Assembly: GCF_003048375.1 (NCBI RefSeq) | Contig: NZ_CP021642.1 | Location: forward strand, 62,001 to 126,000 | From: Campylobacter concisus | Lineage (GTDB): Bacteria > Campylobacterota > Campylobacteria > Campylobacterales > Campylobacteraceae | Direction of reading: 5' to 3' | Length of the DNA: 64,000 nucleotides | In this document: positions 1 through 64,000 of the stretch, one piece after another | Layout: every line of letters begins with the position of its first letter | Numbering within the stretch: the first letter of the stretch is position 1 | The notes under the pieces: model-generated | What the model was told of the DNA's origin: nothing | The model's database searches: none | The model's input: only the letters and a program-made list of their open reading frames with translations | Translations under genes and position numbers: made by a program

Positions 1-757
1 CTGCTTGATAGAGCTTTTCGACCGTGTAGATGGCGACATTTCCGCTACCGCTGATGCTGCATTTTTTGCCCTCTAGATCAAGTCCAGCTTTTTTTAACAT
101 GTTTTGAGTGAAATATACTAATCCGTAACCAGTAGCCTCTGTGCGCGCTAGACTGCCGCCCCAGTTTAGCCCCTTGCCAGTTAGGATGCCATCAAATCTG
201 CCAGTTAGCTTTTTATACTGGCCAAACATATAGCCGATCTCTCTAGCGCCCACGCCGATGTCGCCTGCTGGCACATCCACGGTGTTGCCGATGTGGCGAT
301 ATAGCTCGCTCATAAATGCTTGGCAAAAGCGCATTATCTCGCCCTCACTCTTGCCCTTTGGATCAAAGGTGCTGCCGCCTTTTGCGCCGCCGATATTTAC
401 GCCAGTGAGCGAGTTTTTGAAAATTTGCTCAAATCCAAGAAATTTTAGCACGCCAAGATCGACGCTTGGGTGGAGCCTTAGACCGCCTTTGTATGGGCCA
501 ACGGCTGAGTTAAACTGCACGCGGTAGCCGTTATTTACCTTTGGTCTGCCATCGTCGCCTGTGTATGTCACGCGAAAGATCACTGTGCGCTCAGGGATGA
601 CGATGCGCTCTAGGATCGCGTGTTTTTGGTACTTGCTCTCTCTTTTGATAAGCGGCTCTAGGCTGTTTAAAACCTCAGTCGCAGCTTGGACAAAGACGCC
701 TTGACCTGGGTTGGTCTTCTTTATCCACTCCATCGTTTGTTCGATGTACTCGCTCAT
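1..757 (-). CDS. gdhA: NADP-type glutamate dehydrogenase (5' part; gene runs off the window)
   Basis: Catalyses reductive amination of 2-oxoglutarate to glutamate in the cytosol. About 252 N-terminal codons are visible; the rest lies left of position 1. The translation shows the glutamate dehydrogenase signature: [11 protein letters not shown], then [15 protein letters not shown], then [17 protein letters not shown], and GSGNVA at the start of the nucleotide-binding domain. The family is usually about 450 residues, so more than half is present. The start at 757 gives [11 protein letters not shown] and follows an AAGGAGCAAAA ribosome site. It is a single-gene unit facing away from the window. 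The family is certain; NADP rather than NAD use is inferred from similarity to the biosynthetic class. Confidence 0.95.
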
Positions 758-926
758 TTTTGCTCCTTTTTCCTTTTTTTGTAGTTAAATATTAGCTCGG
801 CTAGAAAAAATTTTTATTTAAAGATATTTTAATATTTTTATTTTGGGCAATGAGTGTTACATATCGAAACTAAATTTATAAAAAGTGGTTTTTGCTTTGG
901 TTGCTAGGATAAATTTATAAAATTTA
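758..926. other. Intergenic gap between gdhA and the SUKH-like gene
   Basis: AT-rich spacer of about 170 bases that must carry the gdhA promoter. I see no clear promoter box, RNA gene or repeat in it. Confidence 0.4.
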
Positions 927-1499
927 CTAAATTTGCGTCATCTCTTGCCAAAAATAAAGTGCCACGTCGTCTGCTTGGACAAAATTTAGGATTTGCTTGG
1001 CTGATGGCAGGGTTTCGTCATTTAGTCTTGCTATATAGGTGCTGGCAAGCGCTATGAAAAATTTTTCAAAGTCGCTCGCAACGCGCCTGCTGCAAAGCTC
1101 GTCATCTTCAAGTAGCCATGCATAGACCGCACCACTCGTGCAATCAAGCAAAAATATCCAAGGATCTCCCACGGCAAAAACTATCAAATTTGCTTGGCGA
1201 GCTTCACCCTGCCACCATTTGCCTCCAAACTCATCTACGCTGTTTAGGCGCACTAGCTCGCTTGCATAGTCGCCTCTTGAGCCAAAGCTGACATTGCAAA
1301 TTTCAAAATTGCCAAGCTCAAATTTGCTCATTAGCTTTGTAAATTTAGCTGGGAAATTTACGCCAAGGCTATTTTGTGCTTGCACGAGCGCCGAAGCATC
1401 CTTTTGCGGCAAAAGTCTCATGCCAGTCATGCCATCTTGCTCTAGCGGCAAGAAAATTCGATCTAGTTTTCTAGCGATCTCGTCTAGTTTTAAAAACAT
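927..1499 (-). CDS. SMI1/KNR4 (SUKH)-like protein
   Basis: Soluble 190-residue protein with no signal peptide or membrane segment. The middle part, with GVNFPAKFTKLMSKFELGNF followed by a short aromatic-rich strand region and WIFLLDCTSGAVYAW, has the layout of SMI1/KNR4 (SUKH) domains. In bacteria these often serve as immunity proteins against nuclease or deaminase toxins, but also occur alone. No toxin gene is next to it. It stands divergent from the beta-propeller gene at 1600 with about 100 bases between. Family assignment is from the pattern of aromatic and acidic residues and is moderate; function unknown. Confidence 0.6.
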   Translation of the reverse strand: MFLKLDEIARKLDRIFLPLEQDGMTGMRLLPQKDASALVQAQNSLGVNFPAKFTKLMSKFELGNFEICNVSFGSRGDYASELVRLNSVDEFGGKWWQGEARQANLIVFAVGDPWIFLLDCTSGAVYAWLLEDDELCSRRVASDFEKFFIALASTYIARLNDETLPSAKQILNFVQADDVALYFWQEMTQI

Positions 1500-1570
1500 A
1501 TCGCTCCTTAAATTTGCTAAATTTTGGCAAATTTTATCAAATTTAGCCCAGTGCGCTTTTAAATTTGGGT

Positions 1571-1576
1571 TATAAT
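1571..1576 (+). promoter_or_regulatory. -10 box TATAAT for the beta-propeller gene
   Basis: A perfect TATAAT 24 bases before the GTG start at 1600, in an AT-rich context with no obvious -35 box, as usual for Campylobacter sigma-70 promoters. Confidence 0.6.
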
Positions 1577-1599
1577 CGCCATAAATTTAAGGAGCTAGC

Positions 1600-2529
1600 G
1601 TGGTTAGATCATATCCTCTTGATATGCCTGGCGTGGAGTTTCGCGGGCACGGCGTGACTGGCATTTACGAGATGGACGAGTGCATTGCATTTGTGCATTT
1701 TGCTTTTGGCGTGCCTAGCGAGCTAGAGATAGTTCAAAAACTAACGCCAAACTACGTGCTACTAGATACATTTTCGCGCGACTTTAGCGAGCACAAAAGA
1801 TCAACGCTTACCTACAAACAAAGCGAAATTTTTATAGCTAGCAATGCGCGTTGTTACCCAGAAAATGGCTACTTCGTGCTAAATACTAGATACTACAAGG
1901 GCTACATAAACTCCCCTGCAAAGCTCATAAAGATAAGTGACGGGCAGATGAGCGAGCTCGGCGTTGCTAAGGAGCCTGTAAAAGAGATATATAACGACGC
2001 TAAAACGTATGAATTTGATGGCTTTTGCGTGCGAATGAGCTCGCCATTTATGATGGAGTGCAAAGAAATTTTGGGCGGCGCAGAGCTCAAAAGCGAAGCA
2101 AAAGATGAAAATTTAAACGCTAATTTGCCGCCCAAAGAGCAGGGCGCAAGGATAGGCAAGAGCATCTGGCGGCTAAAGCTTGGCGCATATCTCTACACGC
2201 CAGTTTGCCTGCGTGATGGAGTGCTTTACTTTGGCACCGCTGGCAAGGGCGGAGATCTATACGCCGTGGATGCAAAAAGTGGCGAGGTGGTGTTTAAGTT
2301 TAAAACCAGCGGCACGGAGCATTTTGTTTGGGTCGATGGTCAAATTTTGCTCGCAAACCGCAAAAATAAGCCAGTTTTGATAAGCGCCAAAGATGGCTTG
2401 CTATTAAAAGAGATAGAGTTTGAGAAATTTAGACTTGGCGCAGATCAGATCATGCTAGTAAGCGGTGGCAGGCTCTATGCTGTGGCAAATGACGGAGCTA
2501 AAATTTACGCAGTTTGTGCGGAAATTTAG
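1600..2529 (+). CDS. PQQ-like beta-propeller protein of unknown function
   Basis: 309 residues starting at GTG; an AAGGAG ribosome site lies 5 bases upstream and no better start is seen. The C-terminal 120 residues contain a PQQ-type propeller repeat (GKGGDLYAVDAKSGEVVFKF) followed by two weaker blades ending GAKIYAV. The N-terminal part (about 1-170) is not recognised. There is no signal peptide, so the protein should be cytosolic, unlike most PQQ-propeller proteins of the outer membrane or periplasm. It is divergent from the SUKH-like gene and convergent with the carboxylase gene. Function unknown. Confidence 0.6.
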   Translation: MVRSYPLDMPGVEFRGHGVTGIYEMDECIAFVHFAFGVPSELEIVQKLTPNYVLLDTFSRDFSEHKRSTLTYKQSEIFIASNARCYPENGYFVLNTRYYKGYINSPAKLIKISDGQMSELGVAKEPVKEIYNDAKTYEFDGFCVRMSSPFMMECKEILGGAELKSEAKDENLNANLPPKEQGARIGKSIWRLKLGAYLYTPVCLRDGVLYFGTAGKGGDLYAVDAKSGEVVFKFKTSGTEHFVWVDGQILLANRKNKPVLISAKDGLLLKEIEFEKFRLGADQIMLVSGGRLYAVANDGAKIYAVCAEI

Positions 2530-2531
2530 CC

Positions 2532-2551
2532 TTGGCGAAATTTATCGCCAA
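2532..2551. terminator. Hairpin between convergent genes
   Basis: Perfect 7-base-pair inverted repeat (TTGGCGA/TCGCCAA) with a 6-base loop in the 41-base gap between two convergent genes. There is no strong T-run on either side, so it is a probable rather than certain bidirectional terminator. Confidence 0.5.
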
Positions 2552-2570
2552 AGCCGTAGCAGAGATAAAT

Positions 2571-4010
2571 TTATCTCTTCTTTTTATATCTTTTTATCGC
2601 CTCTACGATGACCTCTTCTAGGTCGTCATTTGGTTCTTTGTTCATATCGTCGTAGGTGTTTTCAAGGATAGTTTTTAAGTTTTTCTCGACGTAGCTAGTA
2701 TCGAAAAATCCTCTTCTAAACTCCTTACTTTTGCTGATCGTTAGCAAAAATGGGATGATCGTTCGCACGCCCTCGATGGTAAATTCTTCAAGTGCTCTTT
2801 CAAGCTTATTTACCGCGAGGTCGTAGTCGGTCGCTTTTACTATCAGCTTTGCGATAAGTGAGTCGTAAAATGGCGGTATGGTATAGTCTTTATAAACGTG
2901 GCTATCGACACGCACAGATGGGCCAAGAGCTGGGTAGTAGCCCTCGATAGTGCCTGGTGCTGGGATGAAATTCTCCCAGACATTCTCAGCCGTGATCCTC
3001 GCCTCTATCGCATAGCCGCGTGGCTTGATGTCGCTTTGCTCGATCTCTAGTATCTCGCCCGCTGCGATCCTTATCTGCCTAACTACTAGGTCATGGCCTG
3101 TTATCTCTTCGGTGATGCCGTGCTCCACTTGGATACGAGTGTTCATCTCCATGAAGTAAAAGTTGTTGTAGTCATCTAGCAAAAACTCGATCGTTCCGAC
3201 GTTTGAGTAGCCCACAGCCTTTGCAGCAGCGACCGCAGTCACGCCCATGATCTTTCTTAAATTTTCACTGATCGAAGGACAAGGCGCGATCTCGATGATC
3301 TTTTGGTGGCGCCTTTGGATAGAGCAGTCACGCTCGCAAAGGTGGATGATGTTGCCGTAGTTATCGCCTAAAATTTGAAACTCGATGTGGCGAGGATTGA
3401 CGACAAGCTTCTCCATAAAAACTTCGTCGTTGTTAAAGTATGCCTTGGCCTCTCTGGTGCACGACTCAAAGGCATCTTGCATATCTTCTTCTTGCCAAAC
3501 CTCTCTGATGCCGCGGCCACCACCACCACCGCTTGCTTTTAGGATGACTGGGTAGCCGATGCGCCTTGCGTGCTCTTTTATGGCGTCCATACTCTCATCA
3601 TTTAGCTTTTCAGTGCCTGGCACTATTGGTATGCCGTTTTTCTTCATTAGATATCTAGCGATGTTTTTATCGCCCATTTTCTTGATAACTTCGGCCTTTG
3701 GACCGATGAAAATGAGCCCAGCATCCTCAACTGCCTTTGCAAATTCGTAGTTTTCGCTTAAAAAGCCGTATCCTGGGTGTATCGCATCAGCCCCACACTC
3801 TTTAGCGAGCTTTACGATCGCTTTGGCGTCAAGATAGCCTTTGATCGGATCTTCGCCCACTTGATAGGCCTCATCAGCTATCCTTACATGCAAGCACTCG
3901 CTGTCTGGCGCTGTGTAAATTCCTACGCTTTGGATGTGTAAATCCCTACAAGCTCTGACTATTCTAACTGCGATCTCACCACGATTTGCGATAAGAATTT
4001 TATGTATCAT
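2571..4010 (-). CDS. pycA: Biotin carboxylase subunit, probably pyruvate carboxylase subunit A
   Basis: 479 residues. ATP-dependent carboxylation of biotin on a partner subunit. The order is N-terminal biotin-carboxylase domain (ANRGEIAVRIVRACRDL), ATP-grasp domain with the glycine loop at about 158-166 (KASGGGGGRG), the EMNTRIQVEHG carboxylase signature near 285-295, and a C-terminal biotin-carboxylase domain. HVRIADEAYQVG, YLDAKAIVKLA and ADAIHPGYGFLSEN match the separate PycA subunits of epsilonproteobacteria better than AccC, and the tail is longer than in most AccC. With PycB, PycA makes oxaloacetate from pyruvate. No biotinylated partner gene is adjacent. The alternative is acetyl-CoA carboxylase AccC; a family tree would decide. 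Confidence 0.85.
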   Translation of the reverse strand: MIHKILIANRGEIAVRIVRACRDLHIQSVGIYTAPDSECLHVRIADEAYQVGEDPIKGYLDAKAIVKLAKECGADAIHPGYGFLSENYEFAKAVEDAGLIFIGPKAEVIKKMGDKNIARYLMKKNGIPIVPGTEKLNDESMDAIKEHARRIGYPVILKASGGGGGRGIREVWQEEDMQDAFESCTREAKAYFNNDEVFMEKLVVNPRHIEFQILGDNYGNIIHLCERDCSIQRRHQKIIEIAPCPSISENLRKIMGVTAVAAAKAVGYSNVGTIEFLLDDYNNFYFMEMNTRIQVEHGITEEITGHDLVVRQIRIAAGEILEIEQSDIKPRGYAIEARITAENVWENFIPAPGTIEGYYPALGPSVRVDSHVYKDYTIPPFYDSLIAKLIVKATDYDLAVNKLERALEEFTIEGVRTIIPFLLTISKSKEFRRGFFDTSYVEKNLKTILENTYDDMNKEPNDDLEEVIVEAIKRYKKKR

Positions 4011-4087
4011 AGGCTATCCTTTTTGAGTTTTTCTTATCATATAACTATTCGTTTTATTTTTAGATAAATTTGTTAAGTCTGGTTTTA

Positions 4088-4124
4088 AAATTTGAGTGCA
4101 AAGGCTAAATTTACACTCAAATTT
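4088..4124 (-). terminator. Rho-independent-like terminator of the glmM operon
   Basis: An 11-base-pair stem (AAATTTGAGTG/CACTCAAATTT) with a 15-base loop directly after the stop codon of the last operon gene. It is flanked by T-rich DNA on the plus side and by TAAAA on the minus side. Confidence 0.6.
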
Positions 4125-4126
4125 TT

Positions 4127-4675
4127 TTATTTGCTAACGATCTGTGGGAAAGGTGTGGCTAGGGCTTTTTTGCTAAAATCTTGCGACTCGATCGTGAAAT
4201 TTGTAGCAAATCTTTGAATGCCCTCTTTTTTATAAGCACGCCTTTGGATGGTAAAAAGGACTAAATTTCCGCCTTGTTTGGTGTAGCGATATATCGAGTG
4301 CTCGGCTGTTGGAGTGCCATTTAAATTTGAAAATATCGTGATATCAAGATAAATTTCATTTGCGAGCGAGCCCTTTTTATAAGCTACTTTTAGCCCTTTT
4401 GCCTTTAGCTCTTTTAGGTCATTTATCTTTTGCTCGACTGCTTGCTCTGGCGTAGCGTCAAATTTAAGGGTATTTAGCGAGAGCATGTAGCTAAAACTAT
4501 CTAGTTTCTCACCAGGGAGCAAGTACTCCTGCGTGAATAAATTTGGCACAGGCTTGGCTGAGTTTGCTAGCGAGTAGAGTCTGTTGTCAAATTTTATCTG
4601 CATCGGCTCAAAATACTGAGTAGCCGCGAGTAAGAGCGCTGGCAAAGCGATAAATGCTAAAAATTTCTTCATCAA
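4127..4675 (-). CDS. Putative periplasmic protein of unknown function
   Basis: 182 residues. A Sec-type signal peptide is visible (MMKKFLAFIALPALLLAA, cleavage after about residue 18). The mature part is a compact alpha/beta protein with no cysteine and no motif I recognise. It is the last gene of the leftward glmM-lspA-TM2-hemJ run, 6 bases after hemJ, so it is cotranscribed with it. Possible roles linked to haem or envelope assembly are only suggested by position. Confidence 0.7.
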   Translation of the reverse strand: MMKKFLAFIALPALLLAATQYFEPMQIKFDNRLYSLANSAKPVPNLFTQEYLLPGEKLDSFSYMLSLNTLKFDATPEQAVEQKINDLKELKAKGLKVAYKKGSLANEIYLDITIFSNLNGTPTAEHSIYRYTKQGGNLVLFTIQRRAYKKEGIQRFATNFTIESQDFSKKALATPFPQIVSK

Positions 4676-4681
4676 ATTCCT

Positions 4682-5116
4682 TTAAAATGGATTTACTATC
4701 ATGACCCAGATGATGATGAGCATCGCGATAGTTGGCACTTCGTTGTAAGCTCTAAAGAAGATGCCACTTTTGTTACAGCGTTTCTCTTTGAGCTGCTTCA
4801 TGTAGCGTCCAAGGTCTAGGTGATAGATGGCCATTAAGATGACAACTAAAATTTTGACGTGGATGTGACCAGTTTTTATAAGATCAGGCATCGCGATAAG
4901 TATCAAAATGCCAGTGACAAATGAGCCAATGAGTGCTACCCAGCCGATGTAGTGATACATCTTGTACTCCATCACCTCAACTACTTTTACGAAGTCTGGT
5001 TTATCCATGTTTTCTACGTGATAAACGTAGAGCCTTGGCTGATAAAACAGCACTGCCATCCACGAGATGAAAAACAAATAGTGGAGGTATTTTAAGTAAA
5101 GATAATATTCTGCCAT
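4682..5116 (-). CDS. hemJ: Protoporphyrinogen IX oxidase HemJ
   Basis: 144 residues with four predicted membrane helices. HemJ oxidises protoporphyrinogen IX to protoporphyrin IX, the penultimate step of haem synthesis, in bacteria lacking HemG and HemY. The family pattern is clear: LKYLHYLFFISWMAVLFYQPRLYVYH at the start with the conserved His and Arg, then KHIHVK-like H-x-K (GHIHVKILV), then YHLDLGRYM and RAYNEVPT near the end. Length is typical. It lies 9 bases after the TM2 gene in the glmM operon. Confidence is high because the Campylobacterota generally use HemJ. Confidence 0.9.
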   Translation of the reverse strand: MAEYYLYLKYLHYLFFISWMAVLFYQPRLYVYHVENMDKPDFVKVVEVMEYKMYHYIGWVALIGSFVTGILILIAMPDLIKTGHIHVKILVVILMAIYHLDLGRYMKQLKEKRCNKSGIFFRAYNEVPTIAMLIIIWVMIVNPF

Positions 5117-5125
5117 AACGTCTCC

Positions 5126-5488
5126 TTATCTAAAAAGTATCTCTTTTCTAGCTTCAAATTCAGCCTTGCTGATCGCACCACTCTCAAAAAGCTCGTAAAG
5201 CCTTTTTAAGTCATTCTCTTTATCTTTTAGTTTTACTCTCTCTTTTAGCTCGGCCTTTTGTAAATTTTTCTCGACATAAGCACCAACCAAAAATACGTCG
5301 ATAAGCCACCAAATGCCCCAAATAGCCAAAAATAAGTAGCCAATGAGGATGATTTGCAAAGAGTAGCCAACGAAAAATAGTCCCATCATTAAAAAGCCAG
5401 TGATAAATTTACCAAGGTAAATTCTATGCGCTCCAAGCCAGCCAGTAAGCAGCCAAAGCGCGTATGCGACGTAGATATTATTTCCCAC
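5126..5488 (-). CDS. TM2-domain membrane protein with SHOCT-like tail
   Basis: 120 residues. The N-terminal 75 residues form a TM2 domain: two or three hydrophobic helices with the conserved turn WLGAHRIYLGKFITG. The last 30 residues (LKRLYELFESGAISKAEFEARKEIL) read as a SHOCT motif, a short helical oligomerisation or binding module often fused to TM2. The start overlaps the end of lspA by 11 bases, so translation is coupled. Function unknown; inner-membrane location expected. Confidence 0.75.
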   Translation of the reverse strand: MGNNIYVAYALWLLTGWLGAHRIYLGKFITGFLMMGLFFVGYSLQIILIGYLFLAIWGIWWLIDVFLVGAYVEKNLQKAELKERVKLKDKENDLKRLYELFESGAISKAEFEARKEILFR

Positions 5489-5930
5489 TCTCTCTCCTTT
5501 TTCTAAAACTTTGCCAAAGTATCATCACAACGCAAAGATCGATCATCACATCAGCAAAGTTAAAGACCGCAAAGTTAAACCACTTATGCCAAAAGACGTA
5601 ATCCACAACGCCACCATGGATAAATCTATCTGTGATGTTTGAGCTGCCAGCTCCTAGCAAAGCTCCAAGCCAAATGGCATGCGAGCAAAGCAGTTTTTTT
5701 TCAACGACTAGATAGACAAAAACGCCTAAAATGAGAGCTATCTGGATAAATTTAAGCCACTCATCTAAAAAGGCAAACATCGAAAATGCAACGCCCTTAT
5801 TATATGTAAGAACTAGCGAGAAAAACTCGCCCTCCCATAAAAAACCATCTATAAATATCATCTTTATCGCTTGATCAACGATAAAAATGAGAAAAAACGC
5901 GATGAAAAATTTGAATAAGCTTTTACGCAT
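5478..5930 (-). CDS. lspA: Lipoprotein signal peptidase (signal peptidase II)
   Basis: 150 residues, four membrane helices. Cleaves the signal peptide of prolipoproteins after the lipobox cysteine has been lipidated. Both catalytic aspartate motifs are present: [15 protein letters not shown] and [10 protein letters not shown]. The N-terminal D-Q-x-x-K signature is also seen (VDQAIKMIF). Overlaps glmM by 8 bases. The window has at least five of its likely substrates (lipoproteins at 38886, 61569, 62236 and 62625). Confidence 0.95.
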
Positions 5931-7263
5931 TTAGGGCTTTTACAAAAAATTTCTCAACTTCATCCATGTGTTTTTCAACTAAAGTTTGATTTTTACCTTC
6001 AAGCAAAAGTCTGATCAAATTTTCAGTGCCAGAGTATCTAAAGAGCGATCTTATGCCCTCTTTTGCAAGGCTAGCCTCAAGCTCTTTTAGCCCCTCTATC
6101 TTATCAAGCGGCTTTTTCTCTGTGATCTTTAAATTTAGTAAAATTTGTGGATACGGCTTTAGCTCGCCAAAAATTTCACTAGCTTTTTTACCTTTTTTAA
6201 GCATCATCGCAACAACTTGCATCGAAGTAACAAGGCCGTCCCCAGTCTTAGCATAGTCATTAAATATGACGTGACCGCTTTGCTCGCCGCCAAAATTTAT
6301 GCCATTTTCTTTCATCATCTCAAGCACGTATTTATCGCCTACGTTTGAGCGAAGTAGCTTGATCTTGTGAGCTTTTAGATAGTCATCAAGCGCGGCGTTA
6401 CTCATCACCGTAGCCACGATGGCACCGCCTTTTAGAGTCTTTTGCTCGTGCAAAAATGCAGCTAGTGAGCCAAGTATCGCGTCGCCATGCACAACTTCGC
6501 CGTTTTCATCGACAACGACAAGCCTATCAGCATCGCCGTCAAATGCAAAGCCGATGTCAGCACGAAGCCTTTTTACCTCACTTGCTAGATCTTCTGGGTG
6601 AAGCGCGCCGCAGTTTTGGTTAATGTTGCTACCATTTGGCTCGTTGTTTATGACGATGACGTCGGCTCCAAGCTCGCTAAATACAGTTGGCGCAACCTTG
6701 TAAGCAGCTCCGTTTGCCACATCTAAAACTACTCGTAAATTCTTTAAATTTAGCTCTTTTGGGAATGAATTTTTGATCTGCACGATATATCTGCCGATAA
6801 CATCGTCGATCCTCTTGTTTGCGCCGATCTCTGTCATCGTTTTTTGGGCATTTGCGATGAGCTCATCGTCATAAAAGATCTTTTCTATCTCAGCCTCTAT
6901 CGTCTCATCAAGCTTGTTGCCAAAGCTATCAAAAAATTTGATGCCATTATCGTAGTATGGGTTGTGTGAGGCGCTTATCATTATGCCAGCATCACAGCGC
7001 ATATTTTCTGTTAAAAATGCGATCGCAGGTGTTGGCATAGGGCCTATTTGAAGGACGTTGTAGCCAACTGCAGTTAGCCCTGCAACGATGGCAGTTTCTA
7101 TCATATAGCCACTTTTTCTAGTATCTTTTCCAACCAAGATCACATTTGTCGCTGAGGTCTTTCTAAAGTAAATTCCAGCAGCCATTGCAAGGCGCATAGA
7201 TGTTTGAGCTGAAAGCTTTTCGCCAGCCTTACCACGAACTCCGTCTGTTCCAAAAAGTTTCAT
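5923..7263 (-). CDS. glmM: Phosphoglucosamine mutase
   Basis: 446 residues from the chosen ATG, which gives the invariant [11 protein letters not shown] start and has AAGGA upstream; an in-frame start at 7314 would add 17 unrelated residues. Interconverts glucosamine-6-phosphate and glucosamine-1-phosphate for peptidoglycan and LPS precursors. Catalytic serine 99 lies in [15 protein letters not shown]; the metal loop is FDGDADR; the sugar-binding loop is GGEQSGH; the phosphate-binding loop is [10 protein letters not shown]. Length matches the family. First gene of the operon ending at 4127. Confidence 0.96.
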
Positions 7264-7383
7264 AAATTTATCCTTTTTATTATAAAATGGTGCTATTTTA
7301 TCAGAAATTATCAAATTTAAAATCTAAAATTTTATTTGTTTTAAAGCTGACTTAAATTCAGTTACAATTAAATATATTTTTCA

Positions 7384-7389
7384 TATAAT
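7384..7389 (+). promoter_or_regulatory. -10 box TATAAT for rpsT-prfA
   Basis: Perfect TATAAT 32 bases upstream of the rpsT start in T-rich DNA; typical Campylobacter vegetative promoter without a clear -35 box. Confidence 0.65.
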
Positions 7390-7420
7390 CACGGACTAAA
7401 ATTATCAAAAAAGGTATATT

Positions 7421-7690
7421 ATGGCAAACCATAAATCTGCTGAAAAAAGAGCTAGACAAACTATAAAAAGAACAGAAAGAAACAGATTTTACCGCACTAG
7501 ACTTAAAAATATAACAAAAGCAGTGCGTGTAGCTGTAGAAGCTAAAGATCTAAATGCTGCAAATGAAGCTTTAAAAGTTGCTAACAAAAGCATCCACAGC
7601 TTCGTAAGTAGAGGCTTTTTGAAGAAACAAACTGCTGCTCGTCGCGTTAGTCGCCTTGCTCAATTAGTAAATACTCTAAAAGCTGCTTAA
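7421..7690 (+). CDS. rpsT: 30S ribosomal protein S20
   Basis: 89 residues, highly basic, all-helical. Binds 16S rRNA in the small subunit. The S20 pattern is clear: [22 protein letters not shown] at the N-terminus and a C-terminal alanine/lysine-rich helix ([19 protein letters not shown]). Length is typical. Followed after 14 bases by prfA, the usual order in Campylobacter. Confidence 0.97.
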
Positions 7691-7704
7691 TCTATTAAAT
7701 TTTA

Positions 7705-8772
7705 ATGTTTGCTGATAAACTTCATCCATTTTTGGATCGCTATGATGAAATTTCTACGCTTCTAAGCGATCCAAATATAGCAAACGATATCGAAAAGATG
7801 ACAAAGCTCTCAAAAGAGCAATCATCTATCGAACCAGTCGCAACTGCTGCAAAAAAATATCTACAAATTCTAAACGATATCGAAGAGAATAAAGCCCTAC
7901 TTGAGGATTCTGAGCTTGGCGAGCTTGCAAAAGAAGAGCTTAAAAATTTAGAAATTTCAAGAGAGAAGCTTGAAGAAGAGATCAAAATTTTGCTTCTTCC
8001 AAAAGATCCAAACGATGATAAAAATATATTTTTAGAAATTCGTGCAGGCACTGGTGGTGACGAGGCTGCACTATTTGTTGGGGATCTTTTTAACGCTTAC
8101 ATCAGATATGCAGAGCTTCGTGGATATAAATTTGAAATCGTTAGCCAAAGCGAGGGCAATACTGGCGGTTTTAAAGAGATCATCGTGCTTATAAAAGGCA
8201 AAGGTGCTTACTCAAGGCTAAAATTTGAAGGTGGCACACATAGGGTTCAGCGTGTGCCAGAGACTGAGAGCCAGGGCAGGGTGCATACCTCGGCTGTGAC
8301 TGTGGCTATCATGCCAGAGGTCGAAGACAGCGAGATCGAGATCAATCCAAATGATATAAGAGTTGATGTTATGAGAAGTTCAGGTCATGGCGGTCAGTCG
8401 GTCAATACAACCGATAGTGCTGTTAGGATTACGCACATACCAACTGGACTTGTTGTGACAAACCAAGATGGCAAGAGCCAGCACAAAAACAAAGAAGCTG
8501 CGATGAAGGTGCTAAAAGCTAGACTTTACGAGATGCAAGAGCAAGAGAGGCTTGCTAAAGAGACTAGCGAGCGCAAGAGTCAGGTCGGTACTGGAGACCG
8601 CTCAGGCAGGATAAGAACTTATAACTATCCGCAAAACCGCATAAGCGATCACCGCATAAATTTAACACTTTACCGCCTTGATGCGATCATGGCTGCAGGA
8701 TTATTTGACGAGATTATCGAGCCGCTTATCACTCACTATCAAGCAGAAGCTATGCTTGAAGCTGGCATTTAA
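7705..8772 (+). CDS. prfA: Peptide chain release factor 1
   Basis: 355 residues. Recognises UAA and UAG and triggers peptide release. The stop-codon-reading tripeptide is PET in [18 protein letters not shown], and the universal GGQ is present in [10 protein letters not shown]. The long helical domain 1 (residues about 1-100) is intact. Cotranscribed with rpsT. Confidence 0.96.
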
Positions 8773-8826
8773 GAGCAAAATTTATAAATTCTGACCAAGT
8801 CATTAAAAATCAAAAATCAAAAATCT

Positions 8827-8874
8827 ACAAACTAAGATCTAAAGTCATCTGATCTTGAAACGATCTTAGTTTGT
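8827..8874 (+). terminator. Long-loop hairpin after prfA
   Basis: Perfect 13-base-pair inverted repeat (ACAAACTAAGATC/GATCTTAGTTTGT) enclosing a 22-base loop, followed by CTGTTTTATAATAAA. Probable transcription terminator of rpsT-prfA; the loop is larger than usual. Confidence 0.6.
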
Positions 8875-9053
8875 CTGTTTTATAATAAAAAATAATATTT
8901 ATTCAATATATTTTTCAAAAATAATTTACATTAAATTTTTAGATTTTAGTTCATTTAGTGCGGTATTTTGGGCTTTTGTAAATTATAAATCTTTACTTGT
9001 GATATTAAAAAATTTTATTAATTGATCATAAGTTTGCATTAACAATAATACTC

Positions 9054-9059
9054 TATAAT
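9054..9059 (+). promoter_or_regulatory. -10 box TATAAT for the Mop gene
   Basis: Perfect TATAAT 33 bases before the start codon, followed by an AAGGAG ribosome site at about 9080-9085. Confidence 0.6.
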
Positions 9060-9091
9060 ACCCAAACATTAAATCAAAACAAGGAGAAAAT

Positions 9092-9511
9092 ATGTCACTA
9101 AGTGCAAGAAATCAACTAAATGTTGAGATATCAGAAGTAAGAACAGGTGCGGTAAATTCGCTAATAGCTGGCAAACTAGCAGGTGGTGAGGTGCTAAAAG
9201 CAACTATTACAGTTGATAGCGAAAAAGCTCTTGATCTTAAAGTTGGCAAAAAAGCTATATTTTTATTCAAGGCCTCAAGCGTTATCGTTTCAAAAGACGA
9301 CAGCATCAAGCTTAGCGCAACAAATCAAATCAAAGGCGTTGTTAGCGAGATAAAAGACGGTGCTGTAAATGCTGAGGTTATCATTGACGCAAATGGCAGC
9401 AAAATTTCAGCTATTATCACAAGAGAGTCAGTTCAAAATTTGGCTTTAAAAGCAGGCGACAAAGTAACTGCTATCATCAAAGCAACTCAAATCATAGTTG
9501 GCGTTAAATAA
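9092..9511 (+). CDS. Double Mop/TOBE-domain molybdate-binding protein
   Basis: 139 residues made of two tandem Mop (TOBE) domains: residues about 1-69 (SARNQLNVEISEVRTGAVNS) and 70-139 (SATNQIKGVVSEIKDGAVNA). The S-A-x-N-Q-x-x-G/E-x-x-x-x-I-x-x-G-A-V-N repeat is the molbindin signature; such proteins oligomerise and store molybdate or tungstate in the cytosol. No modABC genes are adjacent, so it is an orphan store or regulator rather than part of a transporter operon. It has its own promoter and terminator. The nearby Tat-exported flavoprotein is not a molybdoenzyme, but the TorA-type reductase at 45492 is a plausible consumer. Confidence 0.88.
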   Translation: MSLSARNQLNVEISEVRTGAVNSLIAGKLAGGEVLKATITVDSEKALDLKVGKKAIFLFKASSVIVSKDDSIKLSATNQIKGVVSEIKDGAVNAEVIIDANGSKISAIITRESVQNLALKAGDKVTAIIKATQIIVGVK

Positions 9512-9516
9512 TTTCT

Positions 9517-9534
9517 CGGGGCAAATTTGCTCCG
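9517..9534 (+). terminator. Rho-independent terminator after the Mop gene
   Basis: Eight-base-pair stem including one G-T pair (CGGGGCAA/TTGCTCCG) a few bases after the stop codon, followed by ATCCTCTCTTTTT. Confidence 0.75.
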
Positions 9535-9831
9535 ATCCTCTCTTTTTAAACTAATTTATAAATTTAAGCTAATATCCAAAACCAAATCCTAAAATTTCTC
9601 ATAAATTTTTCAAAATACAAAATTTAATTAATACTTATTTTTTGTAAATTTAAAAATAAAATCTCCAAATTTTATACTAAATTTACTTTAATTGTCTATA
9701 TAGCGTAAATATAAAGTCAAATTTGAATAAAAATAGTGTCAATAAATATTACCAAACTACGCTCTAATCGCACTTAGCTTTAATAAAGTTTAATTTAAAA
9801 AATTAATTATCCTATTTTAATAAAAAAATCG

Positions 9832-9837
9832 TATAAT
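9832..9837 (+). promoter_or_regulatory. -10 box TATAAT for the flavoprotein reductase
   Basis: Perfect TATAAT 36 bases before the ATG at 9873; an AAAGGAGAG ribosome site precedes the start. Confidence 0.6.
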
Positions 9838-9872
9838 CTAGTTAGTGAATATCTTACTTCAAAGGAGAGAGC

Positions 9873-11438
9873 ATGAAAAAATCAGGTTTATCTAGAAGAG
9901 ATTTTGTCAAATTTAGCGCTATCGGAGCCACAGCACTTGGCATGGGCGCTACAAATTTAATGGCCAGCCCAATGAACGAAAAAGATGTCAAATGGGACGA
10001 GGAGTATGACGTAGTCATCATCGGCTCAGGCTTTGCAGCTCTTGCAGCTGGCGTGACATCAGCCAAAAAAGGCAACAAAGTCGTCTTGATCGAAAAGATG
10101 GGCCGTACAGGAGGCAATTCTGTCATCAACGGCGGAATTTTTGCCGTTCCAAATAGCGACATGCAAAAGAAAGCTGGCATCAAAGATAGCACCGAGCTAT
10201 TTATCAAAGACTGCTTGAAAGCAGGACGAGGCATTAACCACGTTGATCTTTTGGCAAAGATCGGCGAGAGAGCGCAAGATGCTTACAAACTCACACTTGA
10301 TTGTGGTGCAAAATATATCGATCAGATCACTCACGCAGGCGGTCACTCAGTGCCAAGAAGCCTTCAAACAGAGGTCGGCAGCGGCGCTGGCATCGTACTC
10401 CCTATGACTGCGACATTTGAAAAGTTAGATGGCGCATCGATCAAAAAAAGGACAAAATTTGATGATTTCGTCTTTGACGACAAGGGCGCAGTTGTGGGCG
10501 TCATCGTCAGAGAAAACTACAAATTTGATGGCAATTTGATGAGTGACGATGTCGAAAACAAAGGCGGCGATACAAAATATATAAAAGCCAAAAAAGGCGT
10601 CGTACTAGCAGCTGGTGGCTTTTGTAGAGATAAAATTTTTAGGCGGCTTCAAGATCCAAGGATCACACCTGAGACAGACTCGACAAACCAACCAGGCTCA
10701 ACAGCGGGCGCACTTTTAGCGGCATTTAGAGCGGGTGCTTATCCAGTTCAGCCAAGCTGGATCCAATACGGCCCTTGGGGATGTGCTGATGAGACAGGCT
10801 TTGGCGTGGGATCGATGTTTAACGTAAATGGCGCTTTTCCGTTTGGAATTTCAGTCAATCCAAGAACCGGCAAACGCTACATGAACGAGCTAGCTGACCG
10901 CAGGACAAGAACTGAAGCTATGTTTAAAGTCATCCATGAAAAGGGCGAAGACGATAAAAACTTCCCTATCAACTTCTGCGACTCAAGAGCACTTCCTCAC
11001 ATGCTTCCAGCCCACTATGAAAAGGCTATCGCAGCTGGAATTTGCAAGAAATTTGACACACTTGATGCCTTGGCAGCTGAGTATAAGATCCCGGTTGATG
11101 AGCTCAAAAAAACAGTCGCAAGATACAACGAATTTGTCAAAAAAGGCGTCGATGAGGACTTTGGCAAGCCAGTTGTTGAGACTACGACAAAGGGCATTGA
11201 TATCTCAGTCCCGCCGTTTTACGCAGAGCGTGGCACGCCAAAAGTTCACCACACAATGGGTGGCCTAAATATCAACACAAAAGCTCAAGTTATGAACTCT
11301 CAAACAGCTATGCCTATACCAAATTTATATGCAGCTGGCGAGATCACAGGTGGCGTTCACGGAGCCAGCCGTCTAGGATCAGTGGCTATAACTGATTGCT
11401 TGACATTTGGCATGATCGCTGCTGAGACTATCGGCTAG
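9873..11438 (+). CDS. Tat-exported flavocytochrome c-type flavoprotein reductase (fumarate/urocanate/methacrylate reductase family)
   Basis: 521 residues. A Tat signal is visible (SRRDFVKFSAIGATALGMGA), so the folded FAD protein is exported to the periplasm. FAD-binding motif VVIIGSGFAALAAG near residue 48; later GRTGGNSVINGG. Substrate-site elements of the flavocytochrome c family are present: GKRYMNELADRRTR, HHTMGGLNIN and HGASRLGS. The region where fumarate reductases carry I-H-P-T instead reads IQYGPWG, so the substrate may not be fumarate. There is no CxxCH haem motif, hence electrons must come from a separate cytochrome that is not encoded nearby. Single-gene unit with promoter and terminator. 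Confidence 0.85.
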   Translation: MKKSGLSRRDFVKFSAIGATALGMGATNLMASPMNEKDVKWDEEYDVVIIGSGFAALAAGVTSAKKGNKVVLIEKMGRTGGNSVINGGIFAVPNSDMQKKAGIKDSTELFIKDCLKAGRGINHVDLLAKIGERAQDAYKLTLDCGAKYIDQITHAGGHSVPRSLQTEVGSGAGIVLPMTATFEKLDGASIKKRTKFDDFVFDDKGAVVGVIVRENYKFDGNLMSDDVENKGGDTKYIKAKKGVVLAAGGFCRDKIFRRLQDPRITPETDSTNQPGSTAGALLAAFRAGAYPVQPSWIQYGPWGCADETGFGVGSMFNVNGAFPFGISVNPRTGKRYMNELADRRTRTEAMFKVIHEKGEDDKNFPINFCDSRALPHMLPAHYEKAIAAGICKKFDTLDALAAEYKIPVDELKKTVARYNEFVKKGVDEDFGKPVVETTTKGIDISVPPFYAERGTPKVHHTMGGLNINTKAQVMNSQTAMPIPNLYAAGEITGGVHGASRLGSVAITDCLTFGMIAAETIG

Positions 11439-11444
11439 AAAGAG

Positions 11445-11466
11445 GTGGCAGGCACTTGCTTGCCAC
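11445..11466 (+). terminator. Hairpin after the flavoprotein gene
   Basis: Nine-base-pair stem with one G-T pair (GTGGCAGGC/GCTTGCCAC) and a 4-base loop, followed by TACAAATTTTTAAA. Shared between the rightward flavoprotein gene and the end of the leftward HTH gene, so it may act in both directions. Confidence 0.75.
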
Positions 11467-11699
11467 TACAAATTTTTAAATCTATAAACCCCGTTTTTTA
11501 CTCGTTCAAAAATTTTCTTCTCTTCAAGTAGCTTAAACGTGCTTATCACGGTTGGTTTGCTCACATTTAGCTTCTCGCAAATTTCTGAAATTTTAAGCAT
11601 GATAAAGCCATTTTCATCGCTTAGCTTGCAAAGCAAATTTATGATCTCTACCTTTTTCTCTCCAAGAAGCGCCTTGTAAATTTCTTTGTCTAGCTCCAA
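11466..11699 (-). CDS. Small winged helix-turn-helix regulator
   Basis: 77 residues. Almost the whole protein is one winged-helix domain: a recognition-helix region CEKLNVSKPTVISTFKLLEEKKIFERV and a short wing RVKNGVYRF. It resembles the RepL/MarR-type single-domain regulators. Its start overlaps the 3' end of dgkA by 10 bases, so it is translated from the dgkA message. Target unknown; it sits convergent to the Tat flavoprotein gene. Confidence 0.65.
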   Translation of the reverse strand: MELDKEIYKALLGEKKVEIINLLCKLSDENGFIMLKISEICEKLNVSKPTVISTFKLLEEKKIFERVKNGVYRFKNL

Positions 11700-12055
11700 A
11701 TTTTATATCCTATCGCTACGCACCAAAGCGCGCCGTATAAAAAATTTGCGATCATCACGGCCGCACTTCCAGCGTCCTTTGCTGCCTTTGCTAGGGCGTG
11801 ATAGTCAGGGCTTGCAAGATCAGTCACTCGCTCTAGGCCCGAGTTTAAGCACTCGCAAACTAGCACAAATGCCATGCTAAAGATCAAAAATAGATTAAAA
11901 ATAAGGTCAAATTTCCAAAAAAATAGCGAGATCGTAGCTATCAAAAATATGCAAATTTCTATGCGAAAGCTCTTTTCGTTTTTAAAAATTTCAGCCAAAC
12001 CCTCTCTTGCGTAGCCAAAATTTTTAAAAAATTTATACGTTGGCTGGTTTCTCAT
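11690..12055 (-). CDS. dgkA: Diacylglycerol kinase
   Basis: 121 residues from the ATG at 12055, which has AAGGAAAG upstream; an in-frame start at 12082 would add nine charged residues. Phosphorylates diacylglycerol left over from envelope glycan transfer, returning it to phospholipid synthesis. Family motifs: FKNEKSFRIEI near the first helix, ECLNSGLERVTDL with the catalytic Glu and Asn, and AKDAGSAAVMIA. Three membrane helices. Overlaps the HTH gene downstream and is divergent from xth. Confidence 0.92.
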   Translation of the reverse strand: MRNQPTYKFFKNFGYAREGLAEIFKNEKSFRIEICIFLIATISLFFWKFDLIFNLFLIFSMAFVLVCECLNSGLERVTDLASPDYHALAKAAKDAGSAAVMIANFLYGALWCVAIGYKIWS

Positions 12056-12085
12056 AACTTTCCTTTTTGTGATTTTTGGCATAAT

Positions 12086-12091
12086 TATAAT
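12086..12091. promoter_or_regulatory. Shared AT-rich promoter region between dgkA and xth
   Basis: TATAAT on the plus strand, 17 bases before the TTG start of xth, embedded in ATAATTATAATT, which also offers a -10-like box on the minus strand for dgkA. The two genes are only 53 bases apart, so their promoters must overlap. Confidence 0.45.
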
Positions 12092-12108
12092 TAAAAAAAG
12101 GATGAAAT

Positions 12109-12867
12109 TTGAAACTTATTAGCTGGAACGTAAATGGGCTGCGCGCAGTCGTGGCAAAAGATGGCTTTGGCTGGCTTGATGAGGTTAGGCCTGATTTTTT
12201 GGGACTGCAAGAGATCAAGGTCAAAGAAGATGACGTGCCAAAAGAAATTTACAACCTTGGCTTTAAAGATATCAGTGTAAATTCAGGAGCAAGGGCTGGC
12301 TACTCTGGCGTGATGAGCCTTGCTAAATTTGACGTGCAAACGCAAAAAGTGGCCTTTTTTGACGACACGGAGGGGCGAGTTTTGGAGCATAGATTTGATG
12401 ATATCGTGCTTTTTAACATCTACTTTCCAAACGGCCAAAAGGACGATGAGCGCTTGGCATTTAAGATGGATTTTTACGAGAAATTTCTAACTTACTGCAA
12501 AGAGCTTGTAAAAAGCGGCAAAGAGGTGATATTTTGTGGCGACGTAAATACCGCTCACCGCGAGATCGACCTGAAAAATCCAAAGGCAAATGCCAAAACT
12601 TCTGGCTTTTTGCCTATCGAGCGAGCGTGGATAGATGAGGTTTTAAAAAGTGGCTTTATAGATACCTTTAGAGCCGTAAATGGCGACGTTACGGACGCTT
12701 ACTCGTGGTGGAGCTACCGCTTTAACGCAAGGGCAAAAAACGTCGGCTGGAGGATTGATTATTTCTTCATTTCACAAGGGCTAAAAGATAGGCTAAAAGA
12801 CGCCTTTATCTTGCCAGAGATCGCAGGTAGCGACCACTGCCCAGTTGGCATAGAGATAGAAATTTAG
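12109..12867 (+). CDS. xth: Exodeoxyribonuclease III
   Basis: 252 residues. DNA-repair AP endonuclease and 3'-5' exonuclease. Motifs in order: [15 protein letters not shown] with the metal-binding Glu, [26 protein letters not shown] and GSDHCPVGI with the catalytic Asp-His. Length is typical. The start is TTG at 12109: the ATG seven bases upstream is out of frame and hits a stop at once, and AAAAGGATG provides the ribosome site. Convergent with mntP and overlapping its end by 4 bases. Confidence 0.95.
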
Positions 12868-13421
12868 AGCACGCCCTCTTCTAGCAGGTGGGTGATTAGG
12901 ATTTTAAAGCCTAGAAATATAAGTATCGCTCCGCCTAAAAATAGCGCCTTTTTCTCTAAAATTTCACCCATAAATTTACCGATATAAAAGGCAGCTAGGC
13001 TTAGCACAAAGCATACTACGCCGATGATGAGCGCACTCTCAAATATGCTAACCGCCTCAAAGCTAAGCGTGACGCCAACGGCAAGTGCGTCGATGCTCGT
13101 GGCAAATGCACCTATAAAAATGGTCTTAATATCCATGCTCAAGGACTCGCCAGCCTCGCTACTACAGGCCTCTTTTAGCATTTTAAAGCCAAGAAAACAA
13201 AGTATAAAACATGCGATGAAGTGATCGATAGAGCTTATAAATTTAGCAAAGCTAATGCCTAGAAAATAGCCAAGAAGCGGCATGAGAAACTGAAAAAATC
13301 CAAGCATAAAGGCTATAAATAAAATTTTGCCAAAGCCAAGGCTTTTATACCTTGCGCCATTTGCCATATTTAGCGCTGCGCTATCCATGCTAAGAGCGAA
13401 GCTAAGAAGTAAAAGCTGCAT
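12864..13421 (-). CDS. mntP: Manganese efflux pump MntP
   Basis: 185 residues, six predicted membrane helices, with the two duplicated acidic motifs of the family: [12 protein letters not shown] near residue 11 and [12 protein letters not shown] near residue 108. Exports Mn(II). The length matches the family. It stands alone, divergent from the DUF4197 gene. I see no yybP-ykoY-like manganese riboswitch in the 110-base upstream gap. Confidence 0.9.
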
Positions 13422-13495
13422 AAATTCCCTTTAAAAAAAGAGCAAATTTTAGTGCAAAAATATTAAATTTATTTTAAGCGTTTAGATATTTTTTG

Positions 13496-13501
13496 TATGA
13501 T
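13496..13501 (+). promoter_or_regulatory. -10-like box TATGAT for the DUF4197 gene
   Basis: TATGAT 30 bases before the start codon, with TTTAGATATTTTTTG upstream; the ribosome site AAAGGAGAG follows. Confidence 0.45.
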
Positions 13502-13530
13502 TTTGCTTTAAATTTAAAAAAGGAGAGAAT

Positions 13531-14280
13531 ATGAAAAGATCACTTGTGATCCTTTGTGGCGCGCTTGCTTTAAATTTACAAGCTGCAAGCATGGATGATA
13601 TGATAAATAAAGGCGTGAAAATCGCCACTCACGCATCAAGTAGCGACTACAAAAGCATGGTTAGCGAGGCACTAAATGCTGCTGTGAGCGAGCTTTCAAA
13701 AGAGGGCTTTATAAACAACGCCACAGCTAAAATCCCACTGCCAAAAAGCCTTGAAATGGCATCAAATTTAGCCAAAAAAGTGGGTGGCGAGAAGTGGGCG
13801 CAAGACCTTAGCAAGTCGATAAACAACGCCGCAACCACGGCCGTGCCAAAGGCTGCTGAAATTTTTAGTGAGAGCATAAAAAATATGAGCGAAGCAGACG
13901 TAAAAAAGCTCTTTAACGGCGGTAGCGACAGCGTTACGAAGTATTTAGAGAAAAGCTCTAGCCAAAAGCTAAAGGCAGCATTTATGCCGATAATTGAGAA
14001 AATGATGAGTGATAATAGCTTTGCGACCGCCTATAATGGGCTAAATTCTTTCATCGGCAACTCAGCAAAAAACAACGAAACGATAAAATCAGTAAAGAGC
14101 TTAGCTAAAAATTTAGGCGCAAGCGAATATGTGCCAGATGATGGCGAAGACCTAAACGCATATATCACGAGAAAGACGCTAGATGGGCTATTTAACGTGA
14201 TGAGCGAGAAGGAAAAGGGGCTAAGAAGTGGCTTTAGCCTAGATAGCGGTAAAAAGGTGCTAGACTCGATCTTTAAATGA
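13531..14280 (+). CDS. DUF4197 secreted protein
   Basis: 249 residues. A Sec signal peptide is seen (MKRSLVILCGALALNLQA, cleavage around residue 19). The helical body matches the DUF4197 family: repeated AAVSELSKEGFINN-type helices, a central KKVGGEKWAQDLSKSIN segment and a C-terminal KTLDGLFNVMSEKEKGLR. Periplasmic protein of unknown role. Its stop overlaps the ATG of the next gene (ATGA), so the DMT permease is translationally coupled. Confidence 0.82.
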   Translation: MKRSLVILCGALALNLQAASMDDMINKGVKIATHASSSDYKSMVSEALNAAVSELSKEGFINNATAKIPLPKSLEMASNLAKKVGGEKWAQDLSKSINNAATTAVPKAAEIFSESIKNMSEADVKKLFNGGSDSVTKYLEKSSSQKLKAAFMPIIEKMMSDNSFATAYNGLNSFIGNSAKNNETIKSVKSLAKNLGASEYVPDDGEDLNAYITRKTLDGLFNVMSEKEKGLRSGFSLDSGKKVLDSIFK

Positions 14281-15155
14281 GAAATTTAAGCGCTCAAAAC
14301 AAAGCCGATATCGCTCTTATCGTAGTTGCTGTCGTTTGGGGCGCTACGTTTTTACCCATGGCAAACGCGCTAAAAACAAATGGCGTCTTTGTCATGCTCT
14401 TTTGCCGGTTTTTTCTCTCGGCTATCTTTATGGGCTTTGTCGCGCTTAAATTTACTAAGAAATTTGACAAAAAAAGCGTCATCTACGGCGTTATCCTTGG
14501 AGCGGTGCTCTTTTTGTCATTTGCCACGCAAACTTACGCCCTAAAGCTCACATTTAGTTCGAGCGTCGCCTTTATCACGGGGCTTGAGTGCGTGATAGTC
14601 CCTTTTATGGCGGCTATCTTTTTTAAAAATAAGATAAGCATTTTTGCTATTTTTGGCGCTATGATCGCTATTTTTGGGCTTTGGCTCTTAAGTGGCGCCA
14701 CGCTCGAACTTGGGAGCGGCGAGGCACTAGCGCTTATTTGCGCGATATTTTATGCGCTTTATACTACGCTAAATGACCACTTTGTAAGAAAGAGCGAGCT
14801 TTATTTGCTTGTCTTTGTGGTCTTTCTCACCGTCTCTTTGCTTTCGCTTGTTTTTGCACTTTTTCAGGGCAGTATCGTGCCAAATTTTGATAGGGAATTT
14901 TTCATAGCGATATTTATCACGACTGTGATTGGCACTATATTTTGCTACTTTGTGCAAACGATCGCTCAAAGATACACGACCGCTAGCAAGGCGGCCTTGT
15001 TTTTCTGTCTAGAGCCAGTCTCTGCTGGATTTATCGGCTACTTTTTTGCAGGCGAGCTACTTAGCATCTGGCAAATTTTTGGAGCCATGCTCATCATCTT
15101 TGGCGTCATTTTTAGCGAATTTGGCAAGCAAATTTGCTCTAAATTTAAGCTCTAA
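14277..15155 (+). CDS. DMT-superfamily (EamA) permease
   Basis: 292 residues with ten predicted membrane helices in two EamA repeats (about 10-140 and 150-285). Each repeat ends with the family motif: SVAFITGLECVIVPFMAA and ASKAALFFCLEPVSAGFIGYFFAGE. Likely a metabolite exporter of the inner membrane; the substrate cannot be told. Start overlaps the DUF4197 stop. Convergent with the methyltransferase gene, overlapping by 4 bases. Confidence 0.85.
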   Translation: MRNLSAQNKADIALIVVAVVWGATFLPMANALKTNGVFVMLFCRFFLSAIFMGFVALKFTKKFDKKSVIYGVILGAVLFLSFATQTYALKLTFSSSVAFITGLECVIVPFMAAIFFKNKISIFAIFGAMIAIFGLWLLSGATLELGSGEALALICAIFYALYTTLNDHFVRKSELYLLVFVVFLTVSLLSLVFALFQGSIVPNFDREFFIAIFITTVIGTIFCYFVQTIAQRYTTASKAALFFCLEPVSAGFIGYFFAGELLSIWQIFGAMLIIFGVIFSEFGKQICSKFKL

Positions 15156-15877
15156 AAGACAAAAAGCTTCATTTGTGAGTCTATTTTCTCGTCTATAAAT
15201 TCGCCCTCAAATCTCTCTTTTAACATCGCTAAAACCGTCTTTTCATCGTAGTTTTTAGCCCCATTTATCTCAAGGTGCCAGCAGATATTTTCAGCTGCTT
15301 CTTGCACGCTTCGTCTAGCGATCCTAGTTTCGTTTAAAATTTGACTCTTAAAAGCGATGCCCTGCTCATTTAGCCACGCTTCAAGCCTATCTACGACATT
15401 TTTTTGAGAGAGCACTCGGCCAAATTTTTCAAAAAATGGCTCAAGTAGATCAGAGCTTCTAGGCTTGTCCCAGCCAAGATAGAGCTTTTGTTTGGCGCAG
15501 TTTTGAAATTTCGCAAAATCTTCATCGCTTGCAATGGCTGGGCTCATCGTGCAAATAGCGATATCAAAGAGCCTTGCTGGCTTAAATTCTCTCCACGAGC
15601 AAACCTCGCTGGTTAAATTTGTCACGCCAAATCTCTTTGCGTCCTCGTTTAAAATTTCTATCATCTTTTCTGAGCTATCGATGCCAGTTATATGCTTAGC
15701 CGTTTTTGATAAAAATATGCTCCAAACGCCCGTGCCACAGCCGATATCAAGGATATCTTTGCCACTAAAATCAACTCCCCAAGCTAAGGCTTTACCAAAA
15801 ATTTGCTGCTGGATAGTGCTGATCTTGCCGTCAAATCTTTGGTAGTTTGACGCCTTTTTATCCCATAAATTTTGCAT
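15152..15877 (-). CDS. Class I SAM-dependent methyltransferase
   Basis: 241 residues, cytosolic. Motif I is DILDIGCGTGVWSIFL near residue 40, followed by the acidic strand GIDSSEKMIEIL and the post-II region FDIAICTMSPA. The C-terminal half contains an unusual helical block with many aromatic residues. Substrate unknown; small-molecule methyltransferase is the best guess. Divergent from the thioesterase with 46 bases between. Confidence 0.8.
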   Translation of the reverse strand: MQNLWDKKASNYQRFDGKISTIQQQIFGKALAWGVDFSGKDILDIGCGTGVWSIFLSKTAKHITGIDSSEKMIEILNEDAKRFGVTNLTSEVCSWREFKPARLFDIAICTMSPAIASDEDFAKFQNCAKQKLYLGWDKPRSSDLLEPFFEKFGRVLSQKNVVDRLEAWLNEQGIAFKSQILNETRIARRSVQEAAENICWHLEINGAKNYDEKTVLAMLKERFEGEFIDEKIDSQMKLFVF

Positions 15878-15897
15878 TTTAGCTCCTTATTTTTGGT

Positions 15898-15903
15898 TAT
15901 AAT
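15898..15903 (+). promoter_or_regulatory. -10 box TATAAT for the thioesterase gene
   Basis: Perfect TATAAT 21 bases before the ATG, in the narrow divergent gap with the methyltransferase gene. Confidence 0.5.
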
Positions 15904-15923
15904 TTTAGCAAAAAAGGTCAAAA

Positions 15924-16316
15924 ATGAGAGATTTTATATATCACGTCACCATCCCACCACAAGCCATCGACATGCATGGTCACATGAATAATGTCTATTA
16001 TTTCACGCTTATGCAAGAGGCCGCATTTGCCCACTCTGCTGCTGTTGGCGACACGGTCGAGGCACAGTATAAAAGGGGTGAAATTTGGCTCATTAGAAAA
16101 AATGAAGCAAAATATATAAAAAGCGCAAAGCTGATGGACAAGATAGAAATTTACACCTACACGCAGACTGAGGGCAAGGCGACATCTTGCAGATATTTTG
16201 AGTTTAAAAAAGATGGCGAACTAATAGCAACTGGCAAGACAGAGTTTGTCTATATCGATCTAAAGACAAACCGCCCAAAAGCTATCCCGGCTGAGATCAT
16301 CGCGCTTTACTCGTGA
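15924..16316 (+). CDS. Acyl-CoA thioesterase (4HBT hotdog fold)
   Basis: 130 residues. A single hotdog domain; the YbgC/4HBT active-site helix begins at AIDMHGHMNNVYYFTLMQEA, with the Asp-to-His/Asn arrangement of that family. Hydrolyses acyl-CoA, or acyl-ACP, of unknown chain length. Overlaps the end of the Fur-family gene by 10 bases, convergent. Confidence 0.82.
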   Translation: MRDFIYHVTIPPQAIDMHGHMNNVYYFTLMQEAAFAHSAAVGDTVEAQYKRGEIWLIRKNEAKYIKSAKLMDKIEIYTYTQTEGKATSCRYFEFKKDGELIATGKTEFVYIDLKTNRPKAIPAEIIALYS

Positions 16317-16666
16317 CCGCACTCGTCGCAAACACCCTTTATCACGGCGCTTTTTATATTTTTAGCGACGCTTAGGTGTGGCATGTCGATGTTTGTTACT
16401 TTGTGGCAGACGTCGCAGATGAAGTAGGCTTTGGCTTCATTTGCTAGCTCGTAGTAGCTCTTGTGGTTGTTTTCGGTTTTTATCACGAGATTTTCTTTTT
16501 CAAAAATTTCCATACTTCTATAAAAGGTCGTCTTGTTTGCGTCAAGGCTCTCTAAAATTTCATCGTAGCTTAGCGGTGTTTTAGCGTTTTGTAAAATTTC
16601 AACAAGCTTTATGCGAAGCGTCGTAGCCTTGATATTGTGCTCTTCTAAGAAATTTCTCGCGTTCAT
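16307..16666 (-). CDS. Fur-family metalloregulator, probably zinc (Zur-like)
   Basis: 119 residues, at the short end of the Fur family. N-terminal winged helix (about 1-75: TTLRIKLVEILQ, DANKTTFYRSMEIFEKENLV), then a zinc site with CDVCHK near residue 84 and CDECGHE at the very C-terminus. Position divergent from the znu operon makes zinc the likely effector. The C-terminus ends just after the second CxxC, so the usual extra tail is missing. Iron- or peroxide-sensing paralogues (Fur, PerR) are longer and less likely here. Confidence 0.78.
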   Translation of the reverse strand: MNARNFLEEHNIKATTLRIKLVEILQNAKTPLSYDEILESLDANKTTFYRSMEIFEKENLVIKTENNHKSYYELANEAKAYFICDVCHKVTNIDMPHLSVAKNIKSAVIKGVCDECGHE

Positions 16667-16757
16667 CTTTGCCCTCTTTATTTTGCGTATATTAACGCTA
16701 AAAGATTTAAACTATATTTAAAAGAAAAGGCTAAATTTAGGCTTTTGCATTTTAAGT

Positions 16758-16772
16758 TGCAACCAAGTTGCA
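16758..16772. promoter_or_regulatory. Candidate Zur operator (inverted repeat)
   Basis: TGCAAC-CAA-GTTGCA, a perfect 6+6 inverted repeat about 40 bases before znuA, overlapping a second palindrome GTTGCAAC (16756-16763). It lies in the shared divergent region of the Fur-family gene and the zinc operon. Assignment to the regulator is inferred from position. Confidence 0.5.
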
Positions 16773-16811
16773 TTTTGCTAAACTTCGCAATTATTTTTTA
16801 AAGGAGAGATA

Positions 16812-17720
16812 ATGAGAAAAATTATCGTTTTTTTAGCTGTTTGTGCTTTGTCTCTTTTTGCAAAGCCGGTTGTGACTACTAGCATACTGCCAACGAAATT
16901 TTTTGTCGAGCAGATCGCAGGAGATACGCTAGATGTAAATGCGATGGTTGGCAAAGGCGCTGATCCGCACACCTATGAGCCAAAACCAAAGCAGATGAAG
17001 GAGCTTGAAAAGAGCGAGCTTTACTTTGCTATCGGCATCGAGTTTGAGGATGCGTGGCTGGATCGCTTCTCAAAGACGTTTAAAAATTTACGCATCGTAA
17101 AGACGCAAGAGGGCATCGAAAAGATCGCTATGAGCGAGGAGCATGAACATGAAGAGCACCACGAGCACAAGCACGAGGGTGAGCATAAGCATGAGCATCA
17201 TGACCACGAGGGCGAGCACCATCATCACCACCATGGCGGCCTTGACCCACACATCTGGCTTGACCCTATCTTAGTAAAAACTCAAGCTGATAACATCGCA
17301 AAGGCACTAATAGAGAAATTCCCGCAAAATGCAAAGCTTTATGAGGAGAATTTGGCTAAATTTAAAGCTAGCCTCGACGAGCTTGACGGCTTTATCAAAA
17401 ACGAGCTAAAAGATGTCAAAACTCGCGAATTTATCGTATATCACCCATCTTGGGGCTACTTTGCAAAGCGCTATAACTTAGAGCAAATCGCCATCGAGAT
17501 AGAGGGCAAAGAGCCAAAGCCAGCTGAGCTAAAAGAGCTTATAGAAGAAGCCAAAGAGCACGGTGTAAAGGTCATTTTCGTGGCTCCACAATTCCCAACA
17601 AAGGCTGCAAATTTGATCGCAAAAGAGACTGGCTCAAAGGTCGTCATGATAGACCAACTGCCTGAAAACTGGCTAGCCGAGATGAAAAAAACGGCTGAAA
17701 TTTTCGCAAAAAGCCTATAA
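16812..17720 (+). CDS. znuA: Zinc ABC transporter, periplasmic binding protein
   Basis: 302 residues. Signal peptide MRKIIVFLAVCALSLFA. Family features: TTSILPTKFFVEQIAGD, GADPHTYEPKPKQM with the first metal-binding His, IWLDPI, and YHPSWGYFAKRY with another ligand. Between them, about residues 112-145, lies a histidine- and glutamate-rich loop with long HE/HH runs, typical for ZnuA zinc capture. First gene of a four-gene operon with its own transporter proteins following. A manganese role is unlikely given the His-rich loop. Confidence 0.94.
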   Translation: MRKIIVFLAVCALSLFAKPVVTTSILPTKFFVEQIAGDTLDVNAMVGKGADPHTYEPKPKQMKELEKSELYFAIGIEFEDAWLDRFSKTFKNLRIVKTQEGIEKIAMSEEHEHEEHHEHKHEGEHKHEHHDHEGEHHHHHHGGLDPHIWLDPILVKTQADNIAKALIEKFPQNAKLYEENLAKFKASLDELDGFIKNELKDVKTREFIVYHPSWGYFAKRYNLEQIAIEIEGKEPKPAELKELIEEAKEHGVKVIFVAPQFPTKAANLIAKETGSKVVMIDQLPENWLAEMKKTAEIFAKSL

Positions 17721-17722
17721 AA

Positions 17723-19216
17723 ATGTTAGCACGCCTGATCGTCATTTGCCTACTAGCGATAAATGCTTTCGGGTGTGCTCTATGCTCGCTTTATAGCCCA
17801 ACAGCTCACGTTAGCGCAAAATTTGTTGCGCAAGAAAATAACATCACGCAGATAGCCTTTACTTGGACCTTTTCGCAAAATTTCTCAGATCTTATGAAGC
17901 AAAATTTTGACCTCAATCAAGATGAAAAGATAGATGAAAAAGAGCTTAGAAAGATCCGCTTAAATTTGCTAGACTACCTCGTGCCAAGGCACTATTTGAC
18001 GCAGATTGAGTATTATTACAAGGATGAAAACGCCACTAAAATAGAGCCAAATTTAAATAATTACAAGCTCTATTTTGACGAGGGCAGGCTTAAATTTGAC
18101 GTGAGTTTTAAGACAAATTTAGTGGTAGCTGAGGGCCTTGTGGTATCAGTTGATATGGAGGATAAAGAGGGCTATTTTAACTTCAAATTTACGCAAAATA
18201 ACGCATTTTTGGTGGGTAAAAGCTTTTGGGCGATACCAAATTCAAACTCAAATTTGATATTTTTTACATTTTCAAGTAAAGAAGCGGCCAAAGCTCACAA
18301 CGAAAAGCCAGCGCTTAAAGAGCTGCTAAAAGAGCCAGTAGCAGGCGCGAGCGATGAGAATTTAAGCCAGATAGACAAGATCGATGAAGCGAAATTTGAC
18401 ATCGTCTCAAAAACTAGCCTAAGCTTGCTTGATAGGCTAAAGCAAATTTTAAGAAGCGTGGATTACAAAAGTCCGCTTGCGCTGCTGTTTTTGGCTTTTA
18501 TCTCCTTTGGATATGGCTTTTTGCACGCTGCTGGAGCAGGCCATGGCAAGGTGCTAACAAGCTCATATTTTGCCGCAACTGGAGGCAGCTATAAAAGGGC
18601 GTTTTTGTTTGCCTTAAAGATCGGCTTTTTGCACGTCGTGGGTGCATTTGTCTTTGTCTTTGCTAGCTTTTTACTGCTTCGTGAAGTAAGCAGCGACCTC
18701 ACAAAGGACACTGCTAGCATAACGACTGCGTTTTCTGGAGTTGTGATCTTTTTTGTGGCGATTTTTATGCTTGTTAAAAAGATCAAATTTTATCTCTCAA
18801 GCAAAAATGAGACTAAATTTTATATTTTTAGATCAAATCTAAGTCAAAATTTGAGTAAAAATACAAAATTTAAAAGTGAATGTGGCTGTCAAATTTGCTC
18901 AACCAAAAAGCCAAAGAGCAAAGAGGAGTGGCTAGTAGCGGCCGCTGCGGCTCTTGTGCCCTGTCCAGGCACGATACTAGTCTTTGTGCTGGCAAATGAG
19001 ATAGGTAGCTACTTTGCAGGCGTGATAAGTGGCGTATTTATGGCGCTTGGCATGAGTGTGGTGATATTTGTAGCGGCAGTTTTTGGCTCAAAGATCAGCA
19101 CGAACATTAAGTTAAAAAAGTTTAAAATCTACGCAGAATTTGCAGCCCTTGGCATCATGCTTTGGCTTGGACTTTTCATTTTTGTCACGACATTTACGCA
19201 AAAGAGTCTGTTTTGA
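17723..19216 (+). CDS. DUF1007-like periplasmic domain fused to NicO/RcnA-type metal permease
   Basis: 497 residues. Signal peptide, then a periplasmic domain of about 200 residues resembling DUF1007. In it an EF-hand-like loop is readable at about 62-73 (DLNQDEKIDEKE). The C-terminal half is a NicO/RcnA-type membrane domain with six or so helices: GYGFLHAAGAGHGKVLTSSYF with the His/Gly metal motif and AALVPCPGTILVFVL with the family's P-C-P. A cytosolic loop carries a CGCQIC cysteine cluster. The family is best known for Ni/Co export, but lying between znuA and znuC it probably handles zinc. Stop codon overlaps the znuC start. Confidence 0.8.
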   Translation: MLARLIVICLLAINAFGCALCSLYSPTAHVSAKFVAQENNITQIAFTWTFSQNFSDLMKQNFDLNQDEKIDEKELRKIRLNLLDYLVPRHYLTQIEYYYKDENATKIEPNLNNYKLYFDEGRLKFDVSFKTNLVVAEGLVVSVDMEDKEGYFNFKFTQNNAFLVGKSFWAIPNSNSNLIFFTFSSKEAAKAHNEKPALKELLKEPVAGASDENLSQIDKIDEAKFDIVSKTSLSLLDRLKQILRSVDYKSPLALLFLAFISFGYGFLHAAGAGHGKVLTSSYFAATGGSYKRAFLFALKIGFLHVVGAFVFVFASFLLLREVSSDLTKDTASITTAFSGVVIFFVAIFMLVKKIKFYLSSKNETKFYIFRSNLSQNLSKNTKFKSECGCQICSTKKPKSKEEWLVAAAAALVPCPGTILVFVLANEIGSYFAGVISGVFMALGMSVVIFVAAVFGSKISTNIKLKKFKIYAEFAALGIMLWLGLFIFVTTFTQKSLF

Positions 19217-19995
19217 AAGATATTATAAAAATTAGAAATTTAAACTTTAGCTACGATAAACAAGTCGTTTTAGAGGATATTAATTTAGACTATAGTAGTG
19301 ACGAGTTTTTAGCGATAATTGGTCCAAATGGCGGGGGCAAAAGCACGCTTTTAAAGCTCATTTTGGGTCTGCTTAAGCCTCAAAGTGGCGAGATAAAGCT
19401 CTTTGGTAAAGAGCCAAGCGAGGTTAGTAAATTTATAGGCTACGTGCCACAAAATTTCCTATCAAATCAAAGCTTTCCGATGATGGTTTTAGAAGTCGTT
19501 TTAATGGGGCTAATCGATAAAAAAATCTTTGGTTTTTACTCAAAAGATGAAAAAGCCCTAGCGCTAAGTGCCCTTGAAAAAGTCTGTATGAGGGAGTTTG
19601 CAAACGCGAGGATCGGCGAGTTAAGCGGCGGTCAAAGGCAGCGCGTCTATATCGCTAGAGCGCTTTGTGCAAATGCAAAAGTGCTTATCTTAGACGAGCC
19701 AACAGCCAGCATCGACACAAAAGGGCAGGCTGAAATTTATGAAATTTTAAAGGGCATAAACGCAAATGGCGTGGGCGTGGTTTTAGTCAGTCACGACCTA
19801 AATATCGTGCTAAATTACGCTACAAAGATCGCTTACGTGAGTAAAAATTTACACATTCATAAAACGCATGAAAACCTTGCAAAGAGGGAATTTATCGAGC
19901 ATCTAGCTAGAACGCATAGCCATTTTTGTGATGTCGAGATCGCACTTGGCGAGTGCGGCTGCGAAAAAACAAAGAGCAATGTTTTTAAATTTTAA
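19213..19995 (+). CDS. znuC: Zinc ABC transporter, ATP-binding protein
   Basis: About 260 residues. Walker A GPNGGGKST, Q-loop VPQNF, ABC signature LSGGQRQRVYIARAL, Walker B VLILDEPTAS and switch His SHDLN all present. No ATG fits; I chose TTG at 19213, which overlaps the stop of the preceding gene (TTTTGA) and gives LKDIIKIRNLNFSYD, the normal start of the family. An in-frame start at 19162 would lie deep inside the upstream gene. The C-terminus has H-x-C-C clusters (THSHFCDVEIALGECGC), a possible metal-binding tail. Confidence 0.92.
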   Translation: MKDIIKIRNLNFSYDKQVVLEDINLDYSSDEFLAIIGPNGGGKSTLLKLILGLLKPQSGEIKLFGKEPSEVSKFIGYVPQNFLSNQSFPMMVLEVVLMGLIDKKIFGFYSKDEKALALSALEKVCMREFANARIGELSGGQRQRVYIARALCANAKVLILDEPTASIDTKGQAEIYEILKGINANGVGVVLVSHDLNIVLNYATKIAYVSKNLHIHKTHENLAKREFIEHLARTHSHFCDVEIALGECGCEKTKSNVFKF

Positions 19996-20004
19996 AGAGA
20001 GAAA

Positions 20005-20811
20005 ATGAGTGAAATTTTAGAGTTAAATTTTATGCAAAATGCCTTTATTGCTGGCATTTTAGTAAGCATAATATGCGGCATGATAGGCTCGCTTGTGGTG
20101 ATAAACAAGATGACTTTCATCGCTGGAGGCATCGCACACGGCGCGTATGGCGGCATAGGGCTTGCATTTTTCTTCTCGCTCGAGCCGCTTTTTGGAGCGA
20201 GCATATTTTCACTATTTTTAGCGCTCATCATCGCCACGATCACGCTAAAAGATAAGACGAACATCGACTCCGTAATAGGCGCTATTTGGGCGATTGGCAT
20301 GGCTATTGGTATCATTTTCATCGATCTTACACCTGGCTATAACGCCGATCTTATGAGCTATCTTTTTGGCTCGATACTTGCAGTTAGCGGCACAGATATC
20401 GCGTTCATGAGCGTTTTAGACCTCTTGTTTTTGGCTCTTATCGCACTTTTTTACCGCCAGTTTGTGGCGATCAGCTTTGATGCGGAGTTTGCAAAACTTC
20501 GCGGGGTAAATACGACATTTTTTCACTATCTGCTAGTTTGCATGATGGCGCTTTGCGTGGTGGCTACGATCCGCGTCGTGGGGCTAATACTTGTCATCGC
20601 GCTACTTACCATACCGCCTTATATAGCGCAAATTTTTGCCAAGAGGCTAGGGCTAATGATGCTAATCTCAACTATTTTTTCTATCATTTTTTGCTTCAGC
20701 GGCCTTGTAATCAGCTTTTATTTTAACCTCACAGGCGGAGCTAGCATCATCTTAGTCGCTTCGCTTTGCTTTTTTGCGTTTAGCTTTAAATTTAAAAGCT
20801 TGCGCTCTTAG
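20005..20811 (+). CDS. znuB: Zinc ABC transporter, permease
   Basis: 268 residues, seven or eight predicted membrane helices of the ABC-3 family: GSLVVINKMTFIAGGIAHGAYGGIGLAFF near the start is the typical segment with the His, and RVVGLILVIALLTIPPYIAQ is the conserved late helix. Nine bases after znuC; last gene of the zinc operon. Its 3' end overlaps the convergent MATE gene by 20 bases. Confidence 0.92.
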   Translation: MSEILELNFMQNAFIAGILVSIICGMIGSLVVINKMTFIAGGIAHGAYGGIGLAFFFSLEPLFGASIFSLFLALIIATITLKDKTNIDSVIGAIWAIGMAIGIIFIDLTPGYNADLMSYLFGSILAVSGTDIAFMSVLDLLFLALIALFYRQFVAISFDAEFAKLRGVNTTFFHYLLVCMMALCVVATIRVVGLILVIALLTIPPYIAQIFAKRLGLMMLISTIFSIIFCFSGLVISFYFNLTGGASIILVASLCFFAFSFKFKSLRS

Positions 20812-22123
20812 CTCTTTTTAACCTAAAAAGCGTCCAAACTAAAAAGCAAATCGCCGTAAAATAGACGCTAAAAAAGAGCGCTAGCCACATAAATTTGATC
20901 TCAAGTCCTAGCCAAAAGACCACCACGTAAAAGAGCGAGCATTGAAGCACGAGCTGTCTAAAACCATTTAGCAAAAATATCGCCACTGGGCGTTTTATCG
21001 CTTGTAGCGTGCTGCCTGAGATGTTTATCGTGCCGTAAGCCATGTAGGCAAGTGAGTTGATGCCAAGGTAGAGCTTTGCCACTTCTAGCACGGCTGGCGT
21101 GCTGTCAAAGAGCTTGATCGCACTCTCGCCAAAAAGCCTGATGAAGATGTAGGCAAAGACGCAGTAGATGAGCAAAAAAAGAAGCGATAGTTTGTAACAC
21201 TGCAATGCTCTTTGAAAGCTCTTAGCGCCGTAGTTTCTTGAGATGATGCTAAGCACCCCTGCTGCCATGCCGATGGTTGGAAGCACTAAAATTTGCTCGA
21301 TCCTTAAGGCTATGCCATAACCTGCGACTGCATTGACGCCGTAAAAGCTTACAAATTTTAAAAGCACAAGCGAGCCAAGCGACATTGAGAGGTAGTTTAG
21401 ACAAGCTGGCAAAGCTTGCTTTAGTATCTTTGCCCAGACGGCGAAATTTGGCACGAAGTAGCCTAAATTTCTAGGCTCTATCATCTTGCTTTTTCTAACT
21501 TTAAAAAAGAGATATATCATGCCTAAAAACTGCACGCTAGCCGTTGCTAGAGCAAGACCTTTTACGCCAAGAGCAAAGATAAAAGCAAAAAGATAGCAAA
21601 AAAATGCGTTGATAAAAAGACCACAAAATAGCCAGTTGCGGTAGCTTTTAGTATCGCCAAGTGCGACAAGTATGCCATTAAGCGATTTTATAAGTAGGAA
21701 AAATGGAGCTGCAAGAAAGATGACGCCAGCGTAGTCAAGTGCCTCTTTGATGTAGTGATGATCAGCACCTAAAATGACTAGTAAATTTGGCGCTAGCAAG
21801 TAGCCACAAAGCCCCATAAATAGGGCAAAAAGAAGCACAAAAATGATGCCATTTGAGGCGTAAAGTTTAGCCATTTTTGGTTTGTTTGCGCCTAGGCTGT
21901 TGCCAATGAGTGCGGTGAGTGCCGAGCCAAAGCCAAGACCGATGCCAACGACACTTAGATAGAGTAAAAAGCTCATCGCCATGCCAGCAACTGCAAGGGT
22001 AGAAATTTTAGCGGCGAAAAATGTGCCAGTGACGTTGTAAAGCGTGTTAAACATCATGCCCACGCCAGCTGGCAGCGAGAGCGAGATGATTAGTTTGTTT
22101 AGCGGGTCTTTTAGTAGGTCCAA
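20792..22123 (-). CDS. MATE-family efflux transporter
   Basis: 443 residues, twelve predicted helices in two homologous halves. N-terminus DPLNKLIISLSLPAGVGMMFNTLYNVTGTFF and the mid-protein AGYGIALRIEQILVLPTIGMAAG are family landmarks. Exports cationic drugs or metabolites in exchange for Na+ or H+; substrate unknown. Length is standard. A second MATE gene is at the right end of the window (63338). Confidence 0.9.
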   Translation of the reverse strand: MDLLKDPLNKLIISLSLPAGVGMMFNTLYNVTGTFFAAKISTLAVAGMAMSFLLYLSVVGIGLGFGSALTALIGNSLGANKPKMAKLYASNGIIFVLLFALFMGLCGYLLAPNLLVILGADHHYIKEALDYAGVIFLAAPFFLLIKSLNGILVALGDTKSYRNWLFCGLFINAFFCYLFAFIFALGVKGLALATASVQFLGMIYLFFKVRKSKMIEPRNLGYFVPNFAVWAKILKQALPACLNYLSMSLGSLVLLKFVSFYGVNAVAGYGIALRIEQILVLPTIGMAAGVLSIISRNYGAKSFQRALQCYKLSLLFLLIYCVFAYIFIRLFGESAIKLFDSTPAVLEVAKLYLGINSLAYMAYGTINISGSTLQAIKRPVAIFLLNGFRQLVLQCSLFYVVVFWLGLEIKFMWLALFFSVYFTAICFLVWTLFRLKRAKSASF

Positions 22124-22135
22124 GCTGTCTTCTTA

Positions 22136-22509
22136 TTAAATTTTATCTGGGCTAAGCTCTATTAAATTTTTGCCATAAATATATAAACTCCTCATTGCTC
22201 CAAGCGCTCCGTTTCGCCTAGCGACGCCAAGCTCGGGCTTTATACCTTTTGAAAGTAGCTCCAAGCGCACGTCCTCTGTGTCATTTTTAGCTAAAAGCAT
22301 ATATCAGCGCTACCCTTTGTTGGATGCTTTGCCGCAGGTAAAAACTCGCCCTCAAACCTATGTAAATTTATCTTTTGTGAGCCAAAATTTAGGCTAATGT
22401 GACCGTCTTTCTGGGCTGGTCGCATGCCTAAAATGTCGCAGTAAAATTTAAGCGCCTCTTTAACGTCACTTACGACTATCACGATGTGATCTAAATTTTT
22501 TATCTGCAT
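22136..22509 (-). pseudogene. VOC-family (glyoxalase/bleomycin resistance fold) protein, frameshifted
   Basis: Starts well as MQIKNLDHIVIVVSDVKEAL, the VOC pattern, and stops at 22291 after 72 residues. The next frame continues without a gap (LAKNDTEDVRLELL ... GALGAMRSLYIYGKNLIELS) to a stop at 22136-22138, giving a normal length of about 123 residues. The break falls at a run of four T (minus strand; 22293-22296); one added T restores the frame. It is thus either a recently broken gene, a slippery site or a read error. Last gene of the long leftward operon. Confidence 0.82.
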
Positions 22510-22523
22510 TTTGGCTCACGTTT

Positions 22524-23249
22524 TTATTTTTGATCTCTTGATGCCCTTTTTCTAGCGTAGATATTTAAGCACTCAACCGCTAGCGAGAAGCCCATCGCAA
22601 AGTAGATGTAGCCTTTTGGCACATGCACGCCAAAGCCATCAAGCACGAGCGCAAAGCCAACTAGCACCAAAAATGCGAGTGCGAGCATTTTTATCGTTGG
22701 GTTGTTATCGACAAATTCTGAGATCGCCTTTGAGGCAAACATCATCACGCCAACTGCGATGATGACGGCAAGTATCATGATATCGATGTGCTGAGCCATA
22801 CCAACTGCGGTGATAACGCTATCAAGCGAAAAGACTATGTCTAAAATGCCTATCTCAAGGATAGTCGCAAAAAATCCTGGATGAGACTTGCTCTCGTGAG
22901 CCTCTTCATGCTTGCCAGTGACGTTTGCGTGGATCTCCATTGATGATTTTACTATCAAAAATAGACCGCCTATTATGAGCACTAGATCGCGTCCAGTGAT
23001 GCTAAGCTCGCCTATGCTAAAGAGCGGCTTTGTAAGCTTCATGATCCAAAATAGTGAAAGTAGCAGGATGATCCTGGTGATCATCGCAAAGCCAAGCCCT
23101 AAGATGCGGCCCTTGCCCCTTTGCTCTGGCGGCAGTTTGCCTACTAAAATGGCTATAAATATGATGTTATCTATGCCTAAAACTATCTCCAAGCCAGTTA
23201 GTGTAAGTAGCGATATCCACGCCTCTGGCGAACTCAACCATTCAAACAT
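22524..23249 (-). CDS. TerC-family integral membrane protein
   Basis: 241 residues, seven predicted helices. Both acidic signature helices are present: GLEIVLGIDNIIFIAILVG near residue 20 and GILDIVFSLDSVITAVGMAQ near residue 133. TerC relatives are tied to tellurite resistance and to metal (Mn) loading of exoenzymes; the precise substrate is unknown. Its start overlaps purN by 8 bases. Confidence 0.88.
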   Translation of the reverse strand: MFEWLSSPEAWISLLTLTGLEIVLGIDNIIFIAILVGKLPPEQRGKGRILGLGFAMITRIILLLSLFWIMKLTKPLFSIGELSITGRDLVLIIGGLFLIVKSSMEIHANVTGKHEEAHESKSHPGFFATILEIGILDIVFSLDSVITAVGMAQHIDIMILAVIIAVGVMMFASKAISEFVDNNPTIKMLALAFLVLVGFALVLDGFGVHVPKGYIYFAMGFSLAVECLNIYARKRASRDQK

Positions 23250-23829
23250 TTACTTCCTTTGTTAAAATTTTTATTATGCTTTGTGGCAAAATTTCATGCT
23301 CTATGGCGTGAATTTTAGCCTCCCACTCATCTAAACTCATGCCGTCCTCTCGCTCAAACGCCCTTTGCGCGATCAGTTTGCCCCCGTCAAGCTCCTCACT
23401 CACATAATGCACGCTCACACCGCCTATCATCATGTCGCTCTCAAAGCTCTCCTTTATCGCATGCGCGCCCTTAAAAAGCGGCAGGATAGATGGGTGAAGG
23501 TTTATGGCTTTTATCTGCGCCGTAAAAACTGGCGTTAGTATCCTCATGAAGCCTGCAAGCACCGTTAGATCAGCCCCACTTTTTAAAATTTGCTCCACCA
23601 AAATAGCGTCAAATTCCTCACGGTTTTTAAATTTAGCGCTCTCTATGACGAGCGTTTCAAGCCCAAATTTCTTAGCTCGCTCGATGCCAAATGCACCAGG
23701 CTTGTTGCAGATACAAAGGCAAACTTCGATCTTTACGCCGTTAAAAATTTGATTATGAACTTTTTTAAGTATCGCTTCTAAATTTGAGCCACTGCCGCTA
23801 AAAAGCACGGCTATCTTTTTCGTAAGCAT
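23242..23829 (-). CDS. purN: Phosphoribosylglycinamide formyltransferase
   Basis: 195 residues. Transfers a formyl group from 10-formyl-THF to GAR in purine synthesis. Motifs: VLFSGSGSNLEAIL (phosphate loop), LAGFMRIL, INLHPSILPLFKGAHA (catalytic Asn and His) and VHYVSEELDGGKLI (catalytic Asp). Length is typical. Start overlaps the 3' end of the NAD(P)HX repair gene by 19 bases. Confidence 0.95.
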   Translation of the reverse strand: MLTKKIAVLFSGSGSNLEAILKKVHNQIFNGVKIEVCLCICNKPGAFGIERAKKFGLETLVIESAKFKNREEFDAILVEQILKSGADLTVLAGFMRILTPVFTAQIKAINLHPSILPLFKGAHAIKESFESDMMIGGVSVHYVSEELDGGKLIAQRAFEREDGMSLDEWEAKIHAIEHEILPQSIIKILTKEVNV

Positions 23830-25214
23830 TTTACTCCTTTGATGATGTCTGTTGGCTCCAGCGCGTAGCTGTTTTTGCCAAAATTTCTAAGGCTAAGCGC
23901 ATGAGCTAAAGTGGCTGAGATGGCAGCATTTAGTGGCTCGTAGCCTTGAGCCAAAAGTGCTAGCACAAGACCGCTTAGCACGTCGCCGCTACCGCCTTTT
24001 GCAAGTGTGCTTTTGCCATAAGGCATGACGTAAATTTGCCCATCTTTGGCGATTATGGTGTTTGCTCCTTTTAGCACAAGAACGGCCTTAAATTTCTCGC
24101 TCCAAGCCCTCGCGTAAGCGTGTCTGTTTTCTTGCAAAGTTTGCACATCTATATCGGCCATTTTGCAAATTTTTAAAAGCGAGCAAAACTCCTTTGGATG
24201 AGGTGTCAAGACACAGTTTTCGCTTAGCAGATCAAGCACTTTTGGGCTGTAAAAGATATCAGCGTCAAGAACGAGCTTTTTGCCTTTTAAAATTTGCACC
24301 TCAAGCTCTTCTACGCCCTTTTTGCCAAGCCCCATACCAAGGGCTCCAGCGTTCATTTTCTCGCTTATCTTGCTAGCTTGCATGATATGTGTTGGCAAAT
24401 TTAAACCTTGCTCGCCTATCACGCTAACTAGCCCAGCCCCAAAGGCAAATGCCGCCTTTGCACAAAGCTTGCTAGCCCCTATGTGCTCGCCAGATATGAT
24501 AAATGCGTGGCCAAAGTCGCCCTTATTTACGCACTGATTTTTTCTATTTGGAAGCATGAGATCGCGTTTTTCAAGCAGGTGATAGTCGCTCTCGCACTCG
24601 TAGTTTTGCACGCTTATGCCAAGAGTAGCGAGCTTTATCTTGCCCACGTAGTCTTTTGCCACGTCACTATAAAGCCCTAGCTTTCTAGCTCCCATCGTGA
24701 TGGTAGCGTCTGCTTTTACGCAAGCGCCAAGCACCTTGCCCTCGCTACTTAGCCCGCTTGGCACGTCGCAAGCGATGATGTAGGCAGGGCTGGCGTTTAT
24801 TTTTGAGATTAATTCTATGTGCTTTTCGTCTAAATTTCTATTTAGCCCTGAGCCAAAAAGCCCGTCTATGAGGCATTTTGCGCTATTTAAGCTATTTTCT
24901 ACATCTTTGCTCTCTCGCACGCCAGCAAATTTAGCCCTTTCAAGCTGTTTGGCGGCAAGCGGCTTTAAATTTTTACTAGCTAGGATAAATTCACACTCAT
25001 ACTCGCCCTCAAGCATCCTTAAAGCACAAAGCACGTCAGCGCCGTTGTTTCCGCCACCGCAAATGCCAAGCACCCTCTCGCCTTTTTTAAATTTCTTACG
25101 GATGAAATTTGCTATGGCTATGGCTGCATTTTCCATTAAAAGCTCTTCGCTAAGGCCAAATTTCTCGCCTGCTCGCTCGTCTAAAACTCTCGTGTCTAAA
25201 TATAAATTTTTCAT
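23811..25214 (-). CDS. nnr: Bifunctional NAD(P)H-hydrate epimerase / ADP-dependent NAD(P)H-hydrate dehydratase
   Basis: 467 residues. Repairs hydrated NADH and NADPH. N-terminal YjeF_N epimerase (about 1-205): MENAAIAIANF, GGGNNGADVLCALR and VKADATITMGARKLGL. C-terminal dehydratase (about 215-467): NKGDFGHAFIISG, VLTPHPKEF, and KGGSGDVLSGLVLALLAQG with the substrate-binding Gly-Asp. The fused arrangement is standard. Two bases after yifB. Confidence 0.94.
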   Translation of the reverse strand: MKNLYLDTRVLDERAGEKFGLSEELLMENAAIAIANFIRKKFKKGERVLGICGGGNNGADVLCALRMLEGEYECEFILASKNLKPLAAKQLERAKFAGVRESKDVENSLNSAKCLIDGLFGSGLNRNLDEKHIELISKINASPAYIIACDVPSGLSSEGKVLGACVKADATITMGARKLGLYSDVAKDYVGKIKLATLGISVQNYECESDYHLLEKRDLMLPNRKNQCVNKGDFGHAFIISGEHIGASKLCAKAAFAFGAGLVSVIGEQGLNLPTHIMQASKISEKMNAGALGMGLGKKGVEELEVQILKGKKLVLDADIFYSPKVLDLLSENCVLTPHPKEFCSLLKICKMADIDVQTLQENRHAYARAWSEKFKAVLVLKGANTIIAKDGQIYVMPYGKSTLAKGGSGDVLSGLVLALLAQGYEPLNAAISATLAHALSLRNFGKNSYALEPTDIIKGVKCLRKR

Positions 25215-25215
25215 T

Positions 25216-26721
25216 CTATGCCCTAAAACTAAGCGCCTCTAGGATGTGGGGCTTTAAAATTTGCTCGCTCTCATCAAGATCAGCGATGCTTCTAGCTACT
25301 CTAAGCGTCCTTTTTATGCCCCTTTGAGAGAGGTTGTACTTCGTGGCGGCCTTTTGTAAAATTTCACTCGCCTCGGCGTTTAATGTGCAAAATTTAGCCA
25401 CCTGCGCGTCATTTAGCTTGCCATTTAGCTCATCTTGATCACGCCTTTTTTGAAAGATAAAGGCTTTTAAAACCATCTCACTCATCTGCTGTGAGCTCAA
25501 ACTAGCCTTATCACTTGGCGAGCTCTCGTCCATTGCGACTTTTAAGTCTATGCGGTCAAGCACTGGGGCTGAAATTTTGGCTTTGTAGTTTTTTATCTCA
25601 TTTTCGCTGCATTTGCAGTTTAGGTTGCGGGAGAATAAATTCCCGCAAGGGCAGGGATTTTGAGCGGCCACGAAGATAAATTTAGTCTCGTAAGTCACTT
25701 TTGAATTTACCCTTGCGATGTGGATTTGATTGTCCTCAAGCGGCTCCCTAAGGCTTTCTATCACCTGTTTAGCAAAGTGTGGGAACTCGTCAAAAAATAG
25801 CACTCCGCCATTTGCAAGTGCGATCTCACCGATCTTTGCGACGTTCGAGCCTCCGCCAAAGATCGAGCTTTTAGTCGAGGTGTGGTGCGGCGAGCGAAAG
25901 GCTCTAGTGCTTGTAAATTCGCTATCTTGCAAATTTAGCGAGCGGTAGGCTGCGGACTTTAGCACCTCTTCTAGGCTTTGTGGTGCCATGATGTAGACGA
26001 GGCGTTTTGCGCACATGCTCTTGCCGCTGCCTGGGCTACCTTCAAATAAGATATTGTGCATGCCAACGGCTGCGATGACGCAGGCTCTTTTGGCTCTTTC
26101 TTGACCTAAGACGTCCTTAAAATCAAGCTCGAAATTTAAATTTGGAACATATCTTTTGCCAGAAATTTCTATCACATTTGAAAATAGCTCGTGTGTAGCG
26201 CTAAAATGCATGCTTTTAGCAAATTCTGCGTCGCTAAAAAACTTGATCGCCTCCTCTAGTGTGCTAACGCCATAAACCTCTAAATTTGGGATCATCGAAG
26301 CTTTCGCAGCTATCTCACTAGGCACTAAAATTTTTGCCTTTTGCACCTGCGTGCTTAAAAAAAGTAGGATCGAAAACAAATTTGCCGTGCTTTTTACACT
26401 GCCATCAAGTCCAAGCTCTCCAAAAACAAAAATTTTCTCCAAGCTTTTTGCCTTTTGAAGAGCGATTAAAAGGGCGATACTTAGATCAAAGTGTGAGCCA
26501 CTTTTTGGTAGGTCTGATGGGGATAAATTTATGGTTATTTTTTGCGCTGGAAAGGCAAAGTCAAGCGCTAAAAGTGCCGCTTTTACACGCTCTGTGCTCT
26601 CTTTGATGCTGGTGCTTGCAAGCCCCACGATGCTAAAGCCAGGAAGCCCACGAGAAAAGATAGACTCAACATCAATGATCTTTAGTCCGTCGCCGTAAGT
26701 AGCACATTTTAGGGACTTCAT
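25216..26721 (-). CDS. YifB-family Mg-chelatase-like AAA+ ATPase
   Basis: 501 residues. N-terminal ChlI/Lon-like domain (SIFSRGLPGFSIVGLAS, NLSPSDLPKSGSHFDL), then an AAA+ module with Walker A EGSPGSGKSM near residue 230 and Walker B GGVLFFDEF, and C-terminal Mg_chelatase_C (SQRGIKRTLRVARSIADL). A cysteine cluster CPCGN...CKC fits the family's zinc motif. Relatives such as ComM promote branch migration during natural transformation, which fits Campylobacter competence. Overlaps def by 4 bases. Confidence 0.9.
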   Translation of the reverse strand: MKSLKCATYGDGLKIIDVESIFSRGLPGFSIVGLASTSIKESTERVKAALLALDFAFPAQKITINLSPSDLPKSGSHFDLSIALLIALQKAKSLEKIFVFGELGLDGSVKSTANLFSILLFLSTQVQKAKILVPSEIAAKASMIPNLEVYGVSTLEEAIKFFSDAEFAKSMHFSATHELFSNVIEISGKRYVPNLNFELDFKDVLGQERAKRACVIAAVGMHNILFEGSPGSGKSMCAKRLVYIMAPQSLEEVLKSAAYRSLNLQDSEFTSTRAFRSPHHTSTKSSIFGGGSNVAKIGEIALANGGVLFFDEFPHFAKQVIESLREPLEDNQIHIARVNSKVTYETKFIFVAAQNPCPCGNLFSRNLNCKCSENEIKNYKAKISAPVLDRIDLKVAMDESSPSDKASLSSQQMSEMVLKAFIFQKRRDQDELNGKLNDAQVAKFCTLNAEASEILQKAATKYNLSQRGIKRTLRVARSIADLDESEQILKPHILEALSFRA

Positions 26722-27236
26722 GATGTCTTTTCTTTTTTCTGCTTTTTGTATTCCTTGTCGAATTTCTTGCGTTTGTTAAAGCCTATTTTTTCTATAAAAA
26801 GATGTCCGTCTAGGTGGTCATTTTCATGCTGGATAGCGATCGCTAGTAGCCCATCAGTTTTTAAGGTCTGCTCTTTGCCAAAGCGGTCTTGAAATTTGAT
26901 AGCAACTACTTCACTTCGTTTAACGTCCTCGTAGTAGCCAGGCACACTAAGGCAGCCCTCTTGATAGACGCACTCGCCCTCACGTAGCTCAAATTTTGGG
27001 TTTATGATCTCGATTAAATTTTCTTTATCTTGTACACCCTCTTCGTTGGCTAAATTTATGATGAAAATTCTCTTTGCAACGCCTATTTGTATGGCTGCAA
27101 GACCGATGCCTTCTTTTGCGATCATCGTCTCATACATATCATCAAGAAGTTTGTGAAGCTTCTCATCGAAAACCTCAACCTCTTTTGAAATTTCATAAAG
27201 TTTTTTATTTGGATAGGATAAAACTTCTAGGATCAA
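26718..27236 (-). CDS. def: Peptide deformylase
   Basis: 172 residues. Removes the formyl group from N-terminal methionine. The three motifs are present: GIGLAAIQIG, EGCLSVPG and QHENDHLDGH with the metal-binding Cys and two His. C-terminus is lysine-rich. Follows the GGDEF gene by one base and is followed by yifB with a 4-base overlap. Confidence 0.96.
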   Translation of the reverse strand: MILEVLSYPNKKLYEISKEVEVFDEKLHKLLDDMYETMIAKEGIGLAAIQIGVAKRIFIINLANEEGVQDKENLIEIINPKFELREGECVYQEGCLSVPGYYEDVKRSEVVAIKFQDRFGKEQTLKTDGLLAIAIQHENDHLDGHLFIEKIGFNKRKKFDKEYKKQKKEKTS

Positions 27237-27237
27237 A

Positions 27238-28272
27238 CTAGCTCTCCGCTTTCTCGTCTAAAAATAGTGGCTCATTTAGGTCTTGGTTGGTCTCTAGCTT
27301 GTCAAGTGCGTGAGATAGCAACTCTTCGGTGCTCTTTGTCTTTGAGATCATGCTTGAGACTATCTGCACTTCGAGCTTGCACTCTTCGTTGTCGATCTTC
27401 CAAGGCATAGATGAGAGCATGTTTAAAATTCTCGCGCAAGCTTGCTTTGTGCCGTTTTCGTCGGTGTATTTCATTACCATAGCAAAGCAGCCATCGCCGT
27501 AGTGTGCGACTATATCGCTCCTACGTGAGGTTCTTAAAAGAAGCTGCGACATGCTTTTAAGCATATTATTTCGCTCTTTTAAATTTTTAACACGGTTTGC
27601 AAATTTGTCTTTTATCTTAACTAGCAAAAATGAGGCATTGTAGCCATAACGTCTAACAGACTCGATCTCGCTGCTTATGGTCGCTACTAGAAATTTCTTG
27701 TTATAGACCTCGTATGTTGTGTCGTAGATCGACTGCTCTTCGATCGCTTTAAACATCTTGCCGACCTCTTCGTAGCTCATCTTGATGACGTCAAGGTGCT
27801 TGTCCATGAGATCGTTTAGTTTGATGAGGTCTTGGTTAAAGGCGCTTAAGACATTTTGCAACGCAAGGACGTTTGTATTGTTTTTAAGCCCATCCATGCG
27901 CTTTTGCACTAGGCTTCTCATAACGCCTAAATTTTTATAGATGAGCACGACTGCTTGAAGCATGCTCTTTATCTGGATAAAGCCTTGTTTTACCTCTTTT
28001 TCGATAGAGATGTTGCCATTTGTCGGCACTGAGCTTTCAGAATTTGCCACGATGATATCGCCGATCTCTTTTCTAAACTCATCTGACTGCCCATCAAGCA
28101 TCTTTTCAAAGTAGATAGAGTAGTTTGTCGGCGTAGATGGGACGTTGTCGTCACTTAGTTCGTGTAAAACGTCCTCTGAAAATTTATAGATATTTACCTT
28201 TTCTTTTTTGACAGCTGGCTTTGCTTCAGCTGCTTTTCTTTTTGGATCTGGTGCGTTATCTATCTTTATCAC
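27238..28272 (-). CDS. GGDEF-family protein with a degenerate active site
   Basis: 344 residues, no membrane segment. Residues about 1-180 are helical with a lysine-rich start; the C-terminal part is a GGDEF fold (DTTYEVYNKKFLVATISSEI, NMLKSMSQLLLRTSRRSDIVAHYGDGCFAMVM). The signature that should read GGDEF is YGDGC here, so diguanylate cyclase activity is doubtful and a c-di-GMP-binding or scaffold role is more likely. Placed between clpP and def, with 8 and 1 bases to its neighbours, so it is transcribed with the proteostasis genes. Confidence 0.8.
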   Translation of the reverse strand: MIKIDNAPDPKRKAAEAKPAVKKEKVNIYKFSEDVLHELSDDNVPSTPTNYSIYFEKMLDGQSDEFRKEIGDIIVANSESSVPTNGNISIEKEVKQGFIQIKSMLQAVVLIYKNLGVMRSLVQKRMDGLKNNTNVLALQNVLSAFNQDLIKLNDLMDKHLDVIKMSYEEVGKMFKAIEEQSIYDTTYEVYNKKFLVATISSEIESVRRYGYNASFLLVKIKDKFANRVKNLKERNNMLKSMSQLLLRTSRRSDIVAHYGDGCFAMVMKYTDENGTKQACARILNMLSSMPWKIDNEECKLEVQIVSSMISKTKSTEELLSHALDKLETNQDLNEPLFLDEKAES

Positions 28273-28280
28273 TTTGGGCC

Positions 28281-28871
28281 TTATTTAAAACTTTTCTCCA
28301 AAATTTTATCGACAAGTCCGTACTCTTTAGCTTCGGCTGAGCTCATAAAGAAGTCGCGCTCAGTATCTTTTACGATCTTGCTTAGCTTTTGGCCCGTGTT
28401 TTTGGACAAAATTCCATTTAAAATTTCTTTCAAACGTAAAATTTCACGTGCTTGTATCTCGATATCAGTCGCTTGTCCTCTAGCACCGCCAAGTGGTTGG
28501 TGTATCATGATACGAGAATTTGGTAGTGCATATCTCTTTCCAGGTGCGCCACAGCTTAGCAAAAATGCACCCATACTTGCAGCCTGACCGATGCAGATCG
28601 TGCAAACATCTGGCTTTATGTAGTTCATCGTGTCATATATGCTAAAGCCACTTGTTATCACGCCGCCTGGTGAGTTTATGTAAAGGTAGATATCTTTATC
28701 TGGATCTTCAGCCTCTAAAAATAGCAGCTGAGCGACGATAGAAGCAGCCATGCCGTCCTCTATCTCACCACTTAGCATAACGATCCTGTCTTTTAAAAGA
28801 CGGGAGTATATATCATAGCTTCGCTCACCTCTGCTAGTTCTTTCAACTACGACAGGAACGTAATAGCTCAT
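28281..28871 (-). CDS. clpP: ATP-dependent Clp protease, proteolytic subunit
   Basis: 196 residues. Serine protease of the ClpXP/ClpAP complex. The catalytic triad can be read: Ser99 ([12 protein letters not shown]), His124 ([10 protein letters not shown]) and Asp173 (TERDFFMS). Length and order are standard. Start overlaps the tig stop by one base, a very tight tig-clpP linkage. Confidence 0.97.
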
Positions 28872-30202
28872 TACTCAGCCTTCTCTTTTTTGCTTGCTTT
28901 TTTCTCGTCTTTTTCTTTGTTGAAAAGCTCGCTAAATAGCTTCTCTTCGATCATCGACATCTTTATAGCTGGAAGCATGCCTTGGTTACGGTACATCTCA
29001 AGGTGTGCTTTTGGATCTTGACCGCTTCTATATGCCTCAAAATAGATCGCTTGAACGACCTCTTGATCGCTCACTTTTACGCCTCTTACGCGAGCTAGCT
29101 CATCGATGATGAAAGTTAGGCGAACGCTATTTTCAGCGTCTTTTCTATACTCGTCACGTTTTTTAGCTAGAGCGTCTTTGTCTTCTCTAAATTTCTTCAT
29201 ATCGTCTGGAGTAAATGTGCTCCACGCGTTTCTAAACTGCATATCGATCTCTTGCTCGACGATATTTTTTGGCACATCAAATTTAAATTTCTCAACCGCA
29301 GCTTCAGCAAATTTTGGTTTTAGCTCTTCGTTTATAAGTTTATAAATTTTCTCTTGGCGAATTTGCTCTTTTATGCGCTCTTCAAGTAGCTCTTCAGTTG
29401 GTTTTTCTTCGTTTGGAAGGATAGTTTTTAGCATCTCTTCGTCTAGCTTCTCAGGGATCTTTCTCTCTTGAATTTCGTGAAGTTTGACTTTAAAAACAGC
29501 GTCTTTGCCAGCTAAATGTGCAGCGCCGTAGTTTTCTGGGAATTTAACCTCGATATCTTTTTCGCCGCCAGCTTTTATGCCTACCATGCCATCTTCAAAG
29601 CCTGGGATGAATTGATTTGAGCCGATCTCAAGCACGTAGTTTTCAGCCTTGCCACCTTCAAATGCAACGCCATCAACAAAGCCCTCAAAGTCAAATTTAG
29701 CAAAATCGCCCACTTTTAGGCCTCTTTTGCCCTCTACTTTTTCAAGTGGAGCTATCATTTTTAGAAGTTCAGTTTTCTTCTCATCGATATCTTTTTTCAA
29801 AACGCGTGGGTTTGAAAACTCAGGTATCAAGCTCTCATAGCCACTCACATCGACGCTTGGCTTAAATGAAACTGTTAGCTCAACGTCGATCTTGTCATCT
29901 TTTTTGTCAAATTTTGAAACGATAGGCTCGCCGATAAGGTCGTCATTTTTCTTGCCTGCTTTTTTGATAGCCTCTTCGACCACATCTCTTAAGACATCTT
30001 GCTCAGCGTCGTTTGTTAGCTCTTTCTCGTAGCGTTTTAGCACAACAGCGACTGGCACATGGCCTTGTCTAAAGCCGTCTACTTTCATAGTTTTTGCTGC
30101 TTTTTTTGCTAGTTTTTCTACGCTAGACTTTATAGCATCTGCACTTACAGTCGTGCTTGCTAGGGTATTTACGCTATCTAGAGCTTTGATTTTGATTTCC
30201 AT
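28871..30202 (-). CDS. tig: Trigger factor chaperone
   Basis: 443 residues. Ribosome-bound chaperone. Ribosome-binding helix motif GFRQGHVP near residue 43; central FKBP-type peptidyl-prolyl isomerase ([37 protein letters not shown]-type segment, about 160-245); long C-terminal helical arms ending in a lysine-rich tail. First gene of the leftward operon tig-clpP-GGDEF-def-yifB-nnr-purN-terC-VOC and divergent from folE. Confidence 0.95.
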
Positions 30203-30339
30203 CGAATTCCTTTATGAATACAAATTTTTAGCCCAAAATATAGCAGAATTTTCCTTATTTCATTGTAAATTTGTAAATTTTTATAGATATAAAAGGCGTT
30301 TTAACGTAGAATTTGGCGATAAAATTATGGAGAAAATTT

Positions 30340-30912
30340 ATGCAAGAGAGTTTTGAAAATTCAGTTAAAAATATGCTAACTATTATCGGCGAAGATCCAA
30401 ACAGAGAGGGGCTTGTTAAAACCCCTGAGCGCGTTTATAAAGCTTTTAAATTTCTAACTAGCGGATACGATCAAGACCCAAAAGAAGTCCTTGGTGACGC
30501 GCTATTTACTAGCTCAAATAACGAAATGGTTTTAATGCGAAACATCGAGTTTTACAGCCTTTGTGAGCACCATTTGTTGCCAATAATTGGCCGTGTGCAT
30601 GTGGCATACATCCCAAATGGCAAGGTTGTTGGCCTTAGTAAAATTCCACGCATGGTAAATATCTACGCCAGACGCTTGCAAATTCAAGAGCAGATGACCG
30701 AGCAGATCGCAAAGGCGCTTGAGGACGTGATCGCTCCAAAAGGCGTTGGAGTAGTCGTCGAGGCTAGGCATATGTGCGTTGAGATGAGGGGTGTGGAGAA
30801 GATAAACTCGACTACCACGACCTCTGCGCTTAGGGGCTGCTTTATAAAAAACGCAGACACAAGAAGGGAGTTTTTCTCGCTTATAAATTCGCCTAGGGAA
30901 ACGCATTTTTGA
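30340..30912 (+). CDS. folE: GTP cyclohydrolase I
   Basis: 190 residues from the ATG at 30340; an upstream TTG at 30313 would add nine residues but the ATG has GGAG at the right distance and gives the family's usual start. First step of tetrahydrofolate synthesis from GTP. Zinc and catalytic motifs: [41 protein letters not shown]. Its stop overlaps the TTG start of fliI. Confidence 0.95.
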
Positions 30913-32216
30913 GTTTAGAGCGTATAAATTCAAGGCTTAAAGAGGGCGTGAAGCTCTCAAATACCTTTGGCGTCATCACAAAGATCACGGCTACTACGAT
31001 AGAGATCACTGGACTTCGTCCAAGTATCGGCGACATCGTGCGCATAGTCGCAAAAGACAAGAGTAAAAACGGCCTTGGCATGGTCACGCAGATAAAGACA
31101 GATGGCGCTTATATCAGCCCATTTGGCTTTGTCGAGGGCTTTAGGATAGGCGACTTTGTCTATGAGAGCGATCAAGGCATGAGCATACCGGTGGGGTCAA
31201 ATTTGCTTGGTCGTGTGGTCGATCCATTTATGAAGCCAATTGACGGCAAAGGGGCGATCGATACAACTGAATATATGCCGATCATGAGAGCGCCGATAGA
31301 TGCGATGAAAAGGGGGCTTATAAACGAGCCTTTTAGTGTTGGGATAAAGACGATAGATGGGCTACTTACTTGCGGTAAAGGGCAAAAGCTGGGAATTTTT
31401 GCAGGCTCAGGCGTAGGCAAATCAACCCTTATGGGGATGATCGTAAAAAACACTCTTGCGCCCATAAAAGTGGTCGCACTAATAGGCGAGCGTGGCCGTG
31501 AGGTGCCTGAATTTATCGAAAAAAACCTAGGTGGCGACCTGGAGGGCACGGTCATCATCGTGGCGACCAGTGATGATAGCTCGCTCATGCGAAAGTATGG
31601 CGCATTTTGTGCGATGAGCGTGGCTGAGTACTTCAAACAGCAGGGCAACGACGTGCTTTTCATCATGGATAGCGTGACGCGTTTTGCGATGGCGCAGCGT
31701 GAGATCGGCCTTGCGCTTGGCGAGCCACCGACCTCAAAGGGCTATCCGCCAAGCTCGCTCACACTCTTGCCACAGCTAATGGAGCGCGCCGGCAAAGAGG
31801 AGGGCAAGGGCAGTATCACGGCGTTTTTCACCGTGCTAGTCGAGGGCGATGATATGAGTGACCCGATAGCCGACCAAAGCCGCTCTATCCTAGACGGCCA
31901 TATCGTGCTAAGCCGCGAGCTAACGGACTTTGGCATCTACCCACCTATCAATATCCAAAACTCGGCCTCGCGTGTCATGGGCGACGTGATCGGCAAAGAA
32001 CACAAGCTAAATGCGATGAAATTTAAGCGCCTCTACTCGCTTTTAAAAGAAAATGAGGTTCTGCTTCGCATCGGCGCATATCAAAAGGGCAGCGACAAGG
32101 AGCTTGACCTTGCTATCTCGAAGAAAGAATTTATGGAGAGCTTTTTAAAACAAAGCTCGGAAGAGGCCTTTGCGCTTGAAGAGGTCGAAGAGCTGCTTGA
32201 TAAGATCAATCAGTAA
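30909..32216 (+). CDS. fliI: Flagellum-specific ATP synthase
   Basis: 435 residues. ATPase of the flagellar type III export apparatus. Walker [10 protein letters not shown] near residue 166, [10 protein letters not shown], Walker [13 protein letters not shown], and the catalytic Glu region of F1-beta-like ATPases. Start is TTG at 30909, coupled to folE (TTGAG overlaps the TGA of folE). The folE-fliI pairing recalls the C. jejuni order. Last gene before the 1.2-kb gene-free region. Confidence 0.95.
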
Positions 32217-33408
32217 ATTTTTGTATAAATTTGACTACTAAAATTTTATAGCCTTTTATTAAAAAGATCGGTAAATTTTGCTTTTTTTGGTGCGAAAGTG
32301 TTGTTATAAAAATCGCAGAAGTAAATTTGAAATTTATAGGGTTTTGCTAGGTTAAATTTCACGGAGCGGGCGATTTTTTGTGTTAGGTAAAAAACGATAA
32401 AGTGTTATAAAAAAGCAGTCACGCCCACGCTTCAAATGGCAGATAAAATTTAGAATTTTTGGCTTTTTTGTTAAAAATGCTTGTTCGTAAAATGCGGTAG
32501 TAAATTTGAAGCGGTGAGCTAAATTTGCAATGGCATTTATCTTACTTGTAGCTTTTGCAAATTTGCATAGATAAAAAATTTAATGCAAAAGCATACGCAA
32601 CTAGAGGCGACAAAGCGATAAAACAGATTATATAAAAATTTATCTGTCTAAACGGGGGAGTTGTAGAGTGGATAAATTTCAAAATTTTGCGGTTTTTGGA
32701 TTTTGCAAAGGTTATGGCAGTAAATTTATGCTAGTGCCTATAAGTTGGCGTCTGCCATGCTGTAGTTTTTCGCTTAGATTTAATATAAAAAACAAAAATT
32801 CACACTTAGATCAGCAATCGTCGATAATGTAAAAAGTCCGCAATAGATGAAAAAGTAGGCGGTTGCAGAGTGGAGAAAATTTCAAAATTTGAGACCATCT
32901 GCTTGTTTGTAAAGGTTGCAGTAGTAAATTTATGGCAAGCGAGCGAGTTAAGTTTATGCAAAAAGCCTATGGGCGAGTGTCTATCCTATCTTGGTTTTGC
33001 GAAAATTTAATTGTAAAAACAAAAAAATCACGTTTAGTTTGGAAAATACCAATATTTTAGACTTTACCTCGTGATGCAAAGCAATATTTAAAAAAGCATA
33101 AGAGAATTACGCCAAATATCAAATTTGTTTCGCACTTTCTATAAATTTTTGGTGGTAGGCTTCTTGTAAATTTAATAGATAAAAGCAAATTTGATATCCG
33201 CGCTTTTGTCTTTGTGATGACGTAAAGCCTGCAAGATACTTTAAAAAGCCAAAAGTAAAGCTTTTTTCTCGCCAAAGCCTAAATTTAACTCGTATTTTCC
33301 ATGATTTTATCGGCGAAACTCGTCTAAATTTTATTGAGTGAAGCAAATTTCTTATAAAGGTCAGTGATTTTTGTAGCGTAAAATCAAATTTATAAAATAA
33401 GATAAGGC
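32217..33408. other. Gene-free region of about 1.2 kb after fliI
   Basis: Contains two weak reading frames on the minus strand (72 and 75 codons) without start signals or recognisable domains, which I take as chance. Most of it is a degenerate repeat array (see the repeat entry). No terminator with a clear T-run was seen after fliI. Confidence 0.5.
32290..33040. repeat. Decayed tandem repeat, four copies of about 180-220 bases
   Basis: Four divergent copies can be aligned by eye around AGTAAATTT at 32320, 32499, 32719 and 32923 (spacing 179, 220 and 204). The last two share most: GTTG(T/C)AGAGTGGA then AATTTCAAAATTT, then TGTAAAGGTT-(A)TG-GCAGTAAATTTATG, a CCTAT-GTCT-CCAT/CTATCCTAT segment and a final TTTAAT-TAAAAACAAAAA-TCAC. 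No open reading frame runs through the copies. Confidence 0.6.
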
Positions 33409-35142
33409 CTAAGAGCCAAATCCCATCTTTTTATCCTCGCCAAAGCTTGAGTTTAGCTCGCGCTCTATCGTGGTTTTGAAGTCCTCAAAGGTAAAAATCC
33501 CATCATCTTTTATAGCTACTTTTAAAGCGGTATTTTTTAACGCAAGGACGATCTGCGCGCCACTTAGGTTAAACTCAGCCAGCCTTTCAACGCTAAAGCC
33601 ATCTTCAAAGCTTGCATTTTCAGGCAAAATTTTACGCCAAATGGCGAGCCTGCCGTTATAATCAGGCTTTTTAAACTCGATCTTGTAGTCAAATCTTCTA
33701 GAAAACGCCACGTCAAGGCTTTGCAAGAAATTTGTCGTTGCGATCAGCACGCCCTCAAAACGCTCGATCTGCTCTAAAAAGATATTTTGCATTTGATTGT
33801 GCATCTTCTCAGCCCCGCTCGAGCTCTCCACTCTCGTGCTTAAAAACTGATCAGCCTCATTTAGTAAGAGCACTGGCTCGCTGCCACTTTTTTTGCAAAT
33901 TTCTTTGTAAGCATCAAAAATTTTCCTTACATTTTGCTCGCTCTCGCCGACATATTTGCTTAAAATTTTTGAGCAGTCAAAGCTTAGAATTTGCTTCTTT
34001 AGGCTCTTTGCAAGCCCAACTGCGCTCATGGTCTTGCCAGTGCCAGGCTCGCCGTAAAAGATGATCTTGGCGTCTATGTTTTTTCTAGTTTTTATGCCCC
34101 AGCTGCTAAGTCTAGCGAGTACTTTTTTATCGACTTGCTTTAGTATCGTGCTTAAAAGCTGCTTTGTCTTCTCATTTAGCACGACGTCTTCTAGGCTCGT
34201 TACAGGCTCAATGAGCTCAAAAATTTCTTGCTCTTTTACTAGGCTTTCTATCTTGATTTTCTTGCTGTTTTTGTCATTTTTTGGGTGCATTATGCTTTGC
34301 AAAATTTCTTCGTTTATAAAAAAGCTCTTGCTAACGTTGCCATAAGCGTTTAAAACCTCGTCGTAGTCGATTAGTGCGCCTTCTATGAGCCTTGAGCCGT
34401 CCTCTAAAAGAGTGCGATTTTTGATGCGTTCAAGCTCATCTTTGCTTATTAGCCCAACTAGCGTGTTTAGGTCGCGACCATTTTCAAAGTCGCCCGCATA
34501 CTCCTCTTTTAAAAGGGCTAAAAATATGATCTGCTCTTTTTCATCAAGAGAATTTTCTTTAAAAATTTGCTCTATTTTTAGGCTGATCTTGCTTAGTTTT
34601 ACGCGCTCATTTATCCGCTTTGTAAGCTCAGAAATTTGCTCATTTATGCGCTTTTTAGCGTCATTTGAGCCACCTTCAAATATCGCAGCCTTTGAGTAAA
34701 GCTCTATCTTTAAAAACTGATCTTTTAAATACTCTAAATGATCTTCATAAGGTGCAAGCTCTGGTAAATTTATATCAGCGTTGCCATCTTCAAGTATCTT
34801 TAAAAACGTGCTTGAGAGTGAAATTTCAGAGTGAAGTAGCGAGAGTAGCCCTTGGCTTGAGCTTTTTTGCGAGTTCTCTGGCATTTTAAAGAGGCTGTAG
34901 TTTTGCACTATCCAGCCGCTATCCAGCAAATTTTTTATAAATTTAAGGTATAAGAGCTGCTTTTCATTTTGCGTGCCAAAAACAGCTCCAAGTAGCTCAA
35001 AAACGCTCATGCTAGCCGTGCCTTGCACGTAGGCTTTGCTTAGGTATTTTAAAATTTCTCCCTCTTCATCGCCGCACTTTATAAGCTCGTAAATTTTACT
35101 TTTTTTGAGATCTTGGTTTAGAAAATCAAGCAAATATTTCAC
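33409..35142 (-). CDS. AAA+ ATPase of unknown role
   Basis: 577 residues. N-terminal 300 residues are helical and not recognised; a single AAA+ module follows with Walker A GEPGTGKTMS at about residue 365 and SRRFDYKIEF as the Arg-finger region. Walker B reads VLLLNEAD, with Asn where most AAA+ proteins have Asp; this is seen in some bacterial AAA proteins. Overlaps the acyl-CoA ligase start by one base, last gene of the lipoprotein-nfo-fadL-fadD operon. Possibly a disaggregase-like or membrane-remodelling ATPase, but no specific function is visible. Confidence 0.75.
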   Translation of the reverse strand: MKYLLDFLNQDLKKSKIYELIKCGDEEGEILKYLSKAYVQGTASMSVFELLGAVFGTQNEKQLLYLKFIKNLLDSGWIVQNYSLFKMPENSQKSSSQGLLSLLHSEISLSSTFLKILEDGNADINLPELAPYEDHLEYLKDQFLKIELYSKAAIFEGGSNDAKKRINEQISELTKRINERVKLSKISLKIEQIFKENSLDEKEQIIFLALLKEEYAGDFENGRDLNTLVGLISKDELERIKNRTLLEDGSRLIEGALIDYDEVLNAYGNVSKSFFINEEILQSIMHPKNDKNSKKIKIESLVKEQEIFELIEPVTSLEDVVLNEKTKQLLSTILKQVDKKVLARLSSWGIKTRKNIDAKIIFYGEPGTGKTMSAVGLAKSLKKQILSFDCSKILSKYVGESEQNVRKIFDAYKEICKKSGSEPVLLLNEADQFLSTRVESSSGAEKMHNQMQNIFLEQIERFEGVLIATTNFLQSLDVAFSRRFDYKIEFKKPDYNGRLAIWRKILPENASFEDGFSVERLAEFNLSGAQIVLALKNTALKVAIKDDGIFTFEDFKTTIERELNSSFGEDKKMGFGS

Positions 35143-36809
35143 TAAATTTTATCCTTTATCTGCTCTTTTAGCACACGTTTTAGCACCTTGCCAGTAGCGT
35201 TTCTAGGCAGCTCCTCGGCAAAATAAATACTTTTTGGAATTTTGAAATTTGCTAAATTTTTCTTTAGATGCTCTCTAACCGTCTTTTCATCAAGATCCAT
35301 GCCATCTTTTACCTGTATGAAAGCGACGACCTCTTCGTCTGCATGCACGTCTTTTACGCCGATGACTGCTGCAGCTTCGACTGCTTCAAGCTTATAGATC
35401 ACCTCTTCGATCTCGCGCGGATAGATGTTTATGCCCTTTGATATGATGAGGTCTTTTTTGCGATCAACGATGTAGATAAAGCCCTCTTCATCGATCTTGC
35501 CAAGGTCTCCAGTCTTTAGCCAGCCATTTATGATGGTCTCATCAGTCACACCCGGCATGCCGTAGTAGCCTTGCATGACGCAGTCACCTTTTACGATGAT
35601 CTCGCCTATCTGGCCAACTGGAAGCTCCATCATCTCATCATCTACGATCTTGACCTCATAGCCATTTAACGCTGGGCCCACGCTTAGAAGCTTTTGCTTG
35701 TCAAATAAATTTGCCGCTACGACTGGCGAGCATTCGCTAAGGCCATATCCTTCAACTAGCGTTGCACGCGGGAATTTCACTCTAAAATCATCAATCGTTT
35801 GCTTAGCAAGCGGAGCAGCGCCACTTACAAATAGCCTTATGCGGTTAAACCATCTAAAATACCAAGGAATTTTTGCCTTGCCGATGGCTGTATATATGGC
35901 TGGGATACCCAAAAATACAGTAACTCTTTTAAGTAGCGTCTGTTTTAGCACATTTGAAAATGGAAAGACCGATCTTACGAGCACCATCGAAGCGCCTGCA
36001 TATATCGGTAAAAGCACCATTGCTGTGAGCGTGAAGCTATGAAACATCGGCAAAAATACGATAAATCTATCGCTTTTTTTAACCTTGAAACGCTCATGAG
36101 CGCCGATGACGTTTGAGAAGATATTTTTATAGCTTATCATAGCACCTTTTGGCTTGCCTGTAGTGCCTGAGGTGTAGATGATGTGCATGAGATCGTCTAT
36201 TTTAGGGTATTTCGTGATGCTTAGAGTGTATTTGTGATTTAGCGCTTCGCTGAAATTTACATTTTTTACAAAGCCGTTATTTTCATAGCCCTTGCTCATA
36301 TCCTCTTTTGAAATTTGTGGTGTAGAAGAGAGATACGCACTCTCGCCATACTCCTCATCAACGCTTACATAGTCGTCTTTTGAGGCGCTTTGAAGTTTTT
36401 TTGGCGTTTGACCGATCCAGATGATCTTTCTTAAAATTTCAAGCTCGCTAAGTGCGATTAGCTCCTTTGCAAGTGAGCTAGAGGCGAAAAGCACCCTTGC
36501 ACCGCAGTCATTTAAGATATACTCAAACTCATTTGTTTTTAAAAAGGTATTCATCGGCACCGCAACCGCACCGATAGCCGTGATAGCAAGGTATGAGATG
36601 ATAAATTCTTTCGAATTTGCCACCGCCATAGCCACTTTGTCGCCAAAATTTACTCCGCAAAGCTGCAAGTAAGCCGCCACTTTATCGACGTTTTGCTTTA
36701 TTTCGTGGTATTTTAGCTTCTCTTTTTCGTCAAAGATCGCTATCTGGTTTGGACTCTGCTTTGCTACTTTGGTCAAAATTTCATAAAAATTATTATAAGA
36801 GTATTGCAT
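35142..36809 (-). CDS. fadD: Long-chain fatty-acid--CoA ligase (AMP-binding)
   Basis: 555 residues. Activates fatty acids to acyl-CoA with ATP. Motifs: YTSGTTGKPKGAMISYKN (P-loop), FLPMFHSFTLTAM, VEGYGLSECSP (A5), WLKTGDLGKIDEEGFIYIVDRKKDLIISKG (A7-A8) and the A10 lysine in RNATGKVLKRVL. It lies 8 bases after a FadL-type outer-membrane fatty-acid channel, so uptake and activation are encoded together. No beta-oxidation genes are present here, so the product may feed phospholipid remodelling. Confidence 0.85.
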   Translation of the reverse strand: MQYSYNNFYEILTKVAKQSPNQIAIFDEKEKLKYHEIKQNVDKVAAYLQLCGVNFGDKVAMAVANSKEFIISYLAITAIGAVAVPMNTFLKTNEFEYILNDCGARVLFASSSLAKELIALSELEILRKIIWIGQTPKKLQSASKDDYVSVDEEYGESAYLSSTPQISKEDMSKGYENNGFVKNVNFSEALNHKYTLSITKYPKIDDLMHIIYTSGTTGKPKGAMISYKNIFSNVIGAHERFKVKKSDRFIVFLPMFHSFTLTAMVLLPIYAGASMVLVRSVFPFSNVLKQTLLKRVTVFLGIPAIYTAIGKAKIPWYFRWFNRIRLFVSGAAPLAKQTIDDFRVKFPRATLVEGYGLSECSPVVAANLFDKQKLLSVGPALNGYEVKIVDDEMMELPVGQIGEIIVKGDCVMQGYYGMPGVTDETIINGWLKTGDLGKIDEEGFIYIVDRKKDLIISKGINIYPREIEEVIYKLEAVEAAAVIGVKDVHADEEVVAFIQVKDGMDLDEKTVREHLKKNLANFKIPKSIYFAEELPRNATGKVLKRVLKEQIKDKI

Positions 36810-36817
36810 TTTTAGCC

Positions 36818-38041
36818 CTAGAAAGAGTATTTAAATGTCATTGCAGCTATCTGAACGCTACTTGCGTCAAATTCGCCAGACATTGAGCCAGCGCCAGTTT
36901 TTATATCTGTCGCACGCTTTTTGTCTCGGTGCTGATAGAGATAGCCTAGTCCTAGCTCTAAATTCGGCGTAAATTTATAGTTTGCCCCAAACGAATATGC
37001 CTGAGAGGTGGTGTTTGGAAGCTCTAAGCCAGTATGCTCGCTGCTAGTGATATCCTCATCGTATGAAAAGCCAGCCATTAGCCTAAGCTTCTCATTTACG
37101 TCGTAAGCAAGACCTATCCTATATGTGTTTGTATCTTTTGCATTTTTAACGACTGGATCGTCCATTAGTTTTACGAAAGCAGGATGTGAATGATCCGCCG
37201 TCTTATCATTATATTCAAAGTCATAATCTTTAAATTTAGACCAGTAAGTCCTCTCGAAAGCAAGCAAAAGGGTAAAATCACTAAATTTATATCCAGTCGC
37301 AAGCACTAGCTGTGCAGGTAGGGGGATCTTGACACTAGTTTTGCCATGATAGCTAAAAGGTGCTCCGTTAAAATCGGCATCGGTATTGCCTTTTAGCTCC
37401 ATATCAACATTTGAGCGGTAAGTCACTGCAAAGCTTAGCTCCTCGATAGGTCTATATGTAAGAGCGACGTTGTAGCCGTAGTTTATGCCATCACCTTGTA
37501 TCTCTCTGTAGCCAAAACGTCCAAAATCACTTGCTATCTTGCCCTTGCTATAAACGCCTCTAGCGCCCAGAGCAATGGCAAGTTTGTCATTTATGCGGTA
37601 AGCCACGGTTGGATTTAGCTCGACAACTTGTAGTTTGAACCTCTTGCCAGTAAAAGCAGTCTCTGGATCCTCCCACGAGATGCCAACAGCAGCGGGCACA
37701 GCAAGAGCTAGTCCAAATCTCCAGTTTTCATAAATTTCTGGCGTTACAAAGCTAAATGTGCCAGCTAGTGAGTCAAATTTCTCTGAGCTGTAGCTCTTGC
37801 CACCATCGCTTTTAAAGTCGATGGAATTTATATGAAACCAACCAAGCGTGCTTTCAAAATGGTGAAGCCCGTCTAAAAACATCATATTTGCAGGGTTAAA
37901 ATAAGCCGCATCAGCCCCAAAACTAAAGGCTACGTTACTAGCAGCAAGCCCTAAAGAGTCAGCACTTTGCTCAGGGACCTTGTAACCCCCAGCATTTAAT
38001 AATGAACAAGTCGCAACAATGCTTAAAAGCACTCTTTTCAT
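36818..38041 (-). CDS. FadL/OmpP1-type outer-membrane transporter
   Basis: 407 residues. Signal peptide [18 protein letters not shown], then the FadL hatch motif near the start ([28 protein letters not shown] with the NPA triplet) and alternating beta strands ending in the C-terminal phenylalanine (MTFKYSF). A 14-strand barrel that moves fatty acids or hydrophobic compounds across the outer membrane. Start overlaps the nfo stop by 4 bases. Confidence 0.88.
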
Positions 38042-38889
38042 AGCTTTTCCTTTTCTAGGTTTCTTAAAATTTTGATCTCATCTTCCCAAATGCTCTCATC
38101 AATCGTCTCTAAAATTAAGGGAATTTCGCCTATTTTATCATCATTTATTATATTTTCAAAAGCGCCAAGTCCAAGCTCGCCCTTGCCAAGGCTCTCATGC
38201 CTATCTTTTTTTGAGCCAAGACCAAATTTAGCGTCATTTAGGTGCATGCCAGATAGAAATTTATAGCCGATGATCGCATCAAATTCGCCCATCGTCTTAG
38301 CGTAAGCCTCTTTACTTCTTAGATCGTACCCAGCGGCAAATGCGTGGCAAGTGTCGATGCAAACGCCAACTCTGCTCTCATCATCCACACGCTCGATCAG
38401 ATACGCCAGCTGTGCAAAATCAAAGCCTAAATTTGAGCCTTGTGCGGCTGTGTTTTCGATGACTAGTTTTACACCGCTTGTTCGTTTTAGCGCTTCGTTT
38501 ATGCATCTTGCGATGTTATCTAGGCACTCATTTTGGCTTATTTGCTTTAGGTGTGAGCCTGGGTGAAAATTTAAAAGCTTTAGTCCAAGCTTGCTAGCCC
38601 GCTCTATCTCGTCGATAAAGGCTTCAAGGGATTTAGCTCTTGTCTCTTTTTCTGGATGGCCTAAATTTATGAGGTAGCTTGCGTGTGGCAAGACGTGATC
38701 GGCGCTTATGCCAGAGGCTTTTAAATTTGCTTTAAACTGCTCTATCTCGCCCTCGCTTAGCTCTTTTGCGCTCCATTGGCGCTGGTTTTTTGTAAAAAGT
38801 GCAAAGGCATTTGCTCCTATTTTTGCAGCATTTATCGGTGCGTTAGATACGCCTCCAGCCGCGCTTACGTGAGCCCCAATGTATCTCAT
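38038..38889 (-). CDS. nfo: Deoxyribonuclease IV (endonuclease IV)
   Basis: 283 residues. AP endonuclease of base-excision repair. The three zinc clusters are readable: GAHVSAAGG at the start, [56 protein letters not shown] and LILETID. Complete. Its 4-base overlaps with the lipoprotein gene and FadL place it, oddly, in an envelope operon. Xth at 12109 is the second AP endonuclease in the window. Confidence 0.95.
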
Positions 38890-39356
38890 TTTAACTCTTT
38901 TATTATCACTTTTATTTTATTTTTGCTGTCGATAAATTTGACGTAGTTATCGCAAACTTCGTATTTTATAAAATAAGAACTTAGATCTTGTCTAAAGCCG
39001 CACTCCGTGGTGCTCAGATCTTTGCCGTCATAAATTTTTTGCCTTTGCAAAATCTCTTCAAAAAGGCTCTCATAATGTGGCGCTAGAAAAAATTTCTCGT
39101 TAAATTCAGTCTTTTTAAAACAAGCGCCATTTACACAAATTTTGTCCTTTATGTTGATATTTGCGGTATTTACGCCAGAGCTATAAATTTGCAAATTTAG
39201 ATCATTTTTGTATGTGTGAAAAAATCCAACATCATTTATCTTTATCATCGGAGAAAATAAAGTGACCTGAAAAGCTTGCGAGCTTTGCGGTGTTTTAGTC
39301 GCAACACAGCCTGAAAAAATGAGAGCAGATAATAAAACAAGTGAAAATTTCTTCAA
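38886..39356 (-). CDS. Putative lipoprotein
   Basis: 156 residues. Signal peptide with lipobox: [17 protein letters not shown], so lipid attachment at Cys17 is predicted. The mature part has four cysteines ([11 protein letters not shown] and [15 protein letters not shown]) that could form disulphide bonds. No domain recognised. First gene of the five-gene operon; 4-base overlap with nfo. Confidence 0.75.
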
Positions 39357-39394
39357 CGATTTGTCCTTTTATGTAAATTTAAGTTAAAAAGTAA

Positions 39395-39400
39395 TATAAT
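39395..39400 (+). promoter_or_regulatory. -10 box TATAAT for tRNA-Glu
   Basis: Perfect TATAAT 22 bases before the mature tRNA start. Confidence 0.6.
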
Positions 39401-39421
39401 CCCAACTTCATAACCGACCGT

Positions 39422-39496
39422 GGCCCATTCGTCTAGCGGTTAGGACATCGCCCTTTCACGGCGGTAACACGAGTTCGAGTCTCGTATGGGTCACCA
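39422..39496 (+). tRNA. tRNA-Glu (TTC)
   Basis: 75 bases including an encoded CCA. Acceptor stem GGCCCAT/ATGGGTC with one G-T pair; anticodon stem TCGCC/GGCGG with loop CTTTCAC gives anticodon TTC; T-arm GAGTTCGAGTC. Read directly from the sequence. Confidence 0.97.
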
Positions 39497-39661
39497 CTTC
39501 TAAAAGACAAAATCTTATCCACATAAGCTTTAAAATCTAGTTAATCCAAATTTCAAGATTTCTAAAAACAAATTCCTAAATTTTCGTTTTGTAAAAAGAG
39601 ATCAAATTTCACGTCTAGCAAAATTTAAAAAAGAGGTTTCGCACGAGTATAAAAGCAAAAA

Positions 39662-39701
39662 GCAGTTAAATTTAGTTTTTTATAGGCTCTAAATTAACTG
39701 C
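39662..39701 (-). terminator. Rho-independent terminator of the PAS-GGDEF-EAL operon
   Basis: A 13-base-pair stem with one bulged base (GCAGTTAAATTTAG/CTAAATTAACTGC), 13-base loop; in the minus-strand direction it is followed by TTTTTGCTTTT. Lies 5 bases after the stop codon. Confidence 0.8.
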
Positions 39702-39706
39702 AAAAT

Positions 39707-42124
39707 TTACATCTGATGTGGCTTGCCTAGTAAAAATCCCTGCGCGTATGAAATTCCAAATTTCTTTATATATTCTAAAATTTCTTCGTTGCTCACAAAC
39801 TCAGCCACTATCTTATAGCCTTGTCTTCTAGCAAAGCTCACGATAGTCTCAACCAAAACCCTTGCGTTTTCATCGGTTGGTAGCTTTTTGATGATCGAGC
39901 CATCTATCTTGATGTTATCTATATCAAGCTCTAAAATTCGGTAGTAGTTAGAGTAGCCAGAGCCAAAGTCGTCGATTGAGATTTTACATCCATATTTTTT
40001 AGCTCTTTTTATAAATTCATTTGCCATGCCGTAGTCGCTAAGCTCTTCGCTCTCTAGCATCTCAAAGCAAACTCTACTAGGATCTGGACAGCTCTCTAGC
40101 TTTTCATCTAAAATTTCTCTAACACCTGGATCGGTTAGATCCGAGCTTGAGAGGTTGATAGAAAATGTATAGTCTGGATATTTTTTCACTAGATCAAAGG
40201 CTAGAGCGATCACCTTTTTTGTTATCTGAAGGTAAAGTTGTGTTTTCATCGCGATCTCTAAAAACTCGCCTGGGTAGCGGATCTTGCCATTTTGATCGAC
40301 TATGCGCACCAAAACTTCGTAGTATTTTGCCTCTGTTTCATTTTCATGCACGTTAAAAATTCCCTGACACTCGACTATCACCTTGTCGTTTTCTAGAGCG
40401 TACTCGATGAGTTCGGTTATGAGTTGGTTTTTATAGTATCTCATCTCGATCGCGTCATTTTCTAGGTAGTAGTAGATCTCGTTGCCGCTATCGCTTGCTT
40501 GTTGATTAGCTAGGATCGACTGCATTAGGCGGTTTGTTTGCGGTGTGTCATTTGACAAAGAGACGCCAAGAGTTATCTTGATGCCAGGCAGGTTTTCAAA
40601 TTTACCGTCTATCTCGATATTCATCCTACTAAAGTTAAAATACTCTTTTATAAAGCCGATATCTCTAACGATGTCATCGCCTTGATACCAGATGTAAAAC
40701 GCATCATCTTGAAACCTAAATAGCTCAGCATTTATAGAGTAGGTATCAACGCAGAGCTTTAGCGTATTTGCCACTGCTTTTAGCATGGCTTCGATGACCT
40801 TGTTTTGGTAGAAAAATCTTAGCATCTTATAGTTTTTGATGCTTATGCTGATCAAAATTCCATCTTTTTTCGCCTCTACCATCTCAGTTAGGGCAAAGTA
40901 GTTGCCAAAGCCAGTTAGCTTGTCGATTGATGATTGAATTTTTATCTGCTCATTTTTTTGAGTTAGCTCTTTAAGCATGCTAAGCTCTTTTGTCCTATCA
41001 AGCTTTATAGCCATGTATCCTTCTAGCTTGCCCTCAAAGAAAAATGGCGCAAAACGCACCTTTTCATAGAGCAGTTTGCCGCTTTTTGTCCTGCTTATTA
41101 GCTCGTCGCTCTCCCATGAGATGTGCTTATTTATAGCATTTCTTATCTCAGCGTAAAAGCTCTCTGGGTGCATATTTGATTTTAAAATTTTAGGACTTTT
41201 GCCGACAACATCTTTTAGTTTATAGCCAGTTTTTGACTCAAAGGTTTTATTTACATATAAAATTTTATTGTCATTGTCGCAAAAGACTATCGAGCTGTGT
41301 CCTGCATCCACAGTCGTTTTTAGTAGTTTTATCTGCTTTAGCTGTTTAGTTAGCACCCTTGCTTGGTAAAAGGCCAGTGCGCAAAATAGCACGAAGCTTA
41401 TAAAACAAAGCACTTGCATTATCACTATATTTCGTATCATTATGCTGTAAGAGGCTAGGGTGTCATCTCTAAATTTTCTTAGTGTTTTTCCAAGTTTTAG
41501 ATCAACAGAGTCTTGAGCTACGGCACTTAGTTTTTTTGCAAATTCAAGCGCGTAAGTTGCCTTATTTAGCACCAAGATCGCTTTTGTGTCGTATCTGTAG
41601 ATATCTTTATATTTTTCTATCTGCTCTTTTGTTTGATTTAGCGTCTCAGGGCTGATTATGGCTGAGCTTTTTATCGCGTGAAATATCACATTAAGTGCAT
41701 CTAGCTTCTTCTCTGATGCTATTTCAAACTCACCTGATAAGATATAAGCAGCCATTGACGAGCTAGCGTAGTTTGACCTATCTACAAGCCTTTGTTTTTT
41801 TAAAAAGTCGTCGTTTATGACCTTTAAAGTTTTGGCATTTTTCTCTTGGTAAAAGACATGTATGATCTCGTTTAGCTCATCAAGTCTGGTTAAATTTTGA
41901 TCAAAACTTTTTAAATTTTTATTTACATCGTCGTAGTTTAGACGAAGTACGTTATTTTCTAAGCTAAAGCTTAGCTCGTTATCTAGCAAGATAAGGCTTA
42001 AGATCGTATCGTTAAATTTACTAACAGCAGTAACAGCTCTATTTGCCATATAGATGTAAGCTGAGCTAAAGAAAAAGACGATCGCTAGGACGATTAAGAT
42101 GATATTTGCTTGTCTTTTATTCAT
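39707..42124 (-). CDS. Membrane PAS-GGDEF-EAL signalling protein (probable DAHL sensor domain)
   Basis: 805 residues. Two membrane helices (about 7-29 and 232-252) enclose a helical periplasmic region of some 200 residues that looks like a DAHL-type sensor. A PAS domain follows (about 270-380: GHSSIVFCDNDNKILYVNKTFESKTGY), then a GGDEF domain whose signature is degenerate (FQDDAFYI), then an EAL domain with YEVLVR in place of EALLR, FEMLES, IDDFGSGYSN, IKIDGSII and AEFV. Most catalytic EAL residues are kept, so phosphodiesterase activity is likely while cyclase activity is not. Overlaps the di-haem peroxidase gene by 8 bases. Confidence 0.85.
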   Translation of the reverse strand: MNKRQANIILIVLAIVFFFSSAYIYMANRAVTAVSKFNDTILSLILLDNELSFSLENNVLRLNYDDVNKNLKSFDQNLTRLDELNEIIHVFYQEKNAKTLKVINDDFLKKQRLVDRSNYASSSMAAYILSGEFEIASEKKLDALNVIFHAIKSSAIISPETLNQTKEQIEKYKDIYRYDTKAILVLNKATYALEFAKKLSAVAQDSVDLKLGKTLRKFRDDTLASYSIMIRNIVIMQVLCFISFVLFCALAFYQARVLTKQLKQIKLLKTTVDAGHSSIVFCDNDNKILYVNKTFESKTGYKLKDVVGKSPKILKSNMHPESFYAEIRNAINKHISWESDELISRTKSGKLLYEKVRFAPFFFEGKLEGYMAIKLDRTKELSMLKELTQKNEQIKIQSSIDKLTGFGNYFALTEMVEAKKDGILISISIKNYKMLRFFYQNKVIEAMLKAVANTLKLCVDTYSINAELFRFQDDAFYIWYQGDDIVRDIGFIKEYFNFSRMNIEIDGKFENLPGIKITLGVSLSNDTPQTNRLMQSILANQQASDSGNEIYYYLENDAIEMRYYKNQLITELIEYALENDKVIVECQGIFNVHENETEAKYYEVLVRIVDQNGKIRYPGEFLEIAMKTQLYLQITKKVIALAFDLVKKYPDYTFSINLSSSDLTDPGVREILDEKLESCPDPSRVCFEMLESEELSDYGMANEFIKRAKKYGCKISIDDFGSGYSNYYRILELDIDNIKIDGSIIKKLPTDENARVLVETIVSFARRQGYKIVAEFVSNEEILEYIKKFGISYAQGFLLGKPHQM

Positions 42125-42980
42125 TTAGTATCCTAGGTCTGCGTCCATTTAGCGTTTGCAAAAATTTATAAATTTGCCCCAACTCTTCGCTACTTAGTGT
42201 GTGGATCAGCTGATGATAGCTCACAAAGCCTATGACCTCTTTTAGATCGCTCATTTCGCCACTGCTTAGATATGGAGCCGTTCTTGTTACATTTCTAAGC
42301 GAAGGCACACGCATAAGGCGTCTGCTCTCACCTGCATCTTTTAAGCCTACGTTTTGCATCAAATTTCCGCCTAAATTTCTACCATTGTGGCATGCCACAC
42401 AGCCTATTTTATTAAAGAGCTCAAAGCCCTTTTTCGCCTCAGCATTTATGGAGTCATCATTGCCAGCTAGATACTCATCAAATGGCGAATCAATGCTCAA
42501 AACCGCCTTTTCAAATTCCACCAAAGCATCTACTATATTCTCGTAGTTTATGCCATCACCATATGCGTCATTAAATAAAATCGCATACTCGCCTATGCTT
42601 TTTACTTTTTTTACTATCTCATCTTTGTTTGAATTTAGCTCATTTCTAGAATTTATCGACTCTTTTACCTGATCTTTTAAGCTTCTTACCCTGCCATCAG
42701 TAAAAAATAGAAAATTTAAAGCCGAATTTAGCACGCTAGGCGGGTTTATGACGCCCTTTTGGCTAGTGTAAGATGAGTTTGTACCACTTAAATTCCAGTA
42801 TAAGTTGTGGCAAGTTTCGCATGAGTAGTTTTCGGTGGTGCTTAGCCTTTTGTCAAAAAAGAGCTTTTTGCCGATGTAGGCTTGTTTTTCGTCATATTTT
42901 GATGAAAGCACTGGCTCAAATGATGAATTTGCGCTCAAAATACAAAAAGATACTACCATCCAAAATAAAACTTTTTTCAT
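42117..42980 (-). CDS. Di-haem cytochrome c peroxidase family protein
   Basis: 287 residues. Signal peptide MKKVLFWMVVSFCILSANS; two CxxCH haem motifs, CETCH near residue 54 and CVACH near residue 196. The KLFFDKRLSTTENYSC and NPPSVLNSALNFLFFTDGR segments are those of the CcpA/MauG family. Shorter than the usual 330-residue CcpA. Periplasmic; reduces H2O2 or oxidises a partner. Cotranscribed with the signalling protein, a pairing that suggests redox or peroxide sensing. Confidence 0.85.
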   Translation of the reverse strand: MKKVLFWMVVSFCILSANSSFEPVLSSKYDEKQAYIGKKLFFDKRLSTTENYSCETCHNLYWNLSGTNSSYTSQKGVINPPSVLNSALNFLFFTDGRVRSLKDQVKESINSRNELNSNKDEIVKKVKSIGEYAILFNDAYGDGINYENIVDALVEFEKAVLSIDSPFDEYLAGNDDSINAEAKKGFELFNKIGCVACHNGRNLGGNLMQNVGLKDAGESRRLMRVPSLRNVTRTAPYLSSGEMSDLKEVIGFVSYHQLIHTLSSEELGQIYKFLQTLNGRRPRILNE

Positions 42981-43090
42981 AAAATCTCCATATTCTTGAG
43001 CGTCATTATAGCGGAATTCTTTTTCATAACTACCAAATCGGCTAAATTGTAAAAAATTTAGTTTTTATTTGTCTTTTGAAAAAAATGTTG

Positions 43091-43096
43091 TATAAT
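43091..43096 (+). promoter_or_regulatory. -10 box TATAAT for the first pseudopilin gene
   Basis: Perfect TATAAT 35 bases before the ATG, preceded by periodic T-runs but no -35 box; the ribosome site AAGGAGGAACC is the strongest in the window. Confidence 0.65.
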
Positions 43097-43130
43097 CCGC
43101 GAAAAATTACACAAATTTCAAGGAGGAACC

Positions 43131-43622
43131 ATGAAAAAAGGTTTTACAATGATCGAGTTGATCTTCGTGATCGTCATTTTAGGCATATTAGCCGCAGTCG
43201 CTATACCAAGACTAGCTGCAACAAGGGACGATGCAGAGATAGCTAAAGTTGCTACAAATATACAAACGCTTGTTTCTGACCTAGGCTCTTACTACACTTC
43301 ACAAGGTAAGTTTAAAGAGGCAAGTGGTGCTACGGCTGCTGCTGATGGCGAAGTAACAGCTGATTTTGCGCAAATGACAAATGTTCCAAATCCTGTTAAA
43401 GCTAAGAACGAAGAGTGTCTAAATTTAGGTACAGTAAATAATAAAAACGGTACTGTTGGAGCTACTATTAAAGTTGGCGGACTATGTCAATCAGTATGGA
43501 ATTTACCTTCTATGAGAAGTATAGCGGCGCTAATAACAGGTACCACAACTGCATCTAATGCTGACGTTGCAGCTGCTAATGGTAAATTAAAATTTGGTGG
43601 TACTGGCATTAAGTGGGAATAA
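43131..43622 (+). CDS. Type IV pilin-like / type II secretion pseudopilin
   Basis: 163 residues. Classic class III signal MKKG-FTMIELIFVIVILGILAAVAIP: cleavage after Gly4, Glu5 and Pro22 of the mature chain all present. Then an alpha helix and a Cys-containing C-terminal part (NEECLNLG, GLCQSVW). Likely a component of the competence or type II-like (Cts) system. Strong ribosome site and own terminator. The next gene is a diverged copy. Confidence 0.88.
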   Translation: MKKGFTMIELIFVIVILGILAAVAIPRLAATRDDAEIAKVATNIQTLVSDLGSYYTSQGKFKEASGATAAADGEVTADFAQMTNVPNPVKAKNEECLNLGTVNNKNGTVGATIKVGGLCQSVWNLPSMRSIAALITGTTTASNADVAAANGKLKFGGTGIKWE

Positions 43623-43641
43623 CTTTTAACCTTTACTTATT

Positions 43642-43660
43642 GGCAAGGAAATTCCTTGCC
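43642..43660 (+). terminator. Hairpin after the first pseudopilin gene
   Basis: Perfect inverted repeat (GGCAAGG/CCTTGCC, extendable to nine pairs) with a 5-base loop, followed by ACTCTTCTTT. Confidence 0.75.
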
Positions 43661-43713
43661 ACTCTTCTTTAACTTAATTTCAAAATTTATCTTTCATTTA
43701 TAAAAATTCTAGC

Positions 43714-43719
43714 TATAAT
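43714..43719 (+). promoter_or_regulatory. -10 box TATAAT for the second pseudopilin gene
   Basis: Perfect TATAAT 30 bases before the ATG at 43749. Confidence 0.55.
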
Positions 43720-43748
43720 CTCGCAACTTCAAATTCAAGGATGAAGTA

Positions 43749-44219
43749 ATGAAAAAGGCCTTTACAATGATTGAGCCAATTTTTGTAATAGTCATTATGG
43801 GAATACTGACCGCAGTTATCATCTCTAAGATAAACGCCACAAGAGAGGACGCCAAGCTTACAAAAGTTATGTCAGAGATAGCAGTTGCAATTCAAGACAT
43901 AAATACCTACTACATATCAGAAGGCAAGCTGGCTATTGACACCAAAAATAACAGAGTTGATTTTAGAGTGATGACAAATGCTGGGGTTGTAGATAGCTCT
44001 GGTGATCTTGGCTTTTTTGCTAAAAATGAAAAGTGCATTTCATTAAAATTCTTTGCCGCAGACCAAAGCTGCTTGGGAGTAGATATTAGCGAGCAAGGCC
44101 TATGTAAAAAACTTTGGGAAGCTCCAGAATTTAAGCGCTTTAGTCAGACCATGATAAAGCCAGCACAAGGAGCATTGCCAGCTCATATCAGCTTTAGCGC
44201 TGTTCGCATCGTTTTTTAG
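43749..44219 (+). CDS. Diverged pseudopilin-like protein
   Basis: 156 residues, evidently a paralogue of the upstream pseudopilin: MKKA-FTMIEPIFVIVIMGILTAVIIS, NEKCISL and GLCKKLWEAPEF align with NEECLNL and GLCQSVWNLPSM. Glu5 is kept, but the -1 Gly is Ala, residue 6 is Pro and the helix-breaking Pro22 is Ser. These changes could alter membrane helix shape or assembly. It has its own -10 box. Function as a minor pilin is possible but unproven. Confidence 0.8.
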   Translation: MKKAFTMIEPIFVIVIMGILTAVIISKINATREDAKLTKVMSEIAVAIQDINTYYISEGKLAIDTKNNRVDFRVMTNAGVVDSSGDLGFFAKNEKCISLKFFAADQSCLGVDISEQGLCKKLWEAPEFKRFSQTMIKPAQGALPAHISFSAVRIVF

Positions 44220-44308
44220 CTAGATGTTTTTTCAAAAAGCTTTAAAGTCTAAAATTTACACTTAATTCTTGAAATTTTATAAAAATAAAGTCTAAAACTA
44301 ATTTTTTC

Positions 44309-44337
44309 TTGACAACAATAACATTTTTAGATACAAT
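44309..44337 (+). promoter_or_regulatory. Sigma-70 promoter of the tRNA cluster
   Basis: TTGACA (44309-44314), 17-base spacer, TACAAT (44332-44337); the only textbook -35/-10 pair I found, as expected for a strong stable-RNA promoter. It is 48 bases upstream of tRNA-Pro. Confidence 0.8.
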
Positions 44338-44385
44338 GCGACTTTTTAATGAGGTAGTGGCATAAACTTACAAACACGACTCAGG

Positions 44386-44463
44386 CGGGGTGTAGCGCAG
44401 TCTGGTTAGCGCATCTGGTTTGGGACCAGAGGGCCGAAGGTTCGAATCCTTTCACCCCGACCA
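44386..44463 (+). tRNA. tRNA-Pro (TGG)
   Basis: 78 bases with CCA. Acceptor CGGGGTG/CACCCCG; anticodon loop TTTGGGA gives TGG; T-loop TTCGAAT. First of five clustered tRNAs. Confidence 0.97.
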
Positions 44464-44471
44464 TGTTAAAT

Positions 44472-44549
44472 GGTGAGTGTAGCTCAGTCGGTTAGAGCAT
44501 CAGATTGTGGTCCTGAGGGTCGTGGGTTCGATTCCCATCACTCACCCCA
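44472..44549 (+). tRNA. tRNA-His (GTG)
   Basis: 78 bases with the extra G-1 and an encoded CCA. Acceptor GTGAGTG/CACTCAC with G-1 opposite C73; anticodon loop read as TTGTGGT, anticodon GTG. Confidence 0.96.
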
Positions 44550-44555
44550 TTTTGG

Positions 44556-44632
44556 GCGCTCGTAGCTCAATTGGATAGAGCGACAGACTTCGGATCTGTA
44601 GGTTATGGGTTCGACTCCTATCGGGCGCGCCA
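44556..44632 (+). tRNA. tRNA-Arg (TCG)
   Basis: 77 bases with CCA. Acceptor GCGCTCG/CGGGCGC; anticodon stem ACAGA/TCTGT, loop CTTCGGA, anticodon TCG. Confidence 0.96.
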
Positions 44633-44647
44633 CTTGAAAGACTTTAT

Positions 44648-44724
44648 GCGCTCATAGCTCAGCTGGATAGAGCAACGGCCTTCTAAGCCGTAGGCCTCAG
44701 GTTCGAATCCTGATGGGCGTACCA
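44648..44724 (+). tRNA. tRNA-Arg (TCT)
   Basis: 77 bases with CCA. Acceptor GCGCTCA/TGGGCGT, with a G-T pair at positions 1-72; anticodon loop CTTCTAA, anticodon TCT. Confidence 0.95.
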
Positions 44725-44738
44725 CTTATTATTGTTGT

Positions 44739-44823
44739 GCGGATGTGGTGAAATTGGCAGACACGCCAGACTTAGGATCTGGTGCCCCACGGCGTGGAGG
44801 TTCAAGTCCTCTCATCCGCACCA
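44739..44823 (+). tRNA. tRNA-Leu (TAG)
   Basis: 85 bases with a long variable arm (TGCCCCACGGCGT) and CCA. Acceptor GCGGATG/CATCCGC; anticodon loop CTTAGGA, anticodon TAG. Last tRNA of the cluster. Confidence 0.96.
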
Positions 44824-45491
44824 TCTTTTTTTAAACTCCATCTTTAAAACTTTCAGAAACTCGATTTTCATTTGAATTTATCAAATTTATTTTGTGAATT
44901 CGGTAAAAATATCCATTTATTAAATGATCCGTATCAAATTTATAGACTCAAAATTTCAAATTAACAATTAAATTTTGAACCATTTGCAAGCAATAATCTC
45001 GTGTATATTTGGCAACGCTGCGATATTGGTTGTAGGCGAGGCGCTGTTGGTAAATTTAACTTTAGAGCTTCAAAACACAAAAAATTGTGGCTTAAATTTA
45101 GAAAACCGAGATACTTAAAGAGTAAAAGAGATGAAATTTGCAATAGAAGCAATAAATTTAAGCTATTAGAAAAGTATATTTCTTTTGTGGTGGTAGTTGT
45201 GCTGATATTTTCCCACTAAATTTAACTACAAAATCAAATAATCTAGAAATTTACGATCAAATTTAAGTCGCTTCGGGCTTGGATTTAAATTCTTGCTACC
45301 AAATTTATTAGCCAAAGTGATAACTAAATTTGAACTGCCCGAGAAATTTGCTCAGCAAGTAGCTTGTTTAAATATTTTTGTTTTTAGAAGCTAGAAATTT
45401 ATTGTGGTTGAAACTTTAGCTATTTGCAGATTTAAAGCAGCACATATACGTCAAATTTAGCCCCCAAGTGAGGGCTAAATTTATATAAATT
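44824..45491. other. Gene-free region between the tRNA cluster and the TorA-type reductase gene
   Basis: About 670 AT-rich bases with many AAATTT words. A 72-codon frame at 45001-45219 has no ribosome site or known domain and looks accidental. The only clear element is the reductase terminator hairpin at 45453-45482. Confidence 0.5.
45453..45482 (-). terminator. Hairpin after the TorA-type reductase gene
   Basis: Perfect 11-base-pair stem (AAATTTAGCCC/GGGCTAAATTT) with an 8-base loop, beginning nine bases after the stop codon of the leftward gene. Confidence 0.65.
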
Positions 45492-47936
45492 CTACAAAGA
45501 TTGTAAAATTTTTGGTTTAGAAAACGCAGTGATCGGTTTGATCTCGCCTTTATATTTTTCTAAATTTACAAGGATCGTGTGTCCGCAGTTGCTTTGAGCG
45601 ATGCTAGATGTGCCTTTGTCGCGAGTTAGGACATTGACGCAGCCATGCTTGCAAAGGCTCTTCTCGCCTAGCACTTCAGGATCGTACCATGCACCCTCGC
45701 AGATGGCGATGACGTGCTCTGGGATGATGTCAGTGACAAGCGCGCCAACTAAAATTTCGCCCCTGTCGTTAAATACTCTTACCACGTCGCCAGTTGCGAT
45801 GCCCTTTGCCTTGGCGTCATTTACGTTTATTAGCATTGGCTCGCGTGCGCATACTTCAGCGTAGTTTCTGATTATTGAGTTATTTAGCTGTGAGTGGAGG
45901 CGGTATCTTGAGTGCGGAGTCGTGACGCTAAATGGATACTTTTTGGCTTTTTCGCTGCCAAGCCACTCAAACGGCTCGATCCAAGCAACGTGTGGCGCAA
46001 AGTCTTTGTAGCCAAATTTAGCGATAGTTGGAGAGTAGAGCTCTATCTTGCCAGATGGCGTGCCTAGGCGGTTTTTGTGAGGATTCTCTCTAAAAGCGCT
46101 AAGCCTTGTGTAGTATCTGCTAGCTTCGTCATCTTGCTCAAATCTAACATATCCCTCTTTCCAAAACTCATCAAAGCTTGGCATCTTGACATTTATGCCC
46201 TTGGCTTGCTCGGCTGCGTCTGCGTAAAATTCTTTCGCCCAGCCAAGCTCATCTTTACCCTCTGTAAAGACCTCTTCTCTGCCCCAGCGTTTGCAGATTT
46301 GTGAGCAGATCCAGTAATCGCTCCTGCTCTCGCCCATAGGCTCTACGACAGGCTTGTAAGCTACGATGTATTCGTTTGTAGGCACGCTTTGGTTGATGTC
46401 GTTTCTCTCGACTTCAAGGGCTACTGGTAAGACGATGTCGCTTAGTTTTGCTGTGCTTGTCCAAAATGGCTCAGCGGTTATTACGGTGTCAAATTTACGC
46501 CACGCTTTTACGGCGTTATTTACATCCTGATGCCTTGTAAACATCGATCCAGACGCCATGTAAGCCACTCTCATGTGTGGTAGCTTGATCTTTGAGCCGT
46601 CATAGTCTATCTCTTTGCCGGGGTTTTGCAAAGCCTCGATCGATCTTGAAGATGGGATGGTGACGTTTTTAAATTTCTTCCAAGGAGCGCCATCTACGTT
46701 GTCGTATTTTTCGCTGATGCTAGTGCTGATGCCTTTTAGCACCGGAGCGATCTTATCCGTAGCGCCCGCAGAGTCGTATCCTAGGCTAAACTCAAATCCA
46801 AGCCCCTCTTTGCCTATCTGACCTAGCATCGCACTAAGTGTTACGATGCCCCAAAAGCCCATCTCGCCGTGATCTTGTCTTTGAAGTGATCTACCTGCGA
46901 TGATGACGCTTGGCTCTTTTGCAAGTGCTGTTGCAAATTTAGCGATATCTTCAGCTTTTACGCCACAAATTTTGCTCGCCCAGTTGATATCTTTTACCAC
47001 TTTGTCAGTTGTGCCAAGTAGGTAGTCTTTAAATTTATTAAAGCCAACTGTGTATTTTTTGATAAATTCCTCGTCATAAAGCTTGTTTTCATATAGATAG
47101 TGGCACATGCCAAGCATCATTGCTACGTCGGTATTTGGACGAACTATGATAGCTTCAGAGCCAAGATATCTTGTGGTGTCGTTTTTAAAGACGCAAACGC
47201 TATAAGTTTTTATGCCTGCTTCTTTTATCTTTTTGATGCCAAGATAGCCATCGTGTGTTGGTGGTTGCCATGAAATTTGACCAGTTACAAGCGGGTCAGT
47301 GCCCCAAAATACAACGTTTTTAGCGTTTTTAGCGATAGCCTCCCACTTTGTCGGAGCATCATAAACGGCGCTGTTGCCTAAAACGTGAGGCATGATGACA
47401 AGGCCAGCACCAGTTGAGTAGTCGCCGCTCTCTTCTACGTATCCGCCAAGCACTTTTAGCATCCTGTGACCAACGGTTCTGCCCCAGCTGATCTTGCCAC
47501 TACCGCCCCACCAGTAACACTCGCCGTAGATGCTCTCAGGGCCATACTTATCAAAATTTTCTTTTAAAGCTTTTGCTGCTAGATCAAGGGCAGTCTCCCA
47601 GCTAACGCGCACAAATTCCTCTTTGCCACGAAGCTCGCTCTTTGCTGCGCCTTTTGCTTTTAGATAGCTCTTTCTCACGTATGGATAGAGCACGCGGCTT
47701 TCGTTTTGGATGAGGTCTGGCAAGCTGTTGTTCATAGTATTTGGGAATTTATCGCCCTCAAATGGATCAACAGAGACGATTTGGTTTGAGTTGGTATTTG
47801 CCCAAAATAGCCCAAATCTATTTGCGCCAAAGGTCTTGTTTTGGTCAAAAATGGTCTTTGTCACACCCTCTATCTTGCTTGCCTGCGCTGCTGTGGCAGC
47901 AAGTGCAGAAAATTTTATAAAATCTCGCCTTTTCAT
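45492..47936 (-). CDS. torA: Periplasmic TMAO/DMSO-type molybdopterin reductase
   Basis: 814 residues. Twin-arginine N-terminus MKRRDFIKFSALAAT. No N-terminal CxxC iron-sulphur motif, which with GDYSTGAGLVIMPHVLG (probable Ser ligand of Mo) marks the TorA/DorA/BisC class. The remaining landmarks include YWWGGSGKISWGRTVG, the bis-MGD-binding VFWGTDPLVTGQISW and HSQLNNS. Reduces TMAO, DMSO or a related S-/N-oxide under low oxygen. It follows the mono-haem cytochrome gene by 20 bases, like the C. jejuni Cj0264c-Cj0265c pair; exact substrate uncertain. Confidence 0.9.
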   Translation of the reverse strand: MKRRDFIKFSALAATAAQASKIEGVTKTIFDQNKTFGANRFGLFWANTNSNQIVSVDPFEGDKFPNTMNNSLPDLIQNESRVLYPYVRKSYLKAKGAAKSELRGKEEFVRVSWETALDLAAKALKENFDKYGPESIYGECYWWGGSGKISWGRTVGHRMLKVLGGYVEESGDYSTGAGLVIMPHVLGNSAVYDAPTKWEAIAKNAKNVVFWGTDPLVTGQISWQPPTHDGYLGIKKIKEAGIKTYSVCVFKNDTTRYLGSEAIIVRPNTDVAMMLGMCHYLYENKLYDEEFIKKYTVGFNKFKDYLLGTTDKVVKDINWASKICGVKAEDIAKFATALAKEPSVIIAGRSLQRQDHGEMGFWGIVTLSAMLGQIGKEGLGFEFSLGYDSAGATDKIAPVLKGISTSISEKYDNVDGAPWKKFKNVTIPSSRSIEALQNPGKEIDYDGSKIKLPHMRVAYMASGSMFTRHQDVNNAVKAWRKFDTVITAEPFWTSTAKLSDIVLPVALEVERNDINQSVPTNEYIVAYKPVVEPMGESRSDYWICSQICKRWGREEVFTEGKDELGWAKEFYADAAEQAKGINVKMPSFDEFWKEGYVRFEQDDEASRYYTRLSAFRENPHKNRLGTPSGKIELYSPTIAKFGYKDFAPHVAWIEPFEWLGSEKAKKYPFSVTTPHSRYRLHSQLNNSIIRNYAEVCAREPMLINVNDAKAKGIATGDVVRVFNDRGEILVGALVTDIIPEHVIAICEGAWYDPEVLGEKSLCKHGCVNVLTRDKGTSSIAQSNCGHTILVNLEKYKGEIKPITAFSKPKILQSL

Positions 47937-47956
47937 ATTTTCTCCCTTATGAAAAT

Positions 47957-48526
47957 TTATTTTACTTTTTTGGCATTGTGTTGTAGGTATTTAAGCACTA
48001 AATTTAGATCAGTTTCATCAAGTGCAACAAATTTCGCATCGACCATACCAGATAAATTTGCTGGCCACTGAGCAGCTGTAAAGCTGTTTGGCTCATGCAG
48101 CCTGTGACATGCCGAGCAGGTCTCTTCGTAAATTTTCTTTGCCTTTGCGTAAAGCTCTTTTTGGTTGCCACCAAGCGCGTCATTTGGCACTTCATAAACG
48201 CCATCAGCTTGGTACCAAACCTCGCCATAGTCATCTTCAATATCTTTTACTTTTTTGAAATTTGCCTCGCTCTCGTCATCAAAAGCTACAAAAACTTCAG
48301 GGTCTTCTACGCTTCTTTGAAGCTGGGCCAAGTAGTTTGCCGACACTACACCACTAACCTTGATCTTACTCGTTTTATCGCCTTTTTCTAAGACTTCAAC
48401 TGGCGTTAAAACCTCGATCTTACCGATCATCTTGCCATCAAGTGTTATGTTTGCATCTTTTGCGATCACATCAGCACCAAAGGCAAGACTACAAGCTAGC
48501 ACTGGGGCTAAAAATAGCATTTTCAT
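47957..48526 (-). CDS. Mono-haem cytochrome c, electron donor to the TorA-type reductase
   Basis: 189 residues. Signal peptide MKMLFLAPVLACSLAFG; a single CSACH haem motif near residue 140 followed by a short C-terminal cytochrome fold (LNLVLKYLQHN). The N-terminal 120 residues have an SH3-like beta pattern (GKMIGKIEVLTPVEVLEKGDKTSKIKVSG). Placed directly upstream of the reductase in the same operon, like the C. jejuni partner, so it probably passes electrons to it. Confidence 0.87.
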   Translation of the reverse strand: MKMLFLAPVLACSLAFGADVIAKDANITLDGKMIGKIEVLTPVEVLEKGDKTSKIKVSGVVSANYLAQLQRSVEDPEVFVAFDDESEANFKKVKDIEDDYGEVWYQADGVYEVPNDALGGNQKELYAKAKKIYEETCSACHRLHEPNSFTAAQWPANLSGMVDAKFVALDETDLNLVLKYLQHNAKKVK

Positions 48527-48649
48527 TTGACAATCCTTAAAAAAAGAAATTAAATGAATTTTATAACCAGCACGCTTAAAATTATATTGCTATATTTAGA
48601 GAAAAGTAAGTATTTTAGGAGGTTTTAAAGGGGTAAAATAAATTTAAAG

Positions 48650-48676
48650 TTATAAAAATAGGGCGATTGCTCGCCC
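48650..48676 (-). terminator. Rho-independent terminator of the fliK-flgD-flgE operon
   Basis: GGGCGA-TTGC-TCGCCC hairpin (48661-48676). In the minus direction it is followed by TATTTTTAT. It begins 17 bases after the flgE stop codon. Confidence 0.85.
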
Positions 48677-48692
48677 AAATTTACTTTAAGGA

Positions 48693-50294
48693 TTATTTCT
48701 TCATCTGGATAGCAGTTTGTATCATCTCATCACTTGTCGTGATGCTTTTTGCGCTCGCTTCGTAGGCCTTTTGCGTGACGATCACCTCGCTTAGTGCTTG
48801 ACCAAGATCGACATTACTCATCTCAAGCTTGTTTGCCAAAATTTGCGCCCCATAAACGGTCTCGCCAGCTTTGTTTTTGTAAAAAAATGGCTCGCCAGAG
48901 TTGGCTGTGGCTTCATAGAGATTGTCGCCAACCTTTGCCACGCCTTGGTCGTTTATGAAGTGATAAAGCGCCACTTTTGCCACGGGGAATGCTCGAGTGT
49001 TGTCAAAATTTGCCATGATGTTGCCGCGGTCATCGACGCTATACTTTGAAAGTAGCCCCTCAGCGTAGCCATCTCTTTTTATGTTGAAATCTTTTCTAGC
49101 GTTTGCTGAGCTTGTCATGCCGTTATAAACATCCGCATCGCCGTCGCCTTCGAAGTTTAAATTTACGCCGCCAACGCTTGTTAGTGTATTTGCCACAAGC
49201 CTGCCACTGCCATTAAATGTAAGCGAGCCCATCGCGGTATTTTGCACGGCTCCGCTAACATCAGTTATCGTTGCCACCGCGTCCCAGATAGTCTGGTCGC
49301 CAGTTTGTGGGATCTGCTTGGTTAAATTTATGGTGACTAGGCTCTTTGTGCCGTCTGCGTTGTAGATATCAGAGGTTAGCTTTTCTTTGTTTGGCACTTC
49401 AACGAGCGAGGTGACTTCAGCATTTACCTCTAAATTTGCAAAATCCATAAATTTAAGGCTCTTGTCGTTTATCTGCCAAGTGCCGTCACTCTCAAGTGTG
49501 GTTGAAAACTCGCTAAATTTACCATCTCCGTCTTTTACTTTTACGACCACGCTGTCACCAGCTTTTGCGCCGAGTGATGTGGTGCTTAGCGGGATCTGTC
49601 CGTTTAGTGAGATCGTCTTGTTTGTATTATCAAGCGTGTAGGCGTATTCGCTAGCCTCAAGGGCTGTCGTTTTTTTATCTGTTATGCGGCTTGAGTTTAG
49701 GTTGCCTTTTAAGCTGATATTTGTAGTAGCCTCAGCTGGCATAAATAAAAAATGAGGCAGTGTTATGCCCTTTTGCGAGCCAGGATCGCCCAGATTTAGC
49801 TCTTCTTGCGAGACTGTGTAAGCTTGTGGGGCGCTTGATGTTTGACCATATTTTTTAAGAGCGCTCGCACTTGGCGTGGTTGGAGTGAAATTTGCAAGCG
49901 TGCCAAGGAGTAAATTTCCCCTAGTATCTACTAAATTTCCAGCCGCATCTATGTCAAAAGTGCCTGTTCTTGTGTAGTAGTTTTTGCCTGTTTTATCGAC
50001 AACGCCAAAGAAGCCATCTCCGCCTATGGCAAGGTCAAAGTTGTTATCAGTGCTTTGAAAGCTACCATTTGACATATCAAGTGCAGTCGTTTGCTTGGTA
50101 GCTCCAAGTCCCACTTGATCGCTAGTTGGGCCACTTCCTGCTGAGACTAGGTTTTGGTTTATTAAATTTTTAAACTCAGGGATTGAAGCTTTGAAACCGA
50201 CATTGTTTATATTTGAGATGTTGTTTGACCAAACATCCATGCCAAAGCTTTGCGTCTTGATGCCGCTAACCCCGTTGTAAAAACCTCTCATCAT
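48693..50294 (-). CDS. flgE: Flagellar hook protein
   Basis: 533 residues, close to the shorter FlgE paralogue of C. jejuni (the large hook protein there is about 850). N-terminal MMRGFYNGVSGIKTQSFGMDVWSNNISNINNVGFKAS is the axial-protein rod motif, followed by the variable outer domains and the C-terminal ALSEVIVTQKAYEASAKSITTSDEMIQTAIQMKK heptad motif. Third gene of the operon; six bases after flgD. Confidence 0.92.
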   Translation of the reverse strand: MMRGFYNGVSGIKTQSFGMDVWSNNISNINNVGFKASIPEFKNLINQNLVSAGSGPTSDQVGLGATKQTTALDMSNGSFQSTDNNFDLAIGGDGFFGVVDKTGKNYYTRTGTFDIDAAGNLVDTRGNLLLGTLANFTPTTPSASALKKYGQTSSAPQAYTVSQEELNLGDPGSQKGITLPHFLFMPAEATTNISLKGNLNSSRITDKKTTALEASEYAYTLDNTNKTISLNGQIPLSTTSLGAKAGDSVVVKVKDGDGKFSEFSTTLESDGTWQINDKSLKFMDFANLEVNAEVTSLVEVPNKEKLTSDIYNADGTKSLVTINLTKQIPQTGDQTIWDAVATITDVSGAVQNTAMGSLTFNGSGRLVANTLTSVGGVNLNFEGDGDADVYNGMTSSANARKDFNIKRDGYAEGLLSKYSVDDRGNIMANFDNTRAFPVAKVALYHFINDQGVAKVGDNLYEATANSGEPFFYKNKAGETVYGAQILANKLEMSNVDLGQALSEVIVTQKAYEASAKSITTSDEMIQTAIQMKK

Positions 50295-50299
50295 GGCTT

Positions 50300-51007
50300 T
50301 TAGCCCTCGTAATATTCAGATACTTTATCCATTGAAACGTATTCGCCAGCTACCTTCATCATAGCCTTGCCATCTACAAATTTCACCGCCTCGACTGGGT
50401 AGTTGCCTACTTGTGTTTTATACTCTTTGCCATCTTTGCCAGTGTAAGTCGCTGAAATGGTGTATGAGCCGTTTGGCACTTGATTGCCAGACGCGTCTTT
50501 GCCGTCCCAAGCTAGGTTATGAACGCCTGCATTTGTCTCGTTTAGATCAGTTGTTCTTACGACTTGACCATTTGCATTTTTGACCTCGATTTTGCCATTT
50601 GCAAGATCTGTCTTAAAGTAAAGCGCAAATTTTGCATCTTTTTTCTCATCTGTTAGTGTGACTGCATTTGAGCCAGTTGAGACCATCTTGCCAAGGGCTG
50701 AGATAGCGTAGGCGTTTGCGTTTGATTTTAGCTGATTTACTAGCTCTTTCATCGCTTTGTTTGTATTTTCTTGCATCTCGACTGATGCTAGCTGGCTAGT
50801 TTGCGTTAGCATCTTTTCAGTATCCATAGGACTTGTTGGGTCTTGGTGCTGAAGCTCGGTTAAAAGTAGCTTCATAAATGCATCTTTATCTAGCTGTCCA
50901 TTTGGATTAGTTCCTGTGCTAGCTGCAGCGTCTTGTCTTGCTTTTGCCTTTTTCTCGGCATTTTTTTGCTGCGTTGTTTGTGTAGTTATATCTGAAACTG
51001 AAGCCAT
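50300..51007 (-). CDS. flgD: Flagellar hook-cap (basal-body rod modification) protein FlgD
   Basis: 235 residues. The FlgD signature LDKDAFMKLLLTELQHQDPTSPMDTEKM is present near residue 40, then QTSQLASVEMQENTNKAM. The Ig-like C-terminal domain contains FALYFKTDLANGKIEV, a DGKDASGNQVPNGSY FlgD-Ig segment and a TUDOR-like finish. Scaffolds hook assembly. Fits the order fliK-flgD-flgE. Confidence 0.92.
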   Translation of the reverse strand: MASVSDITTQTTQQKNAEKKAKARQDAAASTGTNPNGQLDKDAFMKLLLTELQHQDPTSPMDTEKMLTQTSQLASVEMQENTNKAMKELVNQLKSNANAYAISALGKMVSTGSNAVTLTDEKKDAKFALYFKTDLANGKIEVKNANGQVVRTTDLNETNAGVHNLAWDGKDASGNQVPNGSYTISATYTGKDGKEYKTQVGNYPVEAVKFVDGKAMMKVAGEYVSMDKVSEYYEG

Positions 51008-51015
51008 AATCTCTC

Positions 51016-52416
51016 CTAAATATATCTTGGTATTACTAGCTCAAGCAAGCTTTGTTCCGCTTGAGCGTTTTCGCTCTCGTCGCTTTGATTTGAGCTATAT
51101 TTGTTCTTTGCTTGTTCTCTTTTTTCTTGTCTTTGGTTTTGGTCTGAGAAATTCATCTCAAGCTCGGTAAATCCCATATTTACAAGGCTGTTTTTAAACT
51201 CAGCTTGGTTTTGTAAAAAGAGGTTCATCGTAGCTGTTGTTGAGCTAAAATTTACATGCAAATTATTGCCGCGATTTACCATCGTGATCTCGACCTCGCC
51301 TAAATTTAGCGGGTTAAGCGTGATGTTAAAGCGAGTGATCGGCGCTTTGTAGTTTTGCACCTGCTCTTTTAGTGTAGAAGAGAAGTTACTAAGCGTCTCT
51401 TTTATCTCTGCCTTTGTTTGAAGCTGGTGTTTAGCGCTGTTTGCGATATCTTTTACCATTTGATTTAGCTCTGATTTATTGTCGCTGCTAAAAGTCTCCT
51501 CGCTTGGCTCAGCCTCTCTCATCTGCTCTCTTTCTGGAAAGAGTAGCGACTCAAGAGTTGGGGCTTTTTGCGCCTTTTGCTCGTGTAAATTTACCTTTAC
51601 TTTTGGCTCTTTTGGCTGCTCATCTGGCTCAACGTCCACTATCTCATCATCAAGCTTTACTTCACTATCATCTAGCTTTTTAGGCTCTTCTTTGACTAAA
51701 TTTTTAACTTCGCTGACTGGATTTGCCACCACCTCTTTTAGCAAAGTATCAAGCTTTACGACCTCTTTTGGCTCGTTTTTGATGATAGTTTGCTCGACCT
51801 CGTTTTTTAGCTCTTTTAGATAAAAAGGCTTGTCCTCAGTCTTTATCGGCGTGAAAAATTCCTGCTTGCCCAAATTTTTAAACATCTCGTTTAGTTTTGG
51901 CACATCTTCGTTTGAAATTTCTATATTTTCAAGGCCAAGGTCAAATTTCTTAGCAAGGTCGATAAGATCGCTAACGCTTTTAACGTTGCTAAGCTCTTCG
52001 ACGTTTTGGGGCACACTTAAGAAATTTGCTATTTTGTCGCTGAAATTTGGAAATTTACTTACCTTTTCATTGCCGTTTAGTATCTCTAAAACTTGCAAAA
52101 GCTGCATGAAATTTGCATTTTCATAGAGCTCATTTTTTGTATCTTCGTCCAAATTTTCTTCAAGTGCGGCCGAAATTTTTGCCACGCTTTCGTTTTGCGC
52201 CTTTTCTATCGTCTCTTTTTGGATATCAACAGTTTTTACTATCTCTTTGACATCCTTTTCGGTGATCTTTTGACCGCTATTTGCCTTGCTCGCAGCCGCA
52301 TCCAAAACCATAGACAAAAACTCGCCGTTGTTTTGAGACTTCTTCGCAGCTGCAGGCTTTTTAGTAGCCGCAGGAGCTAGCAAATCTACGTTGTTTTTTG
52401 CTGTGTAAGCTTGCAT
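51016..52416 (-). CDS. fliK: Flagellar hook-length control protein FliK
   Basis: 466 residues. N-terminal part is low-complexity, Lys/Asn/Glu-rich, as in Campylobacterota FliK rulers. The C-terminal domain contains the conserved ITRFNITLNPLNLGEVEITM and LFLQNQAEFKNSLVNMGF segments. Controls hook length and switches export specificity. First gene of the operon, directly after a sigma-54 promoter at 52451-52466. Confidence 0.87.
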   Translation of the reverse strand: MQAYTAKNNVDLLAPAATKKPAAAKKSQNNGEFLSMVLDAAASKANSGQKITEKDVKEIVKTVDIQKETIEKAQNESVAKISAALEENLDEDTKNELYENANFMQLLQVLEILNGNEKVSKFPNFSDKIANFLSVPQNVEELSNVKSVSDLIDLAKKFDLGLENIEISNEDVPKLNEMFKNLGKQEFFTPIKTEDKPFYLKELKNEVEQTIIKNEPKEVVKLDTLLKEVVANPVSEVKNLVKEEPKKLDDSEVKLDDEIVDVEPDEQPKEPKVKVNLHEQKAQKAPTLESLLFPEREQMREAEPSEETFSSDNKSELNQMVKDIANSAKHQLQTKAEIKETLSNFSSTLKEQVQNYKAPITRFNITLNPLNLGEVEITMVNRGNNLHVNFSSTTATMNLFLQNQAEFKNSLVNMGFTELEMNFSDQNQRQEKREQAKNKYSSNQSDESENAQAEQSLLELVIPRYI

Positions 52417-52450
52417 TTAATCCCTTTAAATTTAAAAACTTAACGCTTAC

Positions 52451-52466
52451 ATGCAAAATCTATTCC
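52451..52466 (-). promoter_or_regulatory. Sigma-54 promoter upstream of fliK
   Basis: On the minus strand GGAA-TAGATT-TTGCAT: the Campylobacter -24/-12 consensus (GGAA-N6-TTGC[TA]) matches exactly, 35 bases before the fliK start. Middle flagellar genes are RpoN-dependent in this genus, so this fits the operon content. Confidence 0.88.
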
Positions 52467-52549
52467 AAAAATTAATTTCTTGATATCAGCTTAAAATTTA
52501 TAAAAGATTAAAAAAAATGGTAATATTTCATTTTAAAAAAGGAGTTTAA

Positions 52550-53845
52550 ATGAAAATGCACGACATGGCTACAAAACTTTTTACAATTCCTCGTTCTATC
52601 ACTGGAGAAGGATTTTTAAAAAGCTTGCAATTTATAAAAGATGAAGTTGAAAAAGATGGAGATAATTTTAAACTAAATATAACTTCTGTAAAAAGTGGCA
52701 CCAAGTGTTTTGACTGGACCATACCTCCCGAGTGGGTTGTGAGAGATGCTTATATAATCACACCTGATGGCAAAAAGATCTGCGAATTTAGTAAAAATAC
52801 ACTTAATTTAGTTAATTATTCTGAAAAAATTCATAAAAAAATGCATTTAAATGAGCTTTTACCACATCTTTATTCTTTGCCTCATTTGCCAAATGCTATT
52901 CCTTATGTTACTAGTTATTATGAAAGACGTTGGGGCTTTTGTATTAGTAAAAAAGAGTTAGATACTCTAAAAGACGGAGTTTATGAGGTTTTTATAGATA
53001 CTGATTTTAAAGATGATGGATCGCTTTATTATGGTGAATTATTTATACCTGCTACGACGCAAACAAAAGATGAAGTATTATTTTCAACATATCTTTGTCA
53101 TCCACAAATGGCAAATAATGAATTAAGTGGCCCTGTTGTTATGGCAAAACTTATAGAGTTTGTAAAATCACTGCAAGATAGGCGCTATAACTATAGGTTT
53201 TTAATTATTCCAGAAACAATAGGTTCAATAACTTATATAAGTAGGCATTTTAATGAGCTTAAACAAAATGTTAAAGCCGCTTTTGTTATGTCTTGTCTAG
53301 GGGATGAAAAGGCATATAGCGTTGTTTTAAGTCAAAAAGAGAATAGTTTAAGTGACAAAACAGCACTTCATGCTATAAAACACCTTACAAAAAATCCTAA
53401 AATTTATAGTTTTTTACATAGAGGAAGTGATGAAAGACAGTTTAATACCCCATCTTTAAACCTTGGTGCGGTTGCGATATGTCGTTCAAAATTTGGAGAA
53501 TTTAAAGAGTATCACAATAGTCTTGATGATTTAAATTTTGTTACACAAAAGGGATTAACTGGCGGGTTAAAATATGCGAAAAACATTGTTTTAAACCTTG
53601 AAACAAATGCAAAATTTAAGCTAAAAACAGTTTGTGAGCCAAATTTAGGCTCAAGAGGCTTAATATCAACAATAAATAAAGGCGCATATCCAAAACAGAT
53701 GCTCAATATAAGACATTTTTTAGCATATTGTGATGGAGAAACCGATGCTTTAGAAATAGCTGATATTTTAGGAATTGAAGTAAGAAAGTTAAAAGAAATA
53801 ATTGATCAGTTGATTAAATTTGATCTTATTGAGGAAGTCAAATGA
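52550..53845 (+). CDS. DUF4910/DUF2172 aminopeptidase-like protein with C-terminal winged helix (Cj1295-like)
   Basis: 431 residues, cytosolic. A DUF2172 insert lies in the first third (SGTKCFDWTIPPEWVVRDAYI); the DUF4910 M28-like core has TYLCHPQMANNELSG (His of the first zinc site), PETIGS and RGSDERQF. In M28 peptidases the equivalent of ANNE usually reads ANDN, so one metal ligand (Asp) is changed here. A C-terminal winged helix (about 350-431) follows. The C. jejuni relative Cj1295 is needed for a di-O-methylglyceric-acid variant of flagellin glycan. First gene of a six-gene operon. Note: no poly-G tract, unlike Cj1295. Confidence 0.8.
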   Translation: MKMHDMATKLFTIPRSITGEGFLKSLQFIKDEVEKDGDNFKLNITSVKSGTKCFDWTIPPEWVVRDAYIITPDGKKICEFSKNTLNLVNYSEKIHKKMHLNELLPHLYSLPHLPNAIPYVTSYYERRWGFCISKKELDTLKDGVYEVFIDTDFKDDGSLYYGELFIPATTQTKDEVLFSTYLCHPQMANNELSGPVVMAKLIEFVKSLQDRRYNYRFLIIPETIGSITYISRHFNELKQNVKAAFVMSCLGDEKAYSVVLSQKENSLSDKTALHAIKHLTKNPKIYSFLHRGSDERQFNTPSLNLGAVAICRSKFGEFKEYHNSLDDLNFVTQKGLTGGLKYAKNIVLNLETNAKFKLKTVCEPNLGSRGLISTINKGAYPKQMLNIRHFLAYCDGETDALEIADILGIEVRKLKEIIDQLIKFDLIEEVK

Positions 53846-55338
53846 TAAAGCATGTGAGTGATCTTTTAACAAAGACAGCAGCCAAATTTCCAGATAAAGT
53901 AGCTATTGTTTCAAACGGAAGTCGTATTACTTATACTGAACTTGATAGGCTTTGTAAAAAAGTTGCGAGTGAAATTTTAAGAAAGAACATTAAAAAAGAA
54001 CCTATTTTTATTCTGCTTAAAAAGAGTATTGAATGCATTGTGGCATTTTTAGGAGTTTTAAGAAGTGGCAATTTTTATGCCACTATAGCAGAAGATAGTC
54101 CAAAGGACAGAATTTTAAGTGTTGTAAAAAAAATAGAGCCAAAACTTCTAATTACAAGTAGTGAGTTTGATTTTTCGTATCTAAATTTACCTACCATTTT
54201 AACTAACGATTTTGAAAATTTTAATATTGATAAATCCCTTTTGGAAGATGCAAATATTGAGTTTGTGGATGCAGATCTTGCCTATATTTTATTTACATCT
54301 GGATCTACTGGAGAGCCAAAAGGCTTTGCAGTTAATCATTTAAATTTAATTGACTATATTACTTGGGCTGTGGAAAAATGGGGAATAAATGAGAGTGATA
54401 TAGTTGCAAATCAAGCTTATTTTCACTTTGATAAGTCTGTGCTTGATATTTATCCTTGTATTTTTACTGGCGCAACATTGCATATTTTACAAAATAGTGA
54501 TTATGCTTTTCCTAGCAAGATTATCGATTATTTTGAGGCTAATAACATCACACAAACAGGAATAACTCCACAAATTATCACATATTTTGCCAATACAAAT
54601 GCGCTAAAACCACTGCCATGTCTTAGACGCGTCTTTATATCAGGCGAGATAACGCCTATAAAACAGCTAAAAGAGTGGGTGAGAATGTACCCACATGCAA
54701 AATTTATAAATTTATATGGTGCAAGTGAGGTAACAGGGGTTTGTAGTTATTTTGTGTGCGATAGAGAGCTTAAAGATGATGAGATTTTACCAGCAGGAAG
54801 AGCTTGTGAGAATATTGAAATTTTTTTACTAGATGAGAATTTAAATATTATTAATAAGAATGATGTTGGAAAAAGAGGCATCGTTTATGTTCGTGGCAGG
54901 TGCGTGTCTCAGGGCTATTATAATGATGTCGAGCTTAGTAAAAGTGTTTTTATGCAAAATCCAATAAATAATAAATTTAGAGACTATGTTTATAAAACAG
55001 GGGATGTTGCTTATTACAATGATCGAGGTGAGTTAGTTTGTGTTGGTAGAGCTGATAATCAAATAAAACTAGCAGGACATAGAATAGAGCTTGGTGAAAT
55101 AGAAAGCATTATAGGTGCTATCGATGGTGTAAAGCGGACAGCTTGTGTTTTTTTGGATAACAAAATTTTTGCTTTTTATGAAAGCGATAGTGAAATCGAT
55201 ATAGCAAGTATTCTAAAGCAAAAACTACCAAGATACATGATTCCGAAATATTTTGTTAAAATTGATAAATTTAAATTAAATGTTAATACAAAGATTGACC
55301 GAAACGCGTTAAAAGATCTTGCAAAGGAGATGAGATGA
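53842..55338 (+). CDS. Amino-acid/acid-type adenylation enzyme (DltA/NRPS-A-like)
   Basis: 498 residues. Activates a carboxylic acid with ATP and passes it to a carrier protein. Core motifs: ILFTSGSTGEPKGFAVNHLN (A3), NLYGASEVTGVCSYF (A5), YKTGDVAYYNDRGELVCVGRADNQIKLAGHRIELGEIE (A7-A8) and the A10 Lys in TKIDRNALKDL. Smaller than NRPS modules, of stand-alone type. The carrier gene follows with a 4-base overlap, and the preceding gene overlaps it by 4 bases. The substrate is not certain; glyceric or an amino acid is possible. Confidence 0.88.
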   Translation: MIKHVSDLLTKTAAKFPDKVAIVSNGSRITYTELDRLCKKVASEILRKNIKKEPIFILLKKSIECIVAFLGVLRSGNFYATIAEDSPKDRILSVVKKIEPKLLITSSEFDFSYLNLPTILTNDFENFNIDKSLLEDANIEFVDADLAYILFTSGSTGEPKGFAVNHLNLIDYITWAVEKWGINESDIVANQAYFHFDKSVLDIYPCIFTGATLHILQNSDYAFPSKIIDYFEANNITQTGITPQIITYFANTNALKPLPCLRRVFISGEITPIKQLKEWVRMYPHAKFINLYGASEVTGVCSYFVCDRELKDDEILPAGRACENIEIFLLDENLNIINKNDVGKRGIVYVRGRCVSQGYYNDVELSKSVFMQNPINNKFRDYVYKTGDVAYYNDRGELVCVGRADNQIKLAGHRIELGEIESIIGAIDGVKRTACVFLDNKIFAFYESDSEIDIASILKQKLPRYMIPKYFVKIDKFKLNVNTKIDRNALKDLAKEMR

Positions 55339-55565
55339 ACGAGGCAAAAAAATTACTAACTGAAATTTCAAAAGGCGATATTAGTGAAAATGAACAAAAC
55401 TTATTGACAGGTGGAATTATAGATAGCCTTGATGTGATGGAGTTGGTTGAGCTTATATCAAAAAAATTTGGAGAAATAAATGCTAGTGATATAAATTCCA
55501 GCGATTTTGAAAGCATTAGCGCTATCAATAGCCTTATTAATAGAATAAAGGCAAAAAATGATTGA
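55335..55565 (+). CDS. Acyl carrier protein
   Basis: 76 residues. The phosphopantetheine attachment site is Ser31 in GGIIDSLDVMELVELISKKFG, an acidic four-helix carrier. Not the fatty-acid ACP: the motif region differs (DSLD without the preceding LGAD). Overlaps the adenylation gene by 4 bases and the AAC(3)-like gene by 8 bases, so it is made in a fixed ratio with both. Confidence 0.88.
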   Translation: MNEAKKLLTEISKGDISENEQNLLTGGIIDSLDVMELVELISKKFGEINASDINSSDFESISAINSLINRIKAKND

Positions 55566-56346
55566 ATTTAATGATAAAACCTACACCAAAGAAGATCTTA
55601 AAAATATACTTATTAATTTGGGGCTAAAAAAAGGCGATAAGCTTGTAGTCTCAAGCGAACTTTTTAAGCTAGGTAAAATTATTGGAGATAAAAATACTTT
55701 TTTAGATGAAATAATATCTACATTTTATGAAATTCTAGGTAGCGATGGTGATCTTATAATGCCAACCTTTACATATAGCTTTTGTAAGAATTTGGTTTAT
55801 GATAATCTCAACTCAAAAAGCACAGTCGGTGCACTTGGTGAATATTTTAGGCATAAGAGTGGCGTAATTAGGACAGATGATCCTATATTTTCTTTTGCTA
55901 TTCGCTCAAATAATCCAGAAATTTATTTAAAAGATTGCGATAGTTGCTTTGGAAAAGGTAGTGTGTATGATGTATTACGCGAGAAAGATGGCAAATTTTT
56001 AGCTTTTGGAGACGCAAGTAAAGGTTGGACATTTTATCTATATGCCGAAGAGATGGCAGGAGTTAGCTATAGATTTTTTAAAGATTTTAGTGGAAAGATA
56101 ATCGATAGAAAAGGTGTTGAAAAAGAAAAAACCATAAAATATTATGTTCGTCATCTTGATAGGAATAGTATTTTAGATAAGCAAAAGCAAATAGATATGC
56201 TTAAAAAAAATAAAAATTACAACTATGCAAAATTTGCAGGTGGTGATATGGCTCTTATTGACTTAAGACAGTATTTTGAAATTTTTGTAAAAACAGTAAA
56301 AATGGATGAAAATATACTTTTAAAAGAAGAAGGAGAACGTATATGA
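55558..56346 (+). CDS. AAC(3)-fold acyltransferase-like protein
   Basis: 262 residues. Fold and length match aminoglycoside N3-acetyltransferases: start KGDKLVVSSELFKLG, then GDLIMPTFTYSFC, SKSTVGALGEYFRHKSGVIRTDDPIFSFAIRS, and FGDASKGWTFYLYAEEMAGV. The active-site LHLAE stretch of antibiotic enzymes reads YLYAEE here, so the conserved His is missing. Context with an ACP and adenylating enzyme suggests it transfers a carrier-bound acyl group to an amino sugar. Drug resistance is unlikely. Confidence 0.78.
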   Translation: MIEFNDKTYTKEDLKNILINLGLKKGDKLVVSSELFKLGKIIGDKNTFLDEIISTFYEILGSDGDLIMPTFTYSFCKNLVYDNLNSKSTVGALGEYFRHKSGVIRTDDPIFSFAIRSNNPEIYLKDCDSCFGKGSVYDVLREKDGKFLAFGDASKGWTFYLYAEEMAGVSYRFFKDFSGKIIDRKGVEKEKTIKYYVRHLDRNSILDKQKQIDMLKKNKNYNYAKFAGGDMALIDLRQYFEIFVKTVKMDENILLKEEGERI

Positions 56347-56795
56347 AACAGTATGCTGATGATAATATTGTAGCTTTTGTTTTTAGAAATCTTAAGCGCG
56401 GTGATAAGATATTAGTTTTAGAAGATAATGAGACATATATAAATTTTTTAAAAGAGAGTGGATACGAAGTTATTAAAATGAGTGAAAATAGTTTTAATAG
56501 CAAATTAGTAGATGGCGCTTTTAGTTATCTTGGTCTTTGTGACATAAGCGTTAATAATCTTTTAGATAGTGCAAAAAAAAGTTTAAAAGATGGAGCTATT
56601 TGTGTATTTTGTTTCATTAAATCAGATGACTTTAGGGCGGATAGATTAAAGTCTTTTTCTAAGGAAGATATTAGGGATTTATTAAGGGATTTTGAAATTT
56701 TAAATATTGAAACTATAACTTTTACAACTCAAAATATGAAACAACTTAATGATATTTATATAGTAAGTGCAAAAAGGATTAAAAATGACAAATAA
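56343..56795 (+). CDS. Short methyltransferase-like protein lacking the SAM-binding glycine motif
   Basis: 150 residues. The order of strands and helices resembles the C-terminal two-thirds of a class I methyltransferase (KILVLEDNETYINFLKESGYEVIKMSENSF and a KKSLKDGAICVFCFIKSDDF motif-III-like stretch), but the usual GxGxG after the first strand is absent. Possibly a non-catalytic partner of the next gene, or a different enzyme. Contains an A8 run at 56573-56580. ATGA overlap with the AAC(3)-like gene; 11-base overlap with the next gene. Confidence 0.65.
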   Translation: MKQYADDNIVAFVFRNLKRGDKILVLEDNETYINFLKESGYEVIKMSENSFNSKLVDGAFSYLGLCDISVNNLLDSAKKSLKDGAICVFCFIKSDDFRADRLKSFSKEDIRDLLRDFEILNIETITFTTQNMKQLNDIYIVSAKRIKNDK

Positions 56796-57471
56796 GACTA
56801 TTAATGGGAGAGATTTGGCACAAGAATATTGGAATGGCAACTATTCTCAAGATATAGCACCAGTGTATCCAGTAAGCTATGTAACCGATTTTGCTTTTAA
56901 AAATTTTAAACCTGGTGGAAGAGTGCTTGATCTTGGATGCGGAATGGGCAGGCATGTTAAATTTCTAGCTCAATTTGGTTTTGATGCTTTTGGCTGCGAT
57001 TACTCACCGCAAGGAGTTTTACATACCAAAGAGCTTTTAAATAGTGCTGGTTTAAAAGCAGATGTTAGAGAGGGCAATATGTTAAATTTGCCTTATGATG
57101 ATGAATATTTTGATGGTTTGATTAATTTCGGAGTTCTTTTTTATGCAAAAGATGAAGCAGAATCAAAAAAAGCTTTAAGCGAAGTTTATAGGGTTTTAAA
57201 AAAGGGAGGTTCTGCGTTTTTTCAAGTAAGAAATTTAGAAGATGATAGATACAAACAAGCCATAAAAAAAAGCAAATACATAGCTGTAGCAAACCAGATC
57301 GAGGGAAGGATAGGATTTTTAGAAAACGGTATTCAAAATTATTATTATGATGAGGAAGTAGTCAAAAGATTGTTTGGTATCTTTGACAAAATAGAGATAA
57401 ACTATATAAAGAGAAGTTACGATAATGAATCTTATCAGATAAGTTATTACTTGATTGGTGTTTGGAAGTGA
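56785..57471 (+). CDS. Class I SAM-dependent methyltransferase
   Basis: 228 residues from the ATG at 56785, which has AAGGATT upstream; an in-frame start at 56767 would add six residues. Motif I VLDLGCGMGRHVKFL near residue 46, acidic strand GCDYSPQGVL, and post-II YFDGLINFGVLFYA are all clear. Probably O-methylates the acid carried by the ACP or the sugar. Last gene of the operon. C. jejuni Cj1300 is a plausible counterpart by context. Confidence 0.85.
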   Translation: MTNKTINGRDLAQEYWNGNYSQDIAPVYPVSYVTDFAFKNFKPGGRVLDLGCGMGRHVKFLAQFGFDAFGCDYSPQGVLHTKELLNSAGLKADVREGNMLNLPYDDEYFDGLINFGVLFYAKDEAESKKALSEVYRVLKKGGSAFFQVRNLEDDRYKQAIKKSKYIAVANQIEGRIGFLENGIQNYYYDEEVVKRLFGIFDKIEINYIKRSYDNESYQISYYLIGVWK

Positions 57472-57527
57472 GAGTGTTTTATTTATTCTAAAATTTTTCT
57501 TTTATAAAACAATAAACTCTTTTTAAT

Positions 57528-57533
57528 TATAAT
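57528..57533 (+). promoter_or_regulatory. -10 box TATAAT for typA
   Basis: Perfect TATAAT 32 bases before the TTG start, separated from the preceding operon. Confidence 0.55.
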
Positions 57534-57564
57534 CCATACCTTTAAATAAATTCAAGGATAACAT

Positions 57565-59367
57565 TTGGAAAAGATACGAAATATAGCCGTTATCGCGCAC
57601 GTCGACCACGGTAAAACAACAATGGTTGATGAGCTTTTGAAGCAGTCAGGAACATTTAACGAGCATCAAAACCTTGGCGAGCGTGTAATGGATAGCAACG
57701 ACATCGAAAGAGAGCGTGGCATCACGATCCTTTCTAAAAACACCGCTATTCGCTACAAAGATACAAAGATCAACATCATAGACACCCCAGGCCACGCCGA
57801 CTTTGGTGGCGAGGTAGAGCGTGTTCTTAAGATGGTTGATGGCGTTTTGCTGCTTGTTGATGCGCAAGAAGGCGTTATGCCACAAACTAAATTTGTCGTC
57901 AAAAAGGCGCTCTCACTTGGACTTCGCCCAATCGTCGTCGTAAATAAGATAGACAAACCTGCAGGCGATCCAGACCGCGTTATAAATGAAATTTTTGACC
58001 TTTTTGTCGCACTTGATGCAAATGACGAGCAGTTAGAATTTCCAGTCGTTTATGCAGCTGCTAAAAATGGCTACGCAAAGCTAAAACTAAGCGATGAAAA
58101 CAAAGATATGCAGCCACTTTTCGAGACTATCCTAGCTCACGTACCAGCCCCAAGCGGCAGCGACGAGAACCCGCTTCAGCTTCAAGTTTTTACGCTTGAT
58201 TATGATAATTACGTCGGCAAGATCGGCATCGCGAGGATTTTTAACGGCAAGATAGCTAAAAACCAAAACGTCATGCTTGCAAAGGCTGATGGCACAAAGA
58301 CAACTGGTAGAATTTCAAAACTCATCGGCTTTATGGGACTTGATAGGATCGATATAAACGAGGCTGGCACTGGCGACATCGTAGCGATCGCTGGCTTTGA
58401 CGCGCTTGACGTTGGCGATAGCGTCGTTGATCCAAACAACCCTCATCCACTTGATCCGCTCCATATCGAAGAGCCAACCCTTAGCGTTGTATTTTCTGTA
58501 AATGATGGCCCACTAGCAGGCACTGAGGGCAAACACGTCACATCAAACAAGATCGATGAGCGCCTTGCAAATGAGATGAAGACAAATATCGCGATGAAGT
58601 ATGAAAACATCGGCGAGGGCAAATTTAAAGTAAGCGGCCGTGGCGAGCTTCAGATCACCATCTTGGCTGAAAATATGCGCCGCGAGGGCTATGAGTTTTT
58701 ACTTGGCAGACCTGAGGTCATCGTAAAAGAGATAAACGGCGTAAAATGCGAGCCATACGAGCTTTTGGTTATCGACGCGCCTGATGATACGACAGGCACT
58801 GTCATAGAAAAACTAGGCAAAAGAAAAGCTGAAATGGTCTCTATGAACCCAACAGGCGACGGTCAAACAAGGATCGAATTTGAGATCCCAGCGCGCGGAC
58901 TTATCGGCTTTAGAAGCCAGTTTTTGACTGATACAAAAGGCGAGGGCGTTATGAACCACAGCTTTTTGGAGTTTAGACCACTAAGCGGCACCGTCGAGCA
59001 CAGAACAAATGGCGCGCTAGTTTCTATGGAAAACGGCGTAACGCTTGCTTATTCGCTATTTAACTTGCAAGATCGTGGCGTGCTATTTCTTGATCCGCAA
59101 GCAAAAGTCTATGTGGGCATGATCATCGGCGAGCACAGCCGTCCAAACGACCTTGACGTAAATCCTATCAAGGGTAAAAACCTAACAAACGTGCGTGCAA
59201 GTGGTAGTGACGATGCGATCAAGCTTGTCCCACCTAGAAAGCTAAGCTTAGAGCGTGCGCTAGAGTGGATAGAAGATGACGAGCTAGTCGAGGTTACGCC
59301 TATAAATATCCGCGTTCGTAAGCGCTATCTAGACCCAACAGAGCGCAAAAGAAAAGCAAAACTATAA
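57565..59367 (+). CDS. typA: Ribosome-associated GTPase TypA/BipA
   Basis: 600 residues. Translational GTPase of ribosome assembly and stress response. G1 [11 protein letters not shown]3 DTPGHADFG and G4 NKIDKPAG are present; EF-G-like domains II and V follow, then the TypA-specific C-terminus ([23 protein letters not shown]). Starts at TTG (57565) with AAGGA upstream; no ATG precedes. Its G+C is visibly higher than the preceding operon. Confidence 0.96.
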
Positions 59368-59374
59368 TCCAAAT

Positions 59375-59417
59375 TTGCTAGCAAAATCCCTTTGGTACCA
59401 GCCAAAGGGGCTAGCAA
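59375..59417 (+). terminator. Two-part hairpin after typA
   Basis: TTGCTAGC (59375-59382) pairs with GCTAGCAA (59410-59417), and inside it CCCTTTGG (59388-59395) with CCAAAGGG (59402-59409). An asymmetric AAAAT bulge separates the stems. No T-run follows, so it may be a terminator or a 3'-end stabiliser. Confidence 0.6.
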
Positions 59418-60260
59418 GTGAAATTTAATCCCAAAAGCAAATTTAATAATCTAGTTTGTAAATTTATCTGCTTGTGCCAAATGGAGCTGGCTAAATTTAG
59501 TCAAATTTGGGTTTTGGCTGCTGTAAATTTATAAAAGCTACTTTTTGTTTTTTGGGTTCTGGCGCTTCAAATTTATAAATTTATGCTTGATAAGTAAATT
59601 TGTCTGATCTGATGCCACCACAAGAAATTTATAGAGTAGTTTGCGTTTTACAAAGACTATTTTGCCCGTGAAAACGCAACTAGCTGTGGTGATTAAATTT
59701 GCTTTTTTGAATTTACGAAAGGGTTAAATTTTGGTTTTAATGGCTGTTAAATTTACTCACTTTGCTATCTCTGTATCCAAATTTTGATAGTGGCTAAAAT
59801 TTTAAATTTGTGGCTTGACTGATTTTACTTGCGTGGTTGTGGTGGCGTTGCGTAGAATAGCTACTTTATCCGCACAAAATGAGCTAAATTTAATGAAATT
59901 TAGTCCTTTCTTACTCTAAATTTGTAAATTTATGCGAGTTGGCGGAGCCTGAATGACTTAAATTTGGTCTTAGTGTGCAACTTTAGATATTGGCGCAAAT
60001 TTATATCGGCTGGTGCTTAGCTAAAGTTTGTGACTTTAAATTTCAAAAAAGATAGTCTGGAGCGAGGTTTATAGTAATATATAGGCTAAATTTAGTTTGG
60101 ATACTTGTAAATTTATCTAATTAGTAGATTAAATTTAGACCTTGTCTAAAAAACTAGCTTTTAAAATCGCTCTTGCAAGCTGTGAAATTTAGCAAATTTT
60201 TATCACTTTAAGCTACAAGAAAACAGCCTAAATTTATAAAAGTGCAGGGCGCAAATTTAA
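59418..60260. other. Gene-free region of about 840 bases with very dense AAATTT words
   Basis: No open reading frame of any quality. By hand count, about 30 AAATTT words lie in the roughly 890 bases between typA and the next gene, against about one expected at this base composition. No array periodicity, CRISPR-like repeat or RNA fold was recognised. Confidence 0.55.
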
Positions 60261-60683
60261 CTAACGGATCTTTTTTAGTTTTGACTTTGAAATTTTATAA
60301 ATTTTTGATGGTGTATCTTCAAAAAAACGTTCATCAACAACTTCATCAGCCACGCCTCTAGCCCAAGCTTCATCAAATTTCATACCATTTTTGTTTGCAC
60401 TACTTGAGTAAAGCCAGTCAAATTTGCTTAAGAATTTCTCATGTTCGCACTCTTTTACGACCCTGATCGCCTTTAAATTTGGATATAAAAATGTCGTCTT
60501 ACTTGAGCGACGGATGAAATTTTTATACTTTTTTGGCGCTCTAGCAAGCCCATTTAAAACGCTAAATTTAGCTGTCGTGATGAGGCAAGGCTTGCCTTCA
60601 CTTCGCATTTTGGCGTGGTTTATCTCCTTGTAGTCTTTGCTTAAAAAGCCAGCCGTTGTGTCAGTTTGCGCTAGGTATATCAT
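60261..60683 (-). CDS. Sua5/YciO/YrdC-like protein
   Basis: 140 residues from the ATG at 60683, which has AAGAAGAGAG upstream; an in-frame start at 60728 would add 15 residues lying inside the neighbouring gene. The N-terminal MIYLAQTDTTAGFLSKD matches the dsRNA-binding YrdC start, and FDWLYSSSANKNGMKFDEAWA matches its later strand. Shorter than TsaC, which makes threonylcarbamoyl-AMP. Overlaps the DMT gene by 23 bases. Its exact role, whether tRNA modification or something else, is uncertain. Confidence 0.72.
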   Translation of the reverse strand: MIYLAQTDTTAGFLSKDYKEINHAKMRSEGKPCLITTAKFSVLNGLARAPKKYKNFIRRSSKTTFLYPNLKAIRVVKECEHEKFLSKFDWLYSSSANKNGMKFDEAWARGVADEVVDERFFEDTPSKIYKISKSKLKKIR

Positions 60684-61563
60684 CTCTCTTCTTTGAAAGT
60701 AAAAATATGCATGATATGATGAGAGCAAAGCCTAAAAAGTCCCAAAAGACAAATTTTGTCCCAAGCCAAAAGTAGCCAAAAAATGCCGCGCTTAGTGGCT
60801 CTATGCAGGCTATCATGCTGGCTTTTGAGGCGCCAATGAGCTTGACTCCAGTCATATAAAAGCTAAATGCAAATATCGTGCCAAGCGTGATGACGGCGAG
60901 AAATGCTAGCCACTGCGCCGTGCCACTAAGCCCCGCAAACTCCCACACTCTCATATAAAGGCAAAGCACCACGCCACCTATCACCATGCCCCAGCCAAGC
61001 GTGAGCGTGACTGAGTATTTGGCATTTAGCCTTGCGGGAGCTAGGTTATAAACGCAGACGCAAACAGCGCTTACTAAGCACCAAAATAGCGCTTCTGGTG
61101 AGATGACAAGGGCTGAAATTTGCGCGTGCGTAGCAAGAAAAAAGACGCCAAGCATCGCGCATAGTAGTGCTAAAATTTCAAGCGGTCTTGGCGCTCGCTT
61201 CTCTTTTAGGCAGATGATGGCTAGGATGAGAACTGGCGCGGTGTATTGAATGACGGTCGCAACTGCGGCGTTTGAGAGCTCGATCGAGTAAAAGTAAGCA
61301 TACTGCGTCATCATTAACCCAAGCAGAGCGTATATAAAAAGCTCGGCCATCAGTTTTACGTCAGTAAGTGGCGCAAAAACGGCTTTTTTAGCCTTAAAAG
61401 CGTAGTAGAGTACGATAAAAGCGCCAGCTAGCAAGAGCCTATAAGGCACTAAAAAATCAGCGCTAATGCCTTGCGAGAAGAGATACTGCCCGCAAACTCC
61501 ACTAAATCCCCAAAGCACGCCACCAACTAGCGTAAGAAGCACTCCAAGTTGATGGCTGGGCAT
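60661..61563 (-). CDS. DMT-superfamily (EamA) permease
   Basis: 300 residues, ten predicted helices in two EamA repeats: first repeat ends SNAAVATVIQYTAPVLILAIICLKEKR, second SKASMIACIEPLSAAFFGYFWLG. Exporter of unknown metabolite. Second member of the family in the window (see 14277). Five bases after the DUF799 gene, same operon direction. Confidence 0.86.
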   Translation of the reverse strand: MPSHQLGVLLTLVGGVLWGFSGVCGQYLFSQGISADFLVPYRLLLAGAFIVLYYAFKAKKAVFAPLTDVKLMAELFIYALLGLMMTQYAYFYSIELSNAAVATVIQYTAPVLILAIICLKEKRAPRPLEILALLCAMLGVFFLATHAQISALVISPEALFWCLVSAVCVCVYNLAPARLNAKYSVTLTLGWGMVIGGVVLCLYMRVWEFAGLSGTAQWLAFLAVITLGTIFAFSFYMTGVKLIGASKASMIACIEPLSAAFFGYFWLGTKFVFWDFLGFALIISCIFLLSKKRDDIPSAN

Positions 61564-61568
61564 TAAAT

Positions 61569-62246
61569 TTATCTATCTTTATGTAGCTGGGCGTCTTTGC
61601 CGTAGTGAGGCGAGTATGGCCCATAAAGTATGCAGTCGCGGCAGTTTCTAGAAAAGAGGTAGGCATCAGCTCTTACTGCTAGGTCGTATGATCTATCTGA
61701 GATGGTGTTTGCTACCTGCGTGATGACGGCTGAGACTAGCATGCCAAGCAGGCTGTTTTGTCCATTACCGCTATCCTCTGCAGCTGCTGCCTCACCCTGC
61801 CAGAGCGTCGCGCCACTTTTTATATCGACTAGCTTTGCTTCAAGCACTACCTTTGTCGAGCTTGAGACCACGACGTAGCTTGTGCCGTAGTCTTTTATGT
61901 TTATGTAAAGCACGCTATCGGCGTGAAAAATTTTATCAAGTTTATTTAGTGGCACGGCTGCGATCTCGCTTGGCTCGGTTATGCCATTTTGCTTAAATGT
62001 ATCATTTACAAGAGCCACTGGAAATACATAGTATCCAGCCTCGCTAAGTGGGGCTACTGAGTTAGCCAGAACCGCTGCTGAGCCAGCAACCTCGGTGCTA
62101 TCGTTTGTTGGCATGAGCACTAGGATGGAGCGTGGCTTTTTTTGCAAAAAGGCTGAGTAGTCGTATGGCTCAGGCTCTTTGAAAGAACAACCCGTAAAAA
62201 ATATCGCAAGAAGTGTCACAGCTATAAATTTCAGGCTATTTTTCAT
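61569..62246 (-). CDS. DUF799 (GNA1162-like) lipoprotein
   Basis: 225 residues. Lipobox signal MKNSLKFIAVTLLAIFFTGC. Family features: KKPRSILVLMPTNDSTEVAGSAAVLA, FPVALVNDTFKQNGITEP and SVLYINIKDYGTSYVVVSS. Found with DUF4810 and CsgG-like lipoproteins in other bacteria, where the trio is thought to act at the outer membrane. Overlaps the DUF4810 gene by 11 bases. Confidence 0.88.
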   Translation of the reverse strand: MKNSLKFIAVTLLAIFFTGCSFKEPEPYDYSAFLQKKPRSILVLMPTNDSTEVAGSAAVLANSVAPLSEAGYYVFPVALVNDTFKQNGITEPSEIAAVPLNKLDKIFHADSVLYINIKDYGTSYVVVSSSTKVVLEAKLVDIKSGATLWQGEAAAAEDSGNGQNSLLGMLVSAVITQVANTISDRSYDLAVRADAYLFSRNCRDCILYGPYSPHYGKDAQLHKDR

Positions 62247-62640
62247 CTTTCGCTCCCTCTTTTTTGCTCTGCTTTTTTGGGGTTAAATTTTTAGAGCCCT
62301 TGATGAAATTTATAAATTCTCTTGACTCTGGGAAATTTTGCACCTCTTTGTCAAAATTTGCATTTGCAGCGCCTAAATTCCCGTTATTTAAGTATAAAAG
62401 TCCAAGGTGCGCGTATAGTCCTGGCGCAACCTTGTAGCCCCTTTGGGTTGAGGTTTGCACTAAATTTTCTAAGCGTGAAATTTGCTCGGTTGCGTCGCCA
62501 TCTTCGTTTAGATAGCTATATAGCGAGCTGCTATATGTGCCGTCCCAGTAGTAAAGCGACCTTGGGCCACTTGCGTTGCTGCACCCTGCTAGCACGAGGG
62601 CAAGAGCGCCAAGGCAGGCAAGCTTTATTTTACTTGCCAT
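62236..62640 (-). CDS. DUF4810 lipoprotein
   Basis: 134 residues. Lipobox LVLAGC. The RSLYYWDGTYSSSLYSYLNEDGD segment and the following GLYAHLGLLYLNNGNLGAAN tetratricopeptide-like helices match DUF4810. Lysine-rich C-terminus. Overlaps CsgG-like gene by 16 bases. Role unknown; accessory to the CsgG-like protein. Confidence 0.87.
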   Translation of the reverse strand: MASKIKLACLGALALVLAGCSNASGPRSLYYWDGTYSSSLYSYLNEDGDATEQISRLENLVQTSTQRGYKVAPGLYAHLGLLYLNNGNLGAANANFDKEVQNFPESREFINFIKGSKNLTPKKQSKKEGAKDEK

Positions 62641-63293
62641 GCTCCGCTTTCTATGCCATTTACTAGGTTATTTACCGCTTCAACTATCGCTAGGCTTAGC
62701 ACCTTGCCATTTAGCGTAGAGTCGTATCCTGCGGTGCCGCCAAAGCCGATGATCTCTCTGTTTGAAAGGGTGTATTCGCCAGCGCCACTAACTGAGTAGA
62801 CGACCTCAGCCGTTTTGGTATCGACAACATTTAAATTTACCTTTGAGTAGGCGGTTTGCTTTTTACCTTTGCCAAGTATGCCAAATAGCTGGTGATCGCC
62901 TGTTGTCTTGCGTCCAAACTCAGTCACATCGCCAGTTATCACATATCTTGAGCCTTTTAAATTTTGAGCCTCTTTGCTTAGCTCGCTCTCTTGTTTGAGG
63001 ACTGACATATTTGATCTCTCAAGCACCAAAAATCTACCGCTTTGCTGTAAATTTGTAATTAGGATACTTTGAGCTTGGTTGCCAAGTCTATCCTCGCCGT
63101 CGCTAAAAACGCCATTACCGTAGTTTGATTGGTTATTAAAGCGGCCAATAGAAACTGAGACTTTTTTGCCGTTATAAACTGAGCTGTAGCTTGCTACTTT
63201 TGGAGTTTCGACCACTCTTGAGCTCTCGCTTGCACACCCTGCAAAAAGCGCTGCGATCACTAGAGCTGCACTAAATTTTAAAACATTTTTCAT
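62625..63293 (-). CDS. CsgG/HfaB-type lipoprotein
   Basis: 222 residues from the ATG at 63293, with AAGGA upstream; an in-frame start at 63362 would add 23 residues lying partly inside the MATE gene. Lipobox ALFAGC. CsgG motifs: VSIGRFNNQSNYG, LGNQAQSILITNLQQSGRFLVLERSNM, GSRYVITGDVTEFG. CsgG forms an outer-membrane secretion channel for curli; HfaB anchors holdfast. Here it precedes DUF4810 and DUF799 genes. Confidence 0.9.
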   Translation of the reverse strand: MKNVLKFSAALVIAALFAGCASESSRVVETPKVASYSSVYNGKKVSVSIGRFNNQSNYGNGVFSDGEDRLGNQAQSILITNLQQSGRFLVLERSNMSVLKQESELSKEAQNLKGSRYVITGDVTEFGRKTTGDHQLFGILGKGKKQTAYSKVNLNVVDTKTAEVVYSVSGAGEYTLSNREIIGFGGTAGYDSTLNGKVLSLAIVEAVNNLVNGIESGAWQVK

Positions 63294-63337
63294 CTTTATC
63301 CTTTGTGACAAAATCGTGTGTATATTACTACTTTTTT

Positions 63338-64000
63338 TTAAATGGCTCGAAATTTCATCCACGTGCCATTTGCGTATCTACGCACAAAGAGCACTGCCTT
63401 TACCGCCCAGTCGGCAAACATCGCAAACCAAGTGCCTATCATGCCAAGATTAAATGTAAGCGCAAAGATATAAGCTAGCACGATCCTGCAGGCAAACATG
63501 CAGGCTAAATTTACTATCATCGGGTATTTTGCGTCCCCAGCTGCTCGAAAAACGGTCGGATAGGTGTAGGCAAGCGGCCAGATGAGGCACATCGCGATGC
63601 CGTGATACCAGACGATCTGCCTTGTTAAATTTATGGCCTCGCTAGAGAGATTATAAACGCGAAGTAGCGGCTCAAGAAGCAGTAACACGGCAGCCGTGCT
63701 AAAAAGCTGCACGATGTAGATGCTTAGCATCGATTTTCTTACGTAAAATTTAGCCTGATTGAAGTCATTTGCGCCGATGCATCTAGCTACGACGACGCTT
63801 AGGCCTGTGCCTATCGCCATGCCAGGGAGCACCTGAAACATCACGATAGTCCCGCCCACGGCATTTGCAGCGATGCTTGCCGTGCCAAAGAGCGAAACAA
63901 GGCTCAAAACGATGATGCGACCCACGTAAAACATCGAATTTTCAAAGCCATAAGGCACGCCGATATTTAAAATTTTCTTGATGATCTCGTAGTCAAATTT
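63338..64000 (-). CDS. MATE-family efflux transporter (3' part; gene begins beyond the window)
   Basis: About 221 codons of the C-terminal half. The reading frame is open to position 64000 (codons encode KFDYEIIKKILNIGVPYGF), so the start lies to the right of the window. Family landmarks: ASIAANAVGGTIVMFQVLPGMAIGTGLSVVVARCIG and FRAAGDAKYPMIVNLACM. Five or six helices are visible. Second MATE protein of the window. Confidence 0.88.
   Translation of the reverse strand, partial: KFDYEIIKKILNIGVPYGFENSMFYVGRIIVLSLVSLFGTASIAANAVGGTIVMFQVLPGMAIGTGLSVVVARCIGANDFNQAKFYVRKSMLSIYIVQLFSTAAVLLLLEPLLRVYNLSSEAINLTRQIVWYHGIAMCLIWPLAYTYPTVFRAAGDAKYPMIVNLACMFACRIVLAYIFALTFNLGMIGTWFAMFADWAVKAVLFVRRYANGTWMKFRAI

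Follow-up and report, generated by a model that had tools for sequence, protein, structure and literature searches.

A recently gained operon of Campylobacter concisus, with a His-less acyltransferase and a degenerate methyltransferase partner, is most likely a variant of a known flagellin-decorating system

What does a compact operon encoding an adenylation enzyme, a carrier protein, an acyltransferase and a methyltransferase do between fliK and typA in Campylobacter concisus? The original prediction, made on a 64,000-nucleotide stretch of the genome (the window), was that it makes, activates, methylates and transfers a small acid onto a surface glycan, most likely flagellin. The operon itself is real in terms of reading frames, families and junctions: the six frames on the forward strand from 52550 to 57471 are all intact and coupled (Table 1), and a purine-rich stretch lies upstream of each start codon. 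The 4- or 8-base overlaps described earlier among the first genes hold, but the last two pairs, thought to be separate, also overlap, giving 4, 4, 8, 4 and 11 bases at the five junctions (counting gene 6 from the ATG at 56785). The low G+C content first read from a 60-base sample proved more extreme over the full length, at 30.7% for the operon versus 41.7% elsewhere in the window; the operon is the window's lowest-G+C 4.9-kb stretch, and third-position GC is 0.16–0.25 in its genes compared to 0.47 in typA.

Table 1. Features of the operon and its surroundings (positions within the window)
Feature	Coordinates	Strand	Remarks
Gained segment, absent from the fliK–typA junction of siblings G014 and G016	52506..57559	.	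flanks otherwise 98-99% identical
Gene 1: DUF4910/DUF2172/HTH_47 metallopeptidase-like protein	52550..53845	+	homologue of Cj1295 and CA_C2195 (3k9t)
Gene 2: stand-alone amino-acid adenylation enzyme	53842..55338	+	pocket code DKLGFSLGVK (mapped by hand), including Asp235
Gene 3: acyl/peptidyl carrier protein	55335..55565	+	phosphopantetheine site GGIIDSLD
Gene 4: AAC(3)-fold (Antibiotic_NAT) acyltransferase	55558..56346	+	motif TFYLYAE, Leu for catalytic His
Gene 5: shortened and degenerate relative of gene 6 (methyltransferase family)	56343..56795	+	probable pseudoenzyme without SAM motif I
Gene 6: class I SAM-dependent methyltransferase	56785..57471	+	motif VLDLGCGMG kept
Sigma-54-like promoter, divergent fliK operon	52453..52468	-	outside cassette; also in empty-site genomes

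In the two sibling genomes fliK directly adjoins typA, whereas here about 5.05 kb of the same low G+C (30.7%) are inserted between them, and the operon is a discrete, recent gain by the present Campylobacter. The same cassette is found at different chromosomal sites in two other genomes. Its divergent neighbours here, identified by eye, are fliK, flgD and flgE, and this sigma-54 flagellar neighbourhood had been taken as evidence for flagellin. That argument falls: given the empty site of relatives and the other locations of the cassette in those two genomes, the adjacency to fliK is incidental, and the link to flagellin rests on other evidence. The sigma-54-like site (TTGG-N8-TTGC) is in any case a motif that is weak alone, with 8 matches in the window against 4.3 expected. 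Plasmid carriage was considered and rejected, gene 5 having no match in 72,556 plasmids and all gene 2 matches lying below 60% identity, as was phase variation of the Cj1295 type, there being no run of seven or more G or C within the operon.

DUF4910 and AAC(3) proteins are present in exactly the same nine of 48 genomes of the genus, and together they form a core that recurs across Campylobacteraceae with interchangeable acyl-supply modules. One module type comprises FkbH, FabH and ACP (the C. jejuni glyceroyl type), another an adenylation enzyme and ACP with a GNAT or formyltransferase, and a third, which is rare (three genomes), combines an adenylation enzyme that has a distinct pocket code with an ACP and two methyltransferase-family proteins, one of them degenerate. 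Homology to the Cj1295 region, as originally proposed, is confirmed by sequence search and gene order. The C. jejuni-like locus L058 has the published order pseB-pseC-Cj1295, and after pseC come a DUF4910 protein 53% identical to gene 1 and an AAC(3) protein 43% identical to gene 4; the adenylation enzymes of two related loci (L059, L077) are 48–51% identical to gene 2. Genes 1–4 thereby all have homologues within pse/flagellin loci of C. jejuni-like genomes, and homologues also lie beside flagellin in G002 and G036. It is gene 1, and not the adenylation enzyme, that is homologous to Cj1295, which had been labelled an adenylating enzyme but is a peptidase-like DUF4910 protein, an 'aminopeptidase' (PMC3068675).

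Viewed through L058, the Cj1295 locus for di-O-methylglyceroyl pseudaminic acid shares with our operon the homologous DUF4910 and AAC(3) proteins, with carriers and a methyltransferase around them. It differs in its FkbH/FabH glyceryl supply, in place of which the operon has an amino-acid adenylation enzyme and neither FkbH nor FabH among its six genes; the operon also stands alone outside the pse locus and has a His-less gene 4, a degenerate gene 5 and no homopolymeric tract. The compact make-up said to be unlike C. jejuni does lack FabH, but this is not special, as many Campylobacter versions lack it too. Clusters with the pocket code DNLFLCLDVK (DUF4910/adenylation/GNAT/formyltransferase/ACP/AAC(3); L044, L072, L062) have the same core and operon gene types, with an adenylation enzyme 44–51% identical, but differ in the code, in formyl or acetyl instead of methyl tailoring and in an intact AAC(3) His. 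The cassettes of C. gastrosuis PS10 (L018/L019) and genome G035 (L045) have genes 2–6 in the same order (65, 38, 60, 46 and 57% identical), with the same pocket code and TFYLYAE motif; they differ in chromosomal site, in an additional His-containing AAC(3) in C. gastrosuis and in a Fic-type gene after gene 1 in G035. The sfmABCDE genes of Shewanella differ, and were rejected as a counterpart.

The explanation that we favour, at a probability of roughly 0.6, is a self-contained cassette of the Cj1295 kind, by which an amino acid would be loaded on a carrier, methylated and moved to an amino nonulosonate, most likely the pseudaminic acid (Pse) of flagellin. The general class of explanation, a small acid activated and transferred to a surface sugar, appears well supported by the homologues in the Cj1295 region, and to this extent the original prediction stands. 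In the order of steps that we infer, gene 2 would adenylate an alpha-amino acid and load it on the gene 3 carrier, and gene 6, perhaps complexed with the degenerate gene 5, would methylate it there, most likely on nitrogen. Gene 1 would prepare the acceptor, in the simplest case by stripping an N-acetyl group off the amino nonulosonate, which is the role proposed for Cj1295 by Hitchen et al. Gene 4 would then pass the aminoacyl group on from the carrier to the freed amine; this sugar is most likely pseudaminic acid destined for flagellin. What the sequence shows directly is the families of the genes, the carrier serine, Asp235, the gain of the operon and the recurring core with its exchangeable modules.

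Gene 1 matches DUF4910 (E 1.6e-82), along with DUF2172 and HTH_47, in Pfam. A full-length homologue, CA_C2195 of Clostridium acetobutylicum (PDB ID: 3k9t; E 2.3e-88), has the same three-domain architecture and is likewise encoded near a carrier protein and aminosugar acyltransferases (PMC4000134), but differs in that its zinc ligand Asp195 corresponds to Asn190 in gene 1 and its Ser191 to Gln186, at the catalytic-Asp position of M28. The M28 zinc ligands His184 and His322 are retained; the catalytic Asp/Glu and the full zinc-ligand set of an M28 zinc peptidase are not found in gene 1 (reference residues from PMC4000134).

The genome also encodes flagellin, a PseD-type Maf and a complete pseBCFGHI in one block. 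The pse block and flagellin lie at C1:1732–1741 kb, and no nonulosonate gene is linked to the cassette. This, and the presence of PseH, by which acetylated Pse would therefore also be made, weigh against the favoured explanation, as do the missing classical M28 catalytic residues and the Asn at the zinc ligand of gene 1, and the missing His of gene 4. A second NeuB (TIGR03569) is encoded, together with an amidotransferase-like gene, in a locus of polysaccharide type, and in other phyla DUF4910 occurs with polysaccharide genes (PMC4000134), as we also see in our locus comparison. The same cassette might accordingly decorate a sugar of LOS or capsule, either the second nonulosonate, of NeuB type, or some other amino sugar, but we consider this unlikely, though the most serious of the alternatives: in Campylobacter relatives the core lies inside pse loci or beside flagellin (the latter in G002 and G036), and Cj1295 acts on flagellin Pse, where it is needed for the N-acyl change (PMC3068675). 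Amino-acid-substituted flagellar nonulosonates are also known (PMC5207245, PMC3958885).

Gene 2 belongs to the AMP-binding and amino-acid adenylation families, with 317.0 bits to TIGR01733 (amino-acid adenylation; cut-off 317.4), and among NCBIfam models those for amino-acid adenylation and DltA score best. Its Asp197 aligns with the LgrA Asp at pocket position 235, a residue that none of the 26 adenylation enzymes compared has lost. Asp235 is the mark of alpha-amino-acid substrates, and FkbH is the usual glyceryl loader. The view that the acid is glyceric or another hydroxy acid, O-methylated by gene 6 in the manner of the C. jejuni di-O-methylglyceroyl pathway, draws on the DUF4910/AAC(3) core common with Cj1295 and on the methyltransferase; it is nevertheless improbable because Asp235 is kept and FkbH, encoded in the glyceroyl-type locus L058, is absent here, and the best models of gene 2 also speak against it. 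The pocket code, mapped by hand and not decoded to one amino acid, includes a Lys that may point to an acidic amino acid (Glu or Asp, for example). Three genomes, at 65% identity, combine this code with genes 5 and 6, whereas the other code occurs alongside GNAT/formyltransferase. Gene 3 is a PP-binding carrier with the carrier serine present. A stand-alone adenylation enzyme with a carrier protein resembles DltA/DltC, but a Dlt system was rejected: gene 2 reaches 277–287 bits to DltA models, under cut-offs of 476–560 (equivalog: 276.8 versus 559.85), and the operon lacks DltB and DltD genes.

The SAM motif core of gene 6 is invariant in eight relatives. Gene 5 gave nothing convincing in Pfam (best E 0.0024, below cut-off) but is homologous to the gene-6 family (hhalign probability 97.6, E 3.2e-12 to the gene-6 profile). 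It has no glycine-rich SAM motif I, reading ILVLEDNETY, with GxG absent from all three members, and is probably a pseudoenzyme. Weak gene 5 matches in four other genomes are ordinary gene-6-type methyltransferases (L093–L095) or lie inside an unrelated large protein (L092), and its structure model (mean pLDDT 56.9, built from two sequences) was too low in quality to be searched by fold and was set aside. Gene 4, the operon's only AAC(3) enzyme, matches Antibiotic_NAT at E 8.6e-22 (78.3 bits; gathering score 25). It and its two cassette relatives lack the catalytic His of the TxPhiHPhiAE motif, and since this residue is part of the His/Glu dyad regarded as essential to AAC(3) enzymes (PMC8956665), transfer activity is not assured. 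Aminoglycoside resistance was rejected as a name, the NCBIfam AAC(3) score being 47 against a cut-off of 270 and the His absent. That the operon is decaying, with genes 4 and 5 inactive relics and no decoration produced, would fit these losses and the faster evolution of gene 5 (dN/dS 0.41 versus 0.10–0.14 for its neighbours in a close pair), but is very improbable given the six intact, coupled frames, a gene 5 ratio still well below 1, a gene 4 with dN/dS of 0.12–0.17, its motif Thr and Glu kept and the His-to-Leu state common to three genomes, and the same His loss having arisen three separate times among the AAC(3) enzymes of such clusters.

More tentatively, AAC(3)-fold enzymes of these clusters may have repeatedly dropped the supposedly essential His, three times within the sample compared, and use another mechanism or acceptor, and here, with the methyltransferase/pseudo-methyltransferase pair, equip a nonulosonate with a methylated aminoacyl group. 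We found no description of such decoration or of His-less AAC(3) chemistry for Campylobacter in the literature searched. The repeated loss questions the accepted mechanism of the fold outside resistance enzymes.

The operon is thus most likely a variant of a known flagellin-decorating system, and the Cj1295 locus becomes one member of a modular family with a constant DUF4910 and AAC(3) core and exchangeable modules supplying glyceroyl, formyl/acetyl-aminoacyl or methyl-aminoacyl groups. Such a family would give testable predictions of flagellar glycan structure across Campylobacter, and natural variants with which to probe the role of the unsolved DUF4910 protein.

The six ORFs are arranged head to tail, with successive junctions overlapping by 4, 4, 8, 4 and 11 bases and a purine-rich stretch before each start, and the six-gene operon is real. 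Its G+C content is 30.7%, compared to 41.7% in the remainder of the window; at third codon positions, the GC fraction is 0.16-0.25 in the operon and 0.47 in typA.

Features of the operon, its surroundings and a related cassette
Feature	Coordinates	Strand	Description
Operon	52550-57471	+	six ORFs
Gene 1			DUF4910/DUF2172/HTH_47 (Pfam)
Gene 2			AMP-binding (Pfam)
Gene 3			PP-binding (Pfam)
Gene 4			Antibiotic_NAT (Pfam)
Gene 6			class I methyltransferase (Pfam)
Region before typA	57472-57564		sequence different from that of siblings, which have TTTGGCTATAATCTGCCCC there as ancestral promoter region
ORF between typA and transporter gene	60261-60728	-	resembles Sua5/YciO proteins by eye; end of low-G+C stretch (~59500-60500)
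Gene in cassette L045 of genome G035	7063-7815		Fic/DOC family, between homologues of genes 1 and 2

Across the genus, DUF4910 proteins occur in 9 of 48 genomes and AAC(3) proteins in the identical nine, for which the probability by chance would be about 6e-10 for independent genomes, a figure overstated owing to relatedness; family-wide, DUF4910 is found in 60 of 153 genomes. C. jejuni-like genomes have the DUF4910 gene after pseB-pseC; an AAC(3) gene is close by, and pseF-pseG-pseH lie downstream. According to Hitchen et al., the genes directly upstream of Cj1295 are Cj1293 and Cj1294, and Cj1295 itself is an aminopeptidase-like protein (PMC3068675); the original prediction had thus attached the name Cj1295 to the wrong gene.

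Acyl supply differs around this constant DUF4910 and AAC(3) core. One type of module, for instance in the C. jejuni-like locus L058, combines an FkbH protein (TIGR01686, 311 bits) with FabH, ACPs and a methyltransferase, and is consistent with a glyceroyl group; in a second type, an adenylation enzyme and ACP are accompanied by a GNAT and/or Formyl_trans_N protein. The module of the window, an adenylation enzyme and ACP with genes 5 and 6, is common only to C. gastrosuis and G035. When 397 genomes from the class were searched, gene 5 had full-length matches in the window's genome and G035 only; the C. gastrosuis homologue was identified by a separate route. Two further genomes, G002 and G036, have a cluster adjoining flagellin; this large cluster (L039 and L038, respectively) encodes several AAC(3) proteins and methyltransferases as well as a second adenylation enzyme and an ornithine-cyclodeaminase/mu-crystallin protein, and a single flagellin glycan may there bear more than one aminoacyl group. 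In a sister genus, a DUF4910/adenylation/AAC(3) cluster is repeatedly flanked by the lepA side and by gyrA-like genes, at a site that is conserved (L068-L070, L072-L075).

Gene 1 is homologous over its full length to CA_C2195 (3k9t), whose authors questioned peptidase activity and suggested a role in modified-sugar synthesis (PMC4000134). For Cj1295, Hitchen et al. proposed removal of the C5 acetamido group, whose place a methylglyceroyl group then takes (PMC3068675). At the position of zinc ligand Asp195 in CA_C2195, gene 1 and nearly all relatives, including those in C. jejuni-like genomes, have Asn: among the DUF4910 proteins of L016-L077, nearly all carry CHP(Q/S)MANNELSG, and Asp is kept only in L040, L041 and L071. 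If L058 is truly the Cj1295 equivalent, Asn would be compatible with function, since Cj1295 is functional.

For gene 2, the ten GrsA pocket positions were assigned by hand. In the HMMER alignment, the first position coincides with the Asp of LgrA adenylation domains, and this Asp is kept in 26 of 26 adenylation enzymes compared. The window and its two cassette relatives share the code DKLGFSLG(V/I)K despite a protein identity of only 65%; DNLFLCLDVK is the code of most other Campylobacter adenylation enzymes compared. Tailoring genes and pocket code vary in step across clusters, the pattern to be expected of tailoring enzymes that modify the carrier-bound amino acid. The formyltransferases and GNATs of sister clusters would target amines, and a methyltransferase in the same position would therefore most simply methylate the amino group. 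Lys at pocket position 236 hints at a substrate with an acidic side chain. Such products exist, as flagellar glycans bearing N-acetylglutamine, glycine or N-methyl-glutamyl groups are known (PMC5207245, PMC3958885).

A Pfam search gave no convincing match for gene 5. Profile comparison identifies it as a shortened homologue of the gene 6 family (probability 97.6, E 3e-12) that has lost motif I (LDLGCGxG). Its reading frame is intact in three genomes and dN/dS is 0.2-0.4, a constraint weaker than that on neighbouring genes, yet below 1; gene 5 could plausibly act as a partner of gene 6 or regulate it. The AlphaFold model was of too low quality for use.

Antibiotic_NAT proteins have the motif TxPhiHPhiAE, which includes a His/Glu dyad (PMC8956665); in gene 4 and both of its cassette relatives, the corresponding sequence is TFYLYAE. 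A tree of 51 AAC(3)-fold proteins shows the His to be absent from three distinct groups with good support (window/G035/C. gastrosuis, G002/G036 and four Helicobacter clusters), which retain the Thr/Ser and Glu. As gene 4 is the sole AAC(3) protein detected in its genome, if the operon works, either gene 4 acts without the His or another enzyme performs the transfer. The AAC(3)-fold enzymes of the Helicobacter DUF4910 clusters (L023, L024, L026, L037) lost the His independently of Campylobacter, with motifs TxVVYVE and TFMMFLE, and the adenylation enzyme of these clusters, where present, has a different pocket code.

The operon is recently gained. Among 11 relative loci fetched with typA, fliK adjoins typA with the operon absent in 10. 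The flanks of the two closest genomes (G014 and G016) are 98-99% identical as far as window position 52505 and from 57560 onwards; in between they have about 67 bp where the window has a 5.05-kb segment that has displaced the ancestral typA promoter region. Because the empty arrangement is also found in more distant relatives, repeated loss is less likely than gain in the window's lineage. The fliK neighbourhood is therefore uninformative on function, and the flagellar argument originally drawn from it was wrong.

A single block of the genome contains flagellin together with a PseD-type Maf and a complete set of pseB, C, F, G, H and I (PseF and PseG assigned from similarity and gene order). 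A second pathway, of the NeuB type, lies within a polysaccharide locus. Flagellin pseudaminic acid would be the favoured acceptor because of what relatives do. The general idea of Cj1295-type decoration was right, the operon being a new variant of that system.
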